Origin: Thermosediminibacter oceani DSM 16646
GTDB taxonomy: Bacteria; Bacillota; Thermosediminibacteria; Thermosediminibacterales; Thermosediminibacteraceae
DNA: 64,000 nt
Direction of reading: 5' to 3'
NCBI RefSeq assembly: GCF_000144645.1
Contig: NC_014377.1
Span: forward strand, 1,984,001 to 2,048,000
Below, piece after piece: positions 1 through 64,000 of this stretch; position 1 is the stretch's first letter; each line of letters starts with the position of its first letter. The notes beneath the pieces were generated by a model, which made no database searches, was not told the DNA's origin, and saw only the letters and a program-made list of their open reading frames with translations. The position numbers were made by a program, and so were the translations under genes.

Positions 1-822
1 AAGGCCGCTGATGTTCACGGGTTTTGTGGGAATTTCCCTGATGTCCCTGAGGGTGCCGCTGCTGCCGGTTATTATGACCACCGAGGGCTCAACCCTTACA
101 TCTCTTACTGCGAAGCCTTCCAGTGGCTGACCCCTAACGTCGGGCTTTACAGTTACCGTGGATACGGGCACTATGGGCACGGTGACCTCCACCGTGTCTG
201 GTCTGAAGGTGACGCCCCTTAGTTCGTTGTCCTTGGCATCCACGACCCTAACGGGCAGGGTGGCGGTAACCACGCCGTTTTTCCCCGTGACGTCAACTTC
301 CACCACGGCTTTTTTGAGAGAATTTACCAGAGTCCTAGGTCCCCTCACCAGCACGGCCTGGGGTGACGCTCCAGGTGTCTTGGCGGCAAAACCTTCGGCG
401 GGCACTCCCTTTACATCCACGTATACCGGCAACTGCTCCTCGATTACTGCTTCGAGGGTCACCATGATTTCCTTCGGGGAAAAATCCAGCAGTTCCACGT
501 TTGCAGGGACGTACACGCTGATCGGCAGCATGTTTTCGCCCTCCATTCGCCCCCGGAGGTTTGCCTCAGCCACGATATTCTCGGGCTTTAGATCCGCTAT
601 TATGCTGCGCCTTGCCCTTACCTTGACGTTTACGAAATACTGCTGGGTAGGGTCCTTCAGGGCCAGCTTTGAATCGTCCAGGTTTTTCAACTGCACGGGC
701 ACGTCCCTGACCACATAGGTTACTTGGGGATTCTGCTCGTTCATCACGTACATCCACATGACCAAGGCCACCAGCACGGATATAACCTTCAAGACCATGT
801 CGCTGGAGAAAAACCTACCCAT
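1..822 (-). CDS. cdaR: CdaR (YbbR-domain) regulator of diadenylate cyclase, partial
   Basis: The reading frame begins with ATG at 822 and is open to base 1, so the C-terminus lies outside the window. The N-terminus has one membrane anchor (about residues 8-27), followed by repeated beta-rich segments of about 80 residues that look like YbbR domains. CdaR proteins are anchored outside the membrane and modulate CdaA, the c-di-AMP synthase. The start overlaps the cdaA stop by 8 nt (ATGGGTAG), so the two genes are translationally coupled. A ribosome-binding site, GGAGGAG, lies within the cdaA 3' end. In many Firmicutes glmM follows, so it may lie just outside. The function rests on domain pattern and neighbourhood. 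Confidence 0.88.
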   Translation of the reverse strand, partial: MGRFFSSDMVLKVISVLVALVMWMYVMNEQNPQVTYVVRDVPVQLKNLDDSKLALKDPTQQYFVNVKVRARRSIIADLKPENIVAEANLRGRMEGENMLPISVYVPANVELLDFSPKEIMVTLEAVIEEQLPVYVDVKGVPAEGFAAKTPGASPQAVLVRGPRTLVNSLKKAVVEVDVTGKNGVVTATLPVRVVDAKDNELRGVTFRPDTVEVTVPIVPVSTVTVKPDVRGQPLEGFAVRDVRVEPSVVIITGSSGTLRDIREIPTKPVNISGL

Positions 823-1636
823 TTAATCTCCTCCAATACAAGAGGTTTGGCTTTTTCTCGTTCAGCTGGTAAACTTCTTTAAGCATGTTCTTCAGGGTCT
901 TAACGTCCAGGTAGCGGCTCAGCTTACCTTCTTTAGCCACGGATATTACGCCGGTTTCCTCCGAAACTATTATGGCCACGGCGTCGGACTGCTCCGTAAC
1001 GCCCAAAGCCGCCCTGTGCCTGGTGCCCAGCTCCTTGCTGAGGTTGGGGTTTTCCGTCAGGGGAAAGTAGCAGCCCGCAGCCATTATCTTGTCATTGCGT
1101 ATTATAACTGCTCCGTCGTGAAGGGGGGTATTGGGTATGAATATATTGATCAGGAGTTCTGCCGTCACATAACCCCCTATATTGACGCCGGTCTCGATAT
1201 ACTCGTTGAGGCCGGTCTGCCTTTCCAATACTATGAGTGCACCTATTTTGTTTTTTGAAAGCTCCTCGGCGGCCTCCGCCAGGTTATCGATGAGCCGGTG
1301 CAGATCCTCTTCCCCCAGGCCGAAGAGCGGGCTTGCGAAAAACCTGCTCCTGCCCAGCTGTTCCAGGGCTCGCCTCAACTCCGGCTGGAATACGACGAGA
1401 AGCGCTATGACACCGACGGTCGTGGCGTTCTTCAACAGCCAGTTTATGGTGTAAAGGCCGAGCCATTCGCTCACCTTTGTAAATACCACGAATACAATGA
1501 GGCCTCTTAAGAGCTGCACCGCCCGCGTGCCGCGGATGAGCTGTATCGCCTTGTAAGAAACGTAAGCCACAATGGCTATATCGAGAAGGTCCATCAACCG
1601 GAAGCCCTTGAAAAGCTCAAAAAGCTGTAAAGACAT
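815..1636 (-). CDS. cdaA: Diadenylate cyclase CdaA (membrane-bound c-di-AMP synthase)
   Basis: This enzyme makes c-di-AMP from two ATP, a second messenger for potassium and cell-wall homeostasis. The 273-residue length is typical. Three hydrophobic segments (about residues 17-35, 42-58, 70-85) are followed by a DisA_N/DAC domain. The catalytic DGA motif is at residues 174-176 and the RHR motif at 206-208, and both are intact. It is the first gene of a cdaA-cdaR pair. Upstream (minus strand) is a TATAAT -10 preceded by TGT, embedded in a 16-bp palindrome listed separately. Confidence 0.96.
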   Translation of the reverse strand: MSLQLFELFKGFRLMDLLDIAIVAYVSYKAIQLIRGTRAVQLLRGLIVFVVFTKVSEWLGLYTINWLLKNATTVGVIALLVVFQPELRRALEQLGRSRFFASPLFGLGEEDLHRLIDNLAEAAEELSKNKIGALIVLERQTGLNEYIETGVNIGGYVTAELLINIFIPNTPLHDGAVIIRNDKIMAAGCYFPLTENPNLSKELGTRHRAALGVTEQSDAVAIIVSEETGVISVAKEGKLSRYLDVKTLKNMLKEVYQLNEKKPNLLYWRRLNG

Positions 1637-1668
1637 CTTTCCACCTCATGGCCCGTAATCTACTTAAT

Positions 1669-1685
1669 ATTATAACATGTTATAA
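1669..1685 (-). promoter_or_regulatory. cdaA promoter -10 overlapped by a 16-bp perfect palindrome
   Basis: Bases 1670-1685 read TTATAACATGTTATAA, a perfect palindrome. On the minus strand its right half forms an extended -10 (TGTTATAAT) about 33 nt before the cdaA start. The overlap suggests an operator, but the binding protein is unknown. No good -35 was identified. Confidence 0.5.
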
Positions 1686-1713
1686 GGAATAAATATATTT
1701 TGCCACAAAATTT

Positions 1714-2568
1714 CTAAGCTTGCTTCGTGCCGAATCTGGTCTCAAGAGTGATACCCAGGGAAAGTATGAAGACCACCAGGGAAACAATGCCTCCGACGTA
1801 AGGCACAAGCTGTACCAGCCAGAGCGCCAACGCCCCCAGGAGGTATTCCGTGAAAAGATTAGTATTTATGCGAAGGTGTACGTTTAGCTTTCTCCCCAGG
1901 AATACGCTTATCGCAAGATATCCGAAAAACCCGGCGGCAACCACCAAAATTATGACAGCAGGTATCAAAGGGATCCCAATGAGGGTGAACACGAGAAGCA
2001 GCGCGACTACCGGCGTCAGCAGCATTATAAGAAACCCTTTGAGCAACTTGTTCCCGGTGTCTTTATCCACGGCTTGTGCCGCTGTCCTCACGCTGTTGGG
2101 GAAAAGCGCTATTGCAAGAGCTCCGAGGGCTAACGTGCCCAGAAAGCGCACAAAATTGAATACGGTAGTTCTAGGCCTGAAGGGGCGGACCATTATGCCG
2201 GGATTCCAGTAAAACCCGCGCATCCCCGGATTCCTCATCATCTCGCCGATGCCACCGGCGATACCGACCTGGTTTGTCTTCCCCAGCACCCTGCCGTTTT
2301 TATCGATAACGACCCTACCGCCAACAGCTGTAGCGTCGCCTTCCACCGTTCCGTTGACGACGACGTCACCCATTACGGCCACAGCGTCGCCCGAGACCTT
2401 TCCGTTCACGATAACGCTGCCCATAATAGCTACTGCGTCGCCGTCGAGCACCTCACCGGGGCCTATCACCAAATCTTTACCCATCTGTGCTATATAGCCC
2501 CCGTCAGCCAGGGCATAGGCCGGAAGCAGGAATAAAGCCGCCAGGAGCAAAATCAAAAACCTCTTCAA
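1714..2568 (-). CDS. Bactofilin-like (polymer-forming) exported protein with C-terminal membrane domain
   Basis: The 284-residue protein starts with a signal peptide (about residues 1-21). Residues about 35-100 carry repeating VxGDAVAVMGxVxVNGxV units, the left-handed beta-helix periodicity seen in bactofilin and polymer-forming cytoskeletal proteins. Residues about 140-280 hold several hydrophobic segments, probably four membrane spans. Unlike cytosolic bactofilins, the beta-helix would lie outside the cell or on the outer face of the membrane. The gene appears monocistronic, between cdaA and hydF. No function can be assigned beyond a possible role in envelope scaffolding or sensing. Confidence 0.75.
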   Translation of the reverse strand: MKRFLILLLAALFLLPAYALADGGYIAQMGKDLVIGPGEVLDGDAVAIMGSVIVNGKVSGDAVAVMGDVVVNGTVEGDATAVGGRVVIDKNGRVLGKTNQVGIAGGIGEMMRNPGMRGFYWNPGIMVRPFRPRTTVFNFVRFLGTLALGALAIALFPNSVRTAAQAVDKDTGNKLLKGFLIMLLTPVVALLLVFTLIGIPLIPAVIILVVAAGFFGYLAISVFLGRKLNVHLRINTNLFTEYLLGALALWLVQLVPYVGGIVSLVVFILSLGITLETRFGTKQA

Positions 2569-2721
2569 TTGTATTCCTCCTTCTCCAAAAAATTACAGTT
2601 AGCTTACTATGATAATATCATTTATGCGCCCCCTTCTCAATATGTGATATAATAAACTTGCAGGCAGCTTTGAAAAAATAAATTACCTTACAATATATAA
2701 TACGGAAGAGGATGATATAAA

Positions 2722-3966
2722 TTGCAGAAAAGTACCCTTAACGACACACCGCTGGCAAGCAGGCTTCACATCGCTATCTTCGGCCGCAGAAACGCAGGCA
2801 AGTCCAGCCTCATCAACGCAATTACCAACCAGGACATAGCTCTGGTATCCTCCGTAGCTGGAACAACAACCGACCCAGTTTTCAAAGCTATGGAGCTTCT
2901 ACCCATCGGACCCGTCGTCATAATCGACACAGCGGGTATCGACGACGAAGGCGAACTCGGGGAACTCCGGATCAAGAAGACCTACCAGGTGCTGAATAAG
3001 ACCGATCTTGCCGTTTTGATAATAGACGGCGGAATGGGAGTCACCGGCTATGACCTGGAAATCCTGGAGAGAATCAGGGAGAAAAACATACCCGTAGTGG
3101 GGGTTATAAACAAAAGCGACGTTGCTGGGTACACGCCTGAAGAAAAAGAAACTTGGGAAAAACGGCTTGGCCTTAAGCTCGTAGAAGTGTCCGCCCTGAA
3201 AAGGCAGGGTATCGAAGAACTCAAGCGGGAGATAATAAACAAAGCCCCTTCGAGCTTTGCGGAGCGCCCTCTTATCGGCGACCTCATTGCCCCCGGCGAC
3301 TTCGTGGTGCTGGTGGTGCCTATCGACAAGGCGGCGCCCAAAGGCAGGCTTATCCTTCCTCAACAACAGACGATCAGGGATGTGCTAGACCACGGCGCCA
3401 TAGCCGTCGTTACCAAAGAAACCGAACTTAAGGAAACCCTGAAAAATCTCGCAAAAAAGCCGCGCATAGTCGTAACCGATTCCCAGGCCTTCGCCCGGGT
3501 AGCCCAGGACACGCCCCGGGATATACCCATGACTTCCTTCTCTATACTCTTTGCCCGCTACAAAGGTGACCTGGCACAGCTCGTGGAGGGCGTAAAGGCC
3601 ATAAAAAACCTGAAGCCCGGCGACAGGGTGCTCATCGCCGAGGCCTGTACCCACCACAGGCAGAAGGACGATATAGGCACGGTAAAGATTCCCCGGTGGC
3701 TTACGCAGATCCTGGGCTTCGACTTAGATTACACGTGGACAAGCGGATTCGGTTTCCCGGAAAACCTGGACGAAATAAAGCTCGTTATCCACTGCGGCGG
3801 ATGCATGATTAACACAAAAGAGATGATGTACAGGCTTTCACTCTTAAAGCAAAAGGGTATTCCGGTAGTGAACTACGGCGTTTTCATCGCCTACGCCACG
3901 GGCATACTGGAAAGGGCCCTGGAGCCAATTCCGGAAGCCGCTTCGCTGCTTTCGCCGGAGTCTTAA
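2722..3966 (+). CDS. hydF: [FeFe]-hydrogenase H-cluster maturation GTPase HydF
   Basis: HydF is the scaffold that receives the 2Fe subcluster from HydE/HydG and delivers it to apo-[FeFe]-hydrogenase. The 414-residue protein has a GTPase domain with P-loop GRRNAGKSS (residues 21-29), DTAG (69-72) and NKSD (130-133). The C-terminal cluster-binding residues are C309, H311 and the HCGGC motif (357-361). Translation starts at TTG 2722, about 7 nt after GAGGATG; the nearby ATG at 2712 runs straight into a stop. No hydE, hydG or hydrogenase gene is nearby. A strong terminator follows. Confidence 0.97.
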   Translation: MQKSTLNDTPLASRLHIAIFGRRNAGKSSLINAITNQDIALVSSVAGTTTDPVFKAMELLPIGPVVIIDTAGIDDEGELGELRIKKTYQVLNKTDLAVLIIDGGMGVTGYDLEILERIREKNIPVVGVINKSDVAGYTPEEKETWEKRLGLKLVEVSALKRQGIEELKREIINKAPSSFAERPLIGDLIAPGDFVVLVVPIDKAAPKGRLILPQQQTIRDVLDHGAIAVVTKETELKETLKNLAKKPRIVVTDSQAFARVAQDTPRDIPMTSFSILFARYKGDLAQLVEGVKAIKNLKPGDRVLIAEACTHHRQKDDIGTVKIPRWLTQILGFDLDYTWTSGFGFPENLDEIKLVIHCGGCMINTKEMMYRLSLLKQKGIPVVNYGVFIAYATGILERALEPIPEAASLLSPES

Positions 3967-3993
3967 GAAAACTCTCCAATTAATAAAAATATC

Positions 3994-4030
3994 GAGGCAT
4001 ATTCTCCCAATGAGAATATGCCTCTTTTTG
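3994..4030 (+). terminator. Rho-independent terminator after hydF
   Basis: A perfect 13-bp stem (GAGGCATATTCTC at 3994-4006 with its complement at 4012-4024) with loop CCAAT is followed by TTTTTG. Confidence 0.9.
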
Positions 4031-4056
4031 CTTTGAAGAGCTTTAAACAGAAATCG

Positions 4057-5127
4057 TTATACCTTCTGTCTTTCAGGAAACCAGTGTTTCGTACGATTTG
4101 CTATAGCCACAAGACTTAGCATTATCGGCACTTCTTCCAGAACCCCCACCACCGTGGCAACGGCGGCTCCTGACTCCAGGCCGAAAAGTGATACGGCCAC
4201 CGCTACCGCCAGCTCGAAAAAGTTGCTGGCACCTATCATAGCTGCAGGAGCGGCCACAGAACGATCCACCTTCCACAATTTGGCCCATGCATAAGCCAGT
4301 ATAAAAATGAAGTAAGTCTGGATTGTCAACGGTACCGCTATGAGCAGTATGTGAATCGGATTTTCAATGATATACTTTCCCTCAAAGCTGAAGATGATGA
4401 TAAGAGTTAAAAGCAACCCGATTATGGTAAAAGGCCTCAGTAAAGGCAAAAAATCTCTCTCAAACCATTCAATACCTTTATTTTTTATCAGATAATTTCT
4501 AGTTAAATACCCAGCTGCGAGCGGAATTACTATATAAAGAACTACGGAAAGAATTATGGTCTCATACGGCACTCTGAGCTTCGCGAGGCCCAACTGGAAC
4601 ATTACTATGGGTGCATACGCAAAGAGTAAAACCAGGTCATTTATGGCAACCTGTACCAGGGTGTAGTTCGGGTCGCCGTCGGTAAGATAGCTCCATACGA
4701 AGACCATAGCCGTGCAGGGAGCCGCACCCAGGAATATAGCTCCGGCAAGATACTGCTGGGCAAGTTCCGGTGAAATCCAGGGGGAAAATATATTCTTAAG
4801 AAACAGCCATGCGAAAAAGAACATAGTAAAGGGCTTTATTAACCAGTTGGTAATAAGGGTAATGGCAAGACCTTTTGGGTTTTTCCCCACCCTGACGACG
4901 CTGCTGAAATCTATCTGGACCATCATCGGATAGATCATAAACCATATAAGAATAGCAACGGGTATTGATACCTGTGCGTAGGTAAACCTAGATAAAAACT
5001 CGGGAAAGGCCGGAAACTTTTGACCTATCAATATTCCAGCAATTATGCACAACACTACCCATATAGTGAGATACTTTTCAAAAAATCCCAGTCCGGGTTT
5101 CTTTACCTTAATATCTTTTTCTGCCAT
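4057..5127 (-). CDS. acr3: Acr3-type arsenite efflux permease
   Basis: This is an arsenite (and possibly antimonite) exporter of the Acr3/ArsB-3 family with about ten membrane segments. The conserved cysteine motif APCTAMVF, around residue 123, is the thiolate that the family needs for transport. ATG at 5127 is preferred because GGAGAG lies 7 nt upstream; the longer in-frame start at 5145 has no such site. The gene lies downstream of an ArsR repressor gene on the same strand (gap about 40 nt) and forms an arsR-acr3 operon. No arsenate reductase gene is adjacent. Confidence 0.94.
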   Translation of the reverse strand: MAEKDIKVKKPGLGFFEKYLTIWVVLCIIAGILIGQKFPAFPEFLSRFTYAQVSIPVAILIWFMIYPMMVQIDFSSVVRVGKNPKGLAITLITNWLIKPFTMFFFAWLFLKNIFSPWISPELAQQYLAGAIFLGAAPCTAMVFVWSYLTDGDPNYTLVQVAINDLVLLFAYAPIVMFQLGLAKLRVPYETIILSVVLYIVIPLAAGYLTRNYLIKNKGIEWFERDFLPLLRPFTIIGLLLTLIIIFSFEGKYIIENPIHILLIAVPLTIQTYFIFILAYAWAKLWKVDRSVAAPAAMIGASNFFELAVAVAVSLFGLESGAAVATVVGVLEEVPIMLSLVAIANRTKHWFPERQKV

Positions 5128-5167
5128 ACAACTCTCTCCTTTCATAGGATGTTGAATGATTCGAATT

Positions 5168-5536
5168 TTAATGGGGAGTGTCCGGTCTCTTACATGTTAT
5201 GATTGGGTGCTTTTCGAGGTACTCGAGTCTTTTAATTTCTTCTGAAAGTTCGCTGCATTTAATAAGATCTTCACCGAAAATTGTCTTTATATTCCCCGCT
5301 ATTTTTTCAAGGTATTTTTTATTTAATGAATAAAAAGCCCACTGTCCCTCCCTTGTTTCTATCACCAAGTTGGCTTCTTTTAAAATCCTCAGATGCTGGG
5401 AAACTGCCGATTGGGTTATTCCAAGAATATATTCGAGTTCACATACACACAAGGTGCGGTTTGCAGCAAGCATGAGTATCTTGAGCCTGGTGGATTGCCC
5501 CATGGCTTTGAAAACCTTCTGCAATTCTTCGAGCAA
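5168..5536 (-). CDS. arsR: ArsR/SmtB-family metalloid-responsive repressor (unit 1)
   Basis: A winged-helix repressor of 122 residues. The metal-binding CVCEL motif, near residues 30-34, sits on the helix that binds As(III)/Sb(III) in ArsR. The HTH segment is around SAVSQHLRIL. The TTG start at 5536 is supported by GGAGGG 7 nt upstream. It is the first gene of the operon with acr3, and two dyads lie in its 5' region (5566-5579 and 5654-5673). Autoregulation and derepression by arsenite are expected from the family. Confidence 0.93.
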   Translation of the reverse strand: MLEELQKVFKAMGQSTRLKILMLAANRTLCVCELEYILGITQSAVSQHLRILKEANLVIETREGQWAFYSLNKKYLEKIAGNIKTIFGEDLIKCSELSEEIKRLEYLEKHPIITCKRPDTPH

Positions 5537-5565
5537 GAAAAACCCTCCAGGAATTTATTTAGAAC

Positions 5566-5579
5566 ATTGAATATTCAAT
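5566..5579. promoter_or_regulatory. Candidate ArsR operator (perfect 14-bp palindrome)
   Basis: ATTGAATATTCAAT lies about 30 nt upstream of the unit-1 arsR start. Its AT-rich dyad form resembles ArsR-family operators in Gram-positive bacteria. Confidence 0.45.
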
Positions 5580-5653
5580 CTCGCAAACGAATTTAATCTA
5601 CCAGTGGCTTATAACCCCCCTTTCCCTCTGGTATTTTATTATGTAAGCACGAT

Positions 5654-5700
5654 ATATAAGTATTTGCTTATATTATAATTTACTTTTATTAAAAAGTCAA
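5654..5700 (-). promoter_or_regulatory. Promoter of arsR-acr3 with an overlapping dyad
   Basis: On the minus strand TTGACT (5700-5695) is followed by a 17-bp spacer and TATAAT (5677-5672). Overlapping and just downstream of the -10 is a dyad, ATATAAG-N6-CTTATAT, at 5654-5673, well placed for a repressor. The predicted 5' leader is about 130 nt. Confidence 0.7.
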
Positions 5701-5728
5701 CTTCTTTCAACCATCTTTTGCCTAACTA

Positions 5729-5758
5729 TTGACAATTTAATTTCCTATATGCTAATAT
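5729..5758 (+). promoter_or_regulatory. Probable promoter of arsR2-permease operon
   Basis: TTGACA at 5729-5734 is followed after 18 bp by TAATAT, about 35 nt before the arsR2 start. The -35 is perfect and the -10 weak. Confidence 0.55.
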
Positions 5759-5791
5759 TGGAATATATTCGAGCAGAGGAGGTTTCTTCAT

Positions 5792-6124
5792 ATGCCCAAT
5801 GATATATACGATATGTATGCAGCAATATTCAAAGCCCTAGCCCATCCTACGAGGTTGAGAATCCTCGAGATTCTTGCAACGTACGGTGAAATGTGCGTCT
5901 GCAATATCGCAGATAAATTGAATATCGACCAGCCGGCCGTTTCCAAGCACCTGGCCGTATTGAAGAACGTGGGAATTATAGAAAGCAGAAAACAGGGCCT
6001 GACGGTTAATTATAAAGTCAGAATGCCCTGTGTCGTCAACTTTCTCAAATGCGCTGATGAGGTTCTAGAAGCGGATCTAAAAAGCAGGTACAGTTTTATA
6101 AACGGGAAGGAGATGTTAAGATGA
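5792..6124 (+). CDS. ArsR/SmtB-family metalloid-responsive repressor (unit 2)
   Basis: A second 110-residue ArsR-type repressor with motif MCVCNIADKL (cysteines near residues 35 and 37) and HTH QPAVSKHLAVL. It differs clearly from the unit-1 repressor, so this is not a recent duplication. AGGAGG lies about 9 nt before ATG 5792. The stop overlaps the permease start (ATGA), so it is coupled to the permease. It is transcribed divergently from unit 1. Confidence 0.92.
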   Translation: MPNDIYDMYAAIFKALAHPTRLRILEILATYGEMCVCNIADKLNIDQPAVSKHLAVLKNVGIIESRKQGLTVNYKVRMPCVVNFLKCADEVLEADLKSRYSFINGKEMLR

Positions 6125-7293
6125 AGGAATGGCAGAAACTATCTTTGATTGTCGGCGTATTTTTATTCGCCTATTACATGCCCCTTTCAAACTCGAGATT
6201 CACTGGTGCTGTGATTGAATCCCTTTACATGCTCCAGGACTACGCCAGGCTCCACGTGCTGACTTGCCTTGTCCCGGCCTTCTTCATAGCCGGCGCCATA
6301 GCCAATTTCATCTCCCAGGCTGCGGTTATAAAGTACTTCGGCAGAGAAGCAAAAAAATGGCTCTCATACGCAGTAGCTTCAGTTTCAGGCACTATCCTGG
6401 CTGTATGCTCCTGTACTGTGCTGCCCCTTTTCGCCGGAATATATAAGAGAGGCGCCGGAATAGGGCCGGCGGTTGCTTTCCTTTACTCGGGCCCGGCCAT
6501 CAACGTGCTGGCCATAATAATGACAGCCCGGATTCTGGGGTGGAAACTGGGGATCGCCCGGGCTCTCGGGGCAATTACTTTTGCGGTAGTTATCGGTTTA
6601 ATTATGGAGTTATTGTTTGGCAAAGAAGACAAAGAGAGGACCAGCAAGATTGGACTCATCGGCTCTTCTGACCAGGAAGAAGGAAGGACTCTGTATCAGG
6701 AAATAATCTATTTTACAAACCTCGTCCTCATCCTCATCTTCACCGCATGGGGAAAGCCCGCACAGCCGGTGGGCTTCTTCAGCGCGGTTTACGCCGTAAA
6801 ATGGTACATTACGGCGATACTTATGGCCAGCCTTTCGCTGATTTTATATCACTGGTTTAAAAAGGAAGAGCTGGTTTCATGGGTTGACTCGAGCTGGGGC
6901 TTTGCAAAGCAGATAACGCCGCTGCTCTTCGGCGGGGTGCTCGTGGCAGGTTTTCTCATGGGGCGCCCGGAGGTCGATGCGGGTATAATACCGGCCCGTT
7001 ACGTGGCCTCCGTGGTCGGCGGAAATTCCCTTTTCGCCAATTTTCTAGCGTCGGTCGTGGGAGCCTTCATGTATTTTGCCACCCTTACCGAAGTCCCCAT
7101 ACTCCAGGGGCTTTTAGGTTCCGGTATGGGCCAGGGGCCCGCCCTCGCCATGCTGCTGGCCGGCCCTGCTTTAAGCCTCCCCAATATGCTGGTTATAAAC
7201 AGTGTGCTGGGGCCAAAGAAAACCGTCACATATGTATCTCTTGTAGTCATAATGGCCACAATAACCGGGTATATATTTGGCGTGCTATTTTAA
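6121..7293 (+). CDS. COG0701-type permease (ArsP / metal-efflux family)
   Basis: A 390-residue membrane protein with about eight to ten spans. The family signature CSCTVLPLFAGI starts at residue 96, with cysteines at 96 and 98, and a second conserved block (FATLTEVPILQGLL) lies in the C-terminal half. COG0701 includes ArsP organoarsenical exporters and SO_0444-like Cu/Zn exporters, so the substrate is not settled. Coupling to an ArsR-type repressor and a small CxxC redox protein is a recurrent arrangement that favours an arsenical. Confidence 0.85.
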   Translation: MKEWQKLSLIVGVFLFAYYMPLSNSRFTGAVIESLYMLQDYARLHVLTCLVPAFFIAGAIANFISQAAVIKYFGREAKKWLSYAVASVSGTILAVCSCTVLPLFAGIYKRGAGIGPAVAFLYSGPAINVLAIIMTARILGWKLGIARALGAITFAVVIGLIMELLFGKEDKERTSKIGLIGSSDQEEGRTLYQEIIYFTNLVLILIFTAWGKPAQPVGFFSAVYAVKWYITAILMASLSLILYHWFKKEELVSWVDSSWGFAKQITPLLFGGVLVAGFLMGRPEVDAGIIPARYVASVVGGNSLFANFLASVVGAFMYFATLTEVPILQGLLGSGMGQGPALAMLLAGPALSLPNMLVINSVLGPKKTVTYVSLVVIMATITGYIFGVLF

Positions 7294-7433
7294 AATTTTT
7301 AAATAACAATACAAGGACAGGGGAGGCTTATACAAAAGCAGTCATCAAATTCTTGATACCCTGCCGGTAAACCTATAATTATGGGCCCGGTATAGTGGGA
7401 ATAAAATTTAAAATTGACCAGGGAGGTTAAATC

Positions 7434-7673
7434 ATGGAAATTAAAATTCTAGGTACAGGCTGCCCCAAATGCAGGGCGCTCGAACAGAATACCAGAGAAG
7501 CTCTTGAGGAACTGGGAATATCAGCAAACATCGAAAAAGTCCAGGAGGTAAACAAAATTATGGAGTACGACATTATGTTTACCCCCGGACTTGTCGTCAA
7601 CGGCGAGGTTAAGGTAGAGGGCAAAGTTGCATCAAAGGATGAAATAAAAGAGATATTGCGACAGTTCATTTAA
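7434..7673 (+). CDS. Small redox-active disulfide (thioredoxin-fold) protein
   Basis: A 79-residue protein with CPKC at residues 10-13, of the MTH895/'redox-active disulfide protein 2' type. Proteins of this family often accompany COG0701 permeases and are thought to handle thiol chemistry of the substrate. A good ribosome-binding site (GGGAGG) precedes ATG 7434. The 140-nt gap to the permease holds no recognisable gene or terminator, so it is probably the last gene of the arsR2 operon. Confidence 0.9.
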   Translation: MEIKILGTGCPKCRALEQNTREALEELGISANIEKVQEVNKIMEYDIMFTPGLVVNGEVKVEGKVASKDEIKEILRQFI

Positions 7674-7704
7674 AAGACGCCATATTTCCCCCTGATAAAA
7701 TATT

Positions 7705-7745
7705 AAAGGACAATTCCTACCGATTCGCGAATTGTCCTTTTCTTT
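7705..7745. terminator. Bidirectional terminator between redox protein and plsY
   Basis: A 12-bp stem (AAAGGACAATTC at 7705-7716, complement at 7729-7740) is flanked by T-rich sequence on both strands. It serves the converging transcripts. Confidence 0.85.
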
Positions 7746-7746
7746 T

Positions 7747-8343
7747 TCAGTTTTTTATCTTTTCGCCCAGCTTATGCTCCTTGCCCGCAACCAACCTTTT
7801 TATATTGGTCCTGTGCCTGTAAATGGCTATCGCAGCTATTATTACGCCGTACGCTATGTATTTGGCCGGGAAACGGAAAATCACAAGGAATAAAGGGAAG
7901 AATGCACTACCGACAATGGACCCCAGGGAAACGTATCTCGTCAGCAGTATGGCAGCTGCCCCCACCAGAAAAGAAAACAGCGCAACCTTGGGGGCCAGGG
8001 CAAGCACAACGCCCATGCTGGTGGCTATGCCCTTGCCGCCGTTGAAGTTGAGGAAAAAAGACCAGTCGTGACCAATTATAACAAAAAGGCCGCTGAAAAG
8101 CGCCAGTTCGTCGCCGCCTATAAATTTAGCGAGGGTAGCAACGAGAAATCCTTTCAGGAAGTCGGCCGCATACACTGCAGCCGCGGCCCTGCCGCCAACC
8201 ACCCTGAGCACGTTGGTGGTACCGGGGTTGCCGCTTCCGTATTTCCTTATATCGATACCGTAGTATTTTTTGCATATCAGGTGGGCGGAGGATATGGAAC
8301 CTATTAAGTAACTAATGATTCCCGCAAGTATAAATTTGAGCAA
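7747..8343 (-). CDS. plsY: Acyl-phosphate:glycerol-3-phosphate acyltransferase PlsY
   Basis: This membrane enzyme adds an acyl group from acyl-phosphate to glycerol-3-phosphate, the first step of phospholipid synthesis. The 198-residue protein has about five membrane spans and the conserved loops SGNPGTTN (near residue 37) and NGGKGIATS (near residue 103). The gene is monocistronic. An IS element lies just upstream of its promoter region. Confidence 0.96.
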   Translation of the reverse strand: MLKFILAGIISYLIGSISSAHLICKKYYGIDIRKYGSGNPGTTNVLRVVGGRAAAAVYAADFLKGFLVATLAKFIGGDELALFSGLFVIIGHDWSFFLNFNGGKGIATSMGVVLALAPKVALFSFLVGAAAILLTRYVSLGSIVGSAFFPLFLVIFRFPAKYIAYGVIIAAIAIYRHRTNIKRLVAGKEHKLGEKIKN

Positions 8344-8409
8344 CCGGTCTTCACCTCCCGTCCGTATTTTTATTTTATCACATATATTATTTCAAGAAAA
8401 TAAAAAAAT

Positions 8410-8440
8410 AGGTTATAACTTTTATAAAAAAGTATAACCT
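8410..8440. repeat. Target-site duplication, left copy, of IS copy 1 (31 bp terminator hairpin)
   Basis: This 31-bp palindromic sequence, beginning AGGTTATAAC, is repeated exactly at 10036-10066. It is followed on the minus strand by T7, so before insertion it was the selD terminator. Confidence 0.95.
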
Positions 8441-10035
8441 CAGCTTGTAGACAAAGCCGCTTTTAGGATGCATAACCTAAAAGCGGCTTTTTGTTGAAGG
8501 CGAAGAAAATTTTTAAGAAAAACGAATGTAAAGCGGGGACTGTTGGCGGAAACGTTCCCCGTCTTTTCTTCCATAAAGCCAGCTTTTTTAAATTCATGCA
8601 TGCGAAAAGAAGCGTGAGGTAATGTCCAACTTTCCTCAAGCCTCGTAGATTTGTATAGCGCATGCCATGCTTTTCCTTCGCATCGGCAAATACCCGCTCG
8701 ATGGTCTGGCCGCGCATTTTGTATAGTTCTTTACCCCATTGGGTGTGTCTTATATCTTCCGCTATTTCTATGTAATGCTCCCATATATGCCGAGTTATGA
8801 TTTTTGTGTAATTTTTACTTTTGGTGCACTGTAGGCGCATGGGACATTTACAGCATATTTGGGGGTTGCTCCTATATTCCCGGTATCCCGCCCGGTTGGT
8901 GGTGCTGTATTCTAATATTTGGTTGTTGGGGCATATGTAACAATCATAATATTCGTCATAGACGTATTCGCGTTTTTTAAAGTAGCCATCTTTGGTCATC
9001 GGCCTCTTGTAGGGCATAACGGGAAGCGCTCCTGCCTCAATGATTTCTCTGCATATCCCGGGGGTTTTGTAGCCTGCATCAACCACTACCGCCTCTATTT
9101 TAGAAAATTTATCGTTTACTTCTTGAAATAAATCGGAGAATACCTGGCTGTCATGAACATTTCCAGGTGCTATTTTGACACCAAGGACAAAGTTGTTCCG
9201 GTCACAGGCTACAGAAGCTGTGTAGGCAAAGCAGCGCTCTTTTTCCCCTTTTTGAAACATCCCACTTTCAGGATCTGTGGTGCTTACCCTGACTTTTTTA
9301 GAGCTATTTTCTCCTTTGTTGTTATCGTCATCATCATCTTCTTCTTCAAAGGGCTTTTTACCGTTTGCTTCCCGTTCGGCGTTGATTTCTTTTAAAAGTT
9401 CTTCCTTATATTTTTGAGTCCGTTGCTTAGCGACTTTCTCGATATATTTATTCTTATTGGCACTGGCTTTTATGTGAGTAGCATCGATAAATACTGCATC
9501 TGTTTTAACAAACCCGCATTCTATTGCTTCCATCAACACCCGCTCGAATATCTTTTCAAATAGATCACTTTCCTTAAACCGCCGTTCATAGTTTTTTCCA
9601 AAAGTTGAAAAGTGAGGTATTTTTTCTTGTAATCCATAGCCTAAAAACCAACGGTAAGCTACATTGACTTCTACTTCTCTGATGGTTTGGCGCATGGAGC
9701 GGATTCCATACAATGCTTGGAGCATGAGTAGCTTAATTAACACTACCGGGTCAATACTAGGTCTTCCTGTATTTTCGCTATATAGGTCTTTTACTTCATC
9801 ATAAATGAAATTAAAGTCGATGCTTTCTTCTACTGCCCTAAGGAGATGGTCTTGAGGTACTAAGCTATCGATGCTTACTAATTCTACCTGCTCTATTATT
9901 TCTCGATTTTTCTTCGTTAACATTTCATCGCCCCACAATATTTTTGTATCTTCTTTAATTTTACTAAAAAGCTGATGATTTTTGTACTAGCTTTTGCAAA
10001 AAAAGACTGTCGACAGTTACTTTGTCGACAGTCTG
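8441..10035 (-). mobile_element. IS1182-type insertion sequence, copy 1 (1595 bp)
   Basis: The ends are CAGCTTGTAGACAAAG and, on the other strand, CAGACTGTCGACAAAG, imperfect 16-bp inverted repeats with 13 matches. One transposase gene fills the element. Hairpins at both ends are followed by T-runs when read inward (8453-8495 and about 9998-10033), so transcription entering from outside should stop. The element is bounded by 31-bp direct repeats that are a whole terminator hairpin. Copies 2 and 3 have exactly the same length. Confidence 0.95.
8463..9923 (-). CDS. IS1182-family DDE transposase (copy 1)
   Basis: A DDE transposase of the IS1182/IS4-like group with an N-terminal DUF772-type region and a C-terminal DDE domain. 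Numbering from the upstream in-frame TTG (9938), the catalytic residues are probably D152 (FIDATH), D287 (VVDAGY) and E414 (ERVFADAKE). An acidic insertion (EEEDDDDDNN, about 198-207) and four cysteines (CPN...CCKCPMRLQC) lie between. ATG 9923 has GGGG 7 nt upstream and is preferred. The last codons lie inside a 15-bp-stem hairpin. The gene is intact and probably functional. Confidence 0.95.
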   Translation of the reverse strand: MLTKKNREIIEQVELVSIDSLVPQDHLLRAVEESIDFNFIYDEVKDLYSENTGRPSIDPVVLIKLLMLQALYGIRSMRQTIREVEVNVAYRWFLGYGLQEKIPHFSTFGKNYERRFKESDLFEKIFERVLMEAIECGFVKTDAVFIDATHIKASANKNKYIEKVAKQRTQKYKEELLKEINAEREANGKKPFEEEDDDDDNNKGENSSKKVRVSTTDPESGMFQKGEKERCFAYTASVACDRNNFVLGVKIAPGNVHDSQVFSDLFQEVNDKFSKIEAVVVDAGYKTPGICREIIEAGALPVMPYKRPMTKDGYFKKREYVYDEYYDCYICPNNQILEYSTTNRAGYREYRSNPQICCKCPMRLQCTKSKNYTKIITRHIWEHYIEIAEDIRHTQWGKELYKMRGQTIERVFADAKEKHGMRYTNLRGLRKVGHYLTLLFACMNLKKLALWKKRRGTFPPTVPALHSFFLKIFFAFNKKPLLGYAS

Positions 10036-10066
10036 AGGTTATAACTTTTATAAAAAAGTATAACCT
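10036..10066. repeat. Target-site duplication, right copy, of IS copy 1; selD-proximal hairpin
   Basis: An exact copy of 8410-8440. It lies 6 nt after the selD stop. Insertion separated it from its T-run, but the inward terminator of the IS follows directly. Confidence 0.95.
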
Positions 10067-10071
10067 ATTTT

Positions 10072-11109
10072 TCACTCTACTATTATATCCTTACCGGATT
10101 TTTCTTCAACACGCCCTATTATCGACGCCCATTTTACGCCGTTGTTTTTAAGTTCTTCCATCATGGCTTCGGCTCTTTCTTCCGGACAGGATATAAGAAG
10201 GCCTCCCGACGTCTGGGGGTCGAACAAAACGTCGGCCAGTTCTTCCCTGATATTTTCGGCAAAAGCGACCTTATCCGCCAGGTACTTTCTGTTGGCGTAG
10301 AGACCTGCCGGCAAAAGCCCCATGGCGGCGTATTGGAGTATTCCCGGAATAACCGGAACTTTTTCCGCCTGTATCCTCAAAGTCACACCGGAGCCTGCTG
10401 CCATCTCATGCGCGTGGCCCAAAAGTCCGAAGCCCGTTATGTCGGTTACGGCGCTTACGCCCACCTGTACGGCAGCATCCGAAGCAGACTTATTAAGGGT
10501 ATTCATGGCCTCGAGCGCTTCCCTTTCTACCCGACTGTCAACCATTCCCGCCTTGGCGGCCGTAGTGAATACACCGGTCCCCAGGGGTTTAGTGAGGACT
10601 ACAACATCCCCGGGTTTCGCCCCGGCATTGGTAAGTACCCTGTCAGGGTGCACCACGCCCAGCACCGAAAGGCCGTATACCGGCTCAGGAGTCTTTATGG
10701 AATGGCCTCCTGCTATTATCGCGCCCGCTTCGATCACCTTGTCGGCACCGCCCTTCATCACCAGGGGCAGCACGTCCTCCACCAGTTTTTCGGGAAAGCC
10801 CACGATGTTCAGCGCTAAGAGCGGCCTTCCCCCCATGGCGTAAATATCGCTGAGGGCGTTGCAGGCGGCTATCTGCCCGAAAAGGTACGGGTCGTCCACC
10901 ACAGGAGTGAAAAAGTCCACCGTATGGATTATTGCCAGCTCTTCGTTTATCTTATAAACCGCCGCGTCGTCGGACGTTTCAAGACCCACCAGCAGGTTTT
11001 CGTCTTTTATTACCGGTAAATGCCGCAGGACCTGCGACAGCGCCGAAGGCGAAAGCTTGGAAGCTCAGCCGGAACTGCAGGTGAGCTCTGTGAGTTTTAC
11101 CTTTTCCAC
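10072..11109 (-). CDS. selD: Selenophosphate synthetase SelD, selenoprotein (in-frame UGA = Sec15)
   Basis: SelD makes selenophosphate, the selenium donor for Sec-tRNA and selenouridine. A conventional ORF begins only at 10989, but the frame continues upstream through one UGA (11067-11065) to GTG 11109, which has GGAGGTGA upstream. The resulting N-terminus, TCSSG-U-ASKLSP, matches the SelD active-site loop with Sec at the catalytic position. The full protein is 345 residues, the usual SelD length, against 305 for the conventional ORF. A hairpin resembling a bacterial SECIS follows the UGA. The gene diverges from a DUF3343 gene. Confidence 0.94.
11022..11038 (-). promoter_or_regulatory. Bacterial SECIS element in selD
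   Basis: About 29 nt after the UGA, the mRNA contains CGCAGGUCCUGCG, a GC-rich stem whose apex carries GGUC. E. coli fdhF has nearly the same apex (GCAGGUCUGC), which SelB recognises. The distance from the UGA is within the bacterial range. Confidence 0.75.
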
Positions 11110-11291
11110 GGGCGGTTCACCTCCGTATTTTTCATTTTTTCCATTAAAGTATCCCATTTTATTCAAGCTTTGTCAATGTTGACCCTTCGGTGTATAAATC
11201 ATATCTATAAACTGCATTAAATAAATATATTTTTTAAATCCTTTTTCGCTTAGAATTGTGGTAAAATTCCTTTGAAGGCGAGGTAGATTTG

Positions 11292-11564
11292 ATGACTGAA
11301 AAATACCCTTTTTTTATGATAACTTTTCCATCGGTCCACCACGCGTTGAGGTTCGAGTCAAGAATGAAGGGCTCAGGTACATCTTTTCAGCTGGTGCCGG
11401 TGCCCAGGGAGATAAGCTCCAGCTGCGGGGTAGCGGCAAAGGTGACCGCCACCAGTGAACGGGCTTTAATCGACACCGTCGAAAAGGTCGGTGTCGAATA
11501 TGATTCCATTTACCTTTACCAATCGCCAAAAGAAAAACCCCGGCTGTTGAAAAGAGTGGAGTAA
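11292..11564 (+). CDS. DUF3343 protein, putative Se/S carrier partner of SelD
   Basis: A 90-residue protein of the DUF3343 family, annotated in selenium-using bacteria as a possible selenium/sulfur carrier. One cysteine stands in SSSCGVAAK (about residue 45), a plausible chalcogen-binding site. ATG 11292 is preferred over the TTG just before it because GAGG is 8 nt upstream. It is divergent from selD, which supports a role in selenium metabolism. No experimental function is known to me. Confidence 0.8.
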   Translation: MTEKYPFFMITFPSVHHALRFESRMKGSGTSFQLVPVPREISSSCGVAAKVTATSERALIDTVEKVGVEYDSIYLYQSPKEKPRLLKRVE

Positions 11565-11569
11565 AATTA

Positions 11570-11597
11570 AAGGGCTACAATAGTGTAGCCCTTTTGT
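11570..11597 (+). terminator. Terminator after the DUF3343 gene
   Basis: A 10-bp stem AAGGGCTACA (11570-11579) with its complement at 11584-11593, loop ATAG, followed by TTGTTG. On the minus strand it also lies past the PTS operon. Confidence 0.8.
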
Positions 11598-11599
11598 TG

Positions 11600-11917
11600 T
11601 TAATTACATTTCTTTTCCAAGTCGTGTATTCTTTTGTATAAGTTTATCATTCTTTTTATGAGGTTTTTTTCAGCGAGGGCCGTCATGAGCTGATCCTGAG
11701 CATGTATCACGAGGAAATTTGGGGTCTGACTCTGTTCACCCTGTGTCAGCATATTCTGGTACTTATGCCCTTCGTAAAATTCCTCATCCGCTTTTTCAAG
11801 ATGAGCCTCTGCAGCTTCAAAGTCCCCTCTTTCAGCTGCGTCTAAGGCTTCATAAGCTTCCGCTCTTGCGTTTCCTCCGTGTAGCACTAAGTGGTATATA
11901 ATTTGCTCTAAATCCAT
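11600..11917 (-). CDS. PTS lactose/cellobiose-family EIIA component
   Basis: EIIA accepts phosphate from HPr and passes it to EIIB. ATG 11917, preceded by AGGAGGATA, gives 105 residues, the usual length; the upstream extension has no ribosome-binding site. The phosphorylated histidine is in FLVIHAQDQLM, typical of the family. It is the last gene of the operon regulator - small membrane protein - EIIB - EIIC - EIIA. Confidence 0.94.
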   Translation of the reverse strand: MDLEQIIYHLVLHGGNARAEAYEALDAAERGDFEAAEAHLEKADEEFYEGHKYQNMLTQGEQSQTPNFLVIHAQDQLMTALAEKNLIKRMINLYKRIHDLEKKCN

Positions 11918-11936
11918 GAAATATCCTCCTCTTACT

Positions 11937-13253
11937 TTATTCGTGTTGCGCTGCGCTTTTTTCATCTTTCAGAAGTTGAGCTTCATACATTTTAAAGAAC
12001 GGATAATATATAACCGCAGCAACCAACAAGTTTACAAGCTGTAACACAGCTCCCTGCCAGTGTCCGCCTGTCGATAAAAATCCGCCGAAGAACACCGGAA
12101 CGGTAAACGGAAGCTGTATAATAGGCCTTGGGACTATATTTGTTGCAAAAGCAATGTAGTTTATCGTGACAACAACAGCCGGAGCTACTATAAACGGTAT
12201 TATCAATATCGGGTTTAATACAATGGGTGCACCGAATATAACCGGCTCATTGATATTAAATACTGCGGGTATTAATGCTGCCTTTCCGATCGTCCTCAAT
12301 TGGGCGGATGCGGAAAGCAGGAACATTATAACCAAAGGCCAGGTTACACCGGAACCGCCGAGGTGCGAAAACATGTGGAAAAATGGCTCGGTCACGATTC
12401 CCGGCAAAGGCAGGCCCTTTGCCGCAGCCTCCGCATTTGCTGCAAGCTGGGTCATCCAGAAGGGATAAGCGATCGATGATACCACGTTCATACCGTGTAT
12501 ACCTAATGACCACAGCAACATCATGAGTACTATTTCCGCAAGGGCTGCAGGATAGCTATTCGATGCTGCGACAAGGGGTTTAAACAGGTTGAGCACCAAT
12601 TGGGGAAGCGTTATGTGGAATTTCGACCATACTATCCACTCTACAATCCACGCCGACACTATCATGACGAACATAGGAACCAGCGCTAAAAAGCTTCTCA
12701 CAACGTAAGGCGGCACGCCTTCGGGCATTTTTATAACCAAACCTTTTTCGTTAAAGAATTTAACAACTTTTGCCGTAATTATACCTATAATTATTGCTAC
12801 AAACAAACCCTGTCCGCCAAGGTAATTCAATGCATCTCCAAAAGTTACTTTTGTTACGTCTGTTGCCGGAAAACTTGTTATAAAAAAGGCGAGCATTGAA
12901 ATGATTCCCGTCATTGTCTCGTCAAGGTCCCATCTTGCTGCAAGGCTGTAGGCTGTACCGAAAGCAACCATCATTGCCATTATGCCGAATGTAAGATGGA
13001 AGGGCAATATAATTTGCGCTGAAATTGGTTTAACCGCATTAGCCCACGCTCTTATCAGCCAGAGGTTAACCCCTTCCGGCGGGTTCGCGATAATTAAGAA
13101 GATTGCGCCGGTCAAAATCACAGGCAATGCAAAACTCGAAAAAGCATCCCTGATCGATTGCAGATATACATTTTGTGCAATTCTTGCCAGGACCGGCATG
13201 AGGGAATTTTCCATCCACTTCATGAACCAGTTTTTTGAAATCCTTTCGCTCAT
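11937..13253 (-). CDS. PTS lactose/cellobiose-family EIIC permease
   Basis: A 438-residue sugar channel with about ten membrane spans, related to CelB/ChbC permeases. It carries the family's substrate-site block IFGAPIVLNPILIIPF in the C-terminal half. GGGGGG precedes ATG 13253. No phospho-beta-glucosidase or other glycosidase accompanies it, so the sugar (cellobiose, chitobiose or other) cannot be deduced. Confidence 0.93.
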   Translation of the reverse strand: MSERISKNWFMKWMENSLMPVLARIAQNVYLQSIRDAFSSFALPVILTGAIFLIIANPPEGVNLWLIRAWANAVKPISAQIILPFHLTFGIMAMMVAFGTAYSLAARWDLDETMTGIISMLAFFITSFPATDVTKVTFGDALNYLGGQGLFVAIIIGIITAKVVKFFNEKGLVIKMPEGVPPYVVRSFLALVPMFVMIVSAWIVEWIVWSKFHITLPQLVLNLFKPLVAASNSYPAALAEIVLMMLLWSLGIHGMNVVSSIAYPFWMTQLAANAEAAAKGLPLPGIVTEPFFHMFSHLGGSGVTWPLVIMFLLSASAQLRTIGKAALIPAVFNINEPVIFGAPIVLNPILIIPFIVAPAVVVTINYIAFATNIVPRPIIQLPFTVPVFFGGFLSTGGHWQGAVLQLVNLLVAAVIYYPFFKMYEAQLLKDEKSAAQHE

Positions 13254-13265
13254 GAAAGACCCCCC

Positions 13266-13592
13266 TTAAACTTCTTTACCACTTTTTTTAGCAAGTTCGA
13301 TTATTTGATTTAAAATTTTTTTACCATCCATTAAAGCGAAAGCCTGCATATCGACGATGTCGACGGGGATATTGTACTTCGAAGCAATCGATTCGATTTC
13401 TTTTTTTAGATGCCTTACTTGAGGTTCCAGCAGTGCAACATCGTATTCTTCCGCTTTCTTTTTAAATTCCCCCGTCCCGCCGGCGTCTACTACAACGTCA
13501 AGGCCCTGTTTTTTTGCTTCATCCGTAACTTTTTTTGCAAGGGCACTCGATGTCGCTCCCCAGCTGCATAATATTACACCCCGTATTGTCAT
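13266..13592 (-). CDS. PTS lactose/cellobiose-family EIIB component
   Basis: A 108-residue EIIB with the phosphorylated cysteine at residue 9 in ILCSWGATSS. It passes phosphate from EIIA to the sugar during transport through EIIC. It lies 12 nt upstream of the EIIC gene and about 50 nt downstream of the small membrane protein gene. Confidence 0.94.
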   Translation of the reverse strand: MTIRGVILCSWGATSSALAKKVTDEAKKQGLDVVVDAGGTGEFKKKAEEYDVALLEPQVRHLKKEIESIASKYNIPVDIVDMQAFALMDGKKILNQIIELAKKSGKEV

Positions 13593-13640
13593 GTTTTACA
13601 TCCCCTCCGTAAATTATTCTTAAAAGCAATCTAATCCTTC

Positions 13641-13865
13641 TCAGCCTTTATCTTGTTTCTTTAAATTATTATCGTACATTTGTAACATCTTTATCACATA
13701 TGCCTGAATTATTGCTACAAACGATATAAAGATGCCCCCAAAAATTAGTATTTTTAGGCCATCGGCAAAACTACTGTGAATCATAGAGTATATACCAAAA
13801 GATCCCCACACAATAGACAAAAGCACGTAAAATATTTTTCTCTGCAGTACCGGTATGGTAAACAT
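13641..13865 (-). CDS. Small two-span membrane protein of the PTS operon, unknown function
   Basis: A 74-residue protein with two hydrophobic segments (about residues 10-27 and 37-57) and a lysine-rich cytosolic end (NNLKKQDKG). I do not recognise the family. Its place between the PRD regulator and EIIB, 9 nt after the regulator stop, suggests an accessory or regulatory role in this PTS. It could also be an unrelated passenger. Confidence 0.7.
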   Translation of the reverse strand: MFTIPVLQRKIFYVLLSIVWGSFGIYSMIHSSFADGLKILIFGGIFISFVAIIQAYVIKMLQMYDNNLKKQDKG

Positions 13866-13874
13866 ACTATCCCC

Positions 13875-15962
13875 CTACAAAATCGCTCTTCTTATTTCTT
13901 CATAATATTTTTTCATTAACACTTCTTTAACCTTTTGCCTGGTTGTTTCCTCAGAAGCTGCGTTGTTTAGGTCTTCTACGAAATTACTATCTTCGATTAA
14001 AGAAGCGCTCAAATCCCCCAAAACTTCGATACTTTCAGGATCTTCCTGCGGCGCCAGCATCAAAAATGCCGTCTTTATCTTTTCATAATCTCCAGCAAGA
14101 TTTTCCATTTTAAACTCATCGATTACCCTTCCGACAACCACCAGCGGAAAATCCAAATTCTCTATTGCGCAGTGATATATTACAAATCCTTTGCCCGGTA
14201 AAACTATTTTCCCGAGGCTTTCCCTATTTAAAAGCCGCTTTTTGATCCCGGCCGTTTGATTTCGTCTTATGAGTTTTTTTACCAGTAAAACTTCAAGTAT
14301 GTTATCTATAATGCGGTCAGAATTCCTGCCTTCCACGGAGGCATAAACCAGAGCATCACAGAGCTCGAGAATCCTCTTTCCGTAATTAGCTATATGCAAC
14401 GCTTTTTCTTGATAATTCTTATTCTTCAAAGCGTTTGCCTTTGTTTCGTACTCTATTATAAAATCGGTATTCAACGCTTCCTTTAACTTTTCCACGTCTT
14501 CTTTCAAGAGCAAAGGATTTACGACTACCACTTTCTTATCTTCAATATCAAGGGGTATTGTGGATACAACAAGGTCTATGTCTTTTCTGTCTTTAATATC
14601 TTTCAACTTTACGCTTGACGCGACCTCGACAACATTTATCTGGGGAAATATTTTAAGTTTCGACATGAGCATCCTTGAGGTCCCTATTCCGCTGGCGCAT
14701 ACCACCATTATATTGTATGTTTTTGCGACATCTTTCATTCTCTCTAAAGCCGCTCCAAAGTGCATCGCCACATATCCTACTTCATCTTCGGGGATTTCGA
14801 CATTCAACTTTTCCCTCAGAACATCGCAAATTTTATCACTTTTTTCAAAGAGCAGGGGGTATTTAGATTTTATATCGCAAAGCAAAGGATTCCTGATGTC
14901 CAGCCCCATTTTGAGCCTGTATATCGTCGGTGCCAGATGAGTTTTTAAACCTTCCTCTAAAAGTTTATCGTTGGAAAAATTTATGTTAAAAATTTCTTCT
15001 CCTTTTTTAATCATTTCTTCTGCAATATTTTCTATATCTTTGTAGTTGTAACTTTGCGCATTAGCTCTGTACTTTGCTCCTATTAGGTGAACCGTCACAT
15101 AGCCGATCTCGTCTTCGGGTATAGTTAAGTCCAGCTCTTCTTCCAAATATCCGGCCAATTTCTGGGCAAATCTATACTCTTCGGTCTTTTTAAGCTCCCT
15201 TAAATTTTCCTCCCCCATCTCTATCGATTCGCCGTTTTTCAACCTTTTTACCGCCAGAGCTAGATGTACAATAAGCCCAAGATATGAGCTCTCGACGATA
15301 TCAAAGTCGATTTCCGATTCAAGCCTTAAAATGGCCTTTTCAATTTTTAGTACAGTATCATAGTCGATAAGGTTCAAAAGCCTTAATTCGATATTTTTGT
15401 CAAATCTGTTCTTTTTCAAATAGCCCGTCCTCAAAAAATTAATGAGATCGGATGTATCAAAATTCTCATATAGGAACTTAGCTATGGCCTTTCTAAACGA
15501 ATTTTCATTTCCCGAGACATAAACTCCATAGCCGGGCTTTGCAACCAATACGAGTCCCTGCTTTTTAAGCCATTCTTCCAATTCTTTTAAATCATAACTT
15601 ATTGTGGACGTAGTTACATTGAATTTGCGGCTAAAATATTCCAATTTGACGGGTTCTGTAATTTGCAAAAGTTCTGATAATATAAGCTTTCTTCTCTCCT
15701 TTGGCTCAATATTTGATCTATAACCTATCATATCAAGCTTCAATTTTTCTATATCCGCAACATTTCCTTCTACGATTAAGCCTTCATGTGAATTTGCAAT
15801 TCTCAAGTTGTAATCCTTTAAAAACTCATTTACAACAGCAATTTCCCTGTAAACTGTTCTTCTGCTTACATCAAACTTATTTCCAATATCCTCAATTCTC
15901 ACATTGGGATGCGACAGCAGCGTTTTTAAAATATTGAGTTGGCGCCCGTTCAATTTAACCAT
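13875..15962 (-). CDS. PRD-containing PTS-controlled transcriptional activator (LicR/MtlR type)
   Basis: The 695-residue protein has two N-terminal HTH domains (about residues 5-60 and 90-150) and two PRDs with regulatory histidines (H233/H292 and H342/H401). An EIIB-like domain follows with C422 in VCASGIGTS, then a C-terminal EIIA-like domain (about 550-690) with histidine in YHCAIENL. Such regulators are activated or repressed by phosphorylation from HPr and the cognate EII. It begins the PTS operon and probably controls it and itself. All phosphorylation sites look present. Confidence 0.92.
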   Translation of the reverse strand: MVKLNGRQLNILKTLLSHPNVRIEDIGNKFDVSRRTVYREIAVVNEFLKDYNLRIANSHEGLIVEGNVADIEKLKLDMIGYRSNIEPKERRKLILSELLQITEPVKLEYFSRKFNVTTSTISYDLKELEEWLKKQGLVLVAKPGYGVYVSGNENSFRKAIAKFLYENFDTSDLINFLRTGYLKKNRFDKNIELRLLNLIDYDTVLKIEKAILRLESEIDFDIVESSYLGLIVHLALAVKRLKNGESIEMGEENLRELKKTEEYRFAQKLAGYLEEELDLTIPEDEIGYVTVHLIGAKYRANAQSYNYKDIENIAEEMIKKGEEIFNINFSNDKLLEEGLKTHLAPTIYRLKMGLDIRNPLLCDIKSKYPLLFEKSDKICDVLREKLNVEIPEDEVGYVAMHFGAALERMKDVAKTYNIMVVCASGIGTSRMLMSKLKIFPQINVVEVASSVKLKDIKDRKDIDLVVSTIPLDIEDKKVVVVNPLLLKEDVEKLKEALNTDFIIEYETKANALKNKNYQEKALHIANYGKRILELCDALVYASVEGRNSDRIIDNILEVLLVKKLIRRNQTAGIKKRLLNRESLGKIVLPGKGFVIYHCAIENLDFPLVVVGRVIDEFKMENLAGDYEKIKTAFLMLAPQEDPESIEVLGDLSASLIEDSNFVEDLNNAASEETTRQKVKEVLMKKYYEEIRRAIL

Positions 15963-16020
15963 TTTAGTTCATTACCCTTTTGTCAATATTTTAATAATAC
16001 ACCAAACCGCTCTCACTTTT

Positions 16021-16049
16021 ATTATACAACCAATCAGCCATCCATCCAA
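16021..16049 (-). promoter_or_regulatory. Promoter of the PRD regulator-PTS operon
   Basis: TTGGAT (16049-16044), a 17-bp spacer and a perfect TATAAT (16026-16021) lie about 60 nt upstream of the regulator start. Confidence 0.75.
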
Positions 16050-16144
16050 GGAAAAGATGTAAATACACTGTCATGAGTTTTGTGTCATATTTTTAATATT
16101 ATAGATTTTCACTGCTCTAGTTCAGCCTATACCCGACACACAAA

Positions 16145-16170
16145 CAAAAAAGGCAGTGTTTCCACTGCCT
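16145..16170 (-). terminator. Terminator after trmI
   Basis: The stem GGCAGTG/CACTGCC (16052-equivalent arms at 16152-16158 and 16163-16169) is followed on the minus strand by TTTTTTG. Confidence 0.85.
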
Positions 16171-16937
16171 CACTCTCCCAATTTTCTTGCAAAAATCAGA
16201 TATCCTGTATGTCCTACCATCAGGTCCTCGGGCCTTAATCTTTCCGGGACCAGCTTGTACTTCCTCATCATGATTTCGACGACCTCGGAGATGTAAAAGC
16301 CGTTCTCATTAAGGGACTTCATGGTCTCGGAAACCTGGTTCGCCGTCGGAACCAGGATGCCCAGGTGGCCGGCGGGTTTCAGCGCTTTCCTGACCTCGGC
16401 AATAACTTCCCAGGGTTCCCTCACGTCCAGGAAAAAGGCATCCAGATCCCTTTCCTCTATCCCTTCGGTGATGGATTTGTTGTGCATCACAACATTATCG
16501 AATTCAGAAAAGCCCCTGATGTTCTTCTCGGCGAGCTTGTGAAACTCCTCCCGCTGCTCGTAGGTGTACACTCTGCCCTCGGGTCCCACAGCCCGGGAAA
16601 GGCACACAGTGAAGGCTCCGGAGCCGGTGCCGGCTTCCCCCACCCGCTTGCCCGGAGAGACGTCGAGGCGCATGAGTATATAAGCTCCCTCTTTGGGATA
16701 CACGATCTGGGTGCGCCGTTTAAGGTAGTGCATTACGTAATCGAACATGTCACAAGTCAGCACATGGTACACCGTACCGTTGACCTCGAAGCTGCCCCCA
16801 GGGCTTACGCCAGCAAGCACAGTCGAATCTATTTGTCCGTTGGGCAATCCTATTTTGTTCGGCGAAGCGATATCGACCACTTTTTTAAACCCATCGGGCC
16901 CTATTATGACCCTTTTTGTTGCAAATCCCGACTGCAT
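16170..16937 (-). CDS. trmI: tRNA (adenine-N1-)-methyltransferase TrmI
   Basis: TrmI methylates A58 in the T-loop of tRNA, a modification important for tRNA stability in thermophiles. The 255-residue protein has the small N-terminal beta domain and a Rossmann methyltransferase domain with SAM motif VGEAGTGSGAF (near residue 97). ATG 16937 has GAAGGGGG about 7 nt upstream. It lies 21 nt after mobA, so the two are probably cotranscribed. Confidence 0.9.
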   Translation of the reverse strand: MQSGFATKRVIIGPDGFKKVVDIASPNKIGLPNGQIDSTVLAGVSPGGSFEVNGTVYHVLTCDMFDYVMHYLKRRTQIVYPKEGAYILMRLDVSPGKRVGEAGTGSGAFTVCLSRAVGPEGRVYTYEQREEFHKLAEKNIRGFSEFDNVVMHNKSITEGIEERDLDAFFLDVREPWEVIAEVRKALKPAGHLGILVPTANQVSETMKSLNENGFYISEVVEIMMRKYKLVPERLRPEDLMVGHTGYLIFARKLGE

Positions 16938-16958
16938 CTTTTGCCCCCTTCTCTCATT

Positions 16959-17567
16959 CTATTTCTCCATATTGAGGAAATCCTTTTCCAACAACAGCGC
17001 TCTTTCATAGTCTTCCCTTGTATTTATGTTAAAAAAAACCAAGTGGATTTTTTCCGTATCCACATCTATGTACCTGGTCCTGACCATGGCAAGCAGATCC
17101 CGGACCCGGATGGAGCCTTTCTTTTTAATAAGAGCTTCTATTGCACCGATGCATTTTTTGCTGTAAACGGCGTGAAGGGGTTCTATCATCTCCCGGCACC
17201 GGGGACATACCGCGTCGAAGCCTTCGGAGCTTTTGAGGAGATCCCTTATGAGTTCCGCGTTCAAAAAGGGCATGTCGCATGCCACGAAAAACCCGGCTTG
17301 GTTTTTCATTTTCTTAAGTCCTGTGTAAATGCCCCCGATAGGACCCAGCCCTTTTACCTCATCCTTGAATATGCGGCAGCGGCCTTTGAAATAATCGATT
17401 TCCCCGGGGGAGTTGGATATGACCAGAATGTCCTCAAATAAGGGGTCCAGCACAGCAAGGATCCTTTCCAGGATGGTCATTCCTCCTATCTCCAGGAGGC
17501 CTTTGTTCTTTACGGATATTCGGGAAGACTTACCCCCGTTTAATATGACCGCCGAAAATTCCCCCAC
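16959..17567 (-). CDS. mobA: Molybdenum cofactor guanylyltransferase MobA
   Basis: MobA links GMP to molybdopterin to form the MGD cofactor of formate dehydrogenase-type enzymes. The N-terminal nucleotide-binding signature is SAVILNGGKSSRI and the DMPF motif (ACDMPFLNAEL) is present. GTG 17567 is chosen from homology and the GGAAGG 10 nt upstream. A longer frame to 17708 would include the hairpin and IS end and is artificial. At about 203 residues it is of normal length. An extended -10 (TGCTATAAT, 17609-17601) lies upstream. Confidence 0.9.
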   Translation of the reverse strand: MGEFSAVILNGGKSSRISVKNKGLLEIGGMTILERILAVLDPLFEDILVISNSPGEIDYFKGRCRIFKDEVKGLGPIGGIYTGLKKMKNQAGFFVACDMPFLNAELIRDLLKSSEGFDAVCPRCREMIEPLHAVYSKKCIGAIEALIKKKGSIRVRDLLAMVRTRYIDVDTEKIHLVFFNINTREDYERALLLEKDFLNMEK

Positions 17568-17600
17568 AAACACCTGTCCTTCCGAAAAAGTCTCTATTAT

Positions 17601-17609
17601 ATTATAGCA
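17601..17609 (-). promoter_or_regulatory. mobA extended -10 promoter
   Basis: TGCTATAAT on the minus strand lies about 34 nt before the mobA start. A TTGCCC 15 bp upstream is a weak -35. Confidence 0.55.
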
Positions 17610-17644
17610 AAAACCTCCACAGGGCAACCACAAAAAATACCGAA

Positions 17645-17666
17645 AGACCGCTCGAAAGAGCGGTCT
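17645..17666. repeat. Target-site duplication, left copy, of IS copy 2 (22 bp hairpin)
   Basis: This perfect hairpin (AGACCGCTC-GAAA-GAGCGGTCT, overlapping arms) is repeated at 19262-19283. It was the terminator of the nrdD-nrdG-thiamine-binding protein operon before insertion. Confidence 0.95.
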
Positions 17667-19261
17667 CAGACTGTCGACAAAGTAACTGTCGACAGTCTTT
17701 TTTTGCAAAAGCTAGTACAAAAATCATCAGCTTTTTAGTAAAATTAAAGAAGATACAAAAATATTGTGGGGCGATGAAATGTTAACGAAGAAAAATCGAG
17801 AAATAATAGAGCAGGTAGAATTAGTAAGCATCGATAGCTTAGTACCTCAAGACCATCTCCTTAGGGCAGTAGAAGAAAGCATCGACTTTAATTTCATTTA
17901 TGATGAAGTAAAAGACCTATATAGCGAAAATACAGGAAGACCTAGTATTGACCCGGTAGTGTTAATTAAGCTACTCATGCTCCAAGCATTGTATGGAATC
18001 CGCTCCATGCGCCAAACCATCAGAGAAGTAGAAGTCAATGTAGCTTACCGTTGGTTTTTAGGCTATGGATTACAAGAAAAAATACCTCACTTTTCAACTT
18101 TTGGAAAAAACTATGAACGGCGGTTTAAGGAAAGTGATCTATTTGAAAAGATATTCGAGCGGGTGTTGATGGAAGCAATAGAATGCGGGTTTGTTAAAAC
18201 AGATGCAGTATTTATCGATGCTACTCACATAAAAGCCAGTGCCAATAAGAATAAATATATCGAGAAAGTCGCTAAGCAACGGACTCAAAAATATAAGGAA
18301 GAACTTTTAAAAGAAATCAACGCCGAACGGGAAGCAAACGGTAAAAAGCCCTTTGAAGAAGAAGATGATGATGACGATAACAACAAAGGAGAAAATAGCT
18401 CTAAAAAAGTCAGGGTAAGCACCACAGATCCTGAAAGTGGGATGTTTCAAAAAGGGGAAAAAGAGCGCTGCTTTGCCTACACAGCTTCTGTAGCCTGTGA
18501 CCGGAACAACTTTGTCCTTGGTGTCAAAATAGCACCTGGAAATGTTCATGACAGCCAGGTATTCTCCGATTTATTTCAAGAAGTAAACGATAAATTTTCT
18601 AAAATAGAGGCGGTAGTGGTTGATGCAGGCTACAAAACCCCCGGGATATGCAGAGAAATCATTGAGGCAGGAGCGCTTCCCGTTATGCCCTACAAGAGGC
18701 CGATGACCAAAGATGGCTACTTTAAAAAACGCGAATACGTCTATGACGAATATTATGATTGTTACATATGCCCCAACAACCAAATATTAGAATACAGCAC
18801 CACCAACCGGGCGGGATACCGGGAATATAGGAGCAACCCCCAAATATGCTGTAAATGTCCCATGCGCCTACAGTGCACCAAAAGTAAAAATTACACAAAA
18901 ATCATAACTCGGCATATATGGGAGCATTACATAGAAATAGCGGAAGATATAAGACACACCCAATGGGGTAAAGAACTATACAAAATGCGCGGCCAGACCA
19001 TCGAGCGGGTATTTGCCGATGCGAAGGAAAAGCATGGCATGCGCTATACAAATCTACGAGGCTTGAGGAAAGTTGGACATTACCTCACGCTTCTTTTCGC
19101 ATGCATGAATTTAAAAAAGCTGGCTTTATGGAAGAAAAGACGGGGAACGTTTCCGCCAACAGTCCCCGCTTTACATTCGTTTTTCTTAAAAATTTTCTTC
19201 GCCTTCAACAAAAAGCCGCTTTTAGGTTATGCATCCTAAAAGCGGCTTTGTCTACAAGCTG
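17667..19261 (+). mobile_element. IS1182-type insertion sequence, copy 2 (1595 bp)
   Basis: Same length and ends as copy 1 but in the opposite orientation. It is flanked by 22-bp duplications of a terminator hairpin, so the coding regions on both sides are unharmed. Confidence 0.95.
17779..19239 (+). CDS. IS1182-family DDE transposase (copy 2)
   Basis: The protein is identical to that of copy 1, with all catalytic residues. ATG 17779 follows GGGG by 7 nt; an in-frame TTG lies at 17764. The hairpin at 17668-17697 with T7 just upstream should block read-through into the gene, so expression depends on an internal promoter. TTGCAAAAGC... around 17704 is AT-rich, but no clear consensus was found. 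Confidence 0.95.
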   Translation: MLTKKNREIIEQVELVSIDSLVPQDHLLRAVEESIDFNFIYDEVKDLYSENTGRPSIDPVVLIKLLMLQALYGIRSMRQTIREVEVNVAYRWFLGYGLQEKIPHFSTFGKNYERRFKESDLFEKIFERVLMEAIECGFVKTDAVFIDATHIKASANKNKYIEKVAKQRTQKYKEELLKEINAEREANGKKPFEEEDDDDDNNKGENSSKKVRVSTTDPESGMFQKGEKERCFAYTASVACDRNNFVLGVKIAPGNVHDSQVFSDLFQEVNDKFSKIEAVVVDAGYKTPGICREIIEAGALPVMPYKRPMTKDGYFKKREYVYDEYYDCYICPNNQILEYSTTNRAGYREYRSNPQICCKCPMRLQCTKSKNYTKIITRHIWEHYIEIAEDIRHTQWGKELYKMRGQTIERVFADAKEKHGMRYTNLRGLRKVGHYLTLLFACMNLKKLALWKKRRGTFPPTVPALHSFFLKIFFAFNKKPLLGYAS

Positions 19262-19283
19262 AGACCGCTCGAAAGAGCGGTCT
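19262..19283. repeat. Target-site duplication, right copy, of IS copy 2
   Basis: An exact copy of 17645-17666, lying 7 nt after the stop of the thiamine-binding protein gene. Confidence 0.95.
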
Positions 19284-19290
19284 TCAACTA

Positions 19291-19539
19291 TCAGCTGCCT
19301 TTCCCGGTTCTGTTCGTCATCGTCAAAAACATAACCACCTTCCCGCCCTCGCGGGCTCCCGCGTCATAAAGGGCCCGCACCGCCTTCCACACTTCTTCTT
19401 CGCTGCCGCGAATAAGGGTGCTCAAAGGAGTCACATCCACGTCCACGTCAAACTCCTCGAGGGATTGTAGAGATTTGAGCACAACCCTCTCGTAATCCTC
19501 CCTTCCCAGCGGGAAGAGGGACACCTGGCATGTGAACAT
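19291..19539 (-). CDS. MTH1187/YqgV-family thiamine-binding protein
   Basis: An 82-residue protein of the COG0011/DUF77 family. The features are CQVSLFPLG at the N-terminus and STLIRGSEEEVWKAV in the middle. Members have a ferredoxin-like fold and several bind thiamine. GGAGGCG precedes ATG 19539 and overlaps the nrdG stop, so it is the last gene of the nrdD-nrdG operon. Why it is cotranscribed with ribonucleotide reductase is unclear. Confidence 0.85.
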   Translation of the reverse strand: MFTCQVSLFPLGREDYERVVLKSLQSLEEFDVDVDVTPLSTLIRGSEEEVWKAVRALYDAGAREGGKVVMFLTMTNRTGKGS

Positions 19540-19551
19540 ACCCGACGCCTC

Positions 19552-20247
19552 CTAATTTCGTATAACCACTTCGCCGAAGCTTTCCCGGAGGCTTTCCTTT
19601 ATCCTCTCCAGCAGGGCACCGTCACAGGGCTTTTCCCCACAAAACTCCGGGTCCAGCACGCCTTCGGAAAAGCGGTATCCCTGGAGCACGTATCTTTTCG
19701 CACCCGAAAGCCACCGGCCGATTGCCTCAAAGTCTTCGGGCGAGTGGATTTTTTCGTGCACCGTGGTCCTGAACTCGTAATCGGCCAAAGAAGCCTTCAA
19801 AAGCTCTACGCTTTCCCTAACTCCTTCTATCTGACTTTCATCGGCGGTAAAAATGCCGTAACGTTCCGGACGGGTTTTTATGTCTACGGCGACATAGTCT
19901 AGCAAACCTTTATTAAGAAGCTCCTTTAAGACTTCGGGCCTGGAACCGTTGGTATCGAGCTTGACTTTCAATCCTCTTTTTTTAAGCTTTAAGATAAACT
20001 CCGGAAGGTCGCTCCACAGCGTAGGCTCACCGCCGGTTATGCATACACCGTCAATTAACTTTTTCCTGCGTTCCAGGTAATCGAAAAAAACGCTTTCCGG
20101 TACCTTGCCTTTCGGGCTGCCCGTTACCAGCGGGCCGTTGTGGCAGTACGGGCACCGGAAATTACACCCCGGCAGGAACACGGTACAAGCCACGACGCCC
20201 GGGTAATCGGCGGCGGATACCGGCATGAAGTCATATATTAACGGCAT
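19552..20247 (-). CDS. nrdG: Anaerobic ribonucleotide reductase activase NrdG (NrdG2 type)
   Basis: A radical-SAM enzyme that installs the glycyl radical on NrdD. The cluster motif CNFRCPYC lies near residue 25 and a second block, GVCITGGEPTL, near residue 85. ATG 20247 overlaps the nrdD stop by 17 nt and aligns with homologous starts. An upstream in-frame TTG at 20274 lies inside nrdD and is less likely. It is coupled to nrdD. Confidence 0.93.
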   Translation of the reverse strand: MPLIYDFMPVSAADYPGVVACTVFLPGCNFRCPYCHNGPLVTGSPKGKVPESVFFDYLERRKKLIDGVCITGGEPTLWSDLPEFILKLKKRGLKVKLDTNGSRPEVLKELLNKGLLDYVAVDIKTRPERYGIFTADESQIEGVRESVELLKASLADYEFRTTVHEKIHSPEDFEAIGRWLSGAKRYVLQGYRFSEGVLDPEFCGEKPCDGALLERIKESLRESFGEVVIRN

Positions 20248-22321
20248 ATATCCTGTATTCCCTTCTATCGGCAAATTCCGCCTTCTTGCCGTTGTTCCAG
20301 CACTGGACGGGCCTGTAGTAGCCCACTATCCGGCTGTAAACCTCGCATTCCCGCACGCAGCTGGGGCATTGGAAGTGCTCCCCGGAGATGTAGCCGTGTT
20401 CCCCGCATACCGAGAACGTGGGAGTCACGGTGTAATAAGGCAGGCGGTAATTTTCCGCTATTTTTCTCACCAGGGCCTTGCAGGTGTCTTTGTCCATCTT
20501 TTCTCCCAGGAACATGTGGAAAACGGTACCGCCGGTGTACTTGCACTGCAGCTCATCTTGATGGTCCAGGGCGGCGAATACGTCCTCGGTGAAATCCACC
20601 GGGAGCTGGGTGGAGTTGGTGTAGTAGGGCTCGTCCTGGCCGCAGGTTATGATCTTTTCGCCGAAAATCTCCCTATCCTTTCTCGCAAGTCTATAGGAAG
20701 CACCTTCCGCCGGGGTGGCTTCCAAGTTGTAGAGTTCACCGGTTTCCTCCTGGTAACGGGAAATCCTTTCCCTCATGAAGTCCAGCACTTTAAGCGCGAA
20801 GTTCCTGCCCTCCGGGTCCGCGATACCGCACCCCATGAAATTCATCAGGGCTTCGTTCATGCCCACGAGGCCGATGGTGTTGAAATGGTTCTGCCAGTAG
20901 GCACCGAACCGCTCGTAGACATCCCTAAGGTAAAATCTGGCGTAGGGGTAAAGCCCTTCCCTCGTCATTCTCTCCAGCACCTTGCGCTTTATCTCCAGGC
21001 TTGTCCTGGCAATGTCCATGAGCCGGGAAAGCTTGTCGAAAAATTCGTCTTCGCTCTTTGCTGTGTAACCGATCCTGGGCATGTTTATCGTCACAACGCC
21101 TATGGAGCCGGTCAGGGGGTTGGCTCCGAAGAGGCCGCCGCCTCGCTTTCTAAGCTCGCGGTTGTCCAAACGGAGGCGGCAGCACATCGAGCGCACATCT
21201 TCAGGCTTCATGTCGCTGTTTATGAAATTGGAAAAATAGGGCAGGCCGTACTTGGCCGTCATCTCCATTATTTTATCGACAACGGGGTTATCCCAGTCGA
21301 ACTCCTTTGTTATATTATAGGTCGGGATGGGGAAGGTGAAAATCCGGCCGTTGGCATCTCCCTCCATCATTACCTCGGCGAAGGCCATGTTCAGCATGTC
21401 CATTTCTTTCTGAAATTCGCCGTAGGTCCTGTCCATTAACTGGCCGCCGATGATGACAGGCTCCCTGGCTATTATCTCCGGCGGTACCAGGTCCAGCGTA
21501 ATATTTACAAAGGGAGTCTGAAAGCCCACTCTGGTCGGTACGTTCAGGTTGAATATGAATTCCTGCATCGCCTGCTTGACTTCCTTGTAGCTAAGGCCGT
21601 CGTAATGAATAAACGGAGCAAGGTAAGTGTCGAAGTTGCTAAGAGCTTGGGCTCCGGCGGCTTCTCCCTGCAGGGTGTAAAAGAAATTAACTATCTGCCC
21701 CAGGGCGGACCTGAAGTGCCTGGGCGGTTTGCTGGCAACCTTTCCCTTGACCCCCGTAAAGCCCGAGAGCAAAAGATCCCTCAGGTCCCAGCCGCAGCAG
21801 TAAACCGAAAGGAGTCCCAGGTCATGGATGTGAAAATCTCCGCTGATGTGGGCGTTTCTCACCTCTTCGGGGTAGATCTTGCTGAGCCAGTATTTAGAAA
21901 TGACCGCGCTGGATATGTGGTTGTTGAGGCCCTGCAGCGAGAAGCCCATATTGCTGTTTTCGTTGATCCTCCAGTCGGTCCTGCCTATGTAATTGTCCAC
22001 CGTATCCTCGATGTCCAGGAAAACTTTGCGGAATTCCCGCATGTCCTGGTGCTGCTTCCTGTACAGTATGTACGCTTTTGCGGTCCTGGCATGGCCGTTT
22101 TCGATAAGCACCTTTTCGACTGTATCCTGGACGTTCTCCACCGTGGGCACCGAGCCCCGGTATCTTTTTTCCAGGATTTTTATTACTTCGTCGGTTAGGC
22201 GCTGCGCGATGGTCCTGTCGCTGCCGCCTACGGCCCTGGCAGCCTTAAAAATAGCATTTTCTATTTTTTCTCTGTCGAATTTTTGAACCGTCCCATCCCT
22301 CTTAATAATTTGAGTCAACAT
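20231..22321 (-). CDS. nrdD: Anaerobic (class III) ribonucleoside-triphosphate reductase NrdD
   Basis: NrdD reduces ribonucleotides to deoxyribonucleotides by a glycyl radical, without oxygen. The 696-residue protein has an N-terminal ATP-cone (about residues 1-90) and the glycyl-radical core. A C-terminal zinc site is formed by CSVC and CPSC, and the radical motif is RIVGYYRPVQCWN. ATG 22321 is preceded by GGAGG at 8 nt. It is the main dNTP source expected in a strict anaerobe. A structured leader lies upstream (see findings). Confidence 0.96.
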   Translation of the reverse strand: MLTQIIKRDGTVQKFDREKIENAIFKAARAVGGSDRTIAQRLTDEVIKILEKRYRGSVPTVENVQDTVEKVLIENGHARTAKAYILYRKQHQDMREFRKVFLDIEDTVDNYIGRTDWRINENSNMGFSLQGLNNHISSAVISKYWLSKIYPEEVRNAHISGDFHIHDLGLLSVYCCGWDLRDLLLSGFTGVKGKVASKPPRHFRSALGQIVNFFYTLQGEAAGAQALSNFDTYLAPFIHYDGLSYKEVKQAMQEFIFNLNVPTRVGFQTPFVNITLDLVPPEIIAREPVIIGGQLMDRTYGEFQKEMDMLNMAFAEVMMEGDANGRIFTFPIPTYNITKEFDWDNPVVDKIMEMTAKYGLPYFSNFINSDMKPEDVRSMCCRLRLDNRELRKRGGGLFGANPLTGSIGVVTINMPRIGYTAKSEDEFFDKLSRLMDIARTSLEIKRKVLERMTREGLYPYARFYLRDVYERFGAYWQNHFNTIGLVGMNEALMNFMGCGIADPEGRNFALKVLDFMRERISRYQEETGELYNLEATPAEGASYRLARKDREIFGEKIITCGQDEPYYTNSTQLPVDFTEDVFAALDHQDELQCKYTGGTVFHMFLGEKMDKDTCKALVRKIAENYRLPYYTVTPTFSVCGEHGYISGEHFQCPSCVRECEVYSRIVGYYRPVQCWNNGKKAEFADRREYRIYAVNI

Positions 22322-22508
22322 TACGAAAACCTCCAATTTACTGTAAATTACGTCAATATACCTGGCATCATATATATTCTATCGATAGTTAAATGGACAA
22401 TCAATGCGATAAAAAAGCTAAAAAAGGCGGGAATTTAATACTAGTCCTCAGGTACTTTCCCTGAACTCTTCAAATCACCCCTTGAATTTTTATATAGATT
22501 CAAGATGA
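22322..22508 (-). promoter_or_regulatory. nrdD leader region with two predicted hairpins
   Basis: Between the upstream terminator and nrdD are hairpin 1 (CTTGAAT at 22481-22487 pairing with 22498-22504) and hairpin 2 (about 22443-22467, with a 2-nt bulge and a 7-nt loop). I could not match it to a known riboswitch. No convincing NrdR box was seen. Confidence 0.35.
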
Positions 22509-22531
22509 GACCCCGGCGTCAAGCCGGGGTC
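22509..22531 (-). terminator. Hairpin after the PrcB-like lipoprotein gene
   Basis: A perfect 9-bp GC-rich stem GACCCCGGC (22509-22517) with complement 22523-22531. The T-run is weak, so termination may be partial. Confidence 0.6.
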
Positions 22532-22538
22532 CGCATCA

Positions 22539-23264
22539 TCAGGGCATCTTCTTCAGCTCGGTCATCACCCTCTGGTTGTGCTCATTGACGTAGTACATGA
22601 ATTGGATCCGGTCGTTTTCTTTCAGGTTAAAACTGTCAAACCTGTCCTTAATATCGGGTGATAGCCTGTATACCTGGAAGGTGTCTCCTTCCTTGACTTC
22701 GATGGAGTTATTGTCTATCTGGCCGAGAAAAACCGCCTCACCCTTTAAAGCTTTATGACCCTCGGGCTTCTGGGGTTCTTCAGGCTTTTCTACTTTTAGT
22801 TCCTCGGTTTTTAATTCCCCGGTTACTTGCCTTTCGTCCACGGGTACGCTAATTAGGACGCTCGGATAAGTTATCACCTGGGTCACCATCTGGTCTTTGG
22901 CGGGTGCTTTCACCCGGCCCTGCAAGTAGAGGTCATCCTGCCTGCCGGTAACGGAAAGGACTTCAACGCTGTAACCACCGGTCGGCTTTTCACCGGCGCT
23001 TACCAGTATGTATTTTTTACCCTTTCCGTCGAAAGCGTGAAAACCTTCGATCTTCTTCTTTTCATCGTACCACTTCCGGAAGGTTTCATCCTTTAAAAGT
23101 TCCTGGAATTCGACCGAATTTTCGGCAATAACCTCAAACTTGATATCGCCCATTACCGGCTCGACCGTCGCCGGCTCCTGAGCTTCTTTCCTGCACCCGG
23201 TGATGAGCACGACTGCCATCAGAAGCACGAGGAAATTAATAAATATGACCTTTGTGGTTTTCAT
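22539..23264 (-). CDS. PrcB-domain lipoprotein
   Basis: A 241-residue secreted lipoprotein. The signal peptide ends in the lipobox LITGC (cysteine about residue 23). The middle carries the PrcB C-terminal motif KPTGGYSVEV (about residues 94-103), named from a treponemal protease-complex subunit. A proline/glutamate-rich linker and a C-terminal beta region follow. ATG 23264 is preferred because GGAGGG lies 9 nt upstream. It diverges from niaR. The role is unknown, possibly binding a surface protease. Confidence 0.78.
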   Translation of the reverse strand: MKTTKVIFINFLVLLMAVVLITGCRKEAQEPATVEPVMGDIKFEVIAENSVEFQELLKDETFRKWYDEKKKIEGFHAFDGKGKKYILVSAGEKPTGGYSVEVLSVTGRQDDLYLQGRVKAPAKDQMVTQVITYPSVLISVPVDERQVTGELKTEELKVEKPEEPQKPEGHKALKGEAVFLGQIDNNSIEVKEGDTFQVYRLSPDIKDRFDSFNLKENDRIQFMYYVNEHNQRVMTELKKMP

Positions 23265-23384
23265 AAAAAACATCCCTCCGGGTTTCTCCTGTGTTACTTC
23301 ATTATATCCCATTTGCCGCAAAAAAATCAAGGTTCAACGTGTACCATCCTCCTTGGAATAATTTATCGGGCAGACAAATTCTGT

Positions 23385-23390
23385 TATAAT
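23385..23390 (+). promoter_or_regulatory. niaR extended -10 element
   Basis: TGTTATAAT occurs 30 nt before niaR. It is preceded by the small inverted repeat CAGACAAATTCTG (23371-23383), a possible autoregulatory site. Confidence 0.45.
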
Positions 23391-23420
23391 TTAATCATCA
23401 CAAAGTTGGGGTGAGAAAAA

Positions 23421-23930
23421 ATGAATGCCGAAGAGAGAAGAGCAAGAATTGTGGAAATCCTAAAAGCGGAGAGAAAACCGGTTTCCGGCGGTGATCTCGC
23501 AAAGATTTTCAACGTGACCAGGCAGGTTATCGTTCAGGATATAGCCATCCTCCGGGCATCGGGTAAAGATATAATAGCCACATCCCAGGGTTACATGATA
23601 ATGGAGCCCCTGGGCTTCATAACGAAAAAGGTGGCGTGCCGCCACGGCAGGGAGGAAACGCACGAGGAGCTCATGGCTTTCGTGGAATGCGGCTGCAGGG
23701 TGGTCGACGTGATAGTGGAACATCCCATATACGGCGAAATCCATGGTATGCTCATGCTCAACAGCTCCGAAGACGTGGAAGATTTTATGAGAAAAATGGA
23801 ACAGCACAACGCCGCCCTCCTTTCCCAGCTCACCCAGGGGGTGCACCTGCACACGATCCAGGCCATAAACGAGGACTCCATCAAAAAGGCCTGTGAAATC
23901 CTGAAAAGAAAGGGAATACTGTTGGAATGA
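23421..23930 (+). CDS. niaR: Niacin-responsive repressor NiaR (HTH-3H protein)
   Basis: NiaR represses NAD-synthesis and niacin-uptake genes when nicotinate is present. The 169-residue protein has an HTH_11 domain (residues about 5-60) and a 3H domain. Its metal-binding histidines are in HGREETHEEL, VEHPIYGEIHG and GVHLHTI. The niaX-type transporter gene lies about 2.5 kb downstream, separated by IS copy 3, so the pair was probably closer before the insertion. Confidence 0.92.
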   Translation: MNAEERRARIVEILKAERKPVSGGDLAKIFNVTRQVIVQDIAILRASGKDIIATSQGYMIMEPLGFITKKVACRHGREETHEELMAFVECGCRVVDVIVEHPIYGEIHGMLMLNSSEDVEDFMRKMEQHNAALLSQLTQGVHLHTIQAINEDSIKKACEILKRKGILLE

Positions 23931-23939
23931 AATGATAAC

Positions 23940-23963
23940 GGGTTGCCCGGATGCGGGCAACCT
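23940..23963. repeat. Target-site duplication, left copy, of IS copy 3 (24 bp); niaR-proximal hairpin
   Basis: A hairpin with arms GGTTGCCC/GGGCAACC is repeated at 25559-25582. It is the niaR terminator, split from its T-run by the insertion. Confidence 0.95.
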
Positions 23964-25558
23964 CAGCTTGTAGACAAAGCCGCTTTTAGGATGCATAACC
24001 TAAAAGCGGCTTTTTGTTGAAGGCGAAGAAAATTTTTAAGAAAAACGAATGTAAAGCGGGGACTGTTGGCGGAAACGTTCCCCGTCTTTTCTTCCATAAA
24101 GCCAGCTTTTTTAAATTCATGCATGCGAAAAGAAGCGTGAGGTAATGTCCAACTTTCCTCAAGCCTCGTAGATTTGTATAGCGCATGCCATGCTTTTCCT
24201 TCGCATCGGCAAATACCCGCTCGATGGTCTGGCCGCGCATTTTGTATAGTTCTTTACCCCATTGGGTGTGTCTTATATCTTCCGCTATTTCTATGTAATG
24301 CTCCCATATATGCCGAGTTATGATTTTTGTGTAATTTTTACTTTTGGTGCACTGTAGGCGCATGGGACATTTACAGCATATTTGGGGGTTGCTCCTATAT
24401 TCCCGGTATCCCGCCCGGTTGGTGGTGCTGTATTCTAATATTTGGTTGTTGGGGCATATGTAACAATCATAATATTCGTCATAGACGTATTCGCGTTTTT
24501 TAAAGTAGCCATCTTTGGTCATCGGCCTCTTGTAGGGCATAACGGGAAGCGCTCCTGCCTCAATGATTTCTCTGCATATCCCGGGGGTTTTGTAGCCTGC
24601 ATCAACCACTACCGCCTCTATTTTAGAAAATTTATCGTTTACTTCTTGAAATAAATCGGAGAATACCTGGCTGTCATGAACATTTCCAGGTGCTATTTTG
24701 ACACCAAGGACAAAGTTGTTCCGGTCACAGGCTACAGAAGCTGTGTAGGCAAAGCAGCGCTCTTTTTCCCCTTTTTGAAACATCCCACTTTCAGGATCTG
24801 TGGTGCTTACCCTGACTTTTTTAGAGCTATTTTCTCCTTTGTTGTTATCGTCATCATCATCTTCTTCTTCAAAGGGCTTTTTACCGTTTGCTTCCCGTTC
24901 GGCGTTGATTTCTTTTAAAAGTTCTTTCTTATATTTTTGAGTCCGTTGCTTAGCGACTTTCTCGATATATTTATTCTTATTGGCACTGGCTTTTATGTGA
25001 GTAGCATCGATAAATACTGCATCTGTTTTAACAAACCCGCATTCTATTGCTTCCATCAACACCCGCTCGAATATCTTTTCAAATAGATCACTTTCCTTAA
25101 ACCGCCGTTCATAGTTTTTTCCAAAAGTTGAAAAGTGAGGTATTTTTTCTTGTAATCCATAGCCTAAAAACCAACGGTAAGCTACATTGACTTCTACTTC
25201 TCTGATGGTTTGGCGCATGGAGCGGATTCCATACAATGCTTGGAGCATGAGTAGCTTAATTAACACTACCGGGTCAATACTAGGTCTTCCTGTATTTTCG
25301 CTATATAGGTCTTTTACTTCATCATAAATGAAATTAAAGTCGATGCTTTCTTCTACTGCCCTAAGGAGATGGTCTTGAGGTACTAAGCTATCGATGCTTA
25401 CTAATTCTACCTGCTCTATTATTTCTCGATTTTTCTTCGTTAACATTTCATCGCCCCACAATATTTTTGTATCTTCTTTAATTTTACTAAAAAGCTGATG
25501 ATTTTTGTACTGGCTTTTGCAAAAAAAGACTGTCGACAGTTACTTTGTCGACAGTCTG
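23964..25558 (-). mobile_element. IS1182-type insertion sequence, copy 3 (1595 bp)
   Basis: Same length and ends as copies 1 and 2. At least two bases differ: a codon change E179K in the transposase (numbered from the upstream TTG) and A to G near 25512. It is flanked by a 24-bp duplicated hairpin. Confidence 0.95.
23986..25446 (-). CDS. IS1182-family DDE transposase (copy 3)
   Basis: It equals copies 1 and 2 except for lysine instead of glutamate at residue 179 (KYKKELL, upstream-TTG numbering), outside the catalytic residues. ATG 25446 is preferred, with TTG 25461 as the longer alternative. It is intact and probably active. Confidence 0.95.
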   Translation of the reverse strand: MLTKKNREIIEQVELVSIDSLVPQDHLLRAVEESIDFNFIYDEVKDLYSENTGRPSIDPVVLIKLLMLQALYGIRSMRQTIREVEVNVAYRWFLGYGLQEKIPHFSTFGKNYERRFKESDLFEKIFERVLMEAIECGFVKTDAVFIDATHIKASANKNKYIEKVAKQRTQKYKKELLKEINAEREANGKKPFEEEDDDDDNNKGENSSKKVRVSTTDPESGMFQKGEKERCFAYTASVACDRNNFVLGVKIAPGNVHDSQVFSDLFQEVNDKFSKIEAVVVDAGYKTPGICREIIEAGALPVMPYKRPMTKDGYFKKREYVYDEYYDCYICPNNQILEYSTTNRAGYREYRSNPQICCKCPMRLQCTKSKNYTKIITRHIWEHYIEIAEDIRHTQWGKELYKMRGQTIERVFADAKEKHGMRYTNLRGLRKVGHYLTLLFACMNLKKLALWKKRRGTFPPTVPALHSFFLKIFFAFNKKPLLGYAS

Positions 25559-25590
25559 GGGTTGCCCGGATGCGGGCAACCTTTTTTTCT
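25559..25590 (+). terminator. Right copy of IS copy 3 target duplication, the original niaR terminator
   Basis: The hairpin arms GGTTGCCC/GGGCAACC are followed by TTTTTTTCTT, a full terminator. The 24-bp repeat spans 25559-25582. Confidence 0.93.
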
Positions 25591-25700
25591 TCCGCATCGA
25601 AATCGCCTGCCCCTAAAAATCCACACAGCAAATATGCAGATATTAATCGGTGCCGATGTCCTCACCATCAAAGACGACCGACGAAGAAATAAAAGGAAAA
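25591..25700. other. Non-coding remainder upstream of the candidate toxin-antitoxin locus
   Basis: AT-rich sequence between the niaR terminator and the antisense terminator. No gene or clear signal is seen. Confidence 0.4.
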
Positions 25701-25729
25701 AAGAAAAAAACCTAGCCTAACTAGCTAGG
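25701..25729 (-). terminator. Minus-strand terminator with no minus-strand gene: candidate antisense RNA end
   Basis: On the minus strand CCTAGC-TAGTTAG-GCTAGG (25729-25711) is followed by TTTTTTTCTT. No protein gene on that strand leads into it; the nearest upstream minus-strand gene is iadA beyond niaX. Confidence 0.65.
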
Positions 25730-25773
25730 AGGACTAGTACAAATTAGCTTTTCTGCCTAGTATGATAATACTC

Positions 25774-25802
25774 TTGCCTTCCTTTTAGAATACCGCTATA
25801 AT
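25774..25802 (+). promoter_or_regulatory. Promoter of the small hydrophobic peptide gene
   Basis: TTGCCT (25774-25779), an exact 17-bp spacer and a perfect TATAAT (25797-25802). A transcript would start near 25809. Confidence 0.8.
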
Positions 25803-25827
25803 TTAGATAGCAGTGTGGGAGAATTTG

Positions 25828-25861
25828 CCTCCGCTCCTGGTCTTTGACGCCAGGGAGGAGG
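25828..25861 (+). promoter_or_regulatory. Leader hairpin sequestering the ribosome-binding site
   Basis: CCTCC (25828-25832) pairs exactly with the Shine-Dalgarno GGAGG (25857-25861), and the inner stem CCTGG/CCAGG (25836-25840 with 25850-25854) closes a 9-nt loop. The full-length transcript should be poorly translated unless processed or refolded. Confidence 0.65.
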
Positions 25862-25871
25862 AAAATCCAAT

Positions 25872-25967
25872 ATGACAATATCCGATTTAATAGAGCTCCT
25901 TCAATTAATAGTTGCAATCATCGCGCTAAACAAAGAAAAAAAAATAAGCCTCCTAAAAAGCAACTAG
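25872..25967 (+). CDS. 31-residue hydrophobic peptide, candidate type I toxin
   Basis: The peptide has one probable membrane helix (about residues 6-20, LIELLQLIVAIIALN) followed by a basic tail containing KEKK. ATG 25872 is 10 nt after GGAGG. A strong promoter precedes it, the ribosome-binding site is masked, a strong terminator follows, and a minus-strand terminator upstream suggests an overlapping antisense RNA. This layout matches type I toxin-antitoxin loci of Firmicutes. I do not recognise the exact family, and a leader peptide or a chance ORF remains possible. Confidence 0.6.
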   Translation: MTISDLIELLQLIVAIIALNKEKKISLLKSN

Positions 25968-25995
25968 ATTAGAAAGACTTTTGCCACCCAATCAA
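25968..25995 (-). promoter_or_regulatory. Candidate antisense-RNA promoter
   Basis: On the minus strand TTGATT (25995-25990), a 16-bp spacer and TCTAAT (25973-25968). A start near 25961 and an end at about 25703 would give an RNA of roughly 260 nt covering the whole small ORF and its ribosome-binding site. Confidence 0.4.
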
Positions 25996-26042
25996 GGAAC
26001 GTCAAAACCAGGAATCGGAAAAATTCGATTAACCACGCTGCC

Positions 26043-26082
26043 GATATTCTCCGGTGTTGCCGCACCGGAGAATATCTTTTTT
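26043..26082 (+). terminator. Terminator of the small-peptide transcript
   Basis: A perfect 14-bp stem (GATATTCTCCGGTG at 26043-26056, complement 26063-26076) is followed by TTTTTT. Confidence 0.92.
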
Positions 26083-26327
26083 ATCACCATTATTATACAC
26101 CAAAAGAGGTGTTTTTATAAATCATATTATATCAAAAAGAGTAAAATTACAAGCTTTTTTTCAGTAACGTACCAAATTTTACTTATACATACCTATTTTT
26201 TCTTAAAAAATCTAATATCTGCTAAATGGGTAAGGAAGAAAATTTATGCTCCATTATTTTATAGAAAATTTTATATCAACTTGCTAAAAATACAAGACAT
26301 ATGAAGCGTCTCCTGATCGGTAAGTTG
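26083..26327. other. AT-rich intergenic region without a recognisable gene
   Basis: A weak hairpin with T-run (about 26097-26117) and a pair of inverted 8-bp arms (GTAAAATT/AATTTTAC, about 26140-26182) are visible. Nothing coding is supported. Confidence 0.5.
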
Positions 26328-26364
26328 TTGACATATAGCTGTATATACAGTAGAATATATACAG
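26328..26364 (+). promoter_or_regulatory. niaX promoter with palindromic operator
   Basis: TTGACA (26328-26333), a 17-bp spacer and TAGAAT (26351-26356). The spacer contains the 12-bp perfect palindrome CTGTATATACAG (26339-26350), and its right half TATATACAG recurs at 26356-26364. The position over the core promoter suits a repressor, plausibly NiaR. Confidence 0.65.
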
Positions 26365-26394
26365 ATATCTTATCGAACGGAGGATGGGATTTAC

Positions 26395-26886
26395 ATGAAC
26401 GCGAAAAACTTGGTAGTGGGCGCACTGCTGACCGCCCTTGCCCTGGTAATTCCCATATCCTTAGGCGGTTACCTGCGCATCTATATTCCGCCCTTTTCGG
26501 CAACCCTGGCCTCCCACGTGCCGGTCATGCTGGCCTTTTTAATCAACCCGCTGGTAGCGGTAATGGTCGGCCTCGGATCCACCGCTGGGTTTCTCATAAT
26601 GATGGGGCCCGTTGTAGCCGCCAGGGCATTCATCCACGTCGTCTTCGGCTATATTGGAGCGAAGCTGGTCCAGCAAGGTACCCCCCTGGAAACGGCGCTT
26701 ATGATAACGGCGCCGGTACACGCTCTGGGGGAATCCCTAGTAGTTCTCCCCTTCGGTTTTACGCTCTACAATGCCATTGTCCTGGTAGGCGCCGGAACGC
26801 TCCTGCACCATCTGGTGGACGGCGCTATTACCGTCGTCCTGGCAAGGACGGTGCTTGCAAGGGCCTTATTCAGGGTGAGAAATTAA
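26395..26886 (+). CDS. niaX: ECF transporter S component, probably niacin-specific (NiaX)
   Basis: A 163-residue membrane protein with about five or six spans. It resembles the niacin-binding S components (ATLASHVPVMLAFLINPLVAV block, and a conserved RAFIHVVFG segment). It would use the shared EcfAAT module encoded elsewhere to import nicotinate. AGGATGGG precedes ATG 26395. The nearby niaR gene supports the niacin assignment, which otherwise rests on recollected family resemblance. Confidence 0.75.
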   Translation: MNAKNLVVGALLTALALVIPISLGGYLRIYIPPFSATLASHVPVMLAFLINPLVAVMVGLGSTAGFLIMMGPVVAARAFIHVVFGYIGAKLVQQGTPLETALMITAPVHALGESLVVLPFGFTLYNAIVLVGAGTLLHHLVDGAITVVLARTVLARALFRVRN

Positions 26887-26917
26887 GCCTGCACCGTTAA
26901 GATGCAGGCTTTTTTAT
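26887..26917 (+). terminator. Terminator after niaX
   Basis: AGCCTGCA and TGCAGGCT arms are followed by TTTTTTATTTT. Confidence 0.88.
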
Positions 26918-28089
26918 TTTCCCCCCATCGATTTCTCGAAAGTGCCGAAAACCTGTACTTCTCCGTCCCGTACCATCCATCTTCCTTTTGCTATGACGCT
27001 TCGAACCTCCAAATTTCCATCCATCACCACCAGGTCCGCGTCGAATCCTTCCCTTATCTCACCTTTACCCTCCAGCCGGTGAATGCCGGCTGGATTTTTC
27101 GTCACCGTGGCCAGGGCAATTTCCAGGGGTATGTCGTATTTGAAGACCATAGCCTTCAGGCTCTTTAAAAGGGAGGAAACGTCACCTATGCCAATGCCCA
27201 CCAGCCTTTTGCAGGAATCAAATACGGGTAAGCTGCCGTTGCCGTCGGAGCTTATGGTGAGGTTCTCGGCCGGTGCACCGGCCTTTAAAGCCTCATAAAC
27301 GGCCTGGGCTGCGGTAACCCCGTCGTCTTCCAGGATGTCTTCGCCGGCGGTGTAGTCGCAGTAACCTCCCGCCATGGCGAATTCGATAGATTCTTCCATC
27401 AGCCTGCGGCACCGGTTAAGGTGGGTGGGCTGGAACTGGGATAACGGTACATCGGTAGATCTGGCTATGCGGAAAAGCGCTTTGAGTCCCCTCGGACCAT
27501 CGCCCACGTGCAGGTGCAGCTTACCACCTTTTTTGCCTATCATGGCCGCCACCCTGGCTTCACCAGCCAGTCGGGCAAGTTCGGCGGCGGAGGCATGGGA
27601 GGAGCGGTGGTCCGATATGGCCACTTCCCCCACCCCCACCACTTTGTCTATAAAGATAAGGTCGGTCTGGATGCTGCCGGTCAGAGTGGGGAGGGGAAAC
27701 TGGTAGGCGCCGGTGAATATATACGTGGAAATGCCTTCTATCTCAAGGGCTCTGGCTTTGTTGTAGAGCCTTGCCATGGACCTTGTAATACCGTCGGTCC
27801 CGAGGCAGCCTATCACCGTTGTTATACCGTTTCTCGTCAGGTCGGAAAGCTTTATTTCCGGCGTCGAGGTCTCCGGGCCTCCTTCGCCGCCTCCGCCCGT
27901 TATGTGGACGTGCTGGTCGATAAACCCGGGGCACAAATACGCACCTTCCAGGTGGACCACATCCACCTGAAAAGGGCCCTTTACCTCACAGCTCTTACCC
28001 ACGTATATGATTTTTCCCGCTTCGATGACTACGTCGCAAATTCCCATATCTTCCGGGGCAAAGACATGAGCATCTTTAATGTGAATCAC
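26914..28089 (-). CDS. iadA: Isoaspartyl dipeptidase (beta-aspartyl-peptidase) IadA
   Basis: A zinc amidohydrolase that cleaves isoaspartyl dipeptides from damaged or digested proteins. The 391-residue length fits. Zinc and substrate residues are in HVHITGGGGEGG (near residue 61), HLHVGD (near residue 193) and the catalytic aspartate of SSDGNGSLP (near residue 284). It lies 3 nt after the rocB-like gene, so it is the last gene of a zupT-rocB-iadA cluster for peptide or amino-acid catabolism. Confidence 0.92.
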   Translation of the reverse strand: MIHIKDAHVFAPEDMGICDVVIEAGKIIYVGKSCEVKGPFQVDVVHLEGAYLCPGFIDQHVHITGGGGEGGPETSTPEIKLSDLTRNGITTVIGCLGTDGITRSMARLYNKARALEIEGISTYIFTGAYQFPLPTLTGSIQTDLIFIDKVVGVGEVAISDHRSSHASAAELARLAGEARVAAMIGKKGGKLHLHVGDGPRGLKALFRIARSTDVPLSQFQPTHLNRCRRLMEESIEFAMAGGYCDYTAGEDILEDDGVTAAQAVYEALKAGAPAENLTISSDGNGSLPVFDSCKRLVGIGIGDVSSLLKSLKAMVFKYDIPLEIALATVTKNPAGIHRLEGKGEIREGFDADLVVMDGNLEVRSVIAKGRWMVRDGEVQVFGTFEKSMGGK

Positions 28090-28092
28090 GGG

Positions 28093-29739
28093 TTATCCCT
28101 CCAGCAATAATTTCACCGTCATCTCCAGGATTTCCGGCATCACCTCGAAGGAATAGGATATGTTAACCCTTTCGGTGAATTTATGGGCGTCCTTACCATA
28201 GGGGCCTATGTTGACGACGGGGACGTTTATTTTTTGTATAGACTCGATTGGCAGCGAGTAGATTTCATTCCACCCCGGCATATTGTTAATAAGAGCGCTG
28301 ATTGCCTCAACTTTTTCCGGAACCGAGAAATAGCTCAGGTCCGAAATATACGGGTAAAACTTCTTTATTTCAAACCTGTAAGGGAATCTTGCGGACGCAT
28401 GGGCTACAGCCTCGTTTACGGCCTCAAGCAGCTTTCTTTCCTTTTCATTTTCGCCCTTCACGTAAATGTGCGGGTAATACGGCGGAGCGAAAAACAGGAT
28501 CACAACCGGGTTCTTGTTGGACCAATGCCGGTGCAGTTCCCTCACCACCTGCAGGCTGTATATTCTTTGGTCGGGATTTTGGCGCAGCAACTCCTCCTTA
28601 AGTTTTTTGAGAAATTCGTCGATATTGTCGCCCATCTCAGCCCTGACGGCGCTATAAAGCTCCTCGAAGGTCAGCACCTGCACCTCCCACGGCAGTTCCC
28701 TGTAAGGCAGACCGGTGGCCAGGCAGTAGCGCCTGTACTCGTCATTGAGCTTATTCAGCACACTCTTGAAGGCTTTTTCGGCCTTGGCTTTCAGTTTGGC
28801 CAGCACCTCGTCCGGCTGGCTGCTGTGGGTGGAATAGTTGAAGTAAAGGTATGCTTCGTTCACCGTCTGCACCGAGTACACGGATTTCAAATCCCGCTGG
28901 CTCAGGCTTATGGGTGGAACAGAAGCTTCGTTTTCCACTATGTCGCATAGGTCGAAGGCCAGGTCAACTTCCTTTAATATTTCTGCTGCAAGCAGGTTGG
29001 CGTCAAGGCCTTCGAAGGCCTGTCCCACGTGGGTCTCCTTGCCGTATATGTAAAAACAGGGCAGTATCTTCCCCACTGTGCCTATATAGATGTACCTCCT
29101 GTCGTCGCCGGGAAACCGGGGTGCCATGTAGTCGGTGTTGACGGCGGCCATGTACTCGAGGTCGCGGCTTTCCGCAAGGCGCACTAGCTCATCCACCGCC
29201 GAAAGCATACCGGTGGAATTACCCTCTTCGTCGGCCAATGCCAGGAACACCACGTTGCCCTCCAGTTGATGGACATTTTCCGAAAGTTTTTTCATCAGGG
29301 CCATATGGGTCGCCACCCCGGCCTTCATGTCGAATATTCCCCTGCCGAACAGCCAGTCCCCGCTCTCCAGATCCTTTAAGGTATCTTCGTCCAGCTCCTT
29401 CATCCTGAGGGCCTCTTTCAGCCTTTCCGGATCGGTGGCGTATTCTCTGATATTTCCGTAATCATCCACACCCACGGTGTCTATGTGCCCTATTAGGATC
29501 ACTGTGTTCCTGGAATAGCCCTTTTCCCCTTTCAGCAGGGCTATCACGTTCTTTCTGCCCAGAGCGTCTTCCTTTAAATCCGACAGCATGAGGTAATCGG
29601 GGTGTTTTACGTAATAGTCAAGGCCTTTTAAAAAATCGTAAATCTTTTCGGCCACCCTTATCTCTCCAGGGGTGCCTACTATGCTCTTTATTCCGGTGAG
29701 CTCCACGGTGAGCTGCCGGATGAGTTCTCTTTCCAACAT
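28093..29739 (-). CDS. rocB: RocB-like M20-family peptidase/amidohydrolase
   Basis: A 548-residue protein of the COG4187 (RocB) group, larger than ordinary M20 peptidases. Metal-ligand motifs include GHIDTVG (near residue 84), GIFDMKAG and DEEGNSTG. RocB belongs to arginine-utilisation regulons in bacilli, but its exact reaction is not established. It is followed at once by iadA and preceded 82 nt away by zupT. The divergent RocR-like activator strengthens the link. Confidence 0.87.
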   Translation of the reverse strand: MLERELIRQLTVELTGIKSIVGTPGEIRVAEKIYDFLKGLDYYVKHPDYLMLSDLKEDALGRKNVIALLKGEKGYSRNTVILIGHIDTVGVDDYGNIREYATDPERLKEALRMKELDEDTLKDLESGDWLFGRGIFDMKAGVATHMALMKKLSENVHQLEGNVVFLALADEEGNSTGMLSAVDELVRLAESRDLEYMAAVNTDYMAPRFPGDDRRYIYIGTVGKILPCFYIYGKETHVGQAFEGLDANLLAAEILKEVDLAFDLCDIVENEASVPPISLSQRDLKSVYSVQTVNEAYLYFNYSTHSSQPDEVLAKLKAKAEKAFKSVLNKLNDEYRRYCLATGLPYRELPWEVQVLTFEELYSAVRAEMGDNIDEFLKKLKEELLRQNPDQRIYSLQVVRELHRHWSNKNPVVILFFAPPYYPHIYVKGENEKERKLLEAVNEAVAHASARFPYRFEIKKFYPYISDLSYFSVPEKVEAISALINNMPGWNEIYSLPIESIQKINVPVVNIGPYGKDAHKFTERVNISYSFEVMPEILEMTVKLLLEG

Positions 29740-29821
29740 TCAATCCCTCCCGGCATAAATAATGTTCTCAACTTTTTACTCACGGCGAAGGCCGCTGTGC
29801 GCCATCACAACCCGCAATTCT

Positions 29822-30652
29822 TCAGGAAGCCAGCAGGAGGCTCGCCGCCATGACCATCATACCCAGCACCAGACCGTACACGGAAAGGTGGTGCTCGCCA
29901 TATTCCCGGGCTGTAGGCAAGAGCTGGTCAAGAGATATGAAGACCATTATGCCTCCCACGGCGGCGAACACCGCACCAAAGGCCACTTCCGTGAGAAACT
30001 TAGAGAGGATCAGGTACCCTGAAAGGGCTCCGAAGGGTTCCGCAAGGCCCGACAGGAACGAATACCAAAATGCCTTCCTCCTGTCTCCGGTAGCGTAATA
30101 CACAGGGATGGACACGGCTATGCCCTCGGGTATATTGTGTATGGCAACAGCTATGCCGATATAAACGCCCAAGGCCTGACTTTTTAGAGAAGCTATGAAC
30201 GCAGCCAATCCCTCGGGGAAATTGTGGACGGCTACCGCCATCGCCATTAGCATTCCCATTTTCAAGAGTTTATAGTTGCCGTCGTCACCGGCCGCCGTCC
30301 CGGTGCTGCGCACCTTCTCCACGGTATGGACCTCGTGAGGATTTTCGAAGGAAGGCACGAGCTTATCGATGACGGCGATAAGAAAAATGCCCGAGAAAAA
30401 GGCCAAGACCGCCACCCAGGGCCCAAATCCTTCCCCGAGACTTTCGACAAGGGTCTCCCGGGCCTGTGGAAAAATTTCGACAAAGGAAACGTATATCATT
30501 ACCCCGGCGGAAAAACCTAAAGCCGCCGAAAGAAACCTGGTATTGGTGCGCTTTGCAAAAAAAGCTATAGCGCCGCCGATCCCAGTAGACAGACCTGCGA
30601 GCAGCGTGAGCAAAAAAGCGAATCCAATGCCGCCTTCCGGCACTTTCCACAC
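29822..30652 (-). CDS. zupT: ZIP-family divalent metal transporter (ZupT-like)
   Basis: A 276-residue transporter with eight predicted spans and the metal-site motifs HNFPEG and HNIPEG in spans 4 and 5, typical of ZupT. It imports zinc, iron or manganese. Being upstream of two metallopeptidase-type genes it may supply their metal, but cotranscription across the 82-nt gap is not certain. Confidence 0.92.
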   Translation of the reverse strand: MWKVPEGGIGFAFLLTLLAGLSTGIGGAIAFFAKRTNTRFLSAALGFSAGVMIYVSFVEIFPQARETLVESLGEGFGPWVAVLAFFSGIFLIAVIDKLVPSFENPHEVHTVEKVRSTGTAAGDDGNYKLLKMGMLMAMAVAVHNFPEGLAAFIASLKSQALGVYIGIAVAIHNIPEGIAVSIPVYYATGDRRKAFWYSFLSGLAEPFGALSGYLILSKFLTEVAFGAVFAAVGGIMVFISLDQLLPTAREYGEHHLSVYGLVLGMMVMAASLLLAS

Positions 30653-30719
30653 CCCCCTTAACCGGTATTTTGAAAAGCGTAGTCTTTATAATTGGTTTTA
30701 ATCAATTCGATATATTATT

Positions 30720-30740
30720 GCCAATTTCCTCCGATACTGC
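30720..30740 (-). promoter_or_regulatory. Degenerate sigma-54-like element upstream of zupT
   Basis: TTGGCAA on the minus strand resembles a -24 box, but the -12 position has TC instead of GC. It is reported only because a candidate activator site lies upstream. Confidence 0.2.
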
Positions 30741-30789
30741 GAAAATTTATTCCTACGCGGCAATGCGGGGCGCAAAACCGGCGTTTTCA

Positions 30790-30804
30790 GCAAAATTTTT
30801 TTGC
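30790..30804. promoter_or_regulatory. Candidate activator-binding dyad (copy A) of the RocR-like protein
   Basis: GCAAAATTTTTTTGC, with arms GCAAAA and TTTTGC, differs by one base from the sequence at 33746-33760 upstream of a sigma-54 promoter. It lies between zupT and the activator gene. Confidence 0.5.
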
Positions 30805-30869
30805 GGTTTTTCTTCACACGGGAGGAATCCCGGATTGCCCGTAGAAAACCTTATATGTGGTGATGGAAA

Positions 30870-32288
30870 ATGAACGAGGTCGAGAAGCGTTTGAAGGAGA
30901 TTCTCTCCTACAAAACCATAAGGAAGATTTTCGATGCCCTGGACGAAGGCATCATCATCGTCGACCGGGACTACAACATCATTTTCTACAACAATACACT
31001 GACCCGCTTCGAAGGCCTGGAATCCAAAAACGTCATAGGGAAAAAGCTTCTCGAAGTATTTCCATCCCTGACTCCCGAAGAAAGTACAATTTATCAGGTT
31101 ATCGAGACCGGACGGCCTATATTCAACCGCTACCAGCAATACCTGAACTACAAAGGCATGGAGATCAGGACACTAAACACCACGATACCCATCGTCGAAA
31201 ACGGGCAGGTACTGGGAGCGCTGGAGATTTCCAGGGATGTGTCGGAGGTATATGCCCTTTCCCAGAAGGTGCTGGAACTCCAGCAAAAACTCATAGGCAA
31301 GAAGCCCCGGTCCATAAACGTAGGGCTGAAATACTCCTTCGACAGCATAGTTGGCAGCAGTAAAAAGATAAGGGAAATAGTAGAAGTCCTGAAAAAGGTG
31401 GCCGGAACCACCTCCTCGGTACTGATATACGGCGAGACCGGCACCGGGAAGGAACTTTTCGCCCAGAGCATACATTCCGAAAGCCCGAGAAAGAACAGGC
31501 CTTTCATTGCCCAGAACTGCGCCGCCTTACCCGAAACCCTGCTGGAATCGTTGCTCTTCGGCACCACAAAGGGCAGTTTTACCGGCGCCGAAGACAAACC
31601 CGGCCTGTTCGAACAGGCCGACGGCGGCACGCTGCTCCTGGACGAAATCAACTGCATGGGGCTTTCGCTGCAGAGCAAGCTTTTAAGAGTGCTGCAGGAA
31701 GGGGTCGTCAGGAGGATAGGGGCGACCTTCGACATCCCCGTGGACGTAAGGATAATAGCCACCACCAACGAAAAACCATCGGAGCTTTTAAAAAGCGGTA
31801 GGCTCAGAAGCGACCTTTTCTACAGGCTGAGCGTAATCTACGTAGAGATTCCACCGCTGAGGGAACGCCCGGAAGACATCGAAGAGCTTGTAAGTTTTTT
31901 CATAAAAAAGTACAACGCCAAATTCGGCAAGGACGTAAAAGGCGTGGACCGGCAGGTACTGAACATATTCAGGGAATACCCCTGGCCGGGAAACGTGCGG
32001 GAGCTGGAACACGTGATCGAGGGCGTGATGAATTACGTGGACGGTGGCTATATCTTGACGGGGGACCTGAAGTACCTCAGTTTCGGAAGTTTTAGGGACT
32101 ACATAGAGAAAAAGCCCGACCCTGCAATAGGCGTGAAATCCAGGGTGGACGAATACGAAAAAGATTTGATACTCAATGCTTTAAGAAGCACCGGCGGCAA
32201 CATAACCAGGGCCGCCCAAAAGCTGGGAATAAAAAGGCAGTCGCTGCAGTACCGTATGAAAAAATACGGCATAACAAAAGAGCTTTAA
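30870..32288 (+). CDS. RocR-like sigma-54-dependent transcriptional activator
   Basis: A 472-residue enhancer-binding protein. An N-terminal PAS domain (about residues 17-130) is followed by the AAA+ domain with Walker A GETGTGKE (188-195) and GSFTGA (235-240), a variant of the sigma-54-contacting GAFTGA loop. A Fis-type HTH closes the C-terminus (NITRAAQKLGIKRQSLQYRMKK region). RocR-type proteins sense ornithine or citrulline and activate arginine catabolism. Candidate targets are the neighbouring zupT-rocB-iadA cluster and the cDPGS-like gene. Confidence 0.9.
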   Translation: MNEVEKRLKEILSYKTIRKIFDALDEGIIIVDRDYNIIFYNNTLTRFEGLESKNVIGKKLLEVFPSLTPEESTIYQVIETGRPIFNRYQQYLNYKGMEIRTLNTTIPIVENGQVLGALEISRDVSEVYALSQKVLELQQKLIGKKPRSINVGLKYSFDSIVGSSKKIREIVEVLKKVAGTTSSVLIYGETGTGKELFAQSIHSESPRKNRPFIAQNCAALPETLLESLLFGTTKGSFTGAEDKPGLFEQADGGTLLLDEINCMGLSLQSKLLRVLQEGVVRRIGATFDIPVDVRIIATTNEKPSELLKSGRLRSDLFYRLSVIYVEIPPLRERPEDIEELVSFFIKKYNAKFGKDVKGVDRQVLNIFREYPWPGNVRELEHVIEGVMNYVDGGYILTGDLKYLSFGSFRDYIEKKPDPAIGVKSRVDEYEKDLILNALRSTGGNITRAAQKLGIKRQSLQYRMKKYGITKEL

Positions 32289-32292
32289 GGCC

Positions 32293-32331
32293 AAAAAGGG
32301 CTGTCCCTTTACGGTGACAGCCCTTTTTCAC
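32293..32331. terminator. Bidirectional terminator between the activator and the cDPGS-like gene
   Basis: A 13-bp stem AAAAAGGGCTGTC with complement GACAGCCCTTTTT and a 10-nt loop. Both strands end in T-runs. Confidence 0.88.
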
Positions 32332-33651
32332 TTACCGGAACCTCCTGAGCACATCCTCCAGAGTGGGGGTGCCGATTTCCTGCAATTTGTACCTGACCCT
32401 TACCGTGGGTTTGTTGAGTTTCGTGATCCTGGAAAGGTCTATGGGTGTCCCAATTATAACCGTGTCACAGTCGGCCCTGTTGATAGTTTCCTCCAGTTCC
32501 TTCACCTGTACGTCTCCGTACCCCATGGCCGGCAGGATCACCGAAAGGTGGTTGTATTTGGCGTAGGTATCCTTTATGCTCCCTACGGCGTACGGCCTGG
32601 GATCCACTATTTCGGCAGCGCCGTACTTCTTGGCAGCCACGTAACCCGCCCCGTAGGTCATCTCGCCGTGGGTGAGCGTTGGGCCATCCTCCACCACCAG
32701 CACTCTCTTGCCCTTGATCTTGGCCGGATCTTCCACAAATATCGGAGAAGCGGCCTCTACCACCTGAGCCCCCGGGTTTACCTCTTCGATACTCCTGCGG
32801 ACAGCGTCAATTCCCTCGGAAGAAGCAGTGTCAATCTTGTTGATCACCACCACGTCGGCCATCCTGAGGTTGGTCTCTCCCGGGTGATATTTTACTTCAT
32901 GGCCAGGCCTGTGGGGGTCTACAAGGACAATGTGCAGGTCGGTGTTGTAGAAGGGGAAGTCGTTGTTTCCGCCATCCCACACTATTATGTCGGCTTCCTT
33001 CTCCGCCTCCTTTAGGATCACACCGTAATCCACGCCCGCGTACACCACTATGCCCATGTCGATGTGGGGTTCGTATTCTTCCCTTTCTTCTATTGTGCAT
33101 TTATGGCGGTCCAGGTCTTCGTAGGTGGCGAACCTCTGGCATACCTGCTGGCTGAGGTCTCCGTAAGGCATGGGATGTCTAATTGCTACCACTTTCTTCC
33201 CCATATCCTTCAGTATCTGACATACCCTTCTCGTGGTCTGGCTCTTTCCAACACCCGTCCTGACGGCGCAAATCGATACCACTGGTTTCGTGGATTTGAT
33301 CATGGTGCTCTTCGGCCCCATGAGCCTGAAATCCGCCCCGGCGCTGAGCACCCGGGAAGCCTTGTGCATCACTTCTTCATGGGATACATCGCTGTAAGCA
33401 AAAATTACCTGGTCGGCTCCCAGTTCCTTTATCAGCTCTTCCAGCCGGCTTTCGGGATATATGGGAATACCGTCGGGATACAGCCTCCCCGCCAGGTCGG
33501 CCGGATATTTCCTTCCCTCGATATTCGGTATCTGGGTGGCCGTGAATGCCACAACTTCGTATAACTCGTTGTCCCTGAAGTAGGTATTGAAAACGTGAAA
33601 GTCCCGTCCTGCAGCTCCCATTATTATGGTCCTGATCCGTTTCACCCGCAT
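32332..33651 (-). CDS. COG2403 GTPase, annotated as cyclic 2,3-diphosphoglycerate synthetase-like
   Basis: A 439-residue protein with an N-terminal Rossmann-like domain (residues 1-115) and a P-loop domain beginning CAVRTGVGKSQT (128-139). Archaeal relatives make cyclic 2,3-diphosphoglycerate, but bacterial members often sit with amino-acid or purine catabolism genes and their reaction is uncertain. A consensus sigma-54 promoter and a dyad like that next to the RocR-like activator gene precede it, so it belongs to that regulon by inference. Confidence 0.75.
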   Translation of the reverse strand: MRVKRIRTIIMGAAGRDFHVFNTYFRDNELYEVVAFTATQIPNIEGRKYPADLAGRLYPDGIPIYPESRLEELIKELGADQVIFAYSDVSHEEVMHKASRVLSAGADFRLMGPKSTMIKSTKPVVSICAVRTGVGKSQTTRRVCQILKDMGKKVVAIRHPMPYGDLSQQVCQRFATYEDLDRHKCTIEEREEYEPHIDMGIVVYAGVDYGVILKEAEKEADIIVWDGGNNDFPFYNTDLHIVLVDPHRPGHEVKYHPGETNLRMADVVVINKIDTASSEGIDAVRRSIEEVNPGAQVVEAASPIFVEDPAKIKGKRVLVVEDGPTLTHGEMTYGAGYVAAKKYGAAEIVDPRPYAVGSIKDTYAKYNHLSVILPAMGYGDVQVKELEETINRADCDTVIIGTPIDLSRITKLNKPTVRVRYKLQEIGTPTLEDVLRRFR

Positions 33652-33688
33652 ACCCTCCCTTTATTTTGTGTTTCATACGTCATAAAAA

Positions 33689-33704
33689 GCAAAAATTGTG
33701 CCAA
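33689..33704 (-). promoter_or_regulatory. Consensus sigma-54 promoter of the cDPGS-like gene
   Basis: The minus strand reads TTGGCACAATTTTTGC, with GG and GC exactly 10 nt apart. It lies about 40 nt before the gene. Confidence 0.88.
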
Positions 33705-33745
33705 CCTATAACGGGGCGTTGAAACCCAATTTCCCTCCAAGCACC

Positions 33746-33760
33746 GCAAAAGTTTTTTGC
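33746..33760. promoter_or_regulatory. Candidate activator-binding dyad (copy B)
   Basis: GCAAAAGTTTTTTGC, 42 bp upstream of the -24 box. It matches copy A at 14 of 15 bases. Confidence 0.55.
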
Positions 33761-33872
33761 CTGCGCTAATAATTTTTGCATTTTTGCCTTAAAATATAAA
33801 ACTTTATCTACTGTCGATCCCGGATTGCGGTACATCCCCCATTACCTTTCATAAATACGTTTTCCGGAAAAA

Positions 33873-33900
33873 TTAAGGTTAATCTTAAGAATTTCTTTAG
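33873..33900 (+). promoter_or_regulatory. Direct repeats upstream of the Spy-like gene (possible response-regulator site)
   Basis: TTAAG at 33873, TTAAG at 33885 and TTTAG at 33896 have 11-12 bp spacing, the period bound by OmpR/PhoB-type regulators. Confidence 0.4.
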
Positions 33901-33978
33901 ATTCTCCTCAAAAGTCTCTAAAATTTGCAGGCTAAAATAAGCTTAGGAATCAATAAAACAAATGAGGGAGGGATACGC

Positions 33979-34479
33979 ATGACAAAAAAAATTATAGCTC
34001 TCGGAGTGATGGCGGTAATCATCCTTGGAACAGCCGCCGTCGCTATAGCCGCAGTGCCGGAAAGCCTCAGAGCCGCCGGTGGAAATCTACCGATCCTCTC
34101 GCAGTTGAACCTGACCGATGACCAATACAGCAAACTAAAAGATATTAGAGCGGAGTTCTTCCAGAAAATGACCGAACTCAGAAACGAAATGGCGAAAAAG
34201 AACTTTGAACTGCAGGACCTATACTTTTCTAAAAACCCCGACCAGAAAGCCATAGACGCAAAGCTCAAGGAGATAAACGACCTCAGGAACCGGATGTTTG
34301 ACCTCAAACAGGAATACTTCAGCAAAATGCGCGGAGCTCTAACCGAGGAGCAGCTTTCAAAGCTTCGTGAGTTCCGGGGTCCGGCCTTCGGTATGGGACC
34401 CGGATTCTGCCACGGCTACGGGCGCGGGATGATGGGCGGGTTTTTCGGCCCGGGATACGACCCCGGTACAACTCAATAA
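33979..34479 (+). CDS. Spy/CpxP-like exported protein with Gly/Met-rich tail
   Basis: A 166-residue secreted protein. The signal peptide (about residues 1-25) is followed by a helical region with LTxxQ-type motifs (LTDDQYSKLKDIRAEF, LTEEQLSKLREFRG) typical of Spy/CpxP chaperones and metal-resistance proteins. The tail, about residues 134-160, is rich in Gly and Met with one Cys and one His. ATG 33979 has GAGGGAGG upstream. It lies before a two-component system with a Met/His-rich sensor, suggesting envelope metal stress. Confidence 0.82.
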   Translation: MTKKIIALGVMAVIILGTAAVAIAAVPESLRAAGGNLPILSQLNLTDDQYSKLKDIRAEFFQKMTELRNEMAKKNFELQDLYFSKNPDQKAIDAKLKEINDLRNRMFDLKQEYFSKMRGALTEEQLSKLREFRGPAFGMGPGFCHGYGRGMMGGFFGPGYDPGTTQ

Positions 34480-34497
34480 TAAGCTCTACTTTTTCAG

Positions 34498-34537
34498 CCC
34501 GGGGCGGCCGAGCTTCACAGGCCGCCCCGGGTTTTTC
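34498..34537 (+). terminator. Terminator after the Spy-like gene
   Basis: A 12-bp GC-rich stem CCCGGGGCGGCC with its complement and a 10-nt loop, followed by TTTTTC. Confidence 0.88.
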
Positions 34538-34629
34538 TGTTTATTTTTTCGTAAATTGATTTTATTTATGTTATACTAAATTTATGGCACGATTAATTGC
34601 ACTATTGATCTACGCGTAGGAGGCAAGCC

Positions 34630-35319
34630 GTGAGCGGTTACAGGATACTGGTTGTAGACGATGAGGATAAGCTCTTGGACTTGATTAAAAATTTCCTGGA
34701 AAAGGAGGGCTTTGCCGTTACTTGCGCTGACAGCGGAGTTGAAGCCCTAAAACTTCTGGAAAAGCGGAAGTTCGACTTGGTAGTCCTTGACATAATGATG
34801 CCGGAAGTTTCCGGGTTTGACGTCCTGAGGCGCATCAGGGAAAAAATTCAAATCCCCGTCATATTCCTGACCGCCAGGGCCGAAGAACCGGACAAGCTGC
34901 TGGGCCTGGAGCTGGGAGGCGATGACTACATAACGAAACCCTTCAGCCTCAGGGAGCTGGCCGCCCGGATTCGCGCGGTCCTTAGGAGGGCGAAACCCTC
35001 GGAGGCTGCAAATACCATCCTGGAATACGGCGGCATCAGGCTGGACCTCAACGAAAAAACCGCATCCCTTAACGGCCGGCCTCTCTTCCTGACACCCACG
35101 GAATTCAGGATACTGGCGATTTTAATGGCCCACCCGGGAACGATAGTCTCCAGGCTGCGGATATTGGAAGAGGTTTTCGGCGGTTACTACGAAGGGTACG
35201 AGAGAAACCTGGATACGCATATCAGCAACCTTAGGAAAAAACTGGGGGATAACCCTTTAAATCCCCGTTATATAAAAACCGTCTACGGCACGGGTTATAA
35301 GCTGGGAGGTTTGTCATGA
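34630..35319 (+). CDS. OmpR/PhoB-family response regulator
   Basis: A 229-residue regulator. The receiver domain has phosphoacceptor D54 (VVLDIMMPE), conserved T near residue 83 and K near 106, and a winged-helix DNA-binding domain occupies about residues 135-228. GTG 34630 is preceded by AGGAGG. It overlaps the histidine kinase gene by 4 nt. The repeats upstream of the Spy-like gene fit its family's binding mode. Confidence 0.95.
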   Translation: MSGYRILVVDDEDKLLDLIKNFLEKEGFAVTCADSGVEALKLLEKRKFDLVVLDIMMPEVSGFDVLRRIREKIQIPVIFLTARAEEPDKLLGLELGGDDYITKPFSLRELAARIRAVLRRAKPSEAANTILEYGGIRLDLNEKTASLNGRPLFLTPTEFRILAILMAHPGTIVSRLRILEEVFGGYYEGYERNLDTHISNLRKKLGDNPLNPRYIKTVYGTGYKLGGLS

Positions 35320-36707
35320 AAAAGAGAGGAATAGGATTTCGCGTGACTGCTAGCCTGGTAGCCGTATCCCTCCTGACGTCGGTGCTCTCCATCCTGTTCT
35401 TTTATTCCCTGACCAGAAAGGCGTTCAACGATTATGTGCGAGAAAACCGGACCCAGATAGTCCTTCAGGTGAGCAGGATCGTGGGCGATATATACGACCA
35501 GGCAGGTTGGGTGGGTGTTCAGCAATTGCTGGAGGGCATATCCTACATGAGAAGAATGCACAGCTCCCACATGGGGATGGGGCCGGGCTCCATGGGCGGT
35601 ATGGGGCTGATATTTTTAATGCAGAACGATATAATAGTAACCGATGCATCCGGCAGGGTAGTAGCATCCACGCGCGGCTTCAACGGGCAGGCACGCACCG
35701 CCAGCATCACGGCACCGGTGCATTCCGGAGGTGAAATCGTGGGCTTCGTCACCGTGAGATCCCCCCTTAAGCCCGCCGAGAGAAGCCTGGAATTCGTTTT
35801 CTACAGGACTTTGTCCTCCTATTCCCTCTTTTCAGTGGCCTTCGGCCTCGGCCTGGCCCTCTTAATAGGAGCGCTGGTCTCCAGGCGATTGACGGAACCG
35901 ATAAAACAGCTTTCAGCAGCCGTAAAGCGCTTTTCCAAGGGCGAAAGAGACGTAAAGATCACGCTGGAAACCGGAGACGAGCTGTCCAGTCTTGCCGAGG
36001 ACTTCAACGCCATGGCCGAAAAAATAAGAAAAAGCGAGGAACTGCGCAGGAACCTGACTGCGGACATAGCCCACGAACTAAGGACCCCCATAGCCATAAT
36101 TCAGGGCACCCTTGAGTCCATCCAGGAAGGAGTGCTGGAACCCACGCCGGCCCTGATGCTATCCTTGCAAGAAGAGGTCTCGCGGATGACCCGCCTCATT
36201 AAAGACCTGTCGGACTTAAGCCTCGTCGAGGCAGGCAAGCTGGAATTGAATAGAATCAAGATCTTCCCCGCTGAACTTGCGGGTAAATTCATCCATTTCA
36301 AAGCTGAGGCAGAGGCTAAAGGTATACGGTTCGACATCAACTTCCCGCGGAACCTGCCGGCCGTATACGCGGACCCGACCCGTCTCGTGCAGATAATAAC
36401 TAACCTGCTGTCCAATGCCCTGAAGCACACGTCTTCCGGCAGGATAGAACTCTCCGCAGAGAAGGCCGAAGGAGGGGTAGTTTTCAAGGTACAAGACACC
36501 GGCAGCGGTATAAAAAAAGAAGACCTGCCTTACATTTTCGAGAGGTTCTACAGGGCAGAAAAATCCCGCTCCCGCAAGACCGGGGGTACGGGATTGGGTC
36601 TTGCCATCACCAAAGGACTGGTGGAAGCCCATGGCGGCAGGATCTGGGTGGAGAGCCGCGAAGGCGAGGGTTCGGTTTTCAGCTTTTTCATACCTTCAGC
36701 AACTTGA
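35316..36707 (+). CDS. Sensor histidine kinase with Met/His-rich extracytoplasmic loop
   Basis: A 463-residue kinase with two membrane spans (about residues 12-32 and 167-190), HAMP, a dimerisation domain with phospho-histidine H253 (DIAHELRTP), and an ATPase domain. The sensor loop between the spans contains a run rich in Met, His and Gly at residues 78-97, suggestive of copper, silver or similar metal sensing. The gene is coupled to the response regulator (ATGA overlap). Its stop codon overlaps the -35 of the next promoter. Confidence 0.93.
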   Translation: MKKRGIGFRVTASLVAVSLLTSVLSILFFYSLTRKAFNDYVRENRTQIVLQVSRIVGDIYDQAGWVGVQQLLEGISYMRRMHSSHMGMGPGSMGGMGLIFLMQNDIIVTDASGRVVASTRGFNGQARTASITAPVHSGGEIVGFVTVRSPLKPAERSLEFVFYRTLSSYSLFSVAFGLGLALLIGALVSRRLTEPIKQLSAAVKRFSKGERDVKITLETGDELSSLAEDFNAMAEKIRKSEELRRNLTADIAHELRTPIAIIQGTLESIQEGVLEPTPALMLSLQEEVSRMTRLIKDLSDLSLVEAGKLELNRIKIFPAELAGKFIHFKAEAEAKGIRFDINFPRNLPAVYADPTRLVQIITNLLSNALKHTSSGRIELSAEKAEGGVVFKVQDTGSGIKKEDLPYIFERFYRAEKSRSRKTGGTGLGLAITKGLVEAHGGRIWVESREGEGSVFSFFIPSAT

Positions 36708-36732
36708 CAATCATCTTCACAAGTTTTATAAT
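36704..36732 (+). promoter_or_regulatory. Promoter of the cobalamin riboswitch-cblTS transcript
   Basis: A perfect TTGACA (36704-36709), a 17-bp spacer and a perfect TATAAT (36727-36732). Confidence 0.92.
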
Positions 36733-36754
36733 TATTTTAAAACTGGAAATTTGA

Positions 36755-36925
36755 AACCTTCAAGGTGCCCCTTTTTGGGGAGAATAGGGAAGTCCGGTGA
36801 AAGTCCGGCGCGGTCCCGCCACTGTAACGGGAAGCCGCCTTATAAGATGCCACTGGGAAACCGGGAAGGCATAAGGCGGCGATGAACCGGAGCCAGGAGA
36901 CCTGCCTTGAAAGGTAGTGTCCGGG
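36755..36925 (+). ncRNA. Cobalamin (B12) riboswitch
   Basis: The aptamer contains the B12 box GAGCCAGGAGACCTGCC (36890-36906), the core GCCACTGT (36818-36825) and paired GTCCGG arms. It precedes a terminator and the cblT-cblS genes, so adenosylcobalamin should reduce their expression. Confidence 0.93.
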
Positions 36926-36935
36926 GATGATGGTA

Positions 36936-36977
36936 AAGTCCACGGTCTAATTTGTAAATTAGACTGTGGACTTTTTT
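36936..36977 (+). terminator. Riboswitch expression-platform terminator
   Basis: An 18-bp stem with one G-T pair (36936-36953 with 36956-36973) is followed by T-rich sequence, ending about 45 nt before cblT. Confidence 0.9.
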
Positions 36978-37019
36978 GTTTACCAGTTAACTCATAATTC
37001 CGGACAGGAGGTATTATCC

Positions 37020-37508
37020 ATGATCAATCAAAAAACAAAAAATCTAACCTTAACCGCCATGTTTATAGCCCTTAGCTTCGTAGGGGCCGCCATAAAGGTG
37101 CCCAGCCCCACGGGAACCGTGGCCTTCGACTCGGCACCGGGATACATGGCCGCTCTCTTTCTCGGTCCCGGTTACGGAGCCATGACCGCCGCTCTGGGGC
37201 ATATATTCACCAGCATGAACGTGGGCTTTCCGCTGTCGATGCCGATACACCTTTTAGTAGCGGCGGAAATGGCATTTTTCGCTTGGGTATTCGGTCTCGT
37301 GGGCCAAAAGAACCTTATACTTGCGGTGGTCGTCGCCTGGCTGATGAATGGTATCCTGGCGCCGGCAAGTTTAATCCCTTTCCTTGGGACCGGCTTTTTC
37401 GCAGCGATGGTGCTTTACCTCATAGTAGTTTCAGCGCTGAACGTGGCTGCCTCCGCAGTGCTTTACTCTATTATACGGCGGTCAAAGGGTGAATACAATG
37501 CCCTATAA
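37020..37508 (+). CDS. cblT: ECF transporter S component CblT (alpha-ribazole transporter)
   Basis: A 162-residue membrane protein with about five spans, the substrate-binding unit of an ECF-type importer. Its place behind a B12 riboswitch and directly before cblS identifies it as CblT, which imports alpha-ribazole for cobamide salvage. ATG 37020 has AGGAGG 8 nt upstream; the longer frame from 36966 starts within the terminator and is rejected. The energy-coupling genes are elsewhere. Confidence 0.85.
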   Translation: MINQKTKNLTLTAMFIALSFVGAAIKVPSPTGTVAFDSAPGYMAALFLGPGYGAMTAALGHIFTSMNVGFPLSMPIHLLVAAEMAFFAWVFGLVGQKNLILAVVVAWLMNGILAPASLIPFLGTGFFAAMVLYLIVVSALNVAASAVLYSIIRRSKGEYNAL

Positions 37509-38235
37509 AAACGCAGCCGCACCGAATAGGGACGTGGCCCTGGTGGAGATTCAGCCCGGGATATATCTTGCCGTTGCCTGCGATTCCGCGGGAGGCATCG
37601 GGGAGAAGGAAAGGGATGTGGTGAAGGTGCCGCCTTACATCACCGGCAGGTTCACCTGCCGTGTGGCGCTGATGGAACTGCTGGCAATAGGTGCGGACCC
37701 CCTGGCCGTCACCGCAACTATATGCAGCGAACCGTCGCCAACGGGCGAAGGGCTGCTGAAGGGCATCACCGACGAACTTTCCGCGTCCTGCCTTAATATA
37801 CCCGTCACCATCAGCACCGAAAAGAACATCCCTACCTGCCAGACCGGGCTGGGCGTAACTGCCGTCGGCCTCGTTAAAGAAAAGGGGCTGCGCATGGGGA
37901 GGACAAAATCGGGGGACGGGATTTACTGCCTCGGCGTTCCGAAGGTGGGAAACGAGGTCAGCCTCGATGACCCCGAAATAGCCGATACCGGTGCTGTGAA
38001 GCGGCTTTTAGGCCTTTCGGAAGTGCACGATATAATTCCGGTGGGCTCAAGAGGGATCAAAGGTGAGGTGGAACACCTGGCGCGGGTGTCTGGGCTTTCG
38101 GTGCAGTGGGAGGCTCGTTTACCCGTAAATACGGAAAAATCGGCGGGACCTGCTACGTGTGTCGTTTTTACCGCGCCTAAGGCGCCGGAAATAAAGGGCC
38201 CCACCCCGGTTTTCCGGCTGGGGGCTCTCCTCTGA
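37498..38235 (+). CDS. cblS: Alpha-ribazole kinase CblS (AIR-synthase-like fold)
   Basis: CblS phosphorylates alpha-ribazole so that it can be joined to the corrin ring, bypassing CobT. The 245-residue protein resembles PurM/AIR-synthase-related proteins, with CDSAGGIGEKERD near the N-terminus and a glycine-rich end. ATG 37498 overlaps cblT by 11 nt, with GGG 8 nt upstream; GTG 37489 is the alternative. The stop codon directly abuts the convergent lipoprotein stop. The function rests on family resemblance and the riboswitch context. Confidence 0.85.
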   Translation: MPYKNAAAPNRDVALVEIQPGIYLAVACDSAGGIGEKERDVVKVPPYITGRFTCRVALMELLAIGADPLAVTATICSEPSPTGEGLLKGITDELSASCLNIPVTISTEKNIPTCQTGLGVTAVGLVKEKGLRMGRTKSGDGIYCLGVPKVGNEVSLDDPEIADTGAVKRLLGLSEVHDIIPVGSRGIKGEVEHLARVSGLSVQWEARLPVNTEKSAGPATCVVFTAPKAPEIKGPTPVFRLGALL

Positions 38236-39120
38236 TTACTTTTGCTGTACGCTTTTTTCCGCCTCCTTTATATTTTTTTCGGCTATCTGGTACTTCATCT
38301 TGATGAGGTTGGGATCCTTTGCATCAATAGCTTCGGACAGCTCCTTCAGCGAGAATTCGACCTTGCTGGCCACCATGGTGTCTTTCAACTGCGATTTGCC
38401 CGTTTCCCACTCCTGCAGGGCTTTGCTCATCGAGGCTGCCGCTTCCTGACCCTGATTGTTTAGAGCCCTGTACGCCGCATCCCTTGTGTAATACAATGTT
38501 CTTTTTGCACCCATCGCCGGTCCGCCCTGAAACAGCCTTCCGAAAGCCACGGTTCTATCGTAAAGGTCGTTGGCTGCCAGCAGGCCGCCGTAAAGGTCCT
38601 GCCTTGTAAGCATTTGGGTCAGTTCGTTCAGTTTGCCGTTAAAGGCAGTGATCATCTCCATTCCCGCCCCTTTTTTCAGTGCTTCTTCCCGGAATTCGTT
38701 CCAATGGGAATGGATGAGAAATACCATCTTTTCGTATTTAGACCAGTCGGGCTTTTGCTGGCTGCCTCCCTGTTGCTGACTCCCCTCCTGCTGCCCGCAC
38801 CCCTGCTGGCCTCCCTGGCTGCCCTGCCTTTGCTGTCCTCCCTCTTGGCTACCGCCTTTCTGTTCTCCCTGGCCGCTCTGACCTCCGGAACCTCCTTGAG
38901 TTCCTCCCGGTGGGGCCTGGATGGCCAGGTAATCTTTTTCAAACTCTTTGATGAGTTTTTCTACATCTTCCTCCAGGTTTTTTAGCGCGAACATCCCCTT
39001 TTTATCCTGACCTGAGCTCTCAGGGGAAGACCTGGCGGACCCTCTGGAGCAGCCAGCCGCTAAGGCCAGGCACAGCAAGAGGAGCAATAAAAATACTCTT
39101 AAGGTTCTGGGGTGTTTCAC
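38236..39120 (-). CDS. Lipoprotein with Gly/Gln/Ser-rich low-complexity spacer, unknown function
   Basis: A 294-residue secreted lipoprotein with lipobox LAAGC. A low-complexity segment rich in Gly, Gln and Ser (about residues 75-123) separates a short N-terminal helix from a C-terminal all-helical domain. I do not recognise the domain. GTG 39120 is favoured (GAGGTGG 7 nt upstream) over TTG 39126. A 16-bp inverted repeat encloses the translation start. Confidence 0.75.
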   Translation of the reverse strand: MKHPRTLRVFLLLLLLCLALAAGCSRGSARSSPESSGQDKKGMFALKNLEEDVEKLIKEFEKDYLAIQAPPGGTQGGSGGQSGQGEQKGGSQEGGQQRQGSQGGQQGCGQQEGSQQQGGSQQKPDWSKYEKMVFLIHSHWNEFREEALKKGAGMEMITAFNGKLNELTQMLTRQDLYGGLLAANDLYDRTVAFGRLFQGGPAMGAKRTLYYTRDAAYRALNNQGQEAAASMSKALQEWETGKSQLKDTMVASKVEFSLKELSEAIDAKDPNLIKMKYQIAEKNIKEAEKSVQQK

Positions 39121-39155
39121 GTCCAAACCACCTCTTTCACCTTAAGAGTATTTTT
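39089..39155 (-). repeat. 16-bp perfect inverted repeat around the lipoprotein start codon
   Basis: Arms 39089-39104 and 39140-39155 (AAAAATACTCTTAAGG and its complement) enclose 35 nt that contain the ribosome-binding site and start codon. The mRNA could fold into a long hairpin with initiation in the loop. Confidence 0.75.
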
Positions 39156-39176
39156 CCCGGTCTTTGCCTTTTTTAT

Positions 39177-39599
39177 TTAAACCAGGGCGAACATGAGCTC
39201 CCCTTCGGCGGCGGTTTCACCGTTGACGGTGGCTCTTGCCTTTCCCTTGCCTACGGGGCCCTTGAGCTTTATTATCTCCACTTCCAGGGTGAGTACATCC
39301 CCCGGTACCACCTGTCTTTTAAACCTCATGCCGTCGATACCGGCAAACAGCGCGAGTTTCCCTTTGTTCTCTTCGGCGCTCAGTATGGCGCAGGCGCCCA
39401 CCTGAGCCAGAGCTTCTACTATTAGCACTCCCGGCATGATGGGCCTACCGGGGAAATGCCCGGCAAAAAAGTGCTCGTTGGCGGTTACATTTTTAACCCC
39501 GACGGCTTTCCTGCCGGGCTCCATTTCAAGGATCCTGTCCACCAGCAAAAAGGGATATCTGTGGGGTATTATCTTTTGAATTTCTTCGACTCCCAGCAT
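39177..39599 (-). CDS. fabZ: 3-hydroxyacyl-ACP dehydratase FabZ
   Basis: FabZ dehydrates 3-hydroxyacyl-ACP in fatty-acid elongation. The 140-residue protein carries the catalytic histidine in [10 protein letters not shown] and glutamate in VEALAQVG. Its place next to flagellar rod genes and mbl is the same as B. subtilis ywpB. Confidence 0.96.
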
Positions 39600-39624
39600 A
39601 AAAAACCTCCGTTACTTGCCGTTG

Positions 39625-39903
39625 TTATACGTATTTGGAGAGCTGCCTGTACAATTGTTCCGCAATTCCTATCCCGTTATTCCCGGAAAGTTGCTCGGCC
39701 AGGGCATCATCATGCATGGACTGAACTATATCGAAGGCCAAGCCCTGTTCAAAAAATCCCGTCTTCGGCACGGTTTGTCGCATCTCTTTTAAGAGGTATC
39801 TCAAAAAGATTGCCTCGAATTGTTTGCACGCCTTTTTCAGTTCGGCTTTCTGTCTTTCGGCTTCAACGGACATAGCGGCGGAGTTTAAAGGTTCAACTTT
39901 CAA
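39625..39903 (-). CDS. Rod-binding protein (FlgJ N-terminal domain)
   Basis: A 92-residue protein corresponding to the rod-chaperone domain of FlgJ (QFEAIFLRYLLKEMRQTVPK, and DIVQSMHDDALAEQLS). It lacks the muramidase domain, as is usual in Gram-positive bacteria. It follows flgG with a 13-nt gap. Confidence 0.9.
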   Translation of the reverse strand: MKVEPLNSAAMSVEAERQKAELKKACKQFEAIFLRYLLKEMRQTVPKTGFFEQGLAFDIVQSMHDDALAEQLSGNNGIGIAEQLYRQLSKYV

Positions 39904-39916
39904 GCCTCAAGGCCTC

Positions 39917-40723
39917 CTATCTCCTAAGATTATTGGCTTGGCCCAGCATTTCGTCGGCGGTCTGGATGGCCTTAGTATTTATTTCATAAGCCCTCTGGGC
40001 TACGATTAGATTCACCATCTCATCCACAACCTGCACGTTGGACATCTCCAGGAAGCCCTGCAGTATGGTGCCGAATCCGGGTTCGTTTGGGTCCTCTTTC
40101 AGCTGGTATTCTCCCGATGCGGCCGTCTGCTCAAAAAGGTTGTTCCCCACGGCCAGCAGGCCTTCGGGGTTTAAAAACCTGGCCAGTGCGATAGTTCCGA
40201 TTTCCTCAATATTACCGTCCGCATCGCGGCCCGTAATGGTGCCGTTGGCCGATATGTTTATATCCGTAAGGTCTTCGGGTATCGATATGTAATCCTCATC
40301 GGTGTCGAGCACGTAATACCCTTCCGACGTGACCAGGTACCTGTCGTCACCGTCTATGGATACTTTAAAGGATCCATCCCTGGTAAAAGCCCTGCTTCCG
40401 TCGGGCCTTTCCACCACGAAGAAACCTTCTCCCTCGATGGCCAGATCGAAGGTGTTTCCAGTCTGCTGGAGGTTGCCCTCGGTAAAAAAGCGGGTAGTCG
40501 AGGCGGGCCTTACACCGTGTCCCACCTGCAGTCCCACCGGATTTCCCTGTCCGGGTTGAAAAACGTCGGGCCTCCGTAAAGTTTCGTATAGCAGATCTTT
40601 AAACTCCACCCTGCTTTTCTTGTAGCCGGTGGTGTTTACGTTTGCCAGGTTATTTGAAATCACGTCGACGTTGAGCTGCTGGGCAAGCATACCCGAGCTC
40701 GCGCTCCAGAGCGCTCGCATCAT
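39917..40723 (-). CDS. flgG: Flagellar distal rod protein FlgG
   Basis: A 268-residue flagellar rod/hook-type protein. The N-terminal motif SGMLAQQLNVDVISNNLANVNTTGYK is split over residues 10-35, and the C-terminal heptad region (VNLIVAQRAYEINTKAIQ) is typical of flagellar axial proteins. It forms a pair with the paralogue upstream, like B. subtilis flhP/flhO. Confidence 0.94.
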   Translation of the reverse strand: MMRALWSASSGMLAQQLNVDVISNNLANVNTTGYKKSRVEFKDLLYETLRRPDVFQPGQGNPVGLQVGHGVRPASTTRFFTEGNLQQTGNTFDLAIEGEGFFVVERPDGSRAFTRDGSFKVSIDGDDRYLVTSEGYYVLDTDEDYISIPEDLTDINISANGTITGRDADGNIEEIGTIALARFLNPEGLLAVGNNLFEQTAASGEYQLKEDPNEPGFGTILQGFLEMSNVQVVDEMVNLIVAQRAYEINTKAIQTADEMLGQANNLRR

Positions 40724-40805
40724 GACAAATCCCTCCCTATTTAATCTAGCTGCCTCGGTCGTTCAGCAGCGGAGGGCCCCTGCAATGCAGTCCGGCCCTA
40801 TTATT

Positions 40806-41588
40806 TTATATCTTCGCGATTTCGTTTACAGCACCGGCCAGCGTGTCATCGTGGGCTCTCACCATTCTCTGGTTTGCTTCGTACGCCCTGAAGGCCGATA
40901 TGAGGTTTACCATCTCGGAAACGGCGTTTACGTTGGCACGCTCCAGGGCCCCCTGAATTATCCGCGCATTGGCCGGTAAAGGCACGCCCTGAGCCCTGTA
41001 AAGGTTGTCGCCCTGTTTTTCTAAAGACAAGCCCGCCGGAAAAGCCGCAATTCGGAGCCTGTCCACCATTAAGCCGTCGAGATACACCTCTCCCTCGGTA
41101 TTTATCTCGACCTTACTGCCGTTCCTCAAGTTTATCGGGCCGTTTTCGCCCATTACGTAATAACCTTCCCGGGTTACCAGGAATCCATCAGCATTGATGG
41201 TAAAACTGCCGTCCCTGGTGTAACGGATCCCCGCCGGGGTCTGGATTTCAAAAAAAGATGTCTCTCCTGCGGCAGTATCCTCTATGGCCAGGTCCAGGGG
41301 GTTGGAGGTCATTTCTATCCGGCCCTGGGTGAAATCCACGCGGATTTCGTCCAGCCCGGCGCCCGTCCCGAGAACGCCTATATACGGCACCGGATCGATT
41401 ACGAATCCGGCCCCTACCGGCTGAGGGTCGTCATAGCGGTGGATGTTCATCTCCGGAAAAGCCCTGAACACGGCCCTGTCCTTCTTAAACCCCGTGGTGT
41501 TTATGTTTGCCAGGTTGTTAGAGATGACATCGGTCCTTGCCATCTCCGCCAGCATGCCCGAGGCGGAAGTATAAAGTCCCCTTATCAT
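40806..41588 (-). CDS. Flagellar rod protein, FlgF/FlhO type
   Basis: A 260-residue paralogue of FlgG with the same N- and C-terminal axial-protein motifs (SGMLAEMARTDVISNNLAN; VNLISAFRAYEANQRM). The shorter central part and the gene order point to the FlgF/FlhO proximal rod protein. It is located after mbl and before flgG, as in bacilli. Confidence 0.9.
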   Translation of the reverse strand: MIRGLYTSASGMLAEMARTDVISNNLANINTTGFKKDRAVFRAFPEMNIHRYDDPQPVGAGFVIDPVPYIGVLGTGAGLDEIRVDFTQGRIEMTSNPLDLAIEDTAAGETSFFEIQTPAGIRYTRDGSFTINADGFLVTREGYYVMGENGPINLRNGSKVEINTEGEVYLDGLMVDRLRIAAFPAGLSLEKQGDNLYRAQGVPLPANARIIQGALERANVNAVSEMVNLISAFRAYEANQRMVRAHDDTLAGAVNEIAKI

Positions 41589-41609
41589 ATCGCTTTATCA
41601 CCTCCCCGC

Positions 41610-42608
41610 TCACTTTTTATAGACAGCGTTGGGTCCCAGCATGTCGAGGCATTCCAACGCCTTGCCGGCCCCAAGGGCGACACATGAAACGGCGTCTTCC
41701 GCCACGTAAACCGGCATGTTGGTCCTTTGAGCTATGAGCTTGTCCAGACCGTTAAGCAGAGAACCGCCTCCGGTCATGACTATTCCGCGTTCGCTGATAT
41801 CCGCCGCCAGTTCCGGAGGCGTCTTTTCCAGCACGCTGAATATAGCCTCGATTATCCTTTCTACAGGCTCCTGTAGAGCTTCGCACGTCTGCCGGGCGGT
41901 GATCGTTACGGTCTGGGGGAGCCCGCTTATGAGGCTCCTGCCCCTGATCTCCAGAGACTTCGATGAATCGGCATCGGGAAATACTGTGGCTAAGGAGATT
42001 TTCACTTCCTCGGCGGTGCGCTCGCCGATAGCGAGATTAAACTCCTTTTTTACATACTTCACTATGGCTTCGTCGAACATATCCCCGGCTACCCTGATGG
42101 AGGTCCCGCACACGATGCCCCCTAAGGAAAGTACGGCGATGTCGGTGGTCCCGCCGCCGATGTCGACGACCATGCTGCCCACCGGTTTGGATATATCAAG
42201 ACCCGCCCCTATCGCCGCCGCTATAGGCTCCTCGATGAGAAAGGTCTGCCTTGCTCCGGCAGCAGTAGCTGCTTCGATAACCGCCCTCTTTTCCACTTCG
42301 GTTATCACCGCTGGCACGCACACCATAACCCTGGGGCGGAACAGTTTCCGCTGGATGACCTTTTTCAGAAAATGCTTGAGCATCAGCTCCGTTACAGTAT
42401 AATCGGCAATTACTCCCGCCCGCAGGGGCCTTATGGCCACAATATTGCCGGGAGTCCTGCCGATCATCTTTCTTGCCTGTTCCCCGACAGCCAGTACTTC
42501 GCCCGTATCCTTGTCCAAAGCTACCACAGAAGGTTCCTGGAGGACGATGCCCTTCCCCCGCACGTACACCAGTATGGATGCTGTTCCCAGGTCTATACCA
42601 ATATCCAT
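41610..42608 (-). CDS. mbl: Rod shape-determining actin homologue Mbl/MreB
   Basis: An ATP-dependent cytoskeletal protein that guides lateral wall synthesis. The features are the phosphate-1 loop DIGIDLGTAS, phosphate-2 VVDIGGGTTD and adenosine motif MTGGGSLLNG. ATG 42608 gives 332 residues, a normal length; GGAGG is 13 nt upstream, a rather long spacing. A TTG at 42632 gives a longer version. The neighbourhood (spoIIID upstream, flagellar rod genes downstream) identifies the Mbl paralogue. Confidence 0.95.
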   Translation of the reverse strand: MDIGIDLGTASILVYVRGKGIVLQEPSVVALDKDTGEVLAVGEQARKMIGRTPGNIVAIRPLRAGVIADYTVTELMLKHFLKKVIQRKLFRPRVMVCVPAVITEVEKRAVIEAATAAGARQTFLIEEPIAAAIGAGLDISKPVGSMVVDIGGGTTDIAVLSLGGIVCGTSIRVAGDMFDEAIVKYVKKEFNLAIGERTAEEVKISLATVFPDADSSKSLEIRGRSLISGLPQTVTITARQTCEALQEPVERIIEAIFSVLEKTPPELAADISERGIVMTGGGSLLNGLDKLIAQRTNMPVYVAEDAVSCVALGAGKALECLDMLGPNAVYKK

Positions 42609-42694
42609 GAAATTTATGTAACCTCCTGTCAAAACTTAGCAGATATTTTAGTATAATTTCTACATTTATACAGAAATTCCTTCTTTTTCACTAA

Positions 42695-42949
42695 TTATTT
42701 GTTAATATTTAGATACTTCCTCCTGGTAGCCCTTCCTCCCCTGATGTGCCTTTCAGCCTTATTGAATTCCAGCACCTCCTTTACTAATTTCGCCTTTTCG
42801 GGGTTTATCTCCGGAAGTCTTTCGGTCATGTCCTTATGCACCGTGCTCTTGCTGACACCGAATATTTTAGCGGCCTGCCTTACGGTGGCCTTGGTTTCGA
42901 TTATATACGCCGCAATTTCTAGAATCCTTTCCCTCATGTAATCCCTCAC
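42695..42949 (-). CDS. spoIIID: Sporulation transcription factor SpoIIID
   Basis: An 84-residue DNA-binding protein of the mother cell, controlling many sigma-E genes. The HTH is TVRQAAKIFGVSKSTVHKDM and a basic C-terminal helix follows. It is strong evidence for a spore-forming lineage. Confidence 0.96.
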   Translation of the reverse strand: MRDYMRERILEIAAYIIETKATVRQAAKIFGVSKSTVHKDMTERLPEINPEKAKLVKEVLEFNKAERHIRGGRATRRKYLNINK

Positions 42950-43019
42950 ATGTACTCCCCCTCAGCCCGTTTTTACTAAATATATATGTCGCTATTTGCG
43001 TTATTAGAAGAAAAAAATA

Positions 43020-43052
43020 AAGCACGACCATTATAGGGCCGTGCTTTTTTAA
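43020..43052 (-). terminator. Terminator after spoIIQ-like gene
   Basis: Arms AGCACGGCC and GGTCGTGCT (minus strand, one G-T pair) are followed by TTATTTTTTTC. Confidence 0.82.
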
Positions 43053-43062
43053 GGGGGGCTCT

Positions 43063-43881
43063 TTAAATATCGGGGAGAAAGTGCCTTGGATCAACGCTCT
43101 CGGTTCCTTTCAGAACCTCGAAGTGAAGGTGGGGAGGATCTTCTATCTCATAGGGTGCCGTCTTACCGACGCCCCCTATGATGTCGCCTTTTTTAACTCG
43201 CTTTCCTTTCTGCACTAAGTTGTCAGACATCAGATTGCCGTAGAGAGTCTTGATGCCGTTTCCATGGTCTAATACAACGACCACACCCAGCTTTGGATCG
43301 GAGTTTCGCACCTCGACTACCGTTCCATCCATTGCCGCTTTGACCGGCGTGCCCTCATCCGCCGCAATATCCAAACCCTTATGGGCACACCACTGCTCCA
43401 GGGTCTTTGAATATACCAGTCCGTCGGAAGAATACTCCGTTATGATTTTTCCCACCACCGGCATGGTCATTGTCGCGGGATTTGCGGCAAAAACTTCTTT
43501 AGCAATACCGGCTTCGGCGGTTTTTTCGCTTTCCTTTTCCTCAGCGGTATTCGCGGGCGGGATATCCTGAGAACCGGGAGCCGGTTCAACCGGCTCTCCC
43601 CTACCGGGTTCCACCGCCGGCTCCTGTTCAACTTCCTGTTCACCTTCGGCCTTATCAGGTATTTTTACTTCATTAAGATCGATTTCCCATTCCTTAGGAA
43701 CAGCGTAATCTTCCGGCTGCTGTTGGCCTTTGTCGAAAAACCTAATATACCAGAAGGCTCCGTTAACAGTAAAAAGCACCGCCAGAAATGCCACGAGTAA
43801 AAACCTTTTTAAGGATATTTTCTTCCACATTTTTTGCATCTTGGAGAAAAATTCTATGATGGACTGCCGGATGCGGAACAT
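43063..43881 (-). CDS. spoIIQ: M23 peptidase, SpoIIQ-like
   Basis: A 272-residue protein with one N-terminal membrane anchor (about residues 24-47), an acidic Pro/Glu-rich linker and a C-terminal LytM/M23 domain. Zinc-ligand motifs HKGLD and HLHFE are present, so the peptidase looks active, unlike B. subtilis SpoIIQ. SpoIIQ forms the forespore half of the channel across the septum. ATG 43881 has GAGG 8 nt upstream. Its position between spoIID and spoIIID supports the assignment. Confidence 0.88.
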   Translation of the reverse strand: MFRIRQSIIEFFSKMQKMWKKISLKRFLLVAFLAVLFTVNGAFWYIRFFDKGQQQPEDYAVPKEWEIDLNEVKIPDKAEGEQEVEQEPAVEPGRGEPVEPAPGSQDIPPANTAEEKESEKTAEAGIAKEVFAANPATMTMPVVGKIITEYSSDGLVYSKTLEQWCAHKGLDIAADEGTPVKAAMDGTVVEVRNSDPKLGVVVVLDHGNGIKTLYGNLMSDNLVQKGKRVKKGDIIGGVGKTAPYEIEDPPHLHFEVLKGTESVDPRHFLPDI

Positions 43882-43981
43882 CTGCATCACCTCGTTAATA
43901 TTATGACCATAATTTTCCTCCATTATACATGCGTCTTAGAAAGTGTTGATAAAAAATGATTATTTTTCCATAAAATAAATA

Positions 43982-44012
43982 AAAGGCCCCTCCGTATAGG
44001 AAAGGCCTTTTA
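43982..44012 (-). terminator. Terminator after spoIID
   Basis: Arms AAAAGGCC/GGCCTTTT around a roughly 14-nt loop, followed on the minus strand by TATTTATTTT. Confidence 0.75.
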
Positions 44013-44060
44013 AGAAAGATCTGGTAAATTCATGGTAAATTTTGTAGGACTTGAGATTTA

Positions 44061-45071
44061 CTAATTCGAACCGGCATTTATTTTCTGAATCTCCACTCCG
44101 CTGTAATAATGCTTGAGAATATCCACATAGTTCGATCCCTTATCGGCCATGGCGTTGGCGCCGTACTGGCTCATGCCCACTCCATGGCCGTATCCTTTGC
44201 AGGTGAATTTAATGTTGTTGCCCGATCGTTCCCACTTTATATCCGTTGAATTAAGTTCGAAAAGCATGCGGAATTCCGTGCCTTTTATTACTTTGTTTCC
44301 AACCTGCATGGTTTTTATCCGGCCGCCTTCACTCACTTCCAGTACCTTCCACTGGCGTTCGGGGTGTTTTGGGTCGATTACAATATCAGGCCATTTTGCC
44401 TGCAGCTTGCTCACCACTTCCTCCACCGGGATCTCTTTTACCGATACGAACCGTGGCGAGATCTCCTCGCCGGGACTTGTCACGCTCCTGAGATAGGGCA
44501 CGTATTTACCCCACACGTCTTCGGAGTTTTCGGTCTTTCCGTTACTGGTGGAGAAAAAAAGGGGATCGATGGGGTTGCCCTGGTAAAGAATCACCATGCC
44601 GGCGGTACTGTTTACCGCCTGCGAGATCTTGCTGTAGTAGTGGTAGAAAGCGAAAATCCCCCATTTTCTCAGCATCTCTGTCTTTGTTATCCAGGCCTGA
44701 CAGTGGGTGGGGTCATCGCATATATCTGCTTCCGGGTGCAGGCTGCACCCGCTCCCTCCTAGCGATCTTAACCTTTTATACGCGTAGGTCCTGGCAGCAA
44801 CGGCCTGAGCCTTCAGGGCTTCCATTTTAAATCCGGCCGGCATTTCGGCCGCCACCACTCCCTTCACGTACTCCTCGAGGGGAATCTTCTCTATCTTCTT
44901 TTGGGAGGTCACGTAGAGTGAGACCATCAGTTCACCGGGCTTTTCCACTTTTTCGCGCTCCCCGGGTCTTTCCGGTAGAAGGACGTTGCAGCTCTTCGCT
45001 ACAAAAGCCGGGAGGATAATTACGACGAAGAATATAAAAAAAATGAGGTAATATGCGGCGTTTCTCATCAT
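44061..45071 (-). CDS. spoIID: Stage II sporulation protein D (SpoIID)
   Basis: A membrane-anchored lytic transglycosylase of the engulfment machinery. The 336-residue protein has one N-terminal span, EMPAGFKMEALKAQAVAARTYA (catalytic glutamate), and the C-terminal GYGHGVGMSQYGANAMA signature. It lies between murA and spoIIQ, as in B. subtilis. Confidence 0.96.
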   Translation of the reverse strand: MMRNAAYYLIFFIFFVVIILPAFVAKSCNVLLPERPGEREKVEKPGELMVSLYVTSQKKIEKIPLEEYVKGVVAAEMPAGFKMEALKAQAVAARTYAYKRLRSLGGSGCSLHPEADICDDPTHCQAWITKTEMLRKWGIFAFYHYYSKISQAVNSTAGMVILYQGNPIDPLFFSTSNGKTENSEDVWGKYVPYLRSVTSPGEEISPRFVSVKEIPVEEVVSKLQAKWPDIVIDPKHPERQWKVLEVSEGGRIKTMQVGNKVIKGTEFRMLFELNSTDIKWERSGNNIKFTCKGYGHGVGMSQYGANAMADKGSNYVDILKHYYSGVEIQKINAGSN

Positions 45072-45144
45072 ATCCCAGCCCCTTTTTTGTCTTATAAAAT
45101 TTTATTTTCGCGGGGCCCAGGATATGAATAATAAAAAAAGAGCC

Positions 45145-46395
45145 TTATTCGGCTCTCTTTATTTTCGCTCCTAAAGCTTGGAATTTTTCCACTATGTTTT
45201 CGTAGCCTCTGTCCACGTGATAGGCGTTCATGACCTCGGTGGTCCCTTCAGCCGCCAGGCCTGCCAGAATAAGGGCGGCTCCGGCTCGAAGGTCTGTGGC
45301 TTTCACCGGAGCACCGGAAAGTTTTTCAACCCCTTCTACTATAGCGCTCTTGCCCTCTATCTTTATTTTCGCGCCCATGCGCTTTAATTCCTCCACGTGC
45401 ATGAAGCGGTTTTCAAAAACGGTCTCGGTTACCATGCTGGTGCCGGTGCACAGGCTTAGATAAGCCATCATCTGCGCCTGCATGTCGGTAGGAAAGCCGG
45501 GATAGGGCATTGTCTTCACATCTACGGGATTGGGTCTACCCCTTCCCACAACCCTTATGCCGTCCTCGCCCTCGATCACCTCAGCTCCGCACTCGATGAG
45601 CTTGGCAATAAGGGGCTTCAGGTGTTCGGACACCACGTTCTCCACCAGCACGTCTCCGTTGGTAATGGCTCCGGCGATCAGGAAAGTACCCGCCTCAATC
45701 CGGTCCGGTATAACCGTATACGAAATCCCCTTCAGGTTCCTGACGCCTTCGATCTTTATTACATCGGTACCTGCACCCCTTATGTAAGCCCCCATGGAAT
45801 TGAGGAAATTGGCCAGGTCCACTATTTCCGGCTCCTTGGCCGCATTTTCTATGACGGTCTGCCCTTCGGCCAGAGCGGCTGCCATCATTATATTCTCGGT
45901 GGCCCCGACGCTGGGGAAGTCCAGGTATATTACGCTGCCCTTCAACTTTTCGCACCTGGCTTCTACGGAACCGTGCCCCAGGTTTATCTCGGCCCCCAGG
46001 GCGGTAAAGCCTTTCAGGTGCAGGTCAATAGGCCGGCTACCGATGGCACAGCCGCCGGGCAACGATATCTTGGCCCAGCCGTATTTGGCCAGCAGCGGAC
46101 CCATCACCAAAAAAGAAGCCCTCATTTTCCTCACAAGTTCGTAAGGGGCCTCACAGGTATCTATATTATCGGGAATTATTCTTAACGAACCCTCTTTTGT
46201 TTCACACCTGGCTCCGAGGGCCGAAAGCACTTCCCTCATCACCCTGACATCTTCAAGCTCGGGGACGTCTTCGATCACGCACTCGCCCTCCGCCAGCAGA
46301 GAAGCAGCCATTACGGGAAGCACGGCGTTTTTGGCACTGCTGGTCCGGACGGTCCCCTTAAGGCACTCTCCACCTTCTATAATAAAGCTCGACAA
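45145..46395 (-). CDS. murA: UDP-N-acetylglucosamine 1-carboxyvinyltransferase MurA
   Basis: The first committed enzyme of peptidoglycan synthesis, transferring enolpyruvate to UDP-GlcNAc. The 416-residue protein has the active-site cysteine in GGCAIGSRP (about residue 117), the fosfomycin target. It follows ywmB, as in B. subtilis murAA. Confidence 0.96.
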
Positions 46396-46415
46396 TCCGT
46401 TTCCCCCCGAAAATT

Positions 46416-47159
46416 CTAATATTCGATCGAAATAACGGGTACCCCCATCCAGATATAGGTTTTGCCGTCAACGGCGCTGTACCTCATAGCGACATTTACG
46501 TTGTAATTCTTGCCCATGATTTCAATGCCGTCGGAAATGAGCGGGCTGTATCCTACGAAACTTTGCATCTCGAGATCCTGCATCTTTTCGAATTCCTTTA
46601 TATCGAGCTTTTCCCGTATCTTATCGATAATCTCTTCCTGCTCTATCTGACTAAGTTTACCATAAAATGACCCGGTAAAGCAAGTGGAAATTCTTGAATG
46701 CCCGCCGCTCGAGTTCACCGCTTCCATAACCTTCTTTTTTATGACCTTGATTTTTTCAACATCCCCACCGGTGACGTTTACCACTAGATAAGTCTGCGGT
46801 TCCTTTTCGTATTCCTCGGGAAGTTTTACCGACTGCACTATTACCTGCAGGTGGGTATCGTCATCCAGCATACCTTTAAGGTTTATTATTCTGTACATAT
46901 CGTCGGATTCCTGCGTTGAAGTGAAATTCTTCCTACTTGCGCCGAATATACGGAGTACATTTTCCGCGATATGCTTCATATCTGAAAAATCCATAAATTT
47001 TCTATTAATTACCGACCAGTCTGTCACATCGAAAGCTTCCGGACGGGCGCCGGTAGCAGTAAAGGCCTCCAACAAAAGGTCTTCCTGTGCCATACTGAGG
47101 GAGACGACGGGGACTGTTAGAAAAATGAGTCCTATGAGGGCTATTTTCATAAATTTCAT
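46416..47159 (-). CDS. ywmB: YwmB-family secreted protein
   Basis: A 247-residue protein with a signal peptide (about residues 1-24) of the YwmB/DUF1779 family, which has a TATA-box-binding-like fold. The role is unknown. It sits between atpC and murA as in Bacillus. ATG 47159 follows GGAGGAG by about 8 nt and is preferred over the longer frame to 47204. Confidence 0.85.
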
Positions 47160-47213
47160 AAATATCTCCTCCTCATAAGTATTCATTAAGATTATTGCCC
47201 CCAATCGCTCCTC

Positions 47214-48955
<1,742 letters not shown>

Positions 48956-49765
48956 CTAGTGCTGGTAATTTTCGGCTCCGCTCACGATCTCGGTTATTTC
49001 CCTGGTTATCACGGCCTTCCTCTCCCGGTGGAACTGCAGGGTAAGCTTCTCTATGAGGTCATCGGCGTTCTCGGTGGCGGTCTCCGTAGCCCTCATCCTG
49101 GAGGCGAGCTCGCTGGCGTATGAGTGGAGGTAAAGGCCGTACAGGCTCAGCTTAAGGTAAAGCCCCGCGACGTAATCCATAAGCTCTCTGGGTGCTGGCT
49201 CGAAGGCAAAATCGATATTCTTATCTTCTGCCTTTTCGGAAGGCAGGAGGCGCTCGGTTACAGGTTTCATGGAAAAGGGGTTTTTGAACCTGGTGTATGT
49301 GACAAAAACACTGCCTCCCTGCCTGTAATGGTCAAGTGCAAGCCCGATAACGCCGTCAAAGCACCCGGGGCTTAAGTTTTTGGCCACGTCAACCAGACGC
49401 ACGGCAGGCTTTAAACCCTGCTTTGAAAAAAAATCCCCCGCCTTCCTGCCCACGGTTACCAGGACGGGCTCTTTGAATTTCCGAAGTGTTTTTTCCGCTT
49501 CCTGCAGCACCGCCGCGTTGTAGCCGCCGGCAAGACCTCTGTCCCCCGCCATTACTATCAGAAGGGGCTTACCCTTACCATCCTTTTCTTCAACTGGTAT
49601 ACGGGCTACGATTTCCTTCATGCTCTCGTAGAGGGCTCCGTAGTCCTCCAGCTTTTTCTGCACGGTTTTCAGGCGTGCAGAAGAGATAAGGTGAAAGGCC
49701 TGAGTAATTTTGCGCATATTCTTTATACTCCCCAGCCTTCTCCTTATTTCCCTAAGTCCCGCCAT
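48956..49765 (-). CDS. atpG: F1 ATP synthase gamma subunit
   Basis: The central rotor shaft, 269 residues. Both conserved terminal helices are present (MRKITQAFHLISSARL at the start, ITREITEIVSGAENY at the end). It lies between atpA and atpD. Confidence 0.97.
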   Translation of the reverse strand: MAGLREIRRRLGSIKNMRKITQAFHLISSARLKTVQKKLEDYGALYESMKEIVARIPVEEKDGKGKPLLIVMAGDRGLAGGYNAAVLQEAEKTLRKFKEPVLVTVGRKAGDFFSKQGLKPAVRLVDVAKNLSPGCFDGVIGLALDHYRQGGSVFVTYTRFKNPFSMKPVTERLLPSEKAEDKNIDFAFEPAPRELMDYVAGLYLKLSLYGLYLHSYASELASRMRATETATENADDLIEKLTLQFHRERKAVITREITEIVSGAENYQH

Positions 49766-49780
49766 TGATGACTCCTCCCG

Positions 49781-51373
49781 TCAGTTACGCCGGCGCTCAC
49801 CATCGTTTTTTATGGGATCTTTCCCGGAAAGTTGCCCCCGGGATTCCCCGGCGGAGGGGCTGAATCGTTTCTTAAATTCCTCAAGGAAAGCCCGGATCTT
49901 ATCTTCCAGCCCGTCGTCCATAGCCTTTTTTTCCCTTATCTCCTGCAGGACTTCGGGATGGGCCGATCTTGCGTATTCCAGCATTTCCTTCTCCCAGCGC
50001 TTCACATCAGCTACTGGCACGTCGTCGAGGAATCCGTGGGTCACCGAGTACAGGGAAAGTATCTGGCTTTCCAGCTCTTGAGGCTCATACTGGTCCTGCT
50101 TTAAAATTTCTACGATGCGCTCTCCTCGGGCGAGCCTTGCCCGGGTCTCGCTGTCCAGTTCCATGCCGAACTCGGCAAACGCAGCCAGTTCCCTGTACTG
50201 GGCCAGGTCCAGCCTCACCCTGCCGGCCACCTGTTTCATAATCTTGAACTGGGCCGCACCCCCAACCCTCGATACGGAAAGCCCTGCGTTGATAGCAGGT
50301 CTTACACCGGCGTGGAAAAGTTCGGGCTCCAGATATATCTGCCCGTCGGTGATCGAAATTATGTTGGTAGGGATGTATGCCGAAACGTCCCCGGCCTGGG
50401 TCTCCACTATGGGCAGGGTTGTCATGGACCCGCCGCCCATTTTTTTACTCAGGCAGGCGGACCTTTCGAGCAGCCGTGAGTGAAGGTAAAATATGTCGCC
50501 AGGGAAGGCTTCCCGCCCCGGCGGCCTCCTTAAAAGCAGCGACATGGCCCTGTAAGCAATGGCATGCTTTGAAAGATCGTCGTACACTATGAGGGCGTCC
50601 TTACCGTTGTACATAAATTCCTCGGCCATGGCGCAGCCTGCAAAGGGAGCAATATACTGTATGGGAGCTGATTCGCTAGCGGTGGCCGCCACAACTATGG
50701 TATAGTCCATAGCCCCGTTTTCCCTCAGGCTCTCGACGATCCGAGCCACCGTAGAGCTCTTCTGGCCGATGGCCACATACACGCACAAGACCCCTTTTCC
50801 CTTCTGGTTCAATATGGTGTCTAATGCTATGGCGGTCTTGCCGGTCTGCCTGTCGCCTATTATGAGCTCCCGCTGACCGCGACCTATCGGAATCATAGCA
50901 TCGATAGCCTTGATCCCGGTCATTAGCGGCGTATTTACAGGCCTGCGTTCGGTAACCCCCGGCGCCGGATATTCTATGGGCCTTTTCTTTTTCGAATTTA
51001 TCGGTCCCTTGCCGTCTATAGGCTCTCCCAGGGCGCTTACCACCCGCCCCAGCAGTTCTTCACCCACGGGCACTTCCACTACCCTGCCCGTTAGGCGGAC
51101 TTCGTCACCCTCCTTGATCATCGAGTCGGGGCCGAGCAGCACGCACCCCACCGAATCTTCTTCCAGGTTCATCGCTATGCCGTGGACACCGCCGGGGAAC
51201 TCCAACAGTTCGCCCGCCATGGCCCTTTTTAGCCCGTATACCCTGGCTATTCCGTCGCCGACGCTGACTACGTAGCCCGTTTCCTCTATATTCAATTTTT
51301 TTCCGTAACCACGGATTCTGTCTTCGATTATGGATATTATTTCGTTACCAGAAAGTTCCGGACTCATATCCAT
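49781..51373 (-). CDS. atpA: F1 ATP synthase alpha subunit
   Basis: The non-catalytic nucleotide-binding subunit with P-loop GDRQTGKT. At 530 residues it is about 25 longer than typical, with a polar, charged C-terminal extension after FKKRF that I do not recognise. The start overlaps the atpH stop. Confidence 0.97.
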
Positions 51374-51903
51374 TACCCTTCTATTATTGTCCTTAATTCC
51401 TCAAGCCTTGACTTGATACTGTCGTCGATTACCTGAAAACCTATCCTTACGACCATTCCGCCTATTATCGACGGGTCAACTTCTTTTTTCAAAACTACCT
51501 CTTTACCGAATACCTTCTCGAGGGTTGCCTTTAGATCCTTTTCTTCGTCGGAGGTAAGCTCTACTGCGGTGATCACCCTGGCTATGCGGTAATCTTTATA
51601 CCTTCGGTAAAATTCCATGTACTCCCGGTAGATGTCATCCAGAAAGTTCTGCCTGCCATCGTCTATCACCAGGCCGAAAAAGTTCATCATCTCCGGTGCT
51701 AGAATTCCCGAAAAGACATCCGAGATTACCCTTTTCTTTTCCTGCCTTTTGATCCCGGGGTGATGTAGAAAATCCCGAAAGGCGGTAGAATTTTTGACTG
51801 CGTATCTCATAAGATAAAGCTGGTCTTTAAATTCTTCCACCTTTCCGGTTTCCTTTGCCACCGAAAAAAGGGCACCGGCGTAAACCCTGCCTACTGCACC
51901 CAC
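51373..51903 (-). CDS. atpH: F1 ATP synthase delta subunit
   Basis: A 176-residue peripheral-stalk subunit that holds F1 to the b subunits. The C-terminal [23 protein letters not shown] segment is typical, split here over about residues 147-170. It overlaps atpF by 13 nt. Confidence 0.95.
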
Positions 51904-52385
51904 TTTTCGTCACCCATTCTCTCAATAGCCCTTCTGATGAGATAACGGTGTTCCTGGGGATTCAGCCGCTCCTCTATAATCTTTGCAGCCAGCATCACCG
52001 AAAGTTCGGCCACCCTCGACTTTACTTCGGAAATAGCTCTTTCTTTTTCCCTCTCTATTTCCTCCCGGGCTCGGGCAAGGAGCATGGAAGACCTTTCTTT
52101 CGCTTCCCGTTCGGCCTCTTCCTTAATGGCCCTCGCCTGCTCCCGGGCCACTTCGACCATCGCCCGGACTTCCTCCCCGGCCCTGTCCAGCTTTTCCCTG
52201 TAATTTTCGTAGAGCTGCCGTGCTTCCTTCAGTCGTTCCTCCGCCTCATCGAACTTTCTTTTAATTGATTCATCCCTCTTTTCCAGAAATTCGCGGACGG
52301 GCCTGAAAAAAAATCTGTTCATAAAGTAAAACAGGATGGCCACGTTTATCAGTTGAAGAATAACCGTAAATGGGTTGAGGAGCAC
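51891..52385 (-). CDS. atpF: FO ATP synthase b subunit
   Basis: A 164-residue protein with one N-terminal membrane span (about residues 7-25) and a long charged coiled coil, the peripheral stalk. Confidence 0.95.
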   Translation of the reverse strand: MLLNPFTVILQLINVAILFYFMNRFFFRPVREFLEKRDESIKRKFDEAEERLKEARQLYENYREKLDRAGEEVRAMVEVAREQARAIKEEAEREAKERSSMLLARAREEIEREKERAISEVKSRVAELSVMLAAKIIEERLNPQEHRYLIRRAIERMGDEKWVQ

Positions 52386-52409
52386 GGTAAAATCCCCCCT
52401 GGAGTATTT

Positions 52410-52697
<288 letters not shown>

Positions 52698-53354
52698 TTA
52701 ATCGGACATCGCGACAAATACCATGGTGAGCATAACGAATATGAAGGCTTGAAGCACCCCGGCGAAGACGTCAAAGTAAAAGTGGAGAGGCACCGGCACC
52801 AGCAGGGGGACGGCCGAGTATATAAGCCCGATTATAATCATCCCCCCCAGAATGTTACCGAAAAGCCTGAACGCCATTGAAACCGGGTTGGCAAGAGTTC
52901 CTATTATATTCAGCGGCGCCATCAGGGGCTGCGGTTCAAAAAAGCTCTTCAGGTATCCCGCAAGGCCCTTTCGCCTGATGCTCTCCTGCTGGGTTAACAC
53001 AAAGGTTATGGCGGCCAGCGTCAAGGTTGTGGAAAGATCCGCCGTGGGAGGCCTGAGGGTAAAAAGTCCAGCCAGATTCGACAGCAGGAGAAAGGCCGCC
53101 AGTGTACCTATATAGGGGACAAATCCCTTTCGCTCGCTGCCCATGGTCTCCCCGACGAGCTTATCCACGATTTCGTAAAAAACCTCTGCGAGTTTCTGGA
53201 AGGTGCTGGATTTTTTCCCTATGCTTTTTCCGGCGTAATAGGATACAGCTATCAGTATGGCCATGATAAACCACGTCACCACTACCGTTTCGGTGACGGG
53301 CACGGAAAGGTTGTATATGCGCCAGTGAAAAACTACCTTTGGGAAGAACTCCAT
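52698..53354 (-). CDS. atpB: FO ATP synthase a subunit
   Basis: A 218-residue membrane stator with about five or six spans. The essential arginine lies in NPVSMAFRLFGNILGG. It forms the ion channels alongside the c ring. The start overlaps the atpI-like gene by 22 nt. Confidence 0.95.
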   Translation of the reverse strand: MEFFPKVVFHWRIYNLSVPVTETVVVTWFIMAILIAVSYYAGKSIGKKSSTFQKLAEVFYEIVDKLVGETMGSERKGFVPYIGTLAAFLLLSNLAGLFTLRPPTADLSTTLTLAAITFVLTQQESIRRKGLAGYLKSFFEPQPLMAPLNIIGTLANPVSMAFRLFGNILGGMIIIGLIYSAVPLLVPVPLHFYFDVFAGVLQAFIFVMLTMVFVAMSD

Positions 53355-53722
53355 TTTCCCCGACCTCGCAGGATAGTATTTGACAAAATGGAGATTTTTA
53401 TCACCATTAACCCCAGTGTTGTCGCAATAAACAACTCCATACTTAACGAGATGGCAAAAGCAAGGGCGCTCAGGATCAATGAGAATCTCAGGGTAAAGCC
53501 GCTGATACCGATAAAGGCCGCCATTCCTGGACTTTTACCGGCGAGCCCTGTGAGGAATATATAGTGCAGAAAAAAGTTTAAAATTGCAATGAAAGATCCC
53601 AAAATCAGCCCTCCGGCCCACCTGCCGGTCCTGTCGAAAACCAGGGCCAGCACGGCGGCAGCTACAGCAAGTGCGACGCTTTTCTTCACTACTCCCGCAA
53701 AAGTGTTCCTAAGTTCGTCCAT
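53333..53722 (-). CDS. atpI: ATP synthase subunit I (AtpI-like)
   Basis: A 129-residue protein with four hydrophobic segments at the head of the atp operon. AtpI-type proteins help assemble the c ring and may carry Mg2+ or Ca2+. Sequence conservation is low, so the call rests mainly on position and topology. Confidence 0.8.
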   Translation of the reverse strand: MDELRNTFAGVVKKSVALAVAAAVLALVFDRTGRWAGGLILGSFIAILNFFLHYIFLTGLAGKSPGMAAFIGISGFTLRFSLILSALAFAISLSMELFIATTLGLMVIKISILSNTILRGRGKWSSSQR

Positions 53723-53767
53723 TTTTTCACCCCGGTTCGTATGTATTATGGTTCATATTTTTATCTT

Positions 53768-53779
53768 GCTCCATGGAGC
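53768..53779. repeat. 12-bp palindrome upstream of the atp operon
   Basis: GCTCCATGGAGC is followed on the plus strand by T7. It may be a terminator remnant or a regulatory site; no clear atp promoter was identified nearby. Confidence 0.35.
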
Positions 53780-53791
53780 TTTTTTTATAAC

Positions 53792-53867
53792 AAAAAAACC
53801 CGCTTTATTTAATACATGCGGGAGTCGCTTGAAATGGAAAAGGCAGCTTGTCGCTGCCCTTTCCATT
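53792..53867 (-). terminator. Two hairpins terminating the aco operon
   Basis: On the minus strand a 15-bp stem with one mismatch (53833-53867) is followed by CCCGC-N14-GCGGG and T7 (53822-53792). The second is the better terminator. Confidence 0.8.
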
Positions 53868-53877
53868 AGATTCGTGA

Positions 53878-55242
53878 TTATTTTTTTAAACTTACCTTGT
53901 TAATAGGTAACCCCAATATATCTTCACACGCTTCCTTTATACACTCCGATATTGTCGGGTGCGCATGTATTGTTTCTGCTATTTCCTCTGCTGTAAACTC
54001 CTCCTTTATAGCCAGCGCGCCTTCGTGTATTATCTCTGTAGCATCCCTCCCGATAATTTCCATTCCAACTATCTGGTTGTATTTTGCTTCGGCTATTATC
54101 TTTATTAAGCCGTGATCCTCCCCCATAGTCAGTGCTCTGCCTGAAGCTGAATAGGTAAAGGTTCCCACTTTAATATCCCCGTATTTTTCTCTGGCAAGAG
54201 CCTCATTCAGCCCTACCCATGCAATCTCCGGTTCCGTGTATACGCAGCTCGGCACGACTTTCATGTCGGCCTTCCTTTTTTCTCCAACGGCATTGTGAGC
54301 TGCAATTATCCCCTGATAGGCTGCCACATGGGCAAGTTGTATTCCTCCCGTTACATCTCCCACGGCGTATATATTGTCTATATTTGTTCTCATAAAGTCA
54401 TCCACTTTTATTCCTTTTCCTTCCAACCGCAGGTTGAGCGCTTCAACACCGTTCACGTTTGCTACCCTTCCTACCGCCACCAGTACCGCATCGCACTCCA
54501 ACCGTTCGGTATTCCCGCTTTTTGTGAACACCACTATCGGGCCCTCTTCTATCTTCTCAACCCTACTGTTGAGATGTAGCTCAATTCCCCTATTTTCAAG
54601 GGCGCTCTGCAATATACCGGCTATGTCCCTGTCTACCATGGGCAACAACTCCGGCAGCATTTCTATTATAATGACCTGGCTTCCCAGCGAACTATATATA
54701 TTGGCAAACTCCAGCCCTATTATCCCCGCTCCTATTATTGCGATTCTTTCCGGTACCCTTTCCAGCTCGAGGGCCCTGTCACTGGTCATAACCCCGGGAA
54801 GGCCCATACCCGGCACCGGTGGAATTAGCGTCTTGGAACCTGTAGCTATGATGAATTTTTCCGCCGTGTATTTCCTATCCACCTTTATTGTATTTCTGTC
54901 GAGGAATTTGGCCCTGCCCTTTATGACGTCCACCTTGTGCGCTTTCATCAGGTAGCCCACGCCGCCTACAAGCCTTTCTACCACCTTCTCTTTTTTCGCC
55001 CTCAGCTTATCCACATCGATAGTGTACTGGGCCGCTATACCGAAATCCCCGGCCTTTTTTATTTCATTTATTATCGATGCGGCGTGCGCATAAACCTTAG
55101 TCGGGATACAGCCCCTGTTCAGGCATGTACCCCCTAATGAATCTTCCTCTACCAGGGCAACCCTTGCTCCGAGTTCACTGGCTCTTATTGCTGCCGTATA
55201 GCCGCCGGGTCCGCCTCCTATTACTATTACGTTATAGTCCAT
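53878..55242 (-). CDS. lpdA: Dihydrolipoyl dehydrogenase, E3 of the acetoin dehydrogenase complex
   Basis: The 454-residue flavoprotein reoxidises the lipoyl groups of E2. It has the FAD motif GGGPGG (residues 9-14), redox disulfide CLNRGC (about 41-46) and C-terminal HAHPTISE. It lacks an extra lipoyl domain. It is the last gene of the aco operon. Confidence 0.96.
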   Translation of the reverse strand: MDYNVIVIGGGPGGYTAAIRASELGARVALVEEDSLGGTCLNRGCIPTKVYAHAASIINEIKKAGDFGIAAQYTIDVDKLRAKKEKVVERLVGGVGYLMKAHKVDVIKGRAKFLDRNTIKVDRKYTAEKFIIATGSKTLIPPVPGMGLPGVMTSDRALELERVPERIAIIGAGIIGLEFANIYSSLGSQVIIIEMLPELLPMVDRDIAGILQSALENRGIELHLNSRVEKIEEGPIVVFTKSGNTERLECDAVLVAVGRVANVNGVEALNLRLEGKGIKVDDFMRTNIDNIYAVGDVTGGIQLAHVAAYQGIIAAHNAVGEKRKADMKVVPSCVYTEPEIAWVGLNEALAREKYGDIKVGTFTYSASGRALTMGEDHGLIKIIAEAKYNQIVGMEIIGRDATEIIHEGALAIKEEFTAEEIAETIHAHPTISECIKEACEDILGLPINKVSLKK

Positions 55243-55273
55243 GCTTTACCCCCTCGTCCCGTATAATGTAAAT

Positions 55274-55315
55274 CGCTATAAAGCTAGCATTACACGCTAT
55301 AAAGCTAGCATTACA
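55274..55315 (-). repeat. 21-bp tandem duplication at the acoC 3' end
   Basis: Two identical 21-bp units (55274-55294, 55295-55315). The unit in the gene encodes the last residues V-M-L-A-L and the stop; the second copy lies just beyond the stop. Confidence 0.9.
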
Positions 55316-56511
55316 GGATTTTCTAGTATGCGCTTAAGATCCATCAGGAATTTAGCAGCGGTCGCGCCATCAATAAGCCTGTGGTCGAAGGACAGGCTCA
55401 GCATCATAACCTGTCTTATAGAGATACTATCTTCGACCACTGCAGGTTCTTTGTATATTGTGTTAACTCCCAATATAGCGCTTTCCGGCGGATTTATAAT
55501 AGGTGTAAAGCTATCTATACCGTACATGCCGAGATTCGTTATGGTAAACGTGCCATCTTTTATTTCCTCGGGAGATAATCTGTTTTCCCTGGCCCTAGCA
55601 CTCAGGTCTTTTATCATCTTAGAGATCTCCGTGAGGGATTTTGACCCGGCATCCTTTATCACCGGAACTATTAACCCATTTTCTAGAGCGACTGCTATTC
55701 CGAGATTTATCTTTTCGTGCTGGATTATATACTCTCCTTCAATAGACCAATTGATTACGGGATTTCTTTTGATTGCAAGCACACATGCTTTAGCTATTAA
55801 GTCGGTGTAGGTAAATTTCTCATCAGCAAATTTATTAAGTTCTTCTCTAAACTTAACAAGTTCGGTAACATCAACTTTAATATTCTCCGTAACATGGGGA
55901 GCGCTGTTCCAGCTATTTTTCATCCTTTCGGCGATGACCCTTCTCATATTGTCCATCGGCACTTTCTTTACAGATCCCGTGTCTTCCTCAACCACAGCAG
56001 GGCTGTCTTTCTTTACATTCAATTTATTTTCTATGTATTTCCTTACGTCTTCTTCGGTAATTCTGCCACCAGGTCCGGTACCGGCAATCAGGGAGAGATC
56101 CACATTGTTTTCTTTTGCAATCTTTCTAGCTAAAGGCGTAGCTTTTATAAACTTTTCCTGATTCTTTTCCACCGCCGGTGTCTCAAGCCGGTCAGCCTGC
56201 ACAGCCACGGTAGAAGGAGAAGTATTTGCGGGACCAGCCTCATCTTCTACTGGGAGTTTTTCGCCTTCAGCCAGGATAATGCCGATCGGAGTAGCTACAG
56301 GTACAACAGCGCCTTCACTCACCAAAATTTTTCCCACAATCCCATCTGCAGGAGATTCAACCACATTGGTGATCTTTTCGGTGGAAACTTCAGCCACCTC
56401 TTCTCCTTTTGATACTTTATCCCCAACTTTTTTCAACCATTTGGTTAAAGTTCCTTCTTTCATTGTGAGACCAAGTTTTGGCATTACTATATAAACCGCC
56501 ATATACGCCAT
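55297..56511 (-). CDS. acoC: Dihydrolipoamide acetyltransferase, E2 of acetoin dehydrogenase
   Basis: A core subunit with one lipoyl domain (residues about 5-80, lipoyl lysine in VSTEKITN), a peripheral-subunit-binding domain (about 125-160) and a catalytic domain ending in SFDHRLIDGA (histidine and aspartate of the active site). It transfers the acetyl group from acetoin cleavage to CoA. The start may be 56511 or 56502; AGGTG lies upstream. The stop lies inside a tandem repeat. Confidence 0.94.
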   Translation of the reverse strand: MAYMAVYIVMPKLGLTMKEGTLTKWLKKVGDKVSKGEEVAEVSTEKITNVVESPADGIVGKILVSEGAVVPVATPIGIILAEGEKLPVEDEAGPANTSPSTVAVQADRLETPAVEKNQEKFIKATPLARKIAKENNVDLSLIAGTGPGGRITEEDVRKYIENKLNVKKDSPAVVEEDTGSVKKVPMDNMRRVIAERMKNSWNSAPHVTENIKVDVTELVKFREELNKFADEKFTYTDLIAKACVLAIKRNPVINWSIEGEYIIQHEKINLGIAVALENGLIVPVIKDAGSKSLTEISKMIKDLSARARENRLSPEEIKDGTFTITNLGMYGIDSFTPIINPPESAILGVNTIYKEPAVVEDSISIRQVMMLSLSFDHRLIDGATAAKFLMDLKRILENPVMLAL

Positions 56512-57509
56512 CACACCTTTCTAAAAAAATTAGATTTTTGAGCTATTTCTAAAGTCCTCCTGATATCTACTTGATAAGGTCCGTTCCTTGAAATCCTGAA
56601 TAAAATACAGTCACCTGCTCTGACGGGTATTTCTCTTTCACCATCAAGGGCTATAATACCTCGATTCTCGGCATTATAAATATAATCTTCATCCAGCTTT
56701 AAGGGGTTAAATTTCTTTATGCTTATCTTTCTCACAATCCCCGGAGCTATAGGCGCCAGGATGGTTTCACCCCCTGCCCCCAATTGCACGTGAGCCCCAA
56801 CGTCATCCCCGTCATCAATTATTTCCTTATAGCCCACTATTGAAGAAAACCCTATTGAAGCCGGATGAGCTCTGGTCACAAATATATCGGTTATACTTTC
56901 CTGGTCCCATATAGCTTTTGCGCCGACAAAGCTCTCCCTGGAAACGACGGCATCTATTAGGGCAATATCTACCAATTCCCTTCCTTTATATATTTCTATC
57001 CGTTTGTTTTTATTGCATGTAGCCGCTTTGTCGAACAGTCCCGAAGCTACAACAGCCGCGGCTATGCCGGCCACTGTACCCTCGATCATCGATGGATAGA
57101 CGTTATTGGTGCCGGTTGAAATCGAAATCAGTGGCGTATCTTTAATAACCTTGGCAATGGCCCTGTTGGTTCCGTCCCCGCCCAAAGACACTATGCAGCC
57201 GACGCCCTTCTCCTCCATCATACTGGTAGCAACCATAGAATCCTTGAATCCGGCAGTTAGAGGCATGTCGAGTATTTCCACATTAGCTTTCAATTGTTTT
57301 AAATAAACGAGGTCGTTCACCGCCTTGTAACCGATATTAAAAGTATCAGCCATTATATAAATCTTCTCGACTCCCAGCTCCTGGGATGCCAGTATTATTC
57401 TTTTTACGATATTTACTTTTTCGTTGTTATCTATTATCGTCGCATGAGCTACCAACCTTCTTATATCCTTACCTGAGGCGGGATTTGCTATTATTCCAAT
57501 TTTACTCAT
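56511..57509 (-). CDS. acoX: AcoX, ATP-NAD kinase-like protein
   Basis: A 332-residue protein of the NAD-kinase superfamily with GGDGTNR (near residue 93), found in many acetoin operons. Its role is uncertain. ATG 57509 (MSKIGIIAN) is preferred, with GGAGGATGG upstream. Its stop touches the acoC start. Confidence 0.9.
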   Translation of the reverse strand: MSKIGIIANPASGKDIRRLVAHATIIDNNEKVNIVKRIILASQELGVEKIYIMADTFNIGYKAVNDLVYLKQLKANVEILDMPLTAGFKDSMVATSMMEEKGVGCIVSLGGDGTNRAIAKVIKDTPLISISTGTNNVYPSMIEGTVAGIAAAVVASGLFDKAATCNKNKRIEIYKGRELVDIALIDAVVSRESFVGAKAIWDQESITDIFVTRAHPASIGFSSIVGYKEIIDDGDDVGAHVQLGAGGETILAPIAPGIVRKISIKKFNPLKLDEDYIYNAENRGIIALDGEREIPVRAGDCILFRISRNGPYQVDIRRTLEIAQKSNFFRKV

Positions 57510-57529
57510 GCCATCCTCCATCAAGGTGA

Positions 57530-57558
57530 GGGGGTAACTGAAGTTACCCCCTTTTTTT
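57530..57558 (+). terminator. Hairpin between acoB and acoX
   Basis: A 9-bp perfect stem GGGGGTAAC-TGAA-GTTACCCCC (57530-57551). The T8 run is on the plus strand, so it would stop antisense transcripts; on the operon strand it is an intercistronic hairpin. Confidence 0.6.
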
Positions 57559-57562
57559 TACT

Positions 57563-58534
57563 CTATAAAATTGACTTAACCCCATTTATTATGTCGATTT
57601 CATTGGGTATTACATAGTTTTCAAGCACAGTGGTGAACGGTATGGGCACGTTCAATGCCCCTATTCTCACTATTTGAGCGTCCAGATAATCAAAAATCTC
57701 TTCGGCAATTAGAGCAGCCAGTTCTCCTCCCCATCCACCTCTTTTAACCTCTTCCGTAACTATAACTACCTTATGGGTCTTCTTTACGGAGTTAAAGATC
57801 GTCTCCTTGTCCAACGGGAAAAGTGTCCGGGGATCAACGATTTCCGCTTCTATACCCTCTTTGGCGAGCTCATTTGCCGCATTTAACGCCTTGTGAACCA
57901 TTAAACCGGTAGCTACTATAGTTACATCCCTACCGGGCCTTTTTACATCGGCAACTCCCAGAGGGATCGGTTCATTCTCATCCGGGACCTCTCCTTTTAA
58001 ATTATACAGGAGCTTGTGCTCTATAAATGCAACGGGATTATCATCTCTTATGGAGGAAATTAGCAACCCCAGGGCATCTTTGGGAGTCGAGGGATATACT
58101 ACTTTCAGACCCGGAACATGGGTTAACCAGGCTTCCAGGCATTGCGAATGCTGAGCCGCCGCCTGCAGCCCACCGCCTTCGGGAAGTCTTATAACCATCG
58201 GCATAGAGATTTTGCCGCCAAACATGTATCTCATCTTCGCTGCCTGGTTTACCAGCTGATCCATAGCAACGGTCACAAAATCCATAAACATTATCTCCGC
58301 TATCGGTCTCATACCCGTTGCCGCAGCGCCTACTGCGACGCCGGCTATAGCCTCTTCCGATATCGGAGTATCCCTTACCAATTCCTCTCCAAACTCATCT
58401 ATAAGACCCTGGGTGACGCCGAAGCACCCACCGAATTTCCCCACATCTTCACCCAATATGAATACCCGCGGGTCCCTTCTCATCTCATTCCTTATAGCTT
58501 CTCTTAAGGCTTCAGCATACGTTAATTGTCTCAT
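57563..58534 (-). CDS. acoB: Acetoin dehydrogenase E1 component, beta subunit
   Basis: A 323-residue transketolase-type beta subunit with the typical [21 protein letters not shown] start, [16 protein letters not shown] and [16 protein letters not shown] blocks. With AcoA it cleaves acetoin by thiamine diphosphate. It overlaps acoA by 4 nt. Confidence 0.94.
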
Positions 58535-59517
58535 CTTATTCTCCCTTCCTCCACAAGGTCTGTATAGATATCTTCTACAGCAGAGGTCTCCTCTGGGTAG
58601 GGGCTCTCTTCTGCAAACCTCACAGCTTCTTCCAGTTCTCTAATTATGTTGCATTCAATTTCCTTTAATTCCTCTTCTGTAACAATATTATTATCCAATA
58701 TATACCGGGCCAGCCTGGGAATCGGATCCCTTGCCACCCATTCTTCTACTTCTTCCTTTGGCCTGTACACCGTCGGATCCCCTTCAAAGTGACCTCTCCA
58801 CCTGTACGTCTTGCACTCGATAAGTGTTGGCCCAGCACCCTCTCTTGCCCTTTTCACAGCTTCCCGGGCTGCTTCATATACGGCCAGCACATCATTGCCG
58901 TCTACAGTAACACCGGGGAAGCCGTAAGCTATCGCCCTGTCCGCAATATCGGCTATTGCCTGGTGCCTGTCCTGCCTCATGGATATTCCATAAAGGTTAT
59001 TCTCACATACAAACACAACAGGCAATTTCCATATGGAAGCCATATTTAATGCCTCATGAAAAGTTCCCTCGTTTGAAGCTCCATCGCCAAAGAAGCACAC
59101 CGCCACCTGGTCGGTGCGTCTTAATTTTGCCGACAGTCCGGCACCCACGGCTATAGGCAGGCCCCCGCCTACTATGCCATTGGCTCCTAAGATTCCTTTC
59201 TGGACATCGGCAATATGCATTGAGCCTCCCTTGCCTTTACAGTATCCCGTCGCCTTGCCGAAGAGCTCGGCCATCATAAATTTGAGGTCTCCACCCTTGG
59301 CGATCAGGTGTCCGTGCCCTCTATGAGTACTGGTTATATAGTCTTTATCTGTTAAATTTTCACAAACTCCTACAGCCGTGGCTTCCTCACCTATGTACAA
59401 ATGGACAAAACCGAGAATCTTTCCCCGGGCGAATAATTCCGACACCTTTTCCTCGAACTTTCTGATCTTATTCATTTTGGTGTACATATCCAGAAGCAAT
59501 TCTTTTGTTAAATCCAC
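58531..59517 (-). CDS. acoA: Acetoin dehydrogenase E1 component, alpha subunit
   Basis: A 328-residue subunit with the thiamine-diphosphate motif GDGASNEG...CENN (about residues 144-176). An E1 of a pyruvate or branched-chain complex has the same domains; the acoX gene and AcoR-type activator make acetoin the best substrate. Confidence 0.92.
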
Positions 59518-59533
59518 AAATATCCCTCCTTCC

Positions 59534-59887
59534 TCATTCTATACCAACCGTTACACAGGCAACGGCAACTTCTATACTGTCATTTATGTCTCCAAATTGA
59601 GCCAGATTGAGACCCGAAACCCTCATTCCACCTTCCACCGCTTTTACAGACTTTTTCCCTATCGGCAATAATTCCTTTATGGCGTCTTCATCAATCTCCT
59701 CGGGCCTCGATACCGCTACCGTAACTTCTACGATCACATCGTCCAGATTATCAAGATTTAGAATTTCAGCAAGCCCACACAGGCAACTGTGAGAAATTGC
59801 ATCTTTCACAGCTTTTTTAGCTGCGTTGTTCACATCCTGTCCATGGAGGTCAACCCCATATCCAAATTCGATCACAAATCTTCTTAT
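59534..59887 (-). CDS. Lin0512-family protein, probable AUA start codon
   Basis: A 117-residue protein of the Lin0512 family of unknown function (motif VDLHGQDVNNAAKKAVKDAI, one SCLCGL pair). Homologues as I recall begin just before RRFVIEFG; here that position is ATA 59887, with GGAGGT 7 nt upstream. The longer frame from GTG 59923 has no ribosome-binding site, and the internal GTG 59875 is 19 nt from it. It is the first gene of the aco operon, directly after the sigma-54 promoter. Confidence 0.75.
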   Translation of the reverse strand: MRRFVIEFGYGVDLHGQDVNNAAKKAVKDAISHSCLCGLAEILNLDNLDDVIVEVTVAVSRPEEIDEDAIKELLPIGKKSVKAVEGGMRVSGLNLAQFGDINDSIEVAVACVTVGIE

Positions 59888-59971
59888 AAAACTACCTCCT
59901 TTCTCATACTCATATTTTTTCACGTTAAAAACTTTTTATATGTTGCTTTCTTTTCTTGGGATATAATATAC

Positions 59972-59987
59972 GCAAAGTTCGTGCCAA
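59972..59987 (-). promoter_or_regulatory. Consensus sigma-54 promoter of the aco operon
   Basis: The minus strand reads TTGGCACGAACTTTGC, a full match with GG and GC exactly 10 nt apart. Transcription should start near 59960. Confidence 0.95.
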
Positions 59988-59992
59988 ACAAA

Positions 59993-60018
59993 AAAGCCCG
60001 TATTTCCTCGGGCTTTAG
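59993..60018 (-). terminator. Terminator after acoR
   Basis: The stem AAAGCCCG/CGGGCTTT (arms 59993-60000 and 60009-60016) is followed on the minus strand by TTTTTTG. Confidence 0.88.
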
Positions 60019-60024
60019 GTCCAC

Positions 60025-60042
60025 GTGTCTCAATTGTGATAC
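60025..60042. promoter_or_regulatory. Candidate AcoR upstream activator site
   Basis: GTGTCTCAATTGTGATAC is an 18-bp dyad with 14 symmetrical positions centred on CAATTG, about 40 bp upstream of the -24 box. A second palindrome, ATATTGTACAATAT, is at 60066-60079. Confidence 0.5.
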
Positions 60043-60105
60043 AGTGCAATTTCTCATTATTGATAATATTGTACAATATAATGCAGATTTCCAAACCATA
60101 TAAAC

Positions 60106-62079
60106 CTAATCAAAAATCTCATTTTGATTCATTTTTATGGATTTCAAGTCTATATTATATTTTCTAATCTTTCGATACATCGTAGCCCTGCTTATATTAA
60201 GAAGTTCAGCTGCTCTCTTCACGTTGCCTTTGCAATTTAAAAGAGCATTTTTTACATTTTCTCTTTCTAGAGTCTCAAAAGGAAGAATCGCATCTAAATT
60301 AATTTTGCCCATTTTCGCACTTCGAAGTATGTTATCCGGTAAATATTCTTCTGTAATGACATCACCTTCACACAAATAATACGACCTTTCTATCGCGTTC
60401 TGAAGCTCTCTTACATTTCCTGGCCAGTCGTAATTTTTTAATTTTTTAATATATTCCTTGCTTAACATCTTGGGATGAGCCGCATTTTTGTGGTTTAGCC
60501 TGTCTATAAAATAATGGGCCAGCAATTCTATGTCCTCTTTTCTGTCCACCAGGCGCGGCAGTTTTATGTTTATAACATTAAGCCTGTAATAAAGATCCCC
60601 TCTAAAATTTTTCCTTTCCACCTCTTCCCTTAGGTTCCTGTTCGTGGCAGCTATTATCCTCACATTGAGCCTTTTTTCATGCGTCCCTCCAATTCTGGTA
60701 ATCCTCTTATTATCCAGAACTCTTAATAGTTTAGACTGCAGGTCCAGGGGCAGCTCTCCGATCTCATCGAGGAATATCGTACCGCCATCGGCCAATTCAA
60801 ATTTGCCCGGATGCCCCTCCTTCAATGCTCCTGTAAAGGCTCCCTTTTCATACCCGAAAAGTTCGCTTTCAACCAGCTCTCTTGGGAGAGAAGCGCAATT
60901 AACTGCAACAAACGGCCCTTTGGCACGTTTACTGTAATTATGTATTGCCTGGGCAAACAACTCCTTCCCCGTCCCGCTCTCTCCTTCAATAAGGATATTA
61001 CAGTCACTCAGTGCGGCTCTTTTCGCCGATTCTATAATCCTCTTCATCTCTTCATTCCTTGTCATAATATCCTCAAATCTGTAAGTTGCTTTATATCCTA
61101 CTACCCTATTCACAACGTTGTGAATATACTTGGTTTCTCTAAAGGTTATGACCATCCCTATAGTTCTTTTATTAGCTATCACAGGAACCGCATTTACGCT
61201 GCACGCTATTCTTTTATTTTTCACATAAAAATTGCAATCTATGTCATAATAAGGTTTCCCTGATTTTAAAACGGCATTAACGAGATTCACATCCCGCAGC
61301 AAATCTTTAATATCTGCTCTTAAGATTTCCTCTAACGCAAGACCTAAAATATTTGCCGCCATATCATTTGCCTTTTTCACCTGTAAATTTTCATCCGTTA
61401 TTATCATGCCTTCGGATATTGAGTCAAAAGTAGCATTTATAAGTTTATGCGATCTCATTAAAGCCAGCTGTTTTTCTATGGAATAAGCACCAGCCAGAAC
61501 TATACCTAGGGTATGAGAATGAGCTTTATAACAGCTCCCCGACATATCCAGGCATCCTATGATATTGCCATCCTCATCATGGATGGGCGCCGCAGAGCAT
61601 GTCCAGGAATGATGCGTTATACAGTAGTGTTCCGCACCTATAACCTGTACAGGTTTATCTGTAAATAAAGAAGTTCCTATGGCATTTGTCCCAACTGCTT
61701 TTTCCGTCCACAGCGCACCCTTTACGAAGTTTAGTTCAACGGCCCTTTCCATAACCTCTTCGTCTCCAATGACATCTATCAGGTAACCATCTTTATCTAC
61801 AAGAATTATTACGAAACCCGAACCAGCCACCATACTATAAATGTTTTCCATTATTGGATGGGCTATATAAATCAATTCCTCGTTCTCCTTTGTCCGGAGC
61901 TCTAGTAAATCATTACTTAAAACCTTTCCAACTCCTCCCATGGGATCTACTCCAAATTTTTTGCATCTTTTCCACGATTCTGCAATTATTGGTTTTATAA
62001 ATGGATTCAGATTTCCGTTTTCTACGAAATCTCTCCAGGCCTTTTTAATAAATTTCAGGTAATTTTCCAAAACATTCAC
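60106..62079 (-). CDS. acoR: AcoR-type sigma-54-dependent activator
   Basis: The 657-residue enhancer-binding protein has a GAF-like sensor (about residues 60-205), a PAS domain (about 215-320) and an AAA+ domain with Walker A GESGTGKE (366-373), GAFTGA (413-418) and Walker B IFLDEI. A Fis-type HTH is near the C-terminus. AcoR proteins activate acetoin operons in response to acetoin. It lies directly upstream of the operon on the same strand and is separated from it by a terminator, an activator site and the sigma-54 promoter. Confidence 0.94.
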
Positions 62080-62266
62080 CTCTTTATGAGGCGCCGTATC
62101 TTATATATCTATCTCATTAATTTACTGTAATCTTAACTTTTCGTGCCATATTTTGTCTTGTAAACGAAATGTTTTTCAAATAGATTCGAACTGACTATTT
62201 TTTACAAGGGGAAATTCCCCATTTTTGCGAAGATTTTTCCCCAGGCACCGGTGGGGAATTTTTATG

Positions 62267-62830
62267 TTAACTTAATTGCCTCATGAGTGATTGCCTCATC
62301 CGGTAACTTTGACCATCAAAGATCAACAGGTAACTGTGATGTATCAGCCGGTCAATCATTGCTGCTGTCATCTGCTCATCGTAGAAAATGCCCGCCCAGC
62401 GGCTGAATTCCAGGTTAGTGGTAATTACTACACTGCGACGTTCATAGCAGTCCAAAATCACCTGAAACAGTAGCTGCGCCCCTTCGCGGTCCAAAGGAAC
62501 ATAGCCCCATTCGTCGCAAATTAGAAGATCCGGTTTGGAAAGCTGTTTCAGTAACCCGGAAAGTTCACCTCCCTTCCTGGCTTCTACCAGCCGGTTTACC
62601 AGTGCTGCAGTGCGGAAAAACTTTACGCTGAATCCTTTTTTACAGGCCTCCACACCGATGGCGGTGGCAAGATGGGTTTTGCCGGTTCCCACGTTGCCGT
62701 AAAGGATCAGGTTTTTCTTTTCTTCGAAAAATTTGCATTCTTTTAGGTCCTGCGGTGTAAGCCCCTGCGGCAGCTTGATTTCATCGAATATGTAGTCGGC
62801 AAAGGTCTTTATCGTGTAAAAGCCTGCTTT
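62267..62830 (-). pseudogene. istB: IS21-family helper ATPase IstB, frameshifted
   Basis: The C-terminal part (ATPase domain with NVGTGKTHLA, Walker B LLICDEWGY) is open from 62267. Its natural N-terminus, MLKNEIAACCKALKLSRN, lies upstream in another frame within 62781-63383. The junction is at the run TTGAAAAGC near 62825, where one extra base would break the frame (…RLLK then AGFYTIK). A TGA precedes the ATPase frame. Without frameshifting the protein is non-functional. Confidence 0.8.
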
Positions 62831-63383
62831 TCAAAAGCCTGTCCTTTCGGCTTGCGTCTCTATGCTCCAGTTCTAATCTTAGCAGCTTTAGCAGGTATTC
62901 TTCATGGCTTTGAGCTTCGATCTTGTCGCAGTTTTCCACTAGATTGCGGCTGAGTTTTAATGCTTTACAGCAGGCGGCGATTTCGTTCTTCAGCATACAT
63001 TGACACCGCCTTTCAGAGCAATAGCCCTTGAGCGCTTTGCCGCGTTCGCTTTTGCCTAAGCCGTCCAGGTATTCCCGGAGTGGATCCGGCAGCATGCTGT
63101 ATATTCCCGAATACTTAAGGGCTCCAGGACAGCGGGAAAGCTGAGTGAGGTAGGGTAGCCAATCCATGCTTTCTTGCTTGTTGTCCCCGTAAAGCCGCTG
63201 GTGGCGTACGATTTCCCGGTGGCTTTCATCCAGCGGTATGACCTCATGGGCTGTTATCTTTACCAGCACCCGGCTGTTGGCGTATTTGGGGGCGGTAGAG
63301 TAGAGGTGCTTTCCGCCATTTAAACCGAATTTGGCGTAGGCGTTGGTTTTGACTGTTATGTAAGGTGCATGTCCTGGTGGCAT
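62781..63383 (-). pseudogene. IstA C-terminal fragment fused in frame to IstB N-terminus
   Basis: The frame starts with the IstA segment PYITVKTNAYAKF and runs through YLDGLGKSERGKAL. It then enters the IstB N-terminus (about residue 136 onwards) without an intergenic break. This indicates loss of the IstA C-terminus. The junction with the upstream IstA frame also lacks roughly 35 family-typical residues. Confidence 0.75.
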
Positions 63384-64000
63384 AATCGTAAAAGTCCCAG
63401 GTTAAAATCCTCCAGCCTTTCAAACCTGGAGACCGGGACCAGAAGGTTGCGCCGGTGGTATCCGACCTTGTTTTCCACATTTCCCTTTTCGTGGCCGGAA
63501 GCAGGGTTACAGAATACCGCCTCAAAACCATAGTGCTGCTTGAATCTCAGGAAGGCGTCGGTTAGTTTGCGCTCGCCATTTTTCAAGAGTTTCACAATAG
63601 TGCTGGCGTTATCGAACCATAGCTTATGAGGCACTCCACCAATATGTTCAAATATGTCCTTCAGCCCCTGAAACAGGCATTCCTGATTTTTTCCCTTGAA
63701 AAGCTGGGTATAGCCCGCGTTACTGTAGGGAAACGGCAGGTTCAGATAAAAGCCGTGGTACAACAGCATTCCATTTTCGTAAAAATCGGCTTCGCCGAAA
63801 TCTACCTGTGCTTCACCGGGGATATGTTCTAGCGGCAGACGGCAGGAGTTGTCCTGATACAATTCTTTTTTTCTCATGGTTACGTAACCTGCTACGGTGC
63901 GGTAAGAACAGTTAAACTGATCTTGGTATTTTTCACAGAGCCTGTCGTAAATCCTTTTGGCGGTATGCCGCTGCTTTTTGCGGGCTTTTTTTATCTTCTT
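63356..64000 (-). pseudogene. istA: IS21-family transposase IstA, broken and partial
   Basis: The frame is open from base 64000 to the stop at 63356. It contains the DDE residues in QVDFGEADF, WFDNAS and NPASGHEKGNVENK. The protein ends prematurely after LLRLCHQDMHLT and the rest continues in another frame. The N-terminus lies outside the window. Catalytic residues survive but the product is truncated. Confidence 0.78.

Follow-up and report, generated by a model that had tools for sequence, protein, structure and literature searches.

In the bsrG/SR4 and bsrE/SR5 toxin–antitoxin systems of Bacillus subtilis (RF01412), a short hydrophobic peptide is encoded by an mRNA whose Shine–Dalgarno (SD) sequence lies in a hairpin, and a convergent antisense RNA is located at the 3' end (PMC6562991). 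The Rfam consensus of BsrG (RF01412) includes 5'–3' pairing between the leader and the 3'UTR, and a BsrG-type phage peptide matches Pfam PF16935 Hol_Tox (putative holin-like toxins). The txpA/RatA system of the B. subtilis skin element has a strong SD (PMC3531473), and both RatA and SR4 cover the 3'UTR (PMC6562991). Long-distance 5'–3' pairing and transient co-transcriptional hairpins are also features of aapA/IsoA of Helicobacter pylori and of hok/Sok, in which activating 3' trimming is known (PMC6733600).

A locus of comparable organization lies in the 64,000-nucleotide stretch of the Thermosediminibacter oceani DSM 16646 chromosome analyzed here (the window). As in type I toxin–antitoxin systems, a small hydrophobic peptide with a charged tail is preceded by an SD and a promoter of its own. 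The locus is most likely a diverged, previously unlisted relative of the known Bacillus BsrG/TxpA-type systems; a probability of about 0.8 is given to the reading that it is a chromosomal type I toxin–antitoxin locus diverged from the BsrG/TxpA (Hol_Tox) group and operating by an RNA-switch scheme. Its observed and proposed elements are the following.

25774–25802, plus strand: promoter of the putative toxin mRNA, TTGCCT-17-TATAAT, 10 of 12 consensus matches
25810–25849, plus strand: leader arm GCAGUGUGG..GAAUUU..UCCG.UCCUGGU.UUUGACG, partner of the 3'UTR (base-pair probabilities 0.96–1.00)
25853–25861, plus strand: SD GGGAGGAGG, predicted to be hidden by the nascent leader hairpin and, for the most part, in the fold of the complete transcript
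25872–25967, plus strand: ORF of 31 codons, MTISDLIELLQLIVAIIALNKEKK followed by ISLLKSN, with a single hydrophobic stretch
25936–25944, plus strand: A9 tract, at which a one-base frameshift is proposed; read on the minus strand, it would be the U-tract of the antisense terminator
26000–26041, plus strand: 3'UTR arm CGUCAAA.ACCAGGA..CGGA.AAAUUC..CCACGCUGC, complementary to the leader
26043–26076, plus strand: intrinsic terminator of the putative toxin mRNA, 15-bp stem, with compensatory stem changes in two loci of a related genome (G002A and G002B)
26121–26092, minus strand: proposed antitoxin promoter, TTTATA-18-TATAAT, 10 of 12 matches, a score reached by 8% of shuffles
25946–25980, minus strand: proposed weak antisense terminator hairpin, AAGUCUUU/GGAGGCUU or GCUU/AGGC (−7.4 and −3.2 kcal/mol), then a U-tract over A9
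25936–26084, minus strand: proposed antisense antitoxin RNA, about 149 nt long, spanning the end of the ORF together with the 3'UTR, delimited by the predicted promoter and terminator

The near-consensus plus-strand promoter, the ORF with its one hydrophobic stretch and the strong plus-strand terminator had been proposed in a sequence-only reading of the window, and all are present; CCTCC (25828–25832) can also pair with GGAGG of the SD inside the leader, as that reading stated. TxpA is larger than the window peptide. At the position of the promoter, G002A and G002B carry TTGACT-17-TATAAT and TTGAAT-17-TATAAT, respectively.

For the 272-nt transcript, the predicted folding energy is −89.3 kcal/mol, whereas dinucleotide shuffles average −55.9 ± 4.7 (z −7.1), so that the fold is stronger than chance would give. 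The leader hairpin of the sequence-only reading exists, but most of this stability is due to a pairing which that reading had missed, between the leader (25810–25849) and the 3'UTR (26000–26041) over 33 bp, with a probability of 0.96–1.00 for each helix. The duplex energy is −52.9 in the window, compared with −34.6 ± 4.9 for mononucleotide shuffles, and the same test gives z below −3 in 21 of 39 homologues; in the others, GC-rich leaders that raise the shuffle baseline are perhaps responsible for the missing significance. The leader-arm motifs CCUCC and CUCCUGG have the SD region as an alternative partner. In predicted folding of the growing transcript, the SD is kept in the CCUCC hairpin (mean unpaired probability 0.12) until the 3' arm emerges, when the leader moves to the long-range helix; the mean unpaired probability of the SD is 0.26 in the predicted full-length fold. 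Blocking the 3'UTR in silico restored the SD hairpin. Unlike in bsrG/SR4 and bsrE/SR5, the predicted SD-hiding strand of the leader would also form the 5'–3' helix. The likeness to aapA/IsoA and hok/Sok, which differ in peptide and phylum, consists in the pairing and the predicted hairpins.

A DNA search revealed related loci within the same genus and family: G002 has two complete loci in tandem (L140; G002A and G002B), and G001 and G004 have 3'-only copies (L138 and L139, respectively), that of G004 being truncated, the 3'UTR arm being conserved at the DNA level in all four. A covariance model of the 3' region found just these four places and the window among 61 genomes, which indicates that the genome of the window carries one copy of the locus. 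The products of the G002 loci are MTTAEILLLLHLVVDIIGIALQQKK and MTIIELLILIQLVIMIIV, the latter from the locus with an early TAG (G002B), and each locus folds alone into the long-range helices of the window (z −9.0 and −9.9; mononucleotide shuffles). The outer helix is GCAGUGUGG/CCACGCUGC in the window, GUGAUGUGG/CCACAUCGC in G002A and AUGGUGUGG/CCACACCAU in G002B; four of its nine pairs are altered on both sides, and two further pairs show compensatory changes, as counted on hand-defined gap-free helices because the MAFFT alignment was faulty in parts of the leader and of the 3' arm. The leader/3'UTR pairing is therefore conserved with compensatory changes, consistent with a BsrG-like architecture.

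In L138 (G001:C6, minus strand, approximately 522–617), which belongs to a genome of the same genus, the leader-complementary arm and the terminator hairpin occur without leader or ORF; this 3' half may be either a relic or a stand-alone antitoxin. In L139 (G004:C56, minus strand, approximately 180–264), the 3' arm and half of the terminator are broken by other sequence, which contains a CTACACCTAAAGGTGTAG hairpin and may be a small insertion sequence. A match to the leader in G058 was rejected as the start of an unrelated longer ORF.

Standard libraries do not place the locus. The window peptide has no Pfam or NCBIfam match and stays below the gathering cut-off of PF16935 Hol_Tox, and its RNA has no match to the RF01412 BsrG covariance model up to E 10, other Rfam matches on the locus being at chance level. 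Peptide searches of phages and plasmids gave no match. A single-peptide search of 398 genomes of the phylum returned weak matches (E 0.25 or worse), several of them within long ORFs; two, L015 and L018, share the RNA anatomy of the window and opened the family. A wider search with a degenerate DNA pattern for the hydrophobic core found 24 loci in genome contigs, nearly all of Bacillota, and two in viral contigs. In most of these loci, a −10 box, a leader with an SD, an ORF and a leader-complementary 3'UTR follow one another; the ORFs have approximately 24–32 codons and usually end in lysine. RNA features were not used in selecting the homologues. For ten MVTYSDLIQ-type homologues, RNAalifold without an input structure yielded 22 consensus pairs between leader and 3'UTR, with compensatory changes at nine. 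Homologous short ORFs with conserved RNA structure are present, with the SD in the same place across Bacillota.

Hol_Tox was matched by seven of the nine relatives tested (E 4.8e-7 to 0.03, one above the cut-off), and L071 and L099 exceed the Rfam BsrG cut-off; Hol_Tox loci from the same order as T. oceani show this RNA anatomy too. When the window and G002 were left out of a profile, the window ORF still came first among 2297 ORFs (E 1.9e-11); this score is partly circular, since similarity to the window peptide had been the means of finding the relatives. By these comparisons, the window peptide belongs to a broad family of Bacillota that overlaps both Pfam Hol_Tox and Rfam BsrG. The peptide had earlier been called unrecognized, which holds for the window copy against library thresholds, but its family is identifiable as Hol_Tox/BsrG-like.

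The locus was probably gained at this site rather than lost in seven relatives, as it is absent from the orthologous gap in all seven: there, a gene for a NiaR-type regulator adjoins the downstream membrane-protein gene across a short gap, whereas the window has an IS1182 element and approximately 700 bases carrying the locus between these genes. The probably gained stretch with the peptide locus is approximately 300 bases. The IS1182-family element (23940–25582; transposase 23986–25461) is flanked at both sides by a 24-bp direct repeat. This repeat corresponds to the terminator hairpin GGGTTGCCCGGATGCGGGCAACCT belonging to the regulator gene upstream, and the insertion therefore seems to have duplicated the terminator. 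The promoter (26328–26356) of the membrane-protein gene (26395–26886), whose product has no Pfam or NCBIfam match, overlaps a TGTATATACA-like palindrome that is found in relatives and neighbors the 3H/HTH_11 NiaR-type regulator. A cobalamin riboswitch is located elsewhere in the window, at 36746–36923.

An antisense RNA would most likely start near 26084, beyond the toxin terminator, and end in the lysine codons of the toxin, judging from the homologues. Their best minus-strand promoter usually lies just past the 3' end of the toxin mRNA, in seven cases as a perfect TTGACA-17-TATAAT at stop+83 to +89, and the window promoter takes the same place relative to the terminator as those of several distant homologues. 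A minus-strand terminator over the ORF end, whose U-tract corresponds to the lysine codons, occurs in 33 of 41 loci (each reached by at most 10% of shuffles), a count that includes the window, whose picked hairpin at the annotated stop is probably spurious. Such an RNA would most likely cover the 3'UTR and not the ribosome-binding site, as in txpA/RatA and bsrG/SR4 (PMC6562991). Because the antisense promoter is unclear in the closest homologues, none being clear in G002B or G001, antisense transcription in the window is a step that we infer.

The ORF of the window was probably lengthened. With one A removed from the A9 tract, MTISDLIELLQLIVAIIALNKEKK is followed directly by TAA (25945–25947, shifted frame), giving the usual family ending (...NKEKK*), and G002A ends ...QQKK* at the same point. 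The ancestral ORF was thus probably 24 amino acids long, a one-base change in the tract having lengthened it to the 31 codons noted in the sequence-only reading; ISLLKSN would then be a frameshift extension, or else a sequencing error. This extension relative to the family, the weak antisense promoter and terminator, the 3'-only relics in G001 and G004 and the early stop in G002B would all suit a decaying remnant that no longer works in this genome. Such a remnant is nevertheless rather unlikely, because the promoter, SD, 5'–3' pairing and terminator are all intact, as is the hydrophobic core, and a C-terminal extension need not abolish activity. As a working type I locus, the window copy may still be partly decayed in its A9 frameshift and its weak antisense promoter and terminator.

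The peptide might instead serve a non-toxic function under RNA-structure control, for example in signaling or as a regulator of a membrane protein, since Hol_Tox itself is named 'putative' and toxicity of the window peptide is a prediction. This is improbable, as Bacillus type I toxins are known to combine a structure-hidden SD with a convergent antisense RNA (PMC6562991).

The type I architecture proposed in the sequence-only reading finds support in homologues whose RNA structure is conserved, in a predicted antisense promoter within the 3' flank and in a predicted antisense terminator where the ORF ends, but the extent that it gave to the antisense RNA does not. That RNA, of approximately 260 nt, would run from a promoter at 25995–25968 (TTGATT-16-TCTAAT) over the ORF and ribosome-binding site to a terminator near 25711. 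A minus-strand terminator-like hairpin with a T-run is indeed present at 25729–25711; however, the promoter is weaker than that at 26121–26092 and failed the scan, its −10 box TCTAAT having no A at position 2, and in the homologues the promoter lies beyond the ORF on its 3' side and the terminator where the ORF ends, making this version very improbable. A chance ORF in a structured non-coding RNA or in a small mobile repeat would agree with the inverted repeats at the transcript ends and the absence from this site in relatives, but is very improbable too, given that differences between the window ORF and G002A number 7, 4 and 12 at the three codon positions (fewest at the second and most at the third), that peptide homologues have an SD at the same place throughout Bacillota and that the genome holds a single copy.

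For the preferred type I toxin–antitoxin reading, the following mechanism can be envisaged. The plus transcript (approximately 25809–26076) would encode a basic-tailed membrane peptide with a single helix. During transcription, leader CCUCC would pair with the SD and block translation; after synthesis of the 3'UTR, the same leader strand would switch to the 33-bp 5'–3' pairing, and the start of the ORF would cover the SD. The convergent antisense RNA would pair with the whole 3'UTR and, as it resembles the leader sequence, would displace the leader from the 3'UTR, bring back the SD hairpin and supply a substrate for RNase III, in a manner resembling the action of SR4 on bsrG (PMC6562991). Upon loss of the antisense RNA, stable mRNA would be left for translation. 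The SD looks hidden in both predicted folds, so that the switch scheme does not account for the start of translation, which counts against it. The strongest argument for the whole reading is the conserved RNA structure with compensatory changes; its weakest links are toxicity and antisense transcription in this genome.

It is tentatively suggested, as an idea with somewhat less than even prospects, that such a switch operates Bacillota-wide: the leader strand would either hide the SD or close the mRNA end to end, a leader-mimicking antisense RNA would force the choice, the lysine tail would be conserved partly as the U-tract of the antitoxin terminator, and the 3'-only copies of related genomes could be stand-alone antitoxins. 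The findings extend BsrG/TxpA-type systems to loci missed by Pfam and Rfam thresholds, and they provide a search rule beyond the peptide alone, in which leader/3'UTR complementarity is combined with an antisense terminator that lies in the lysine codons of the C-terminus. Mutually exclusive leader folds and a leader-mimicking antisense RNA would constitute a directly testable model of switching.
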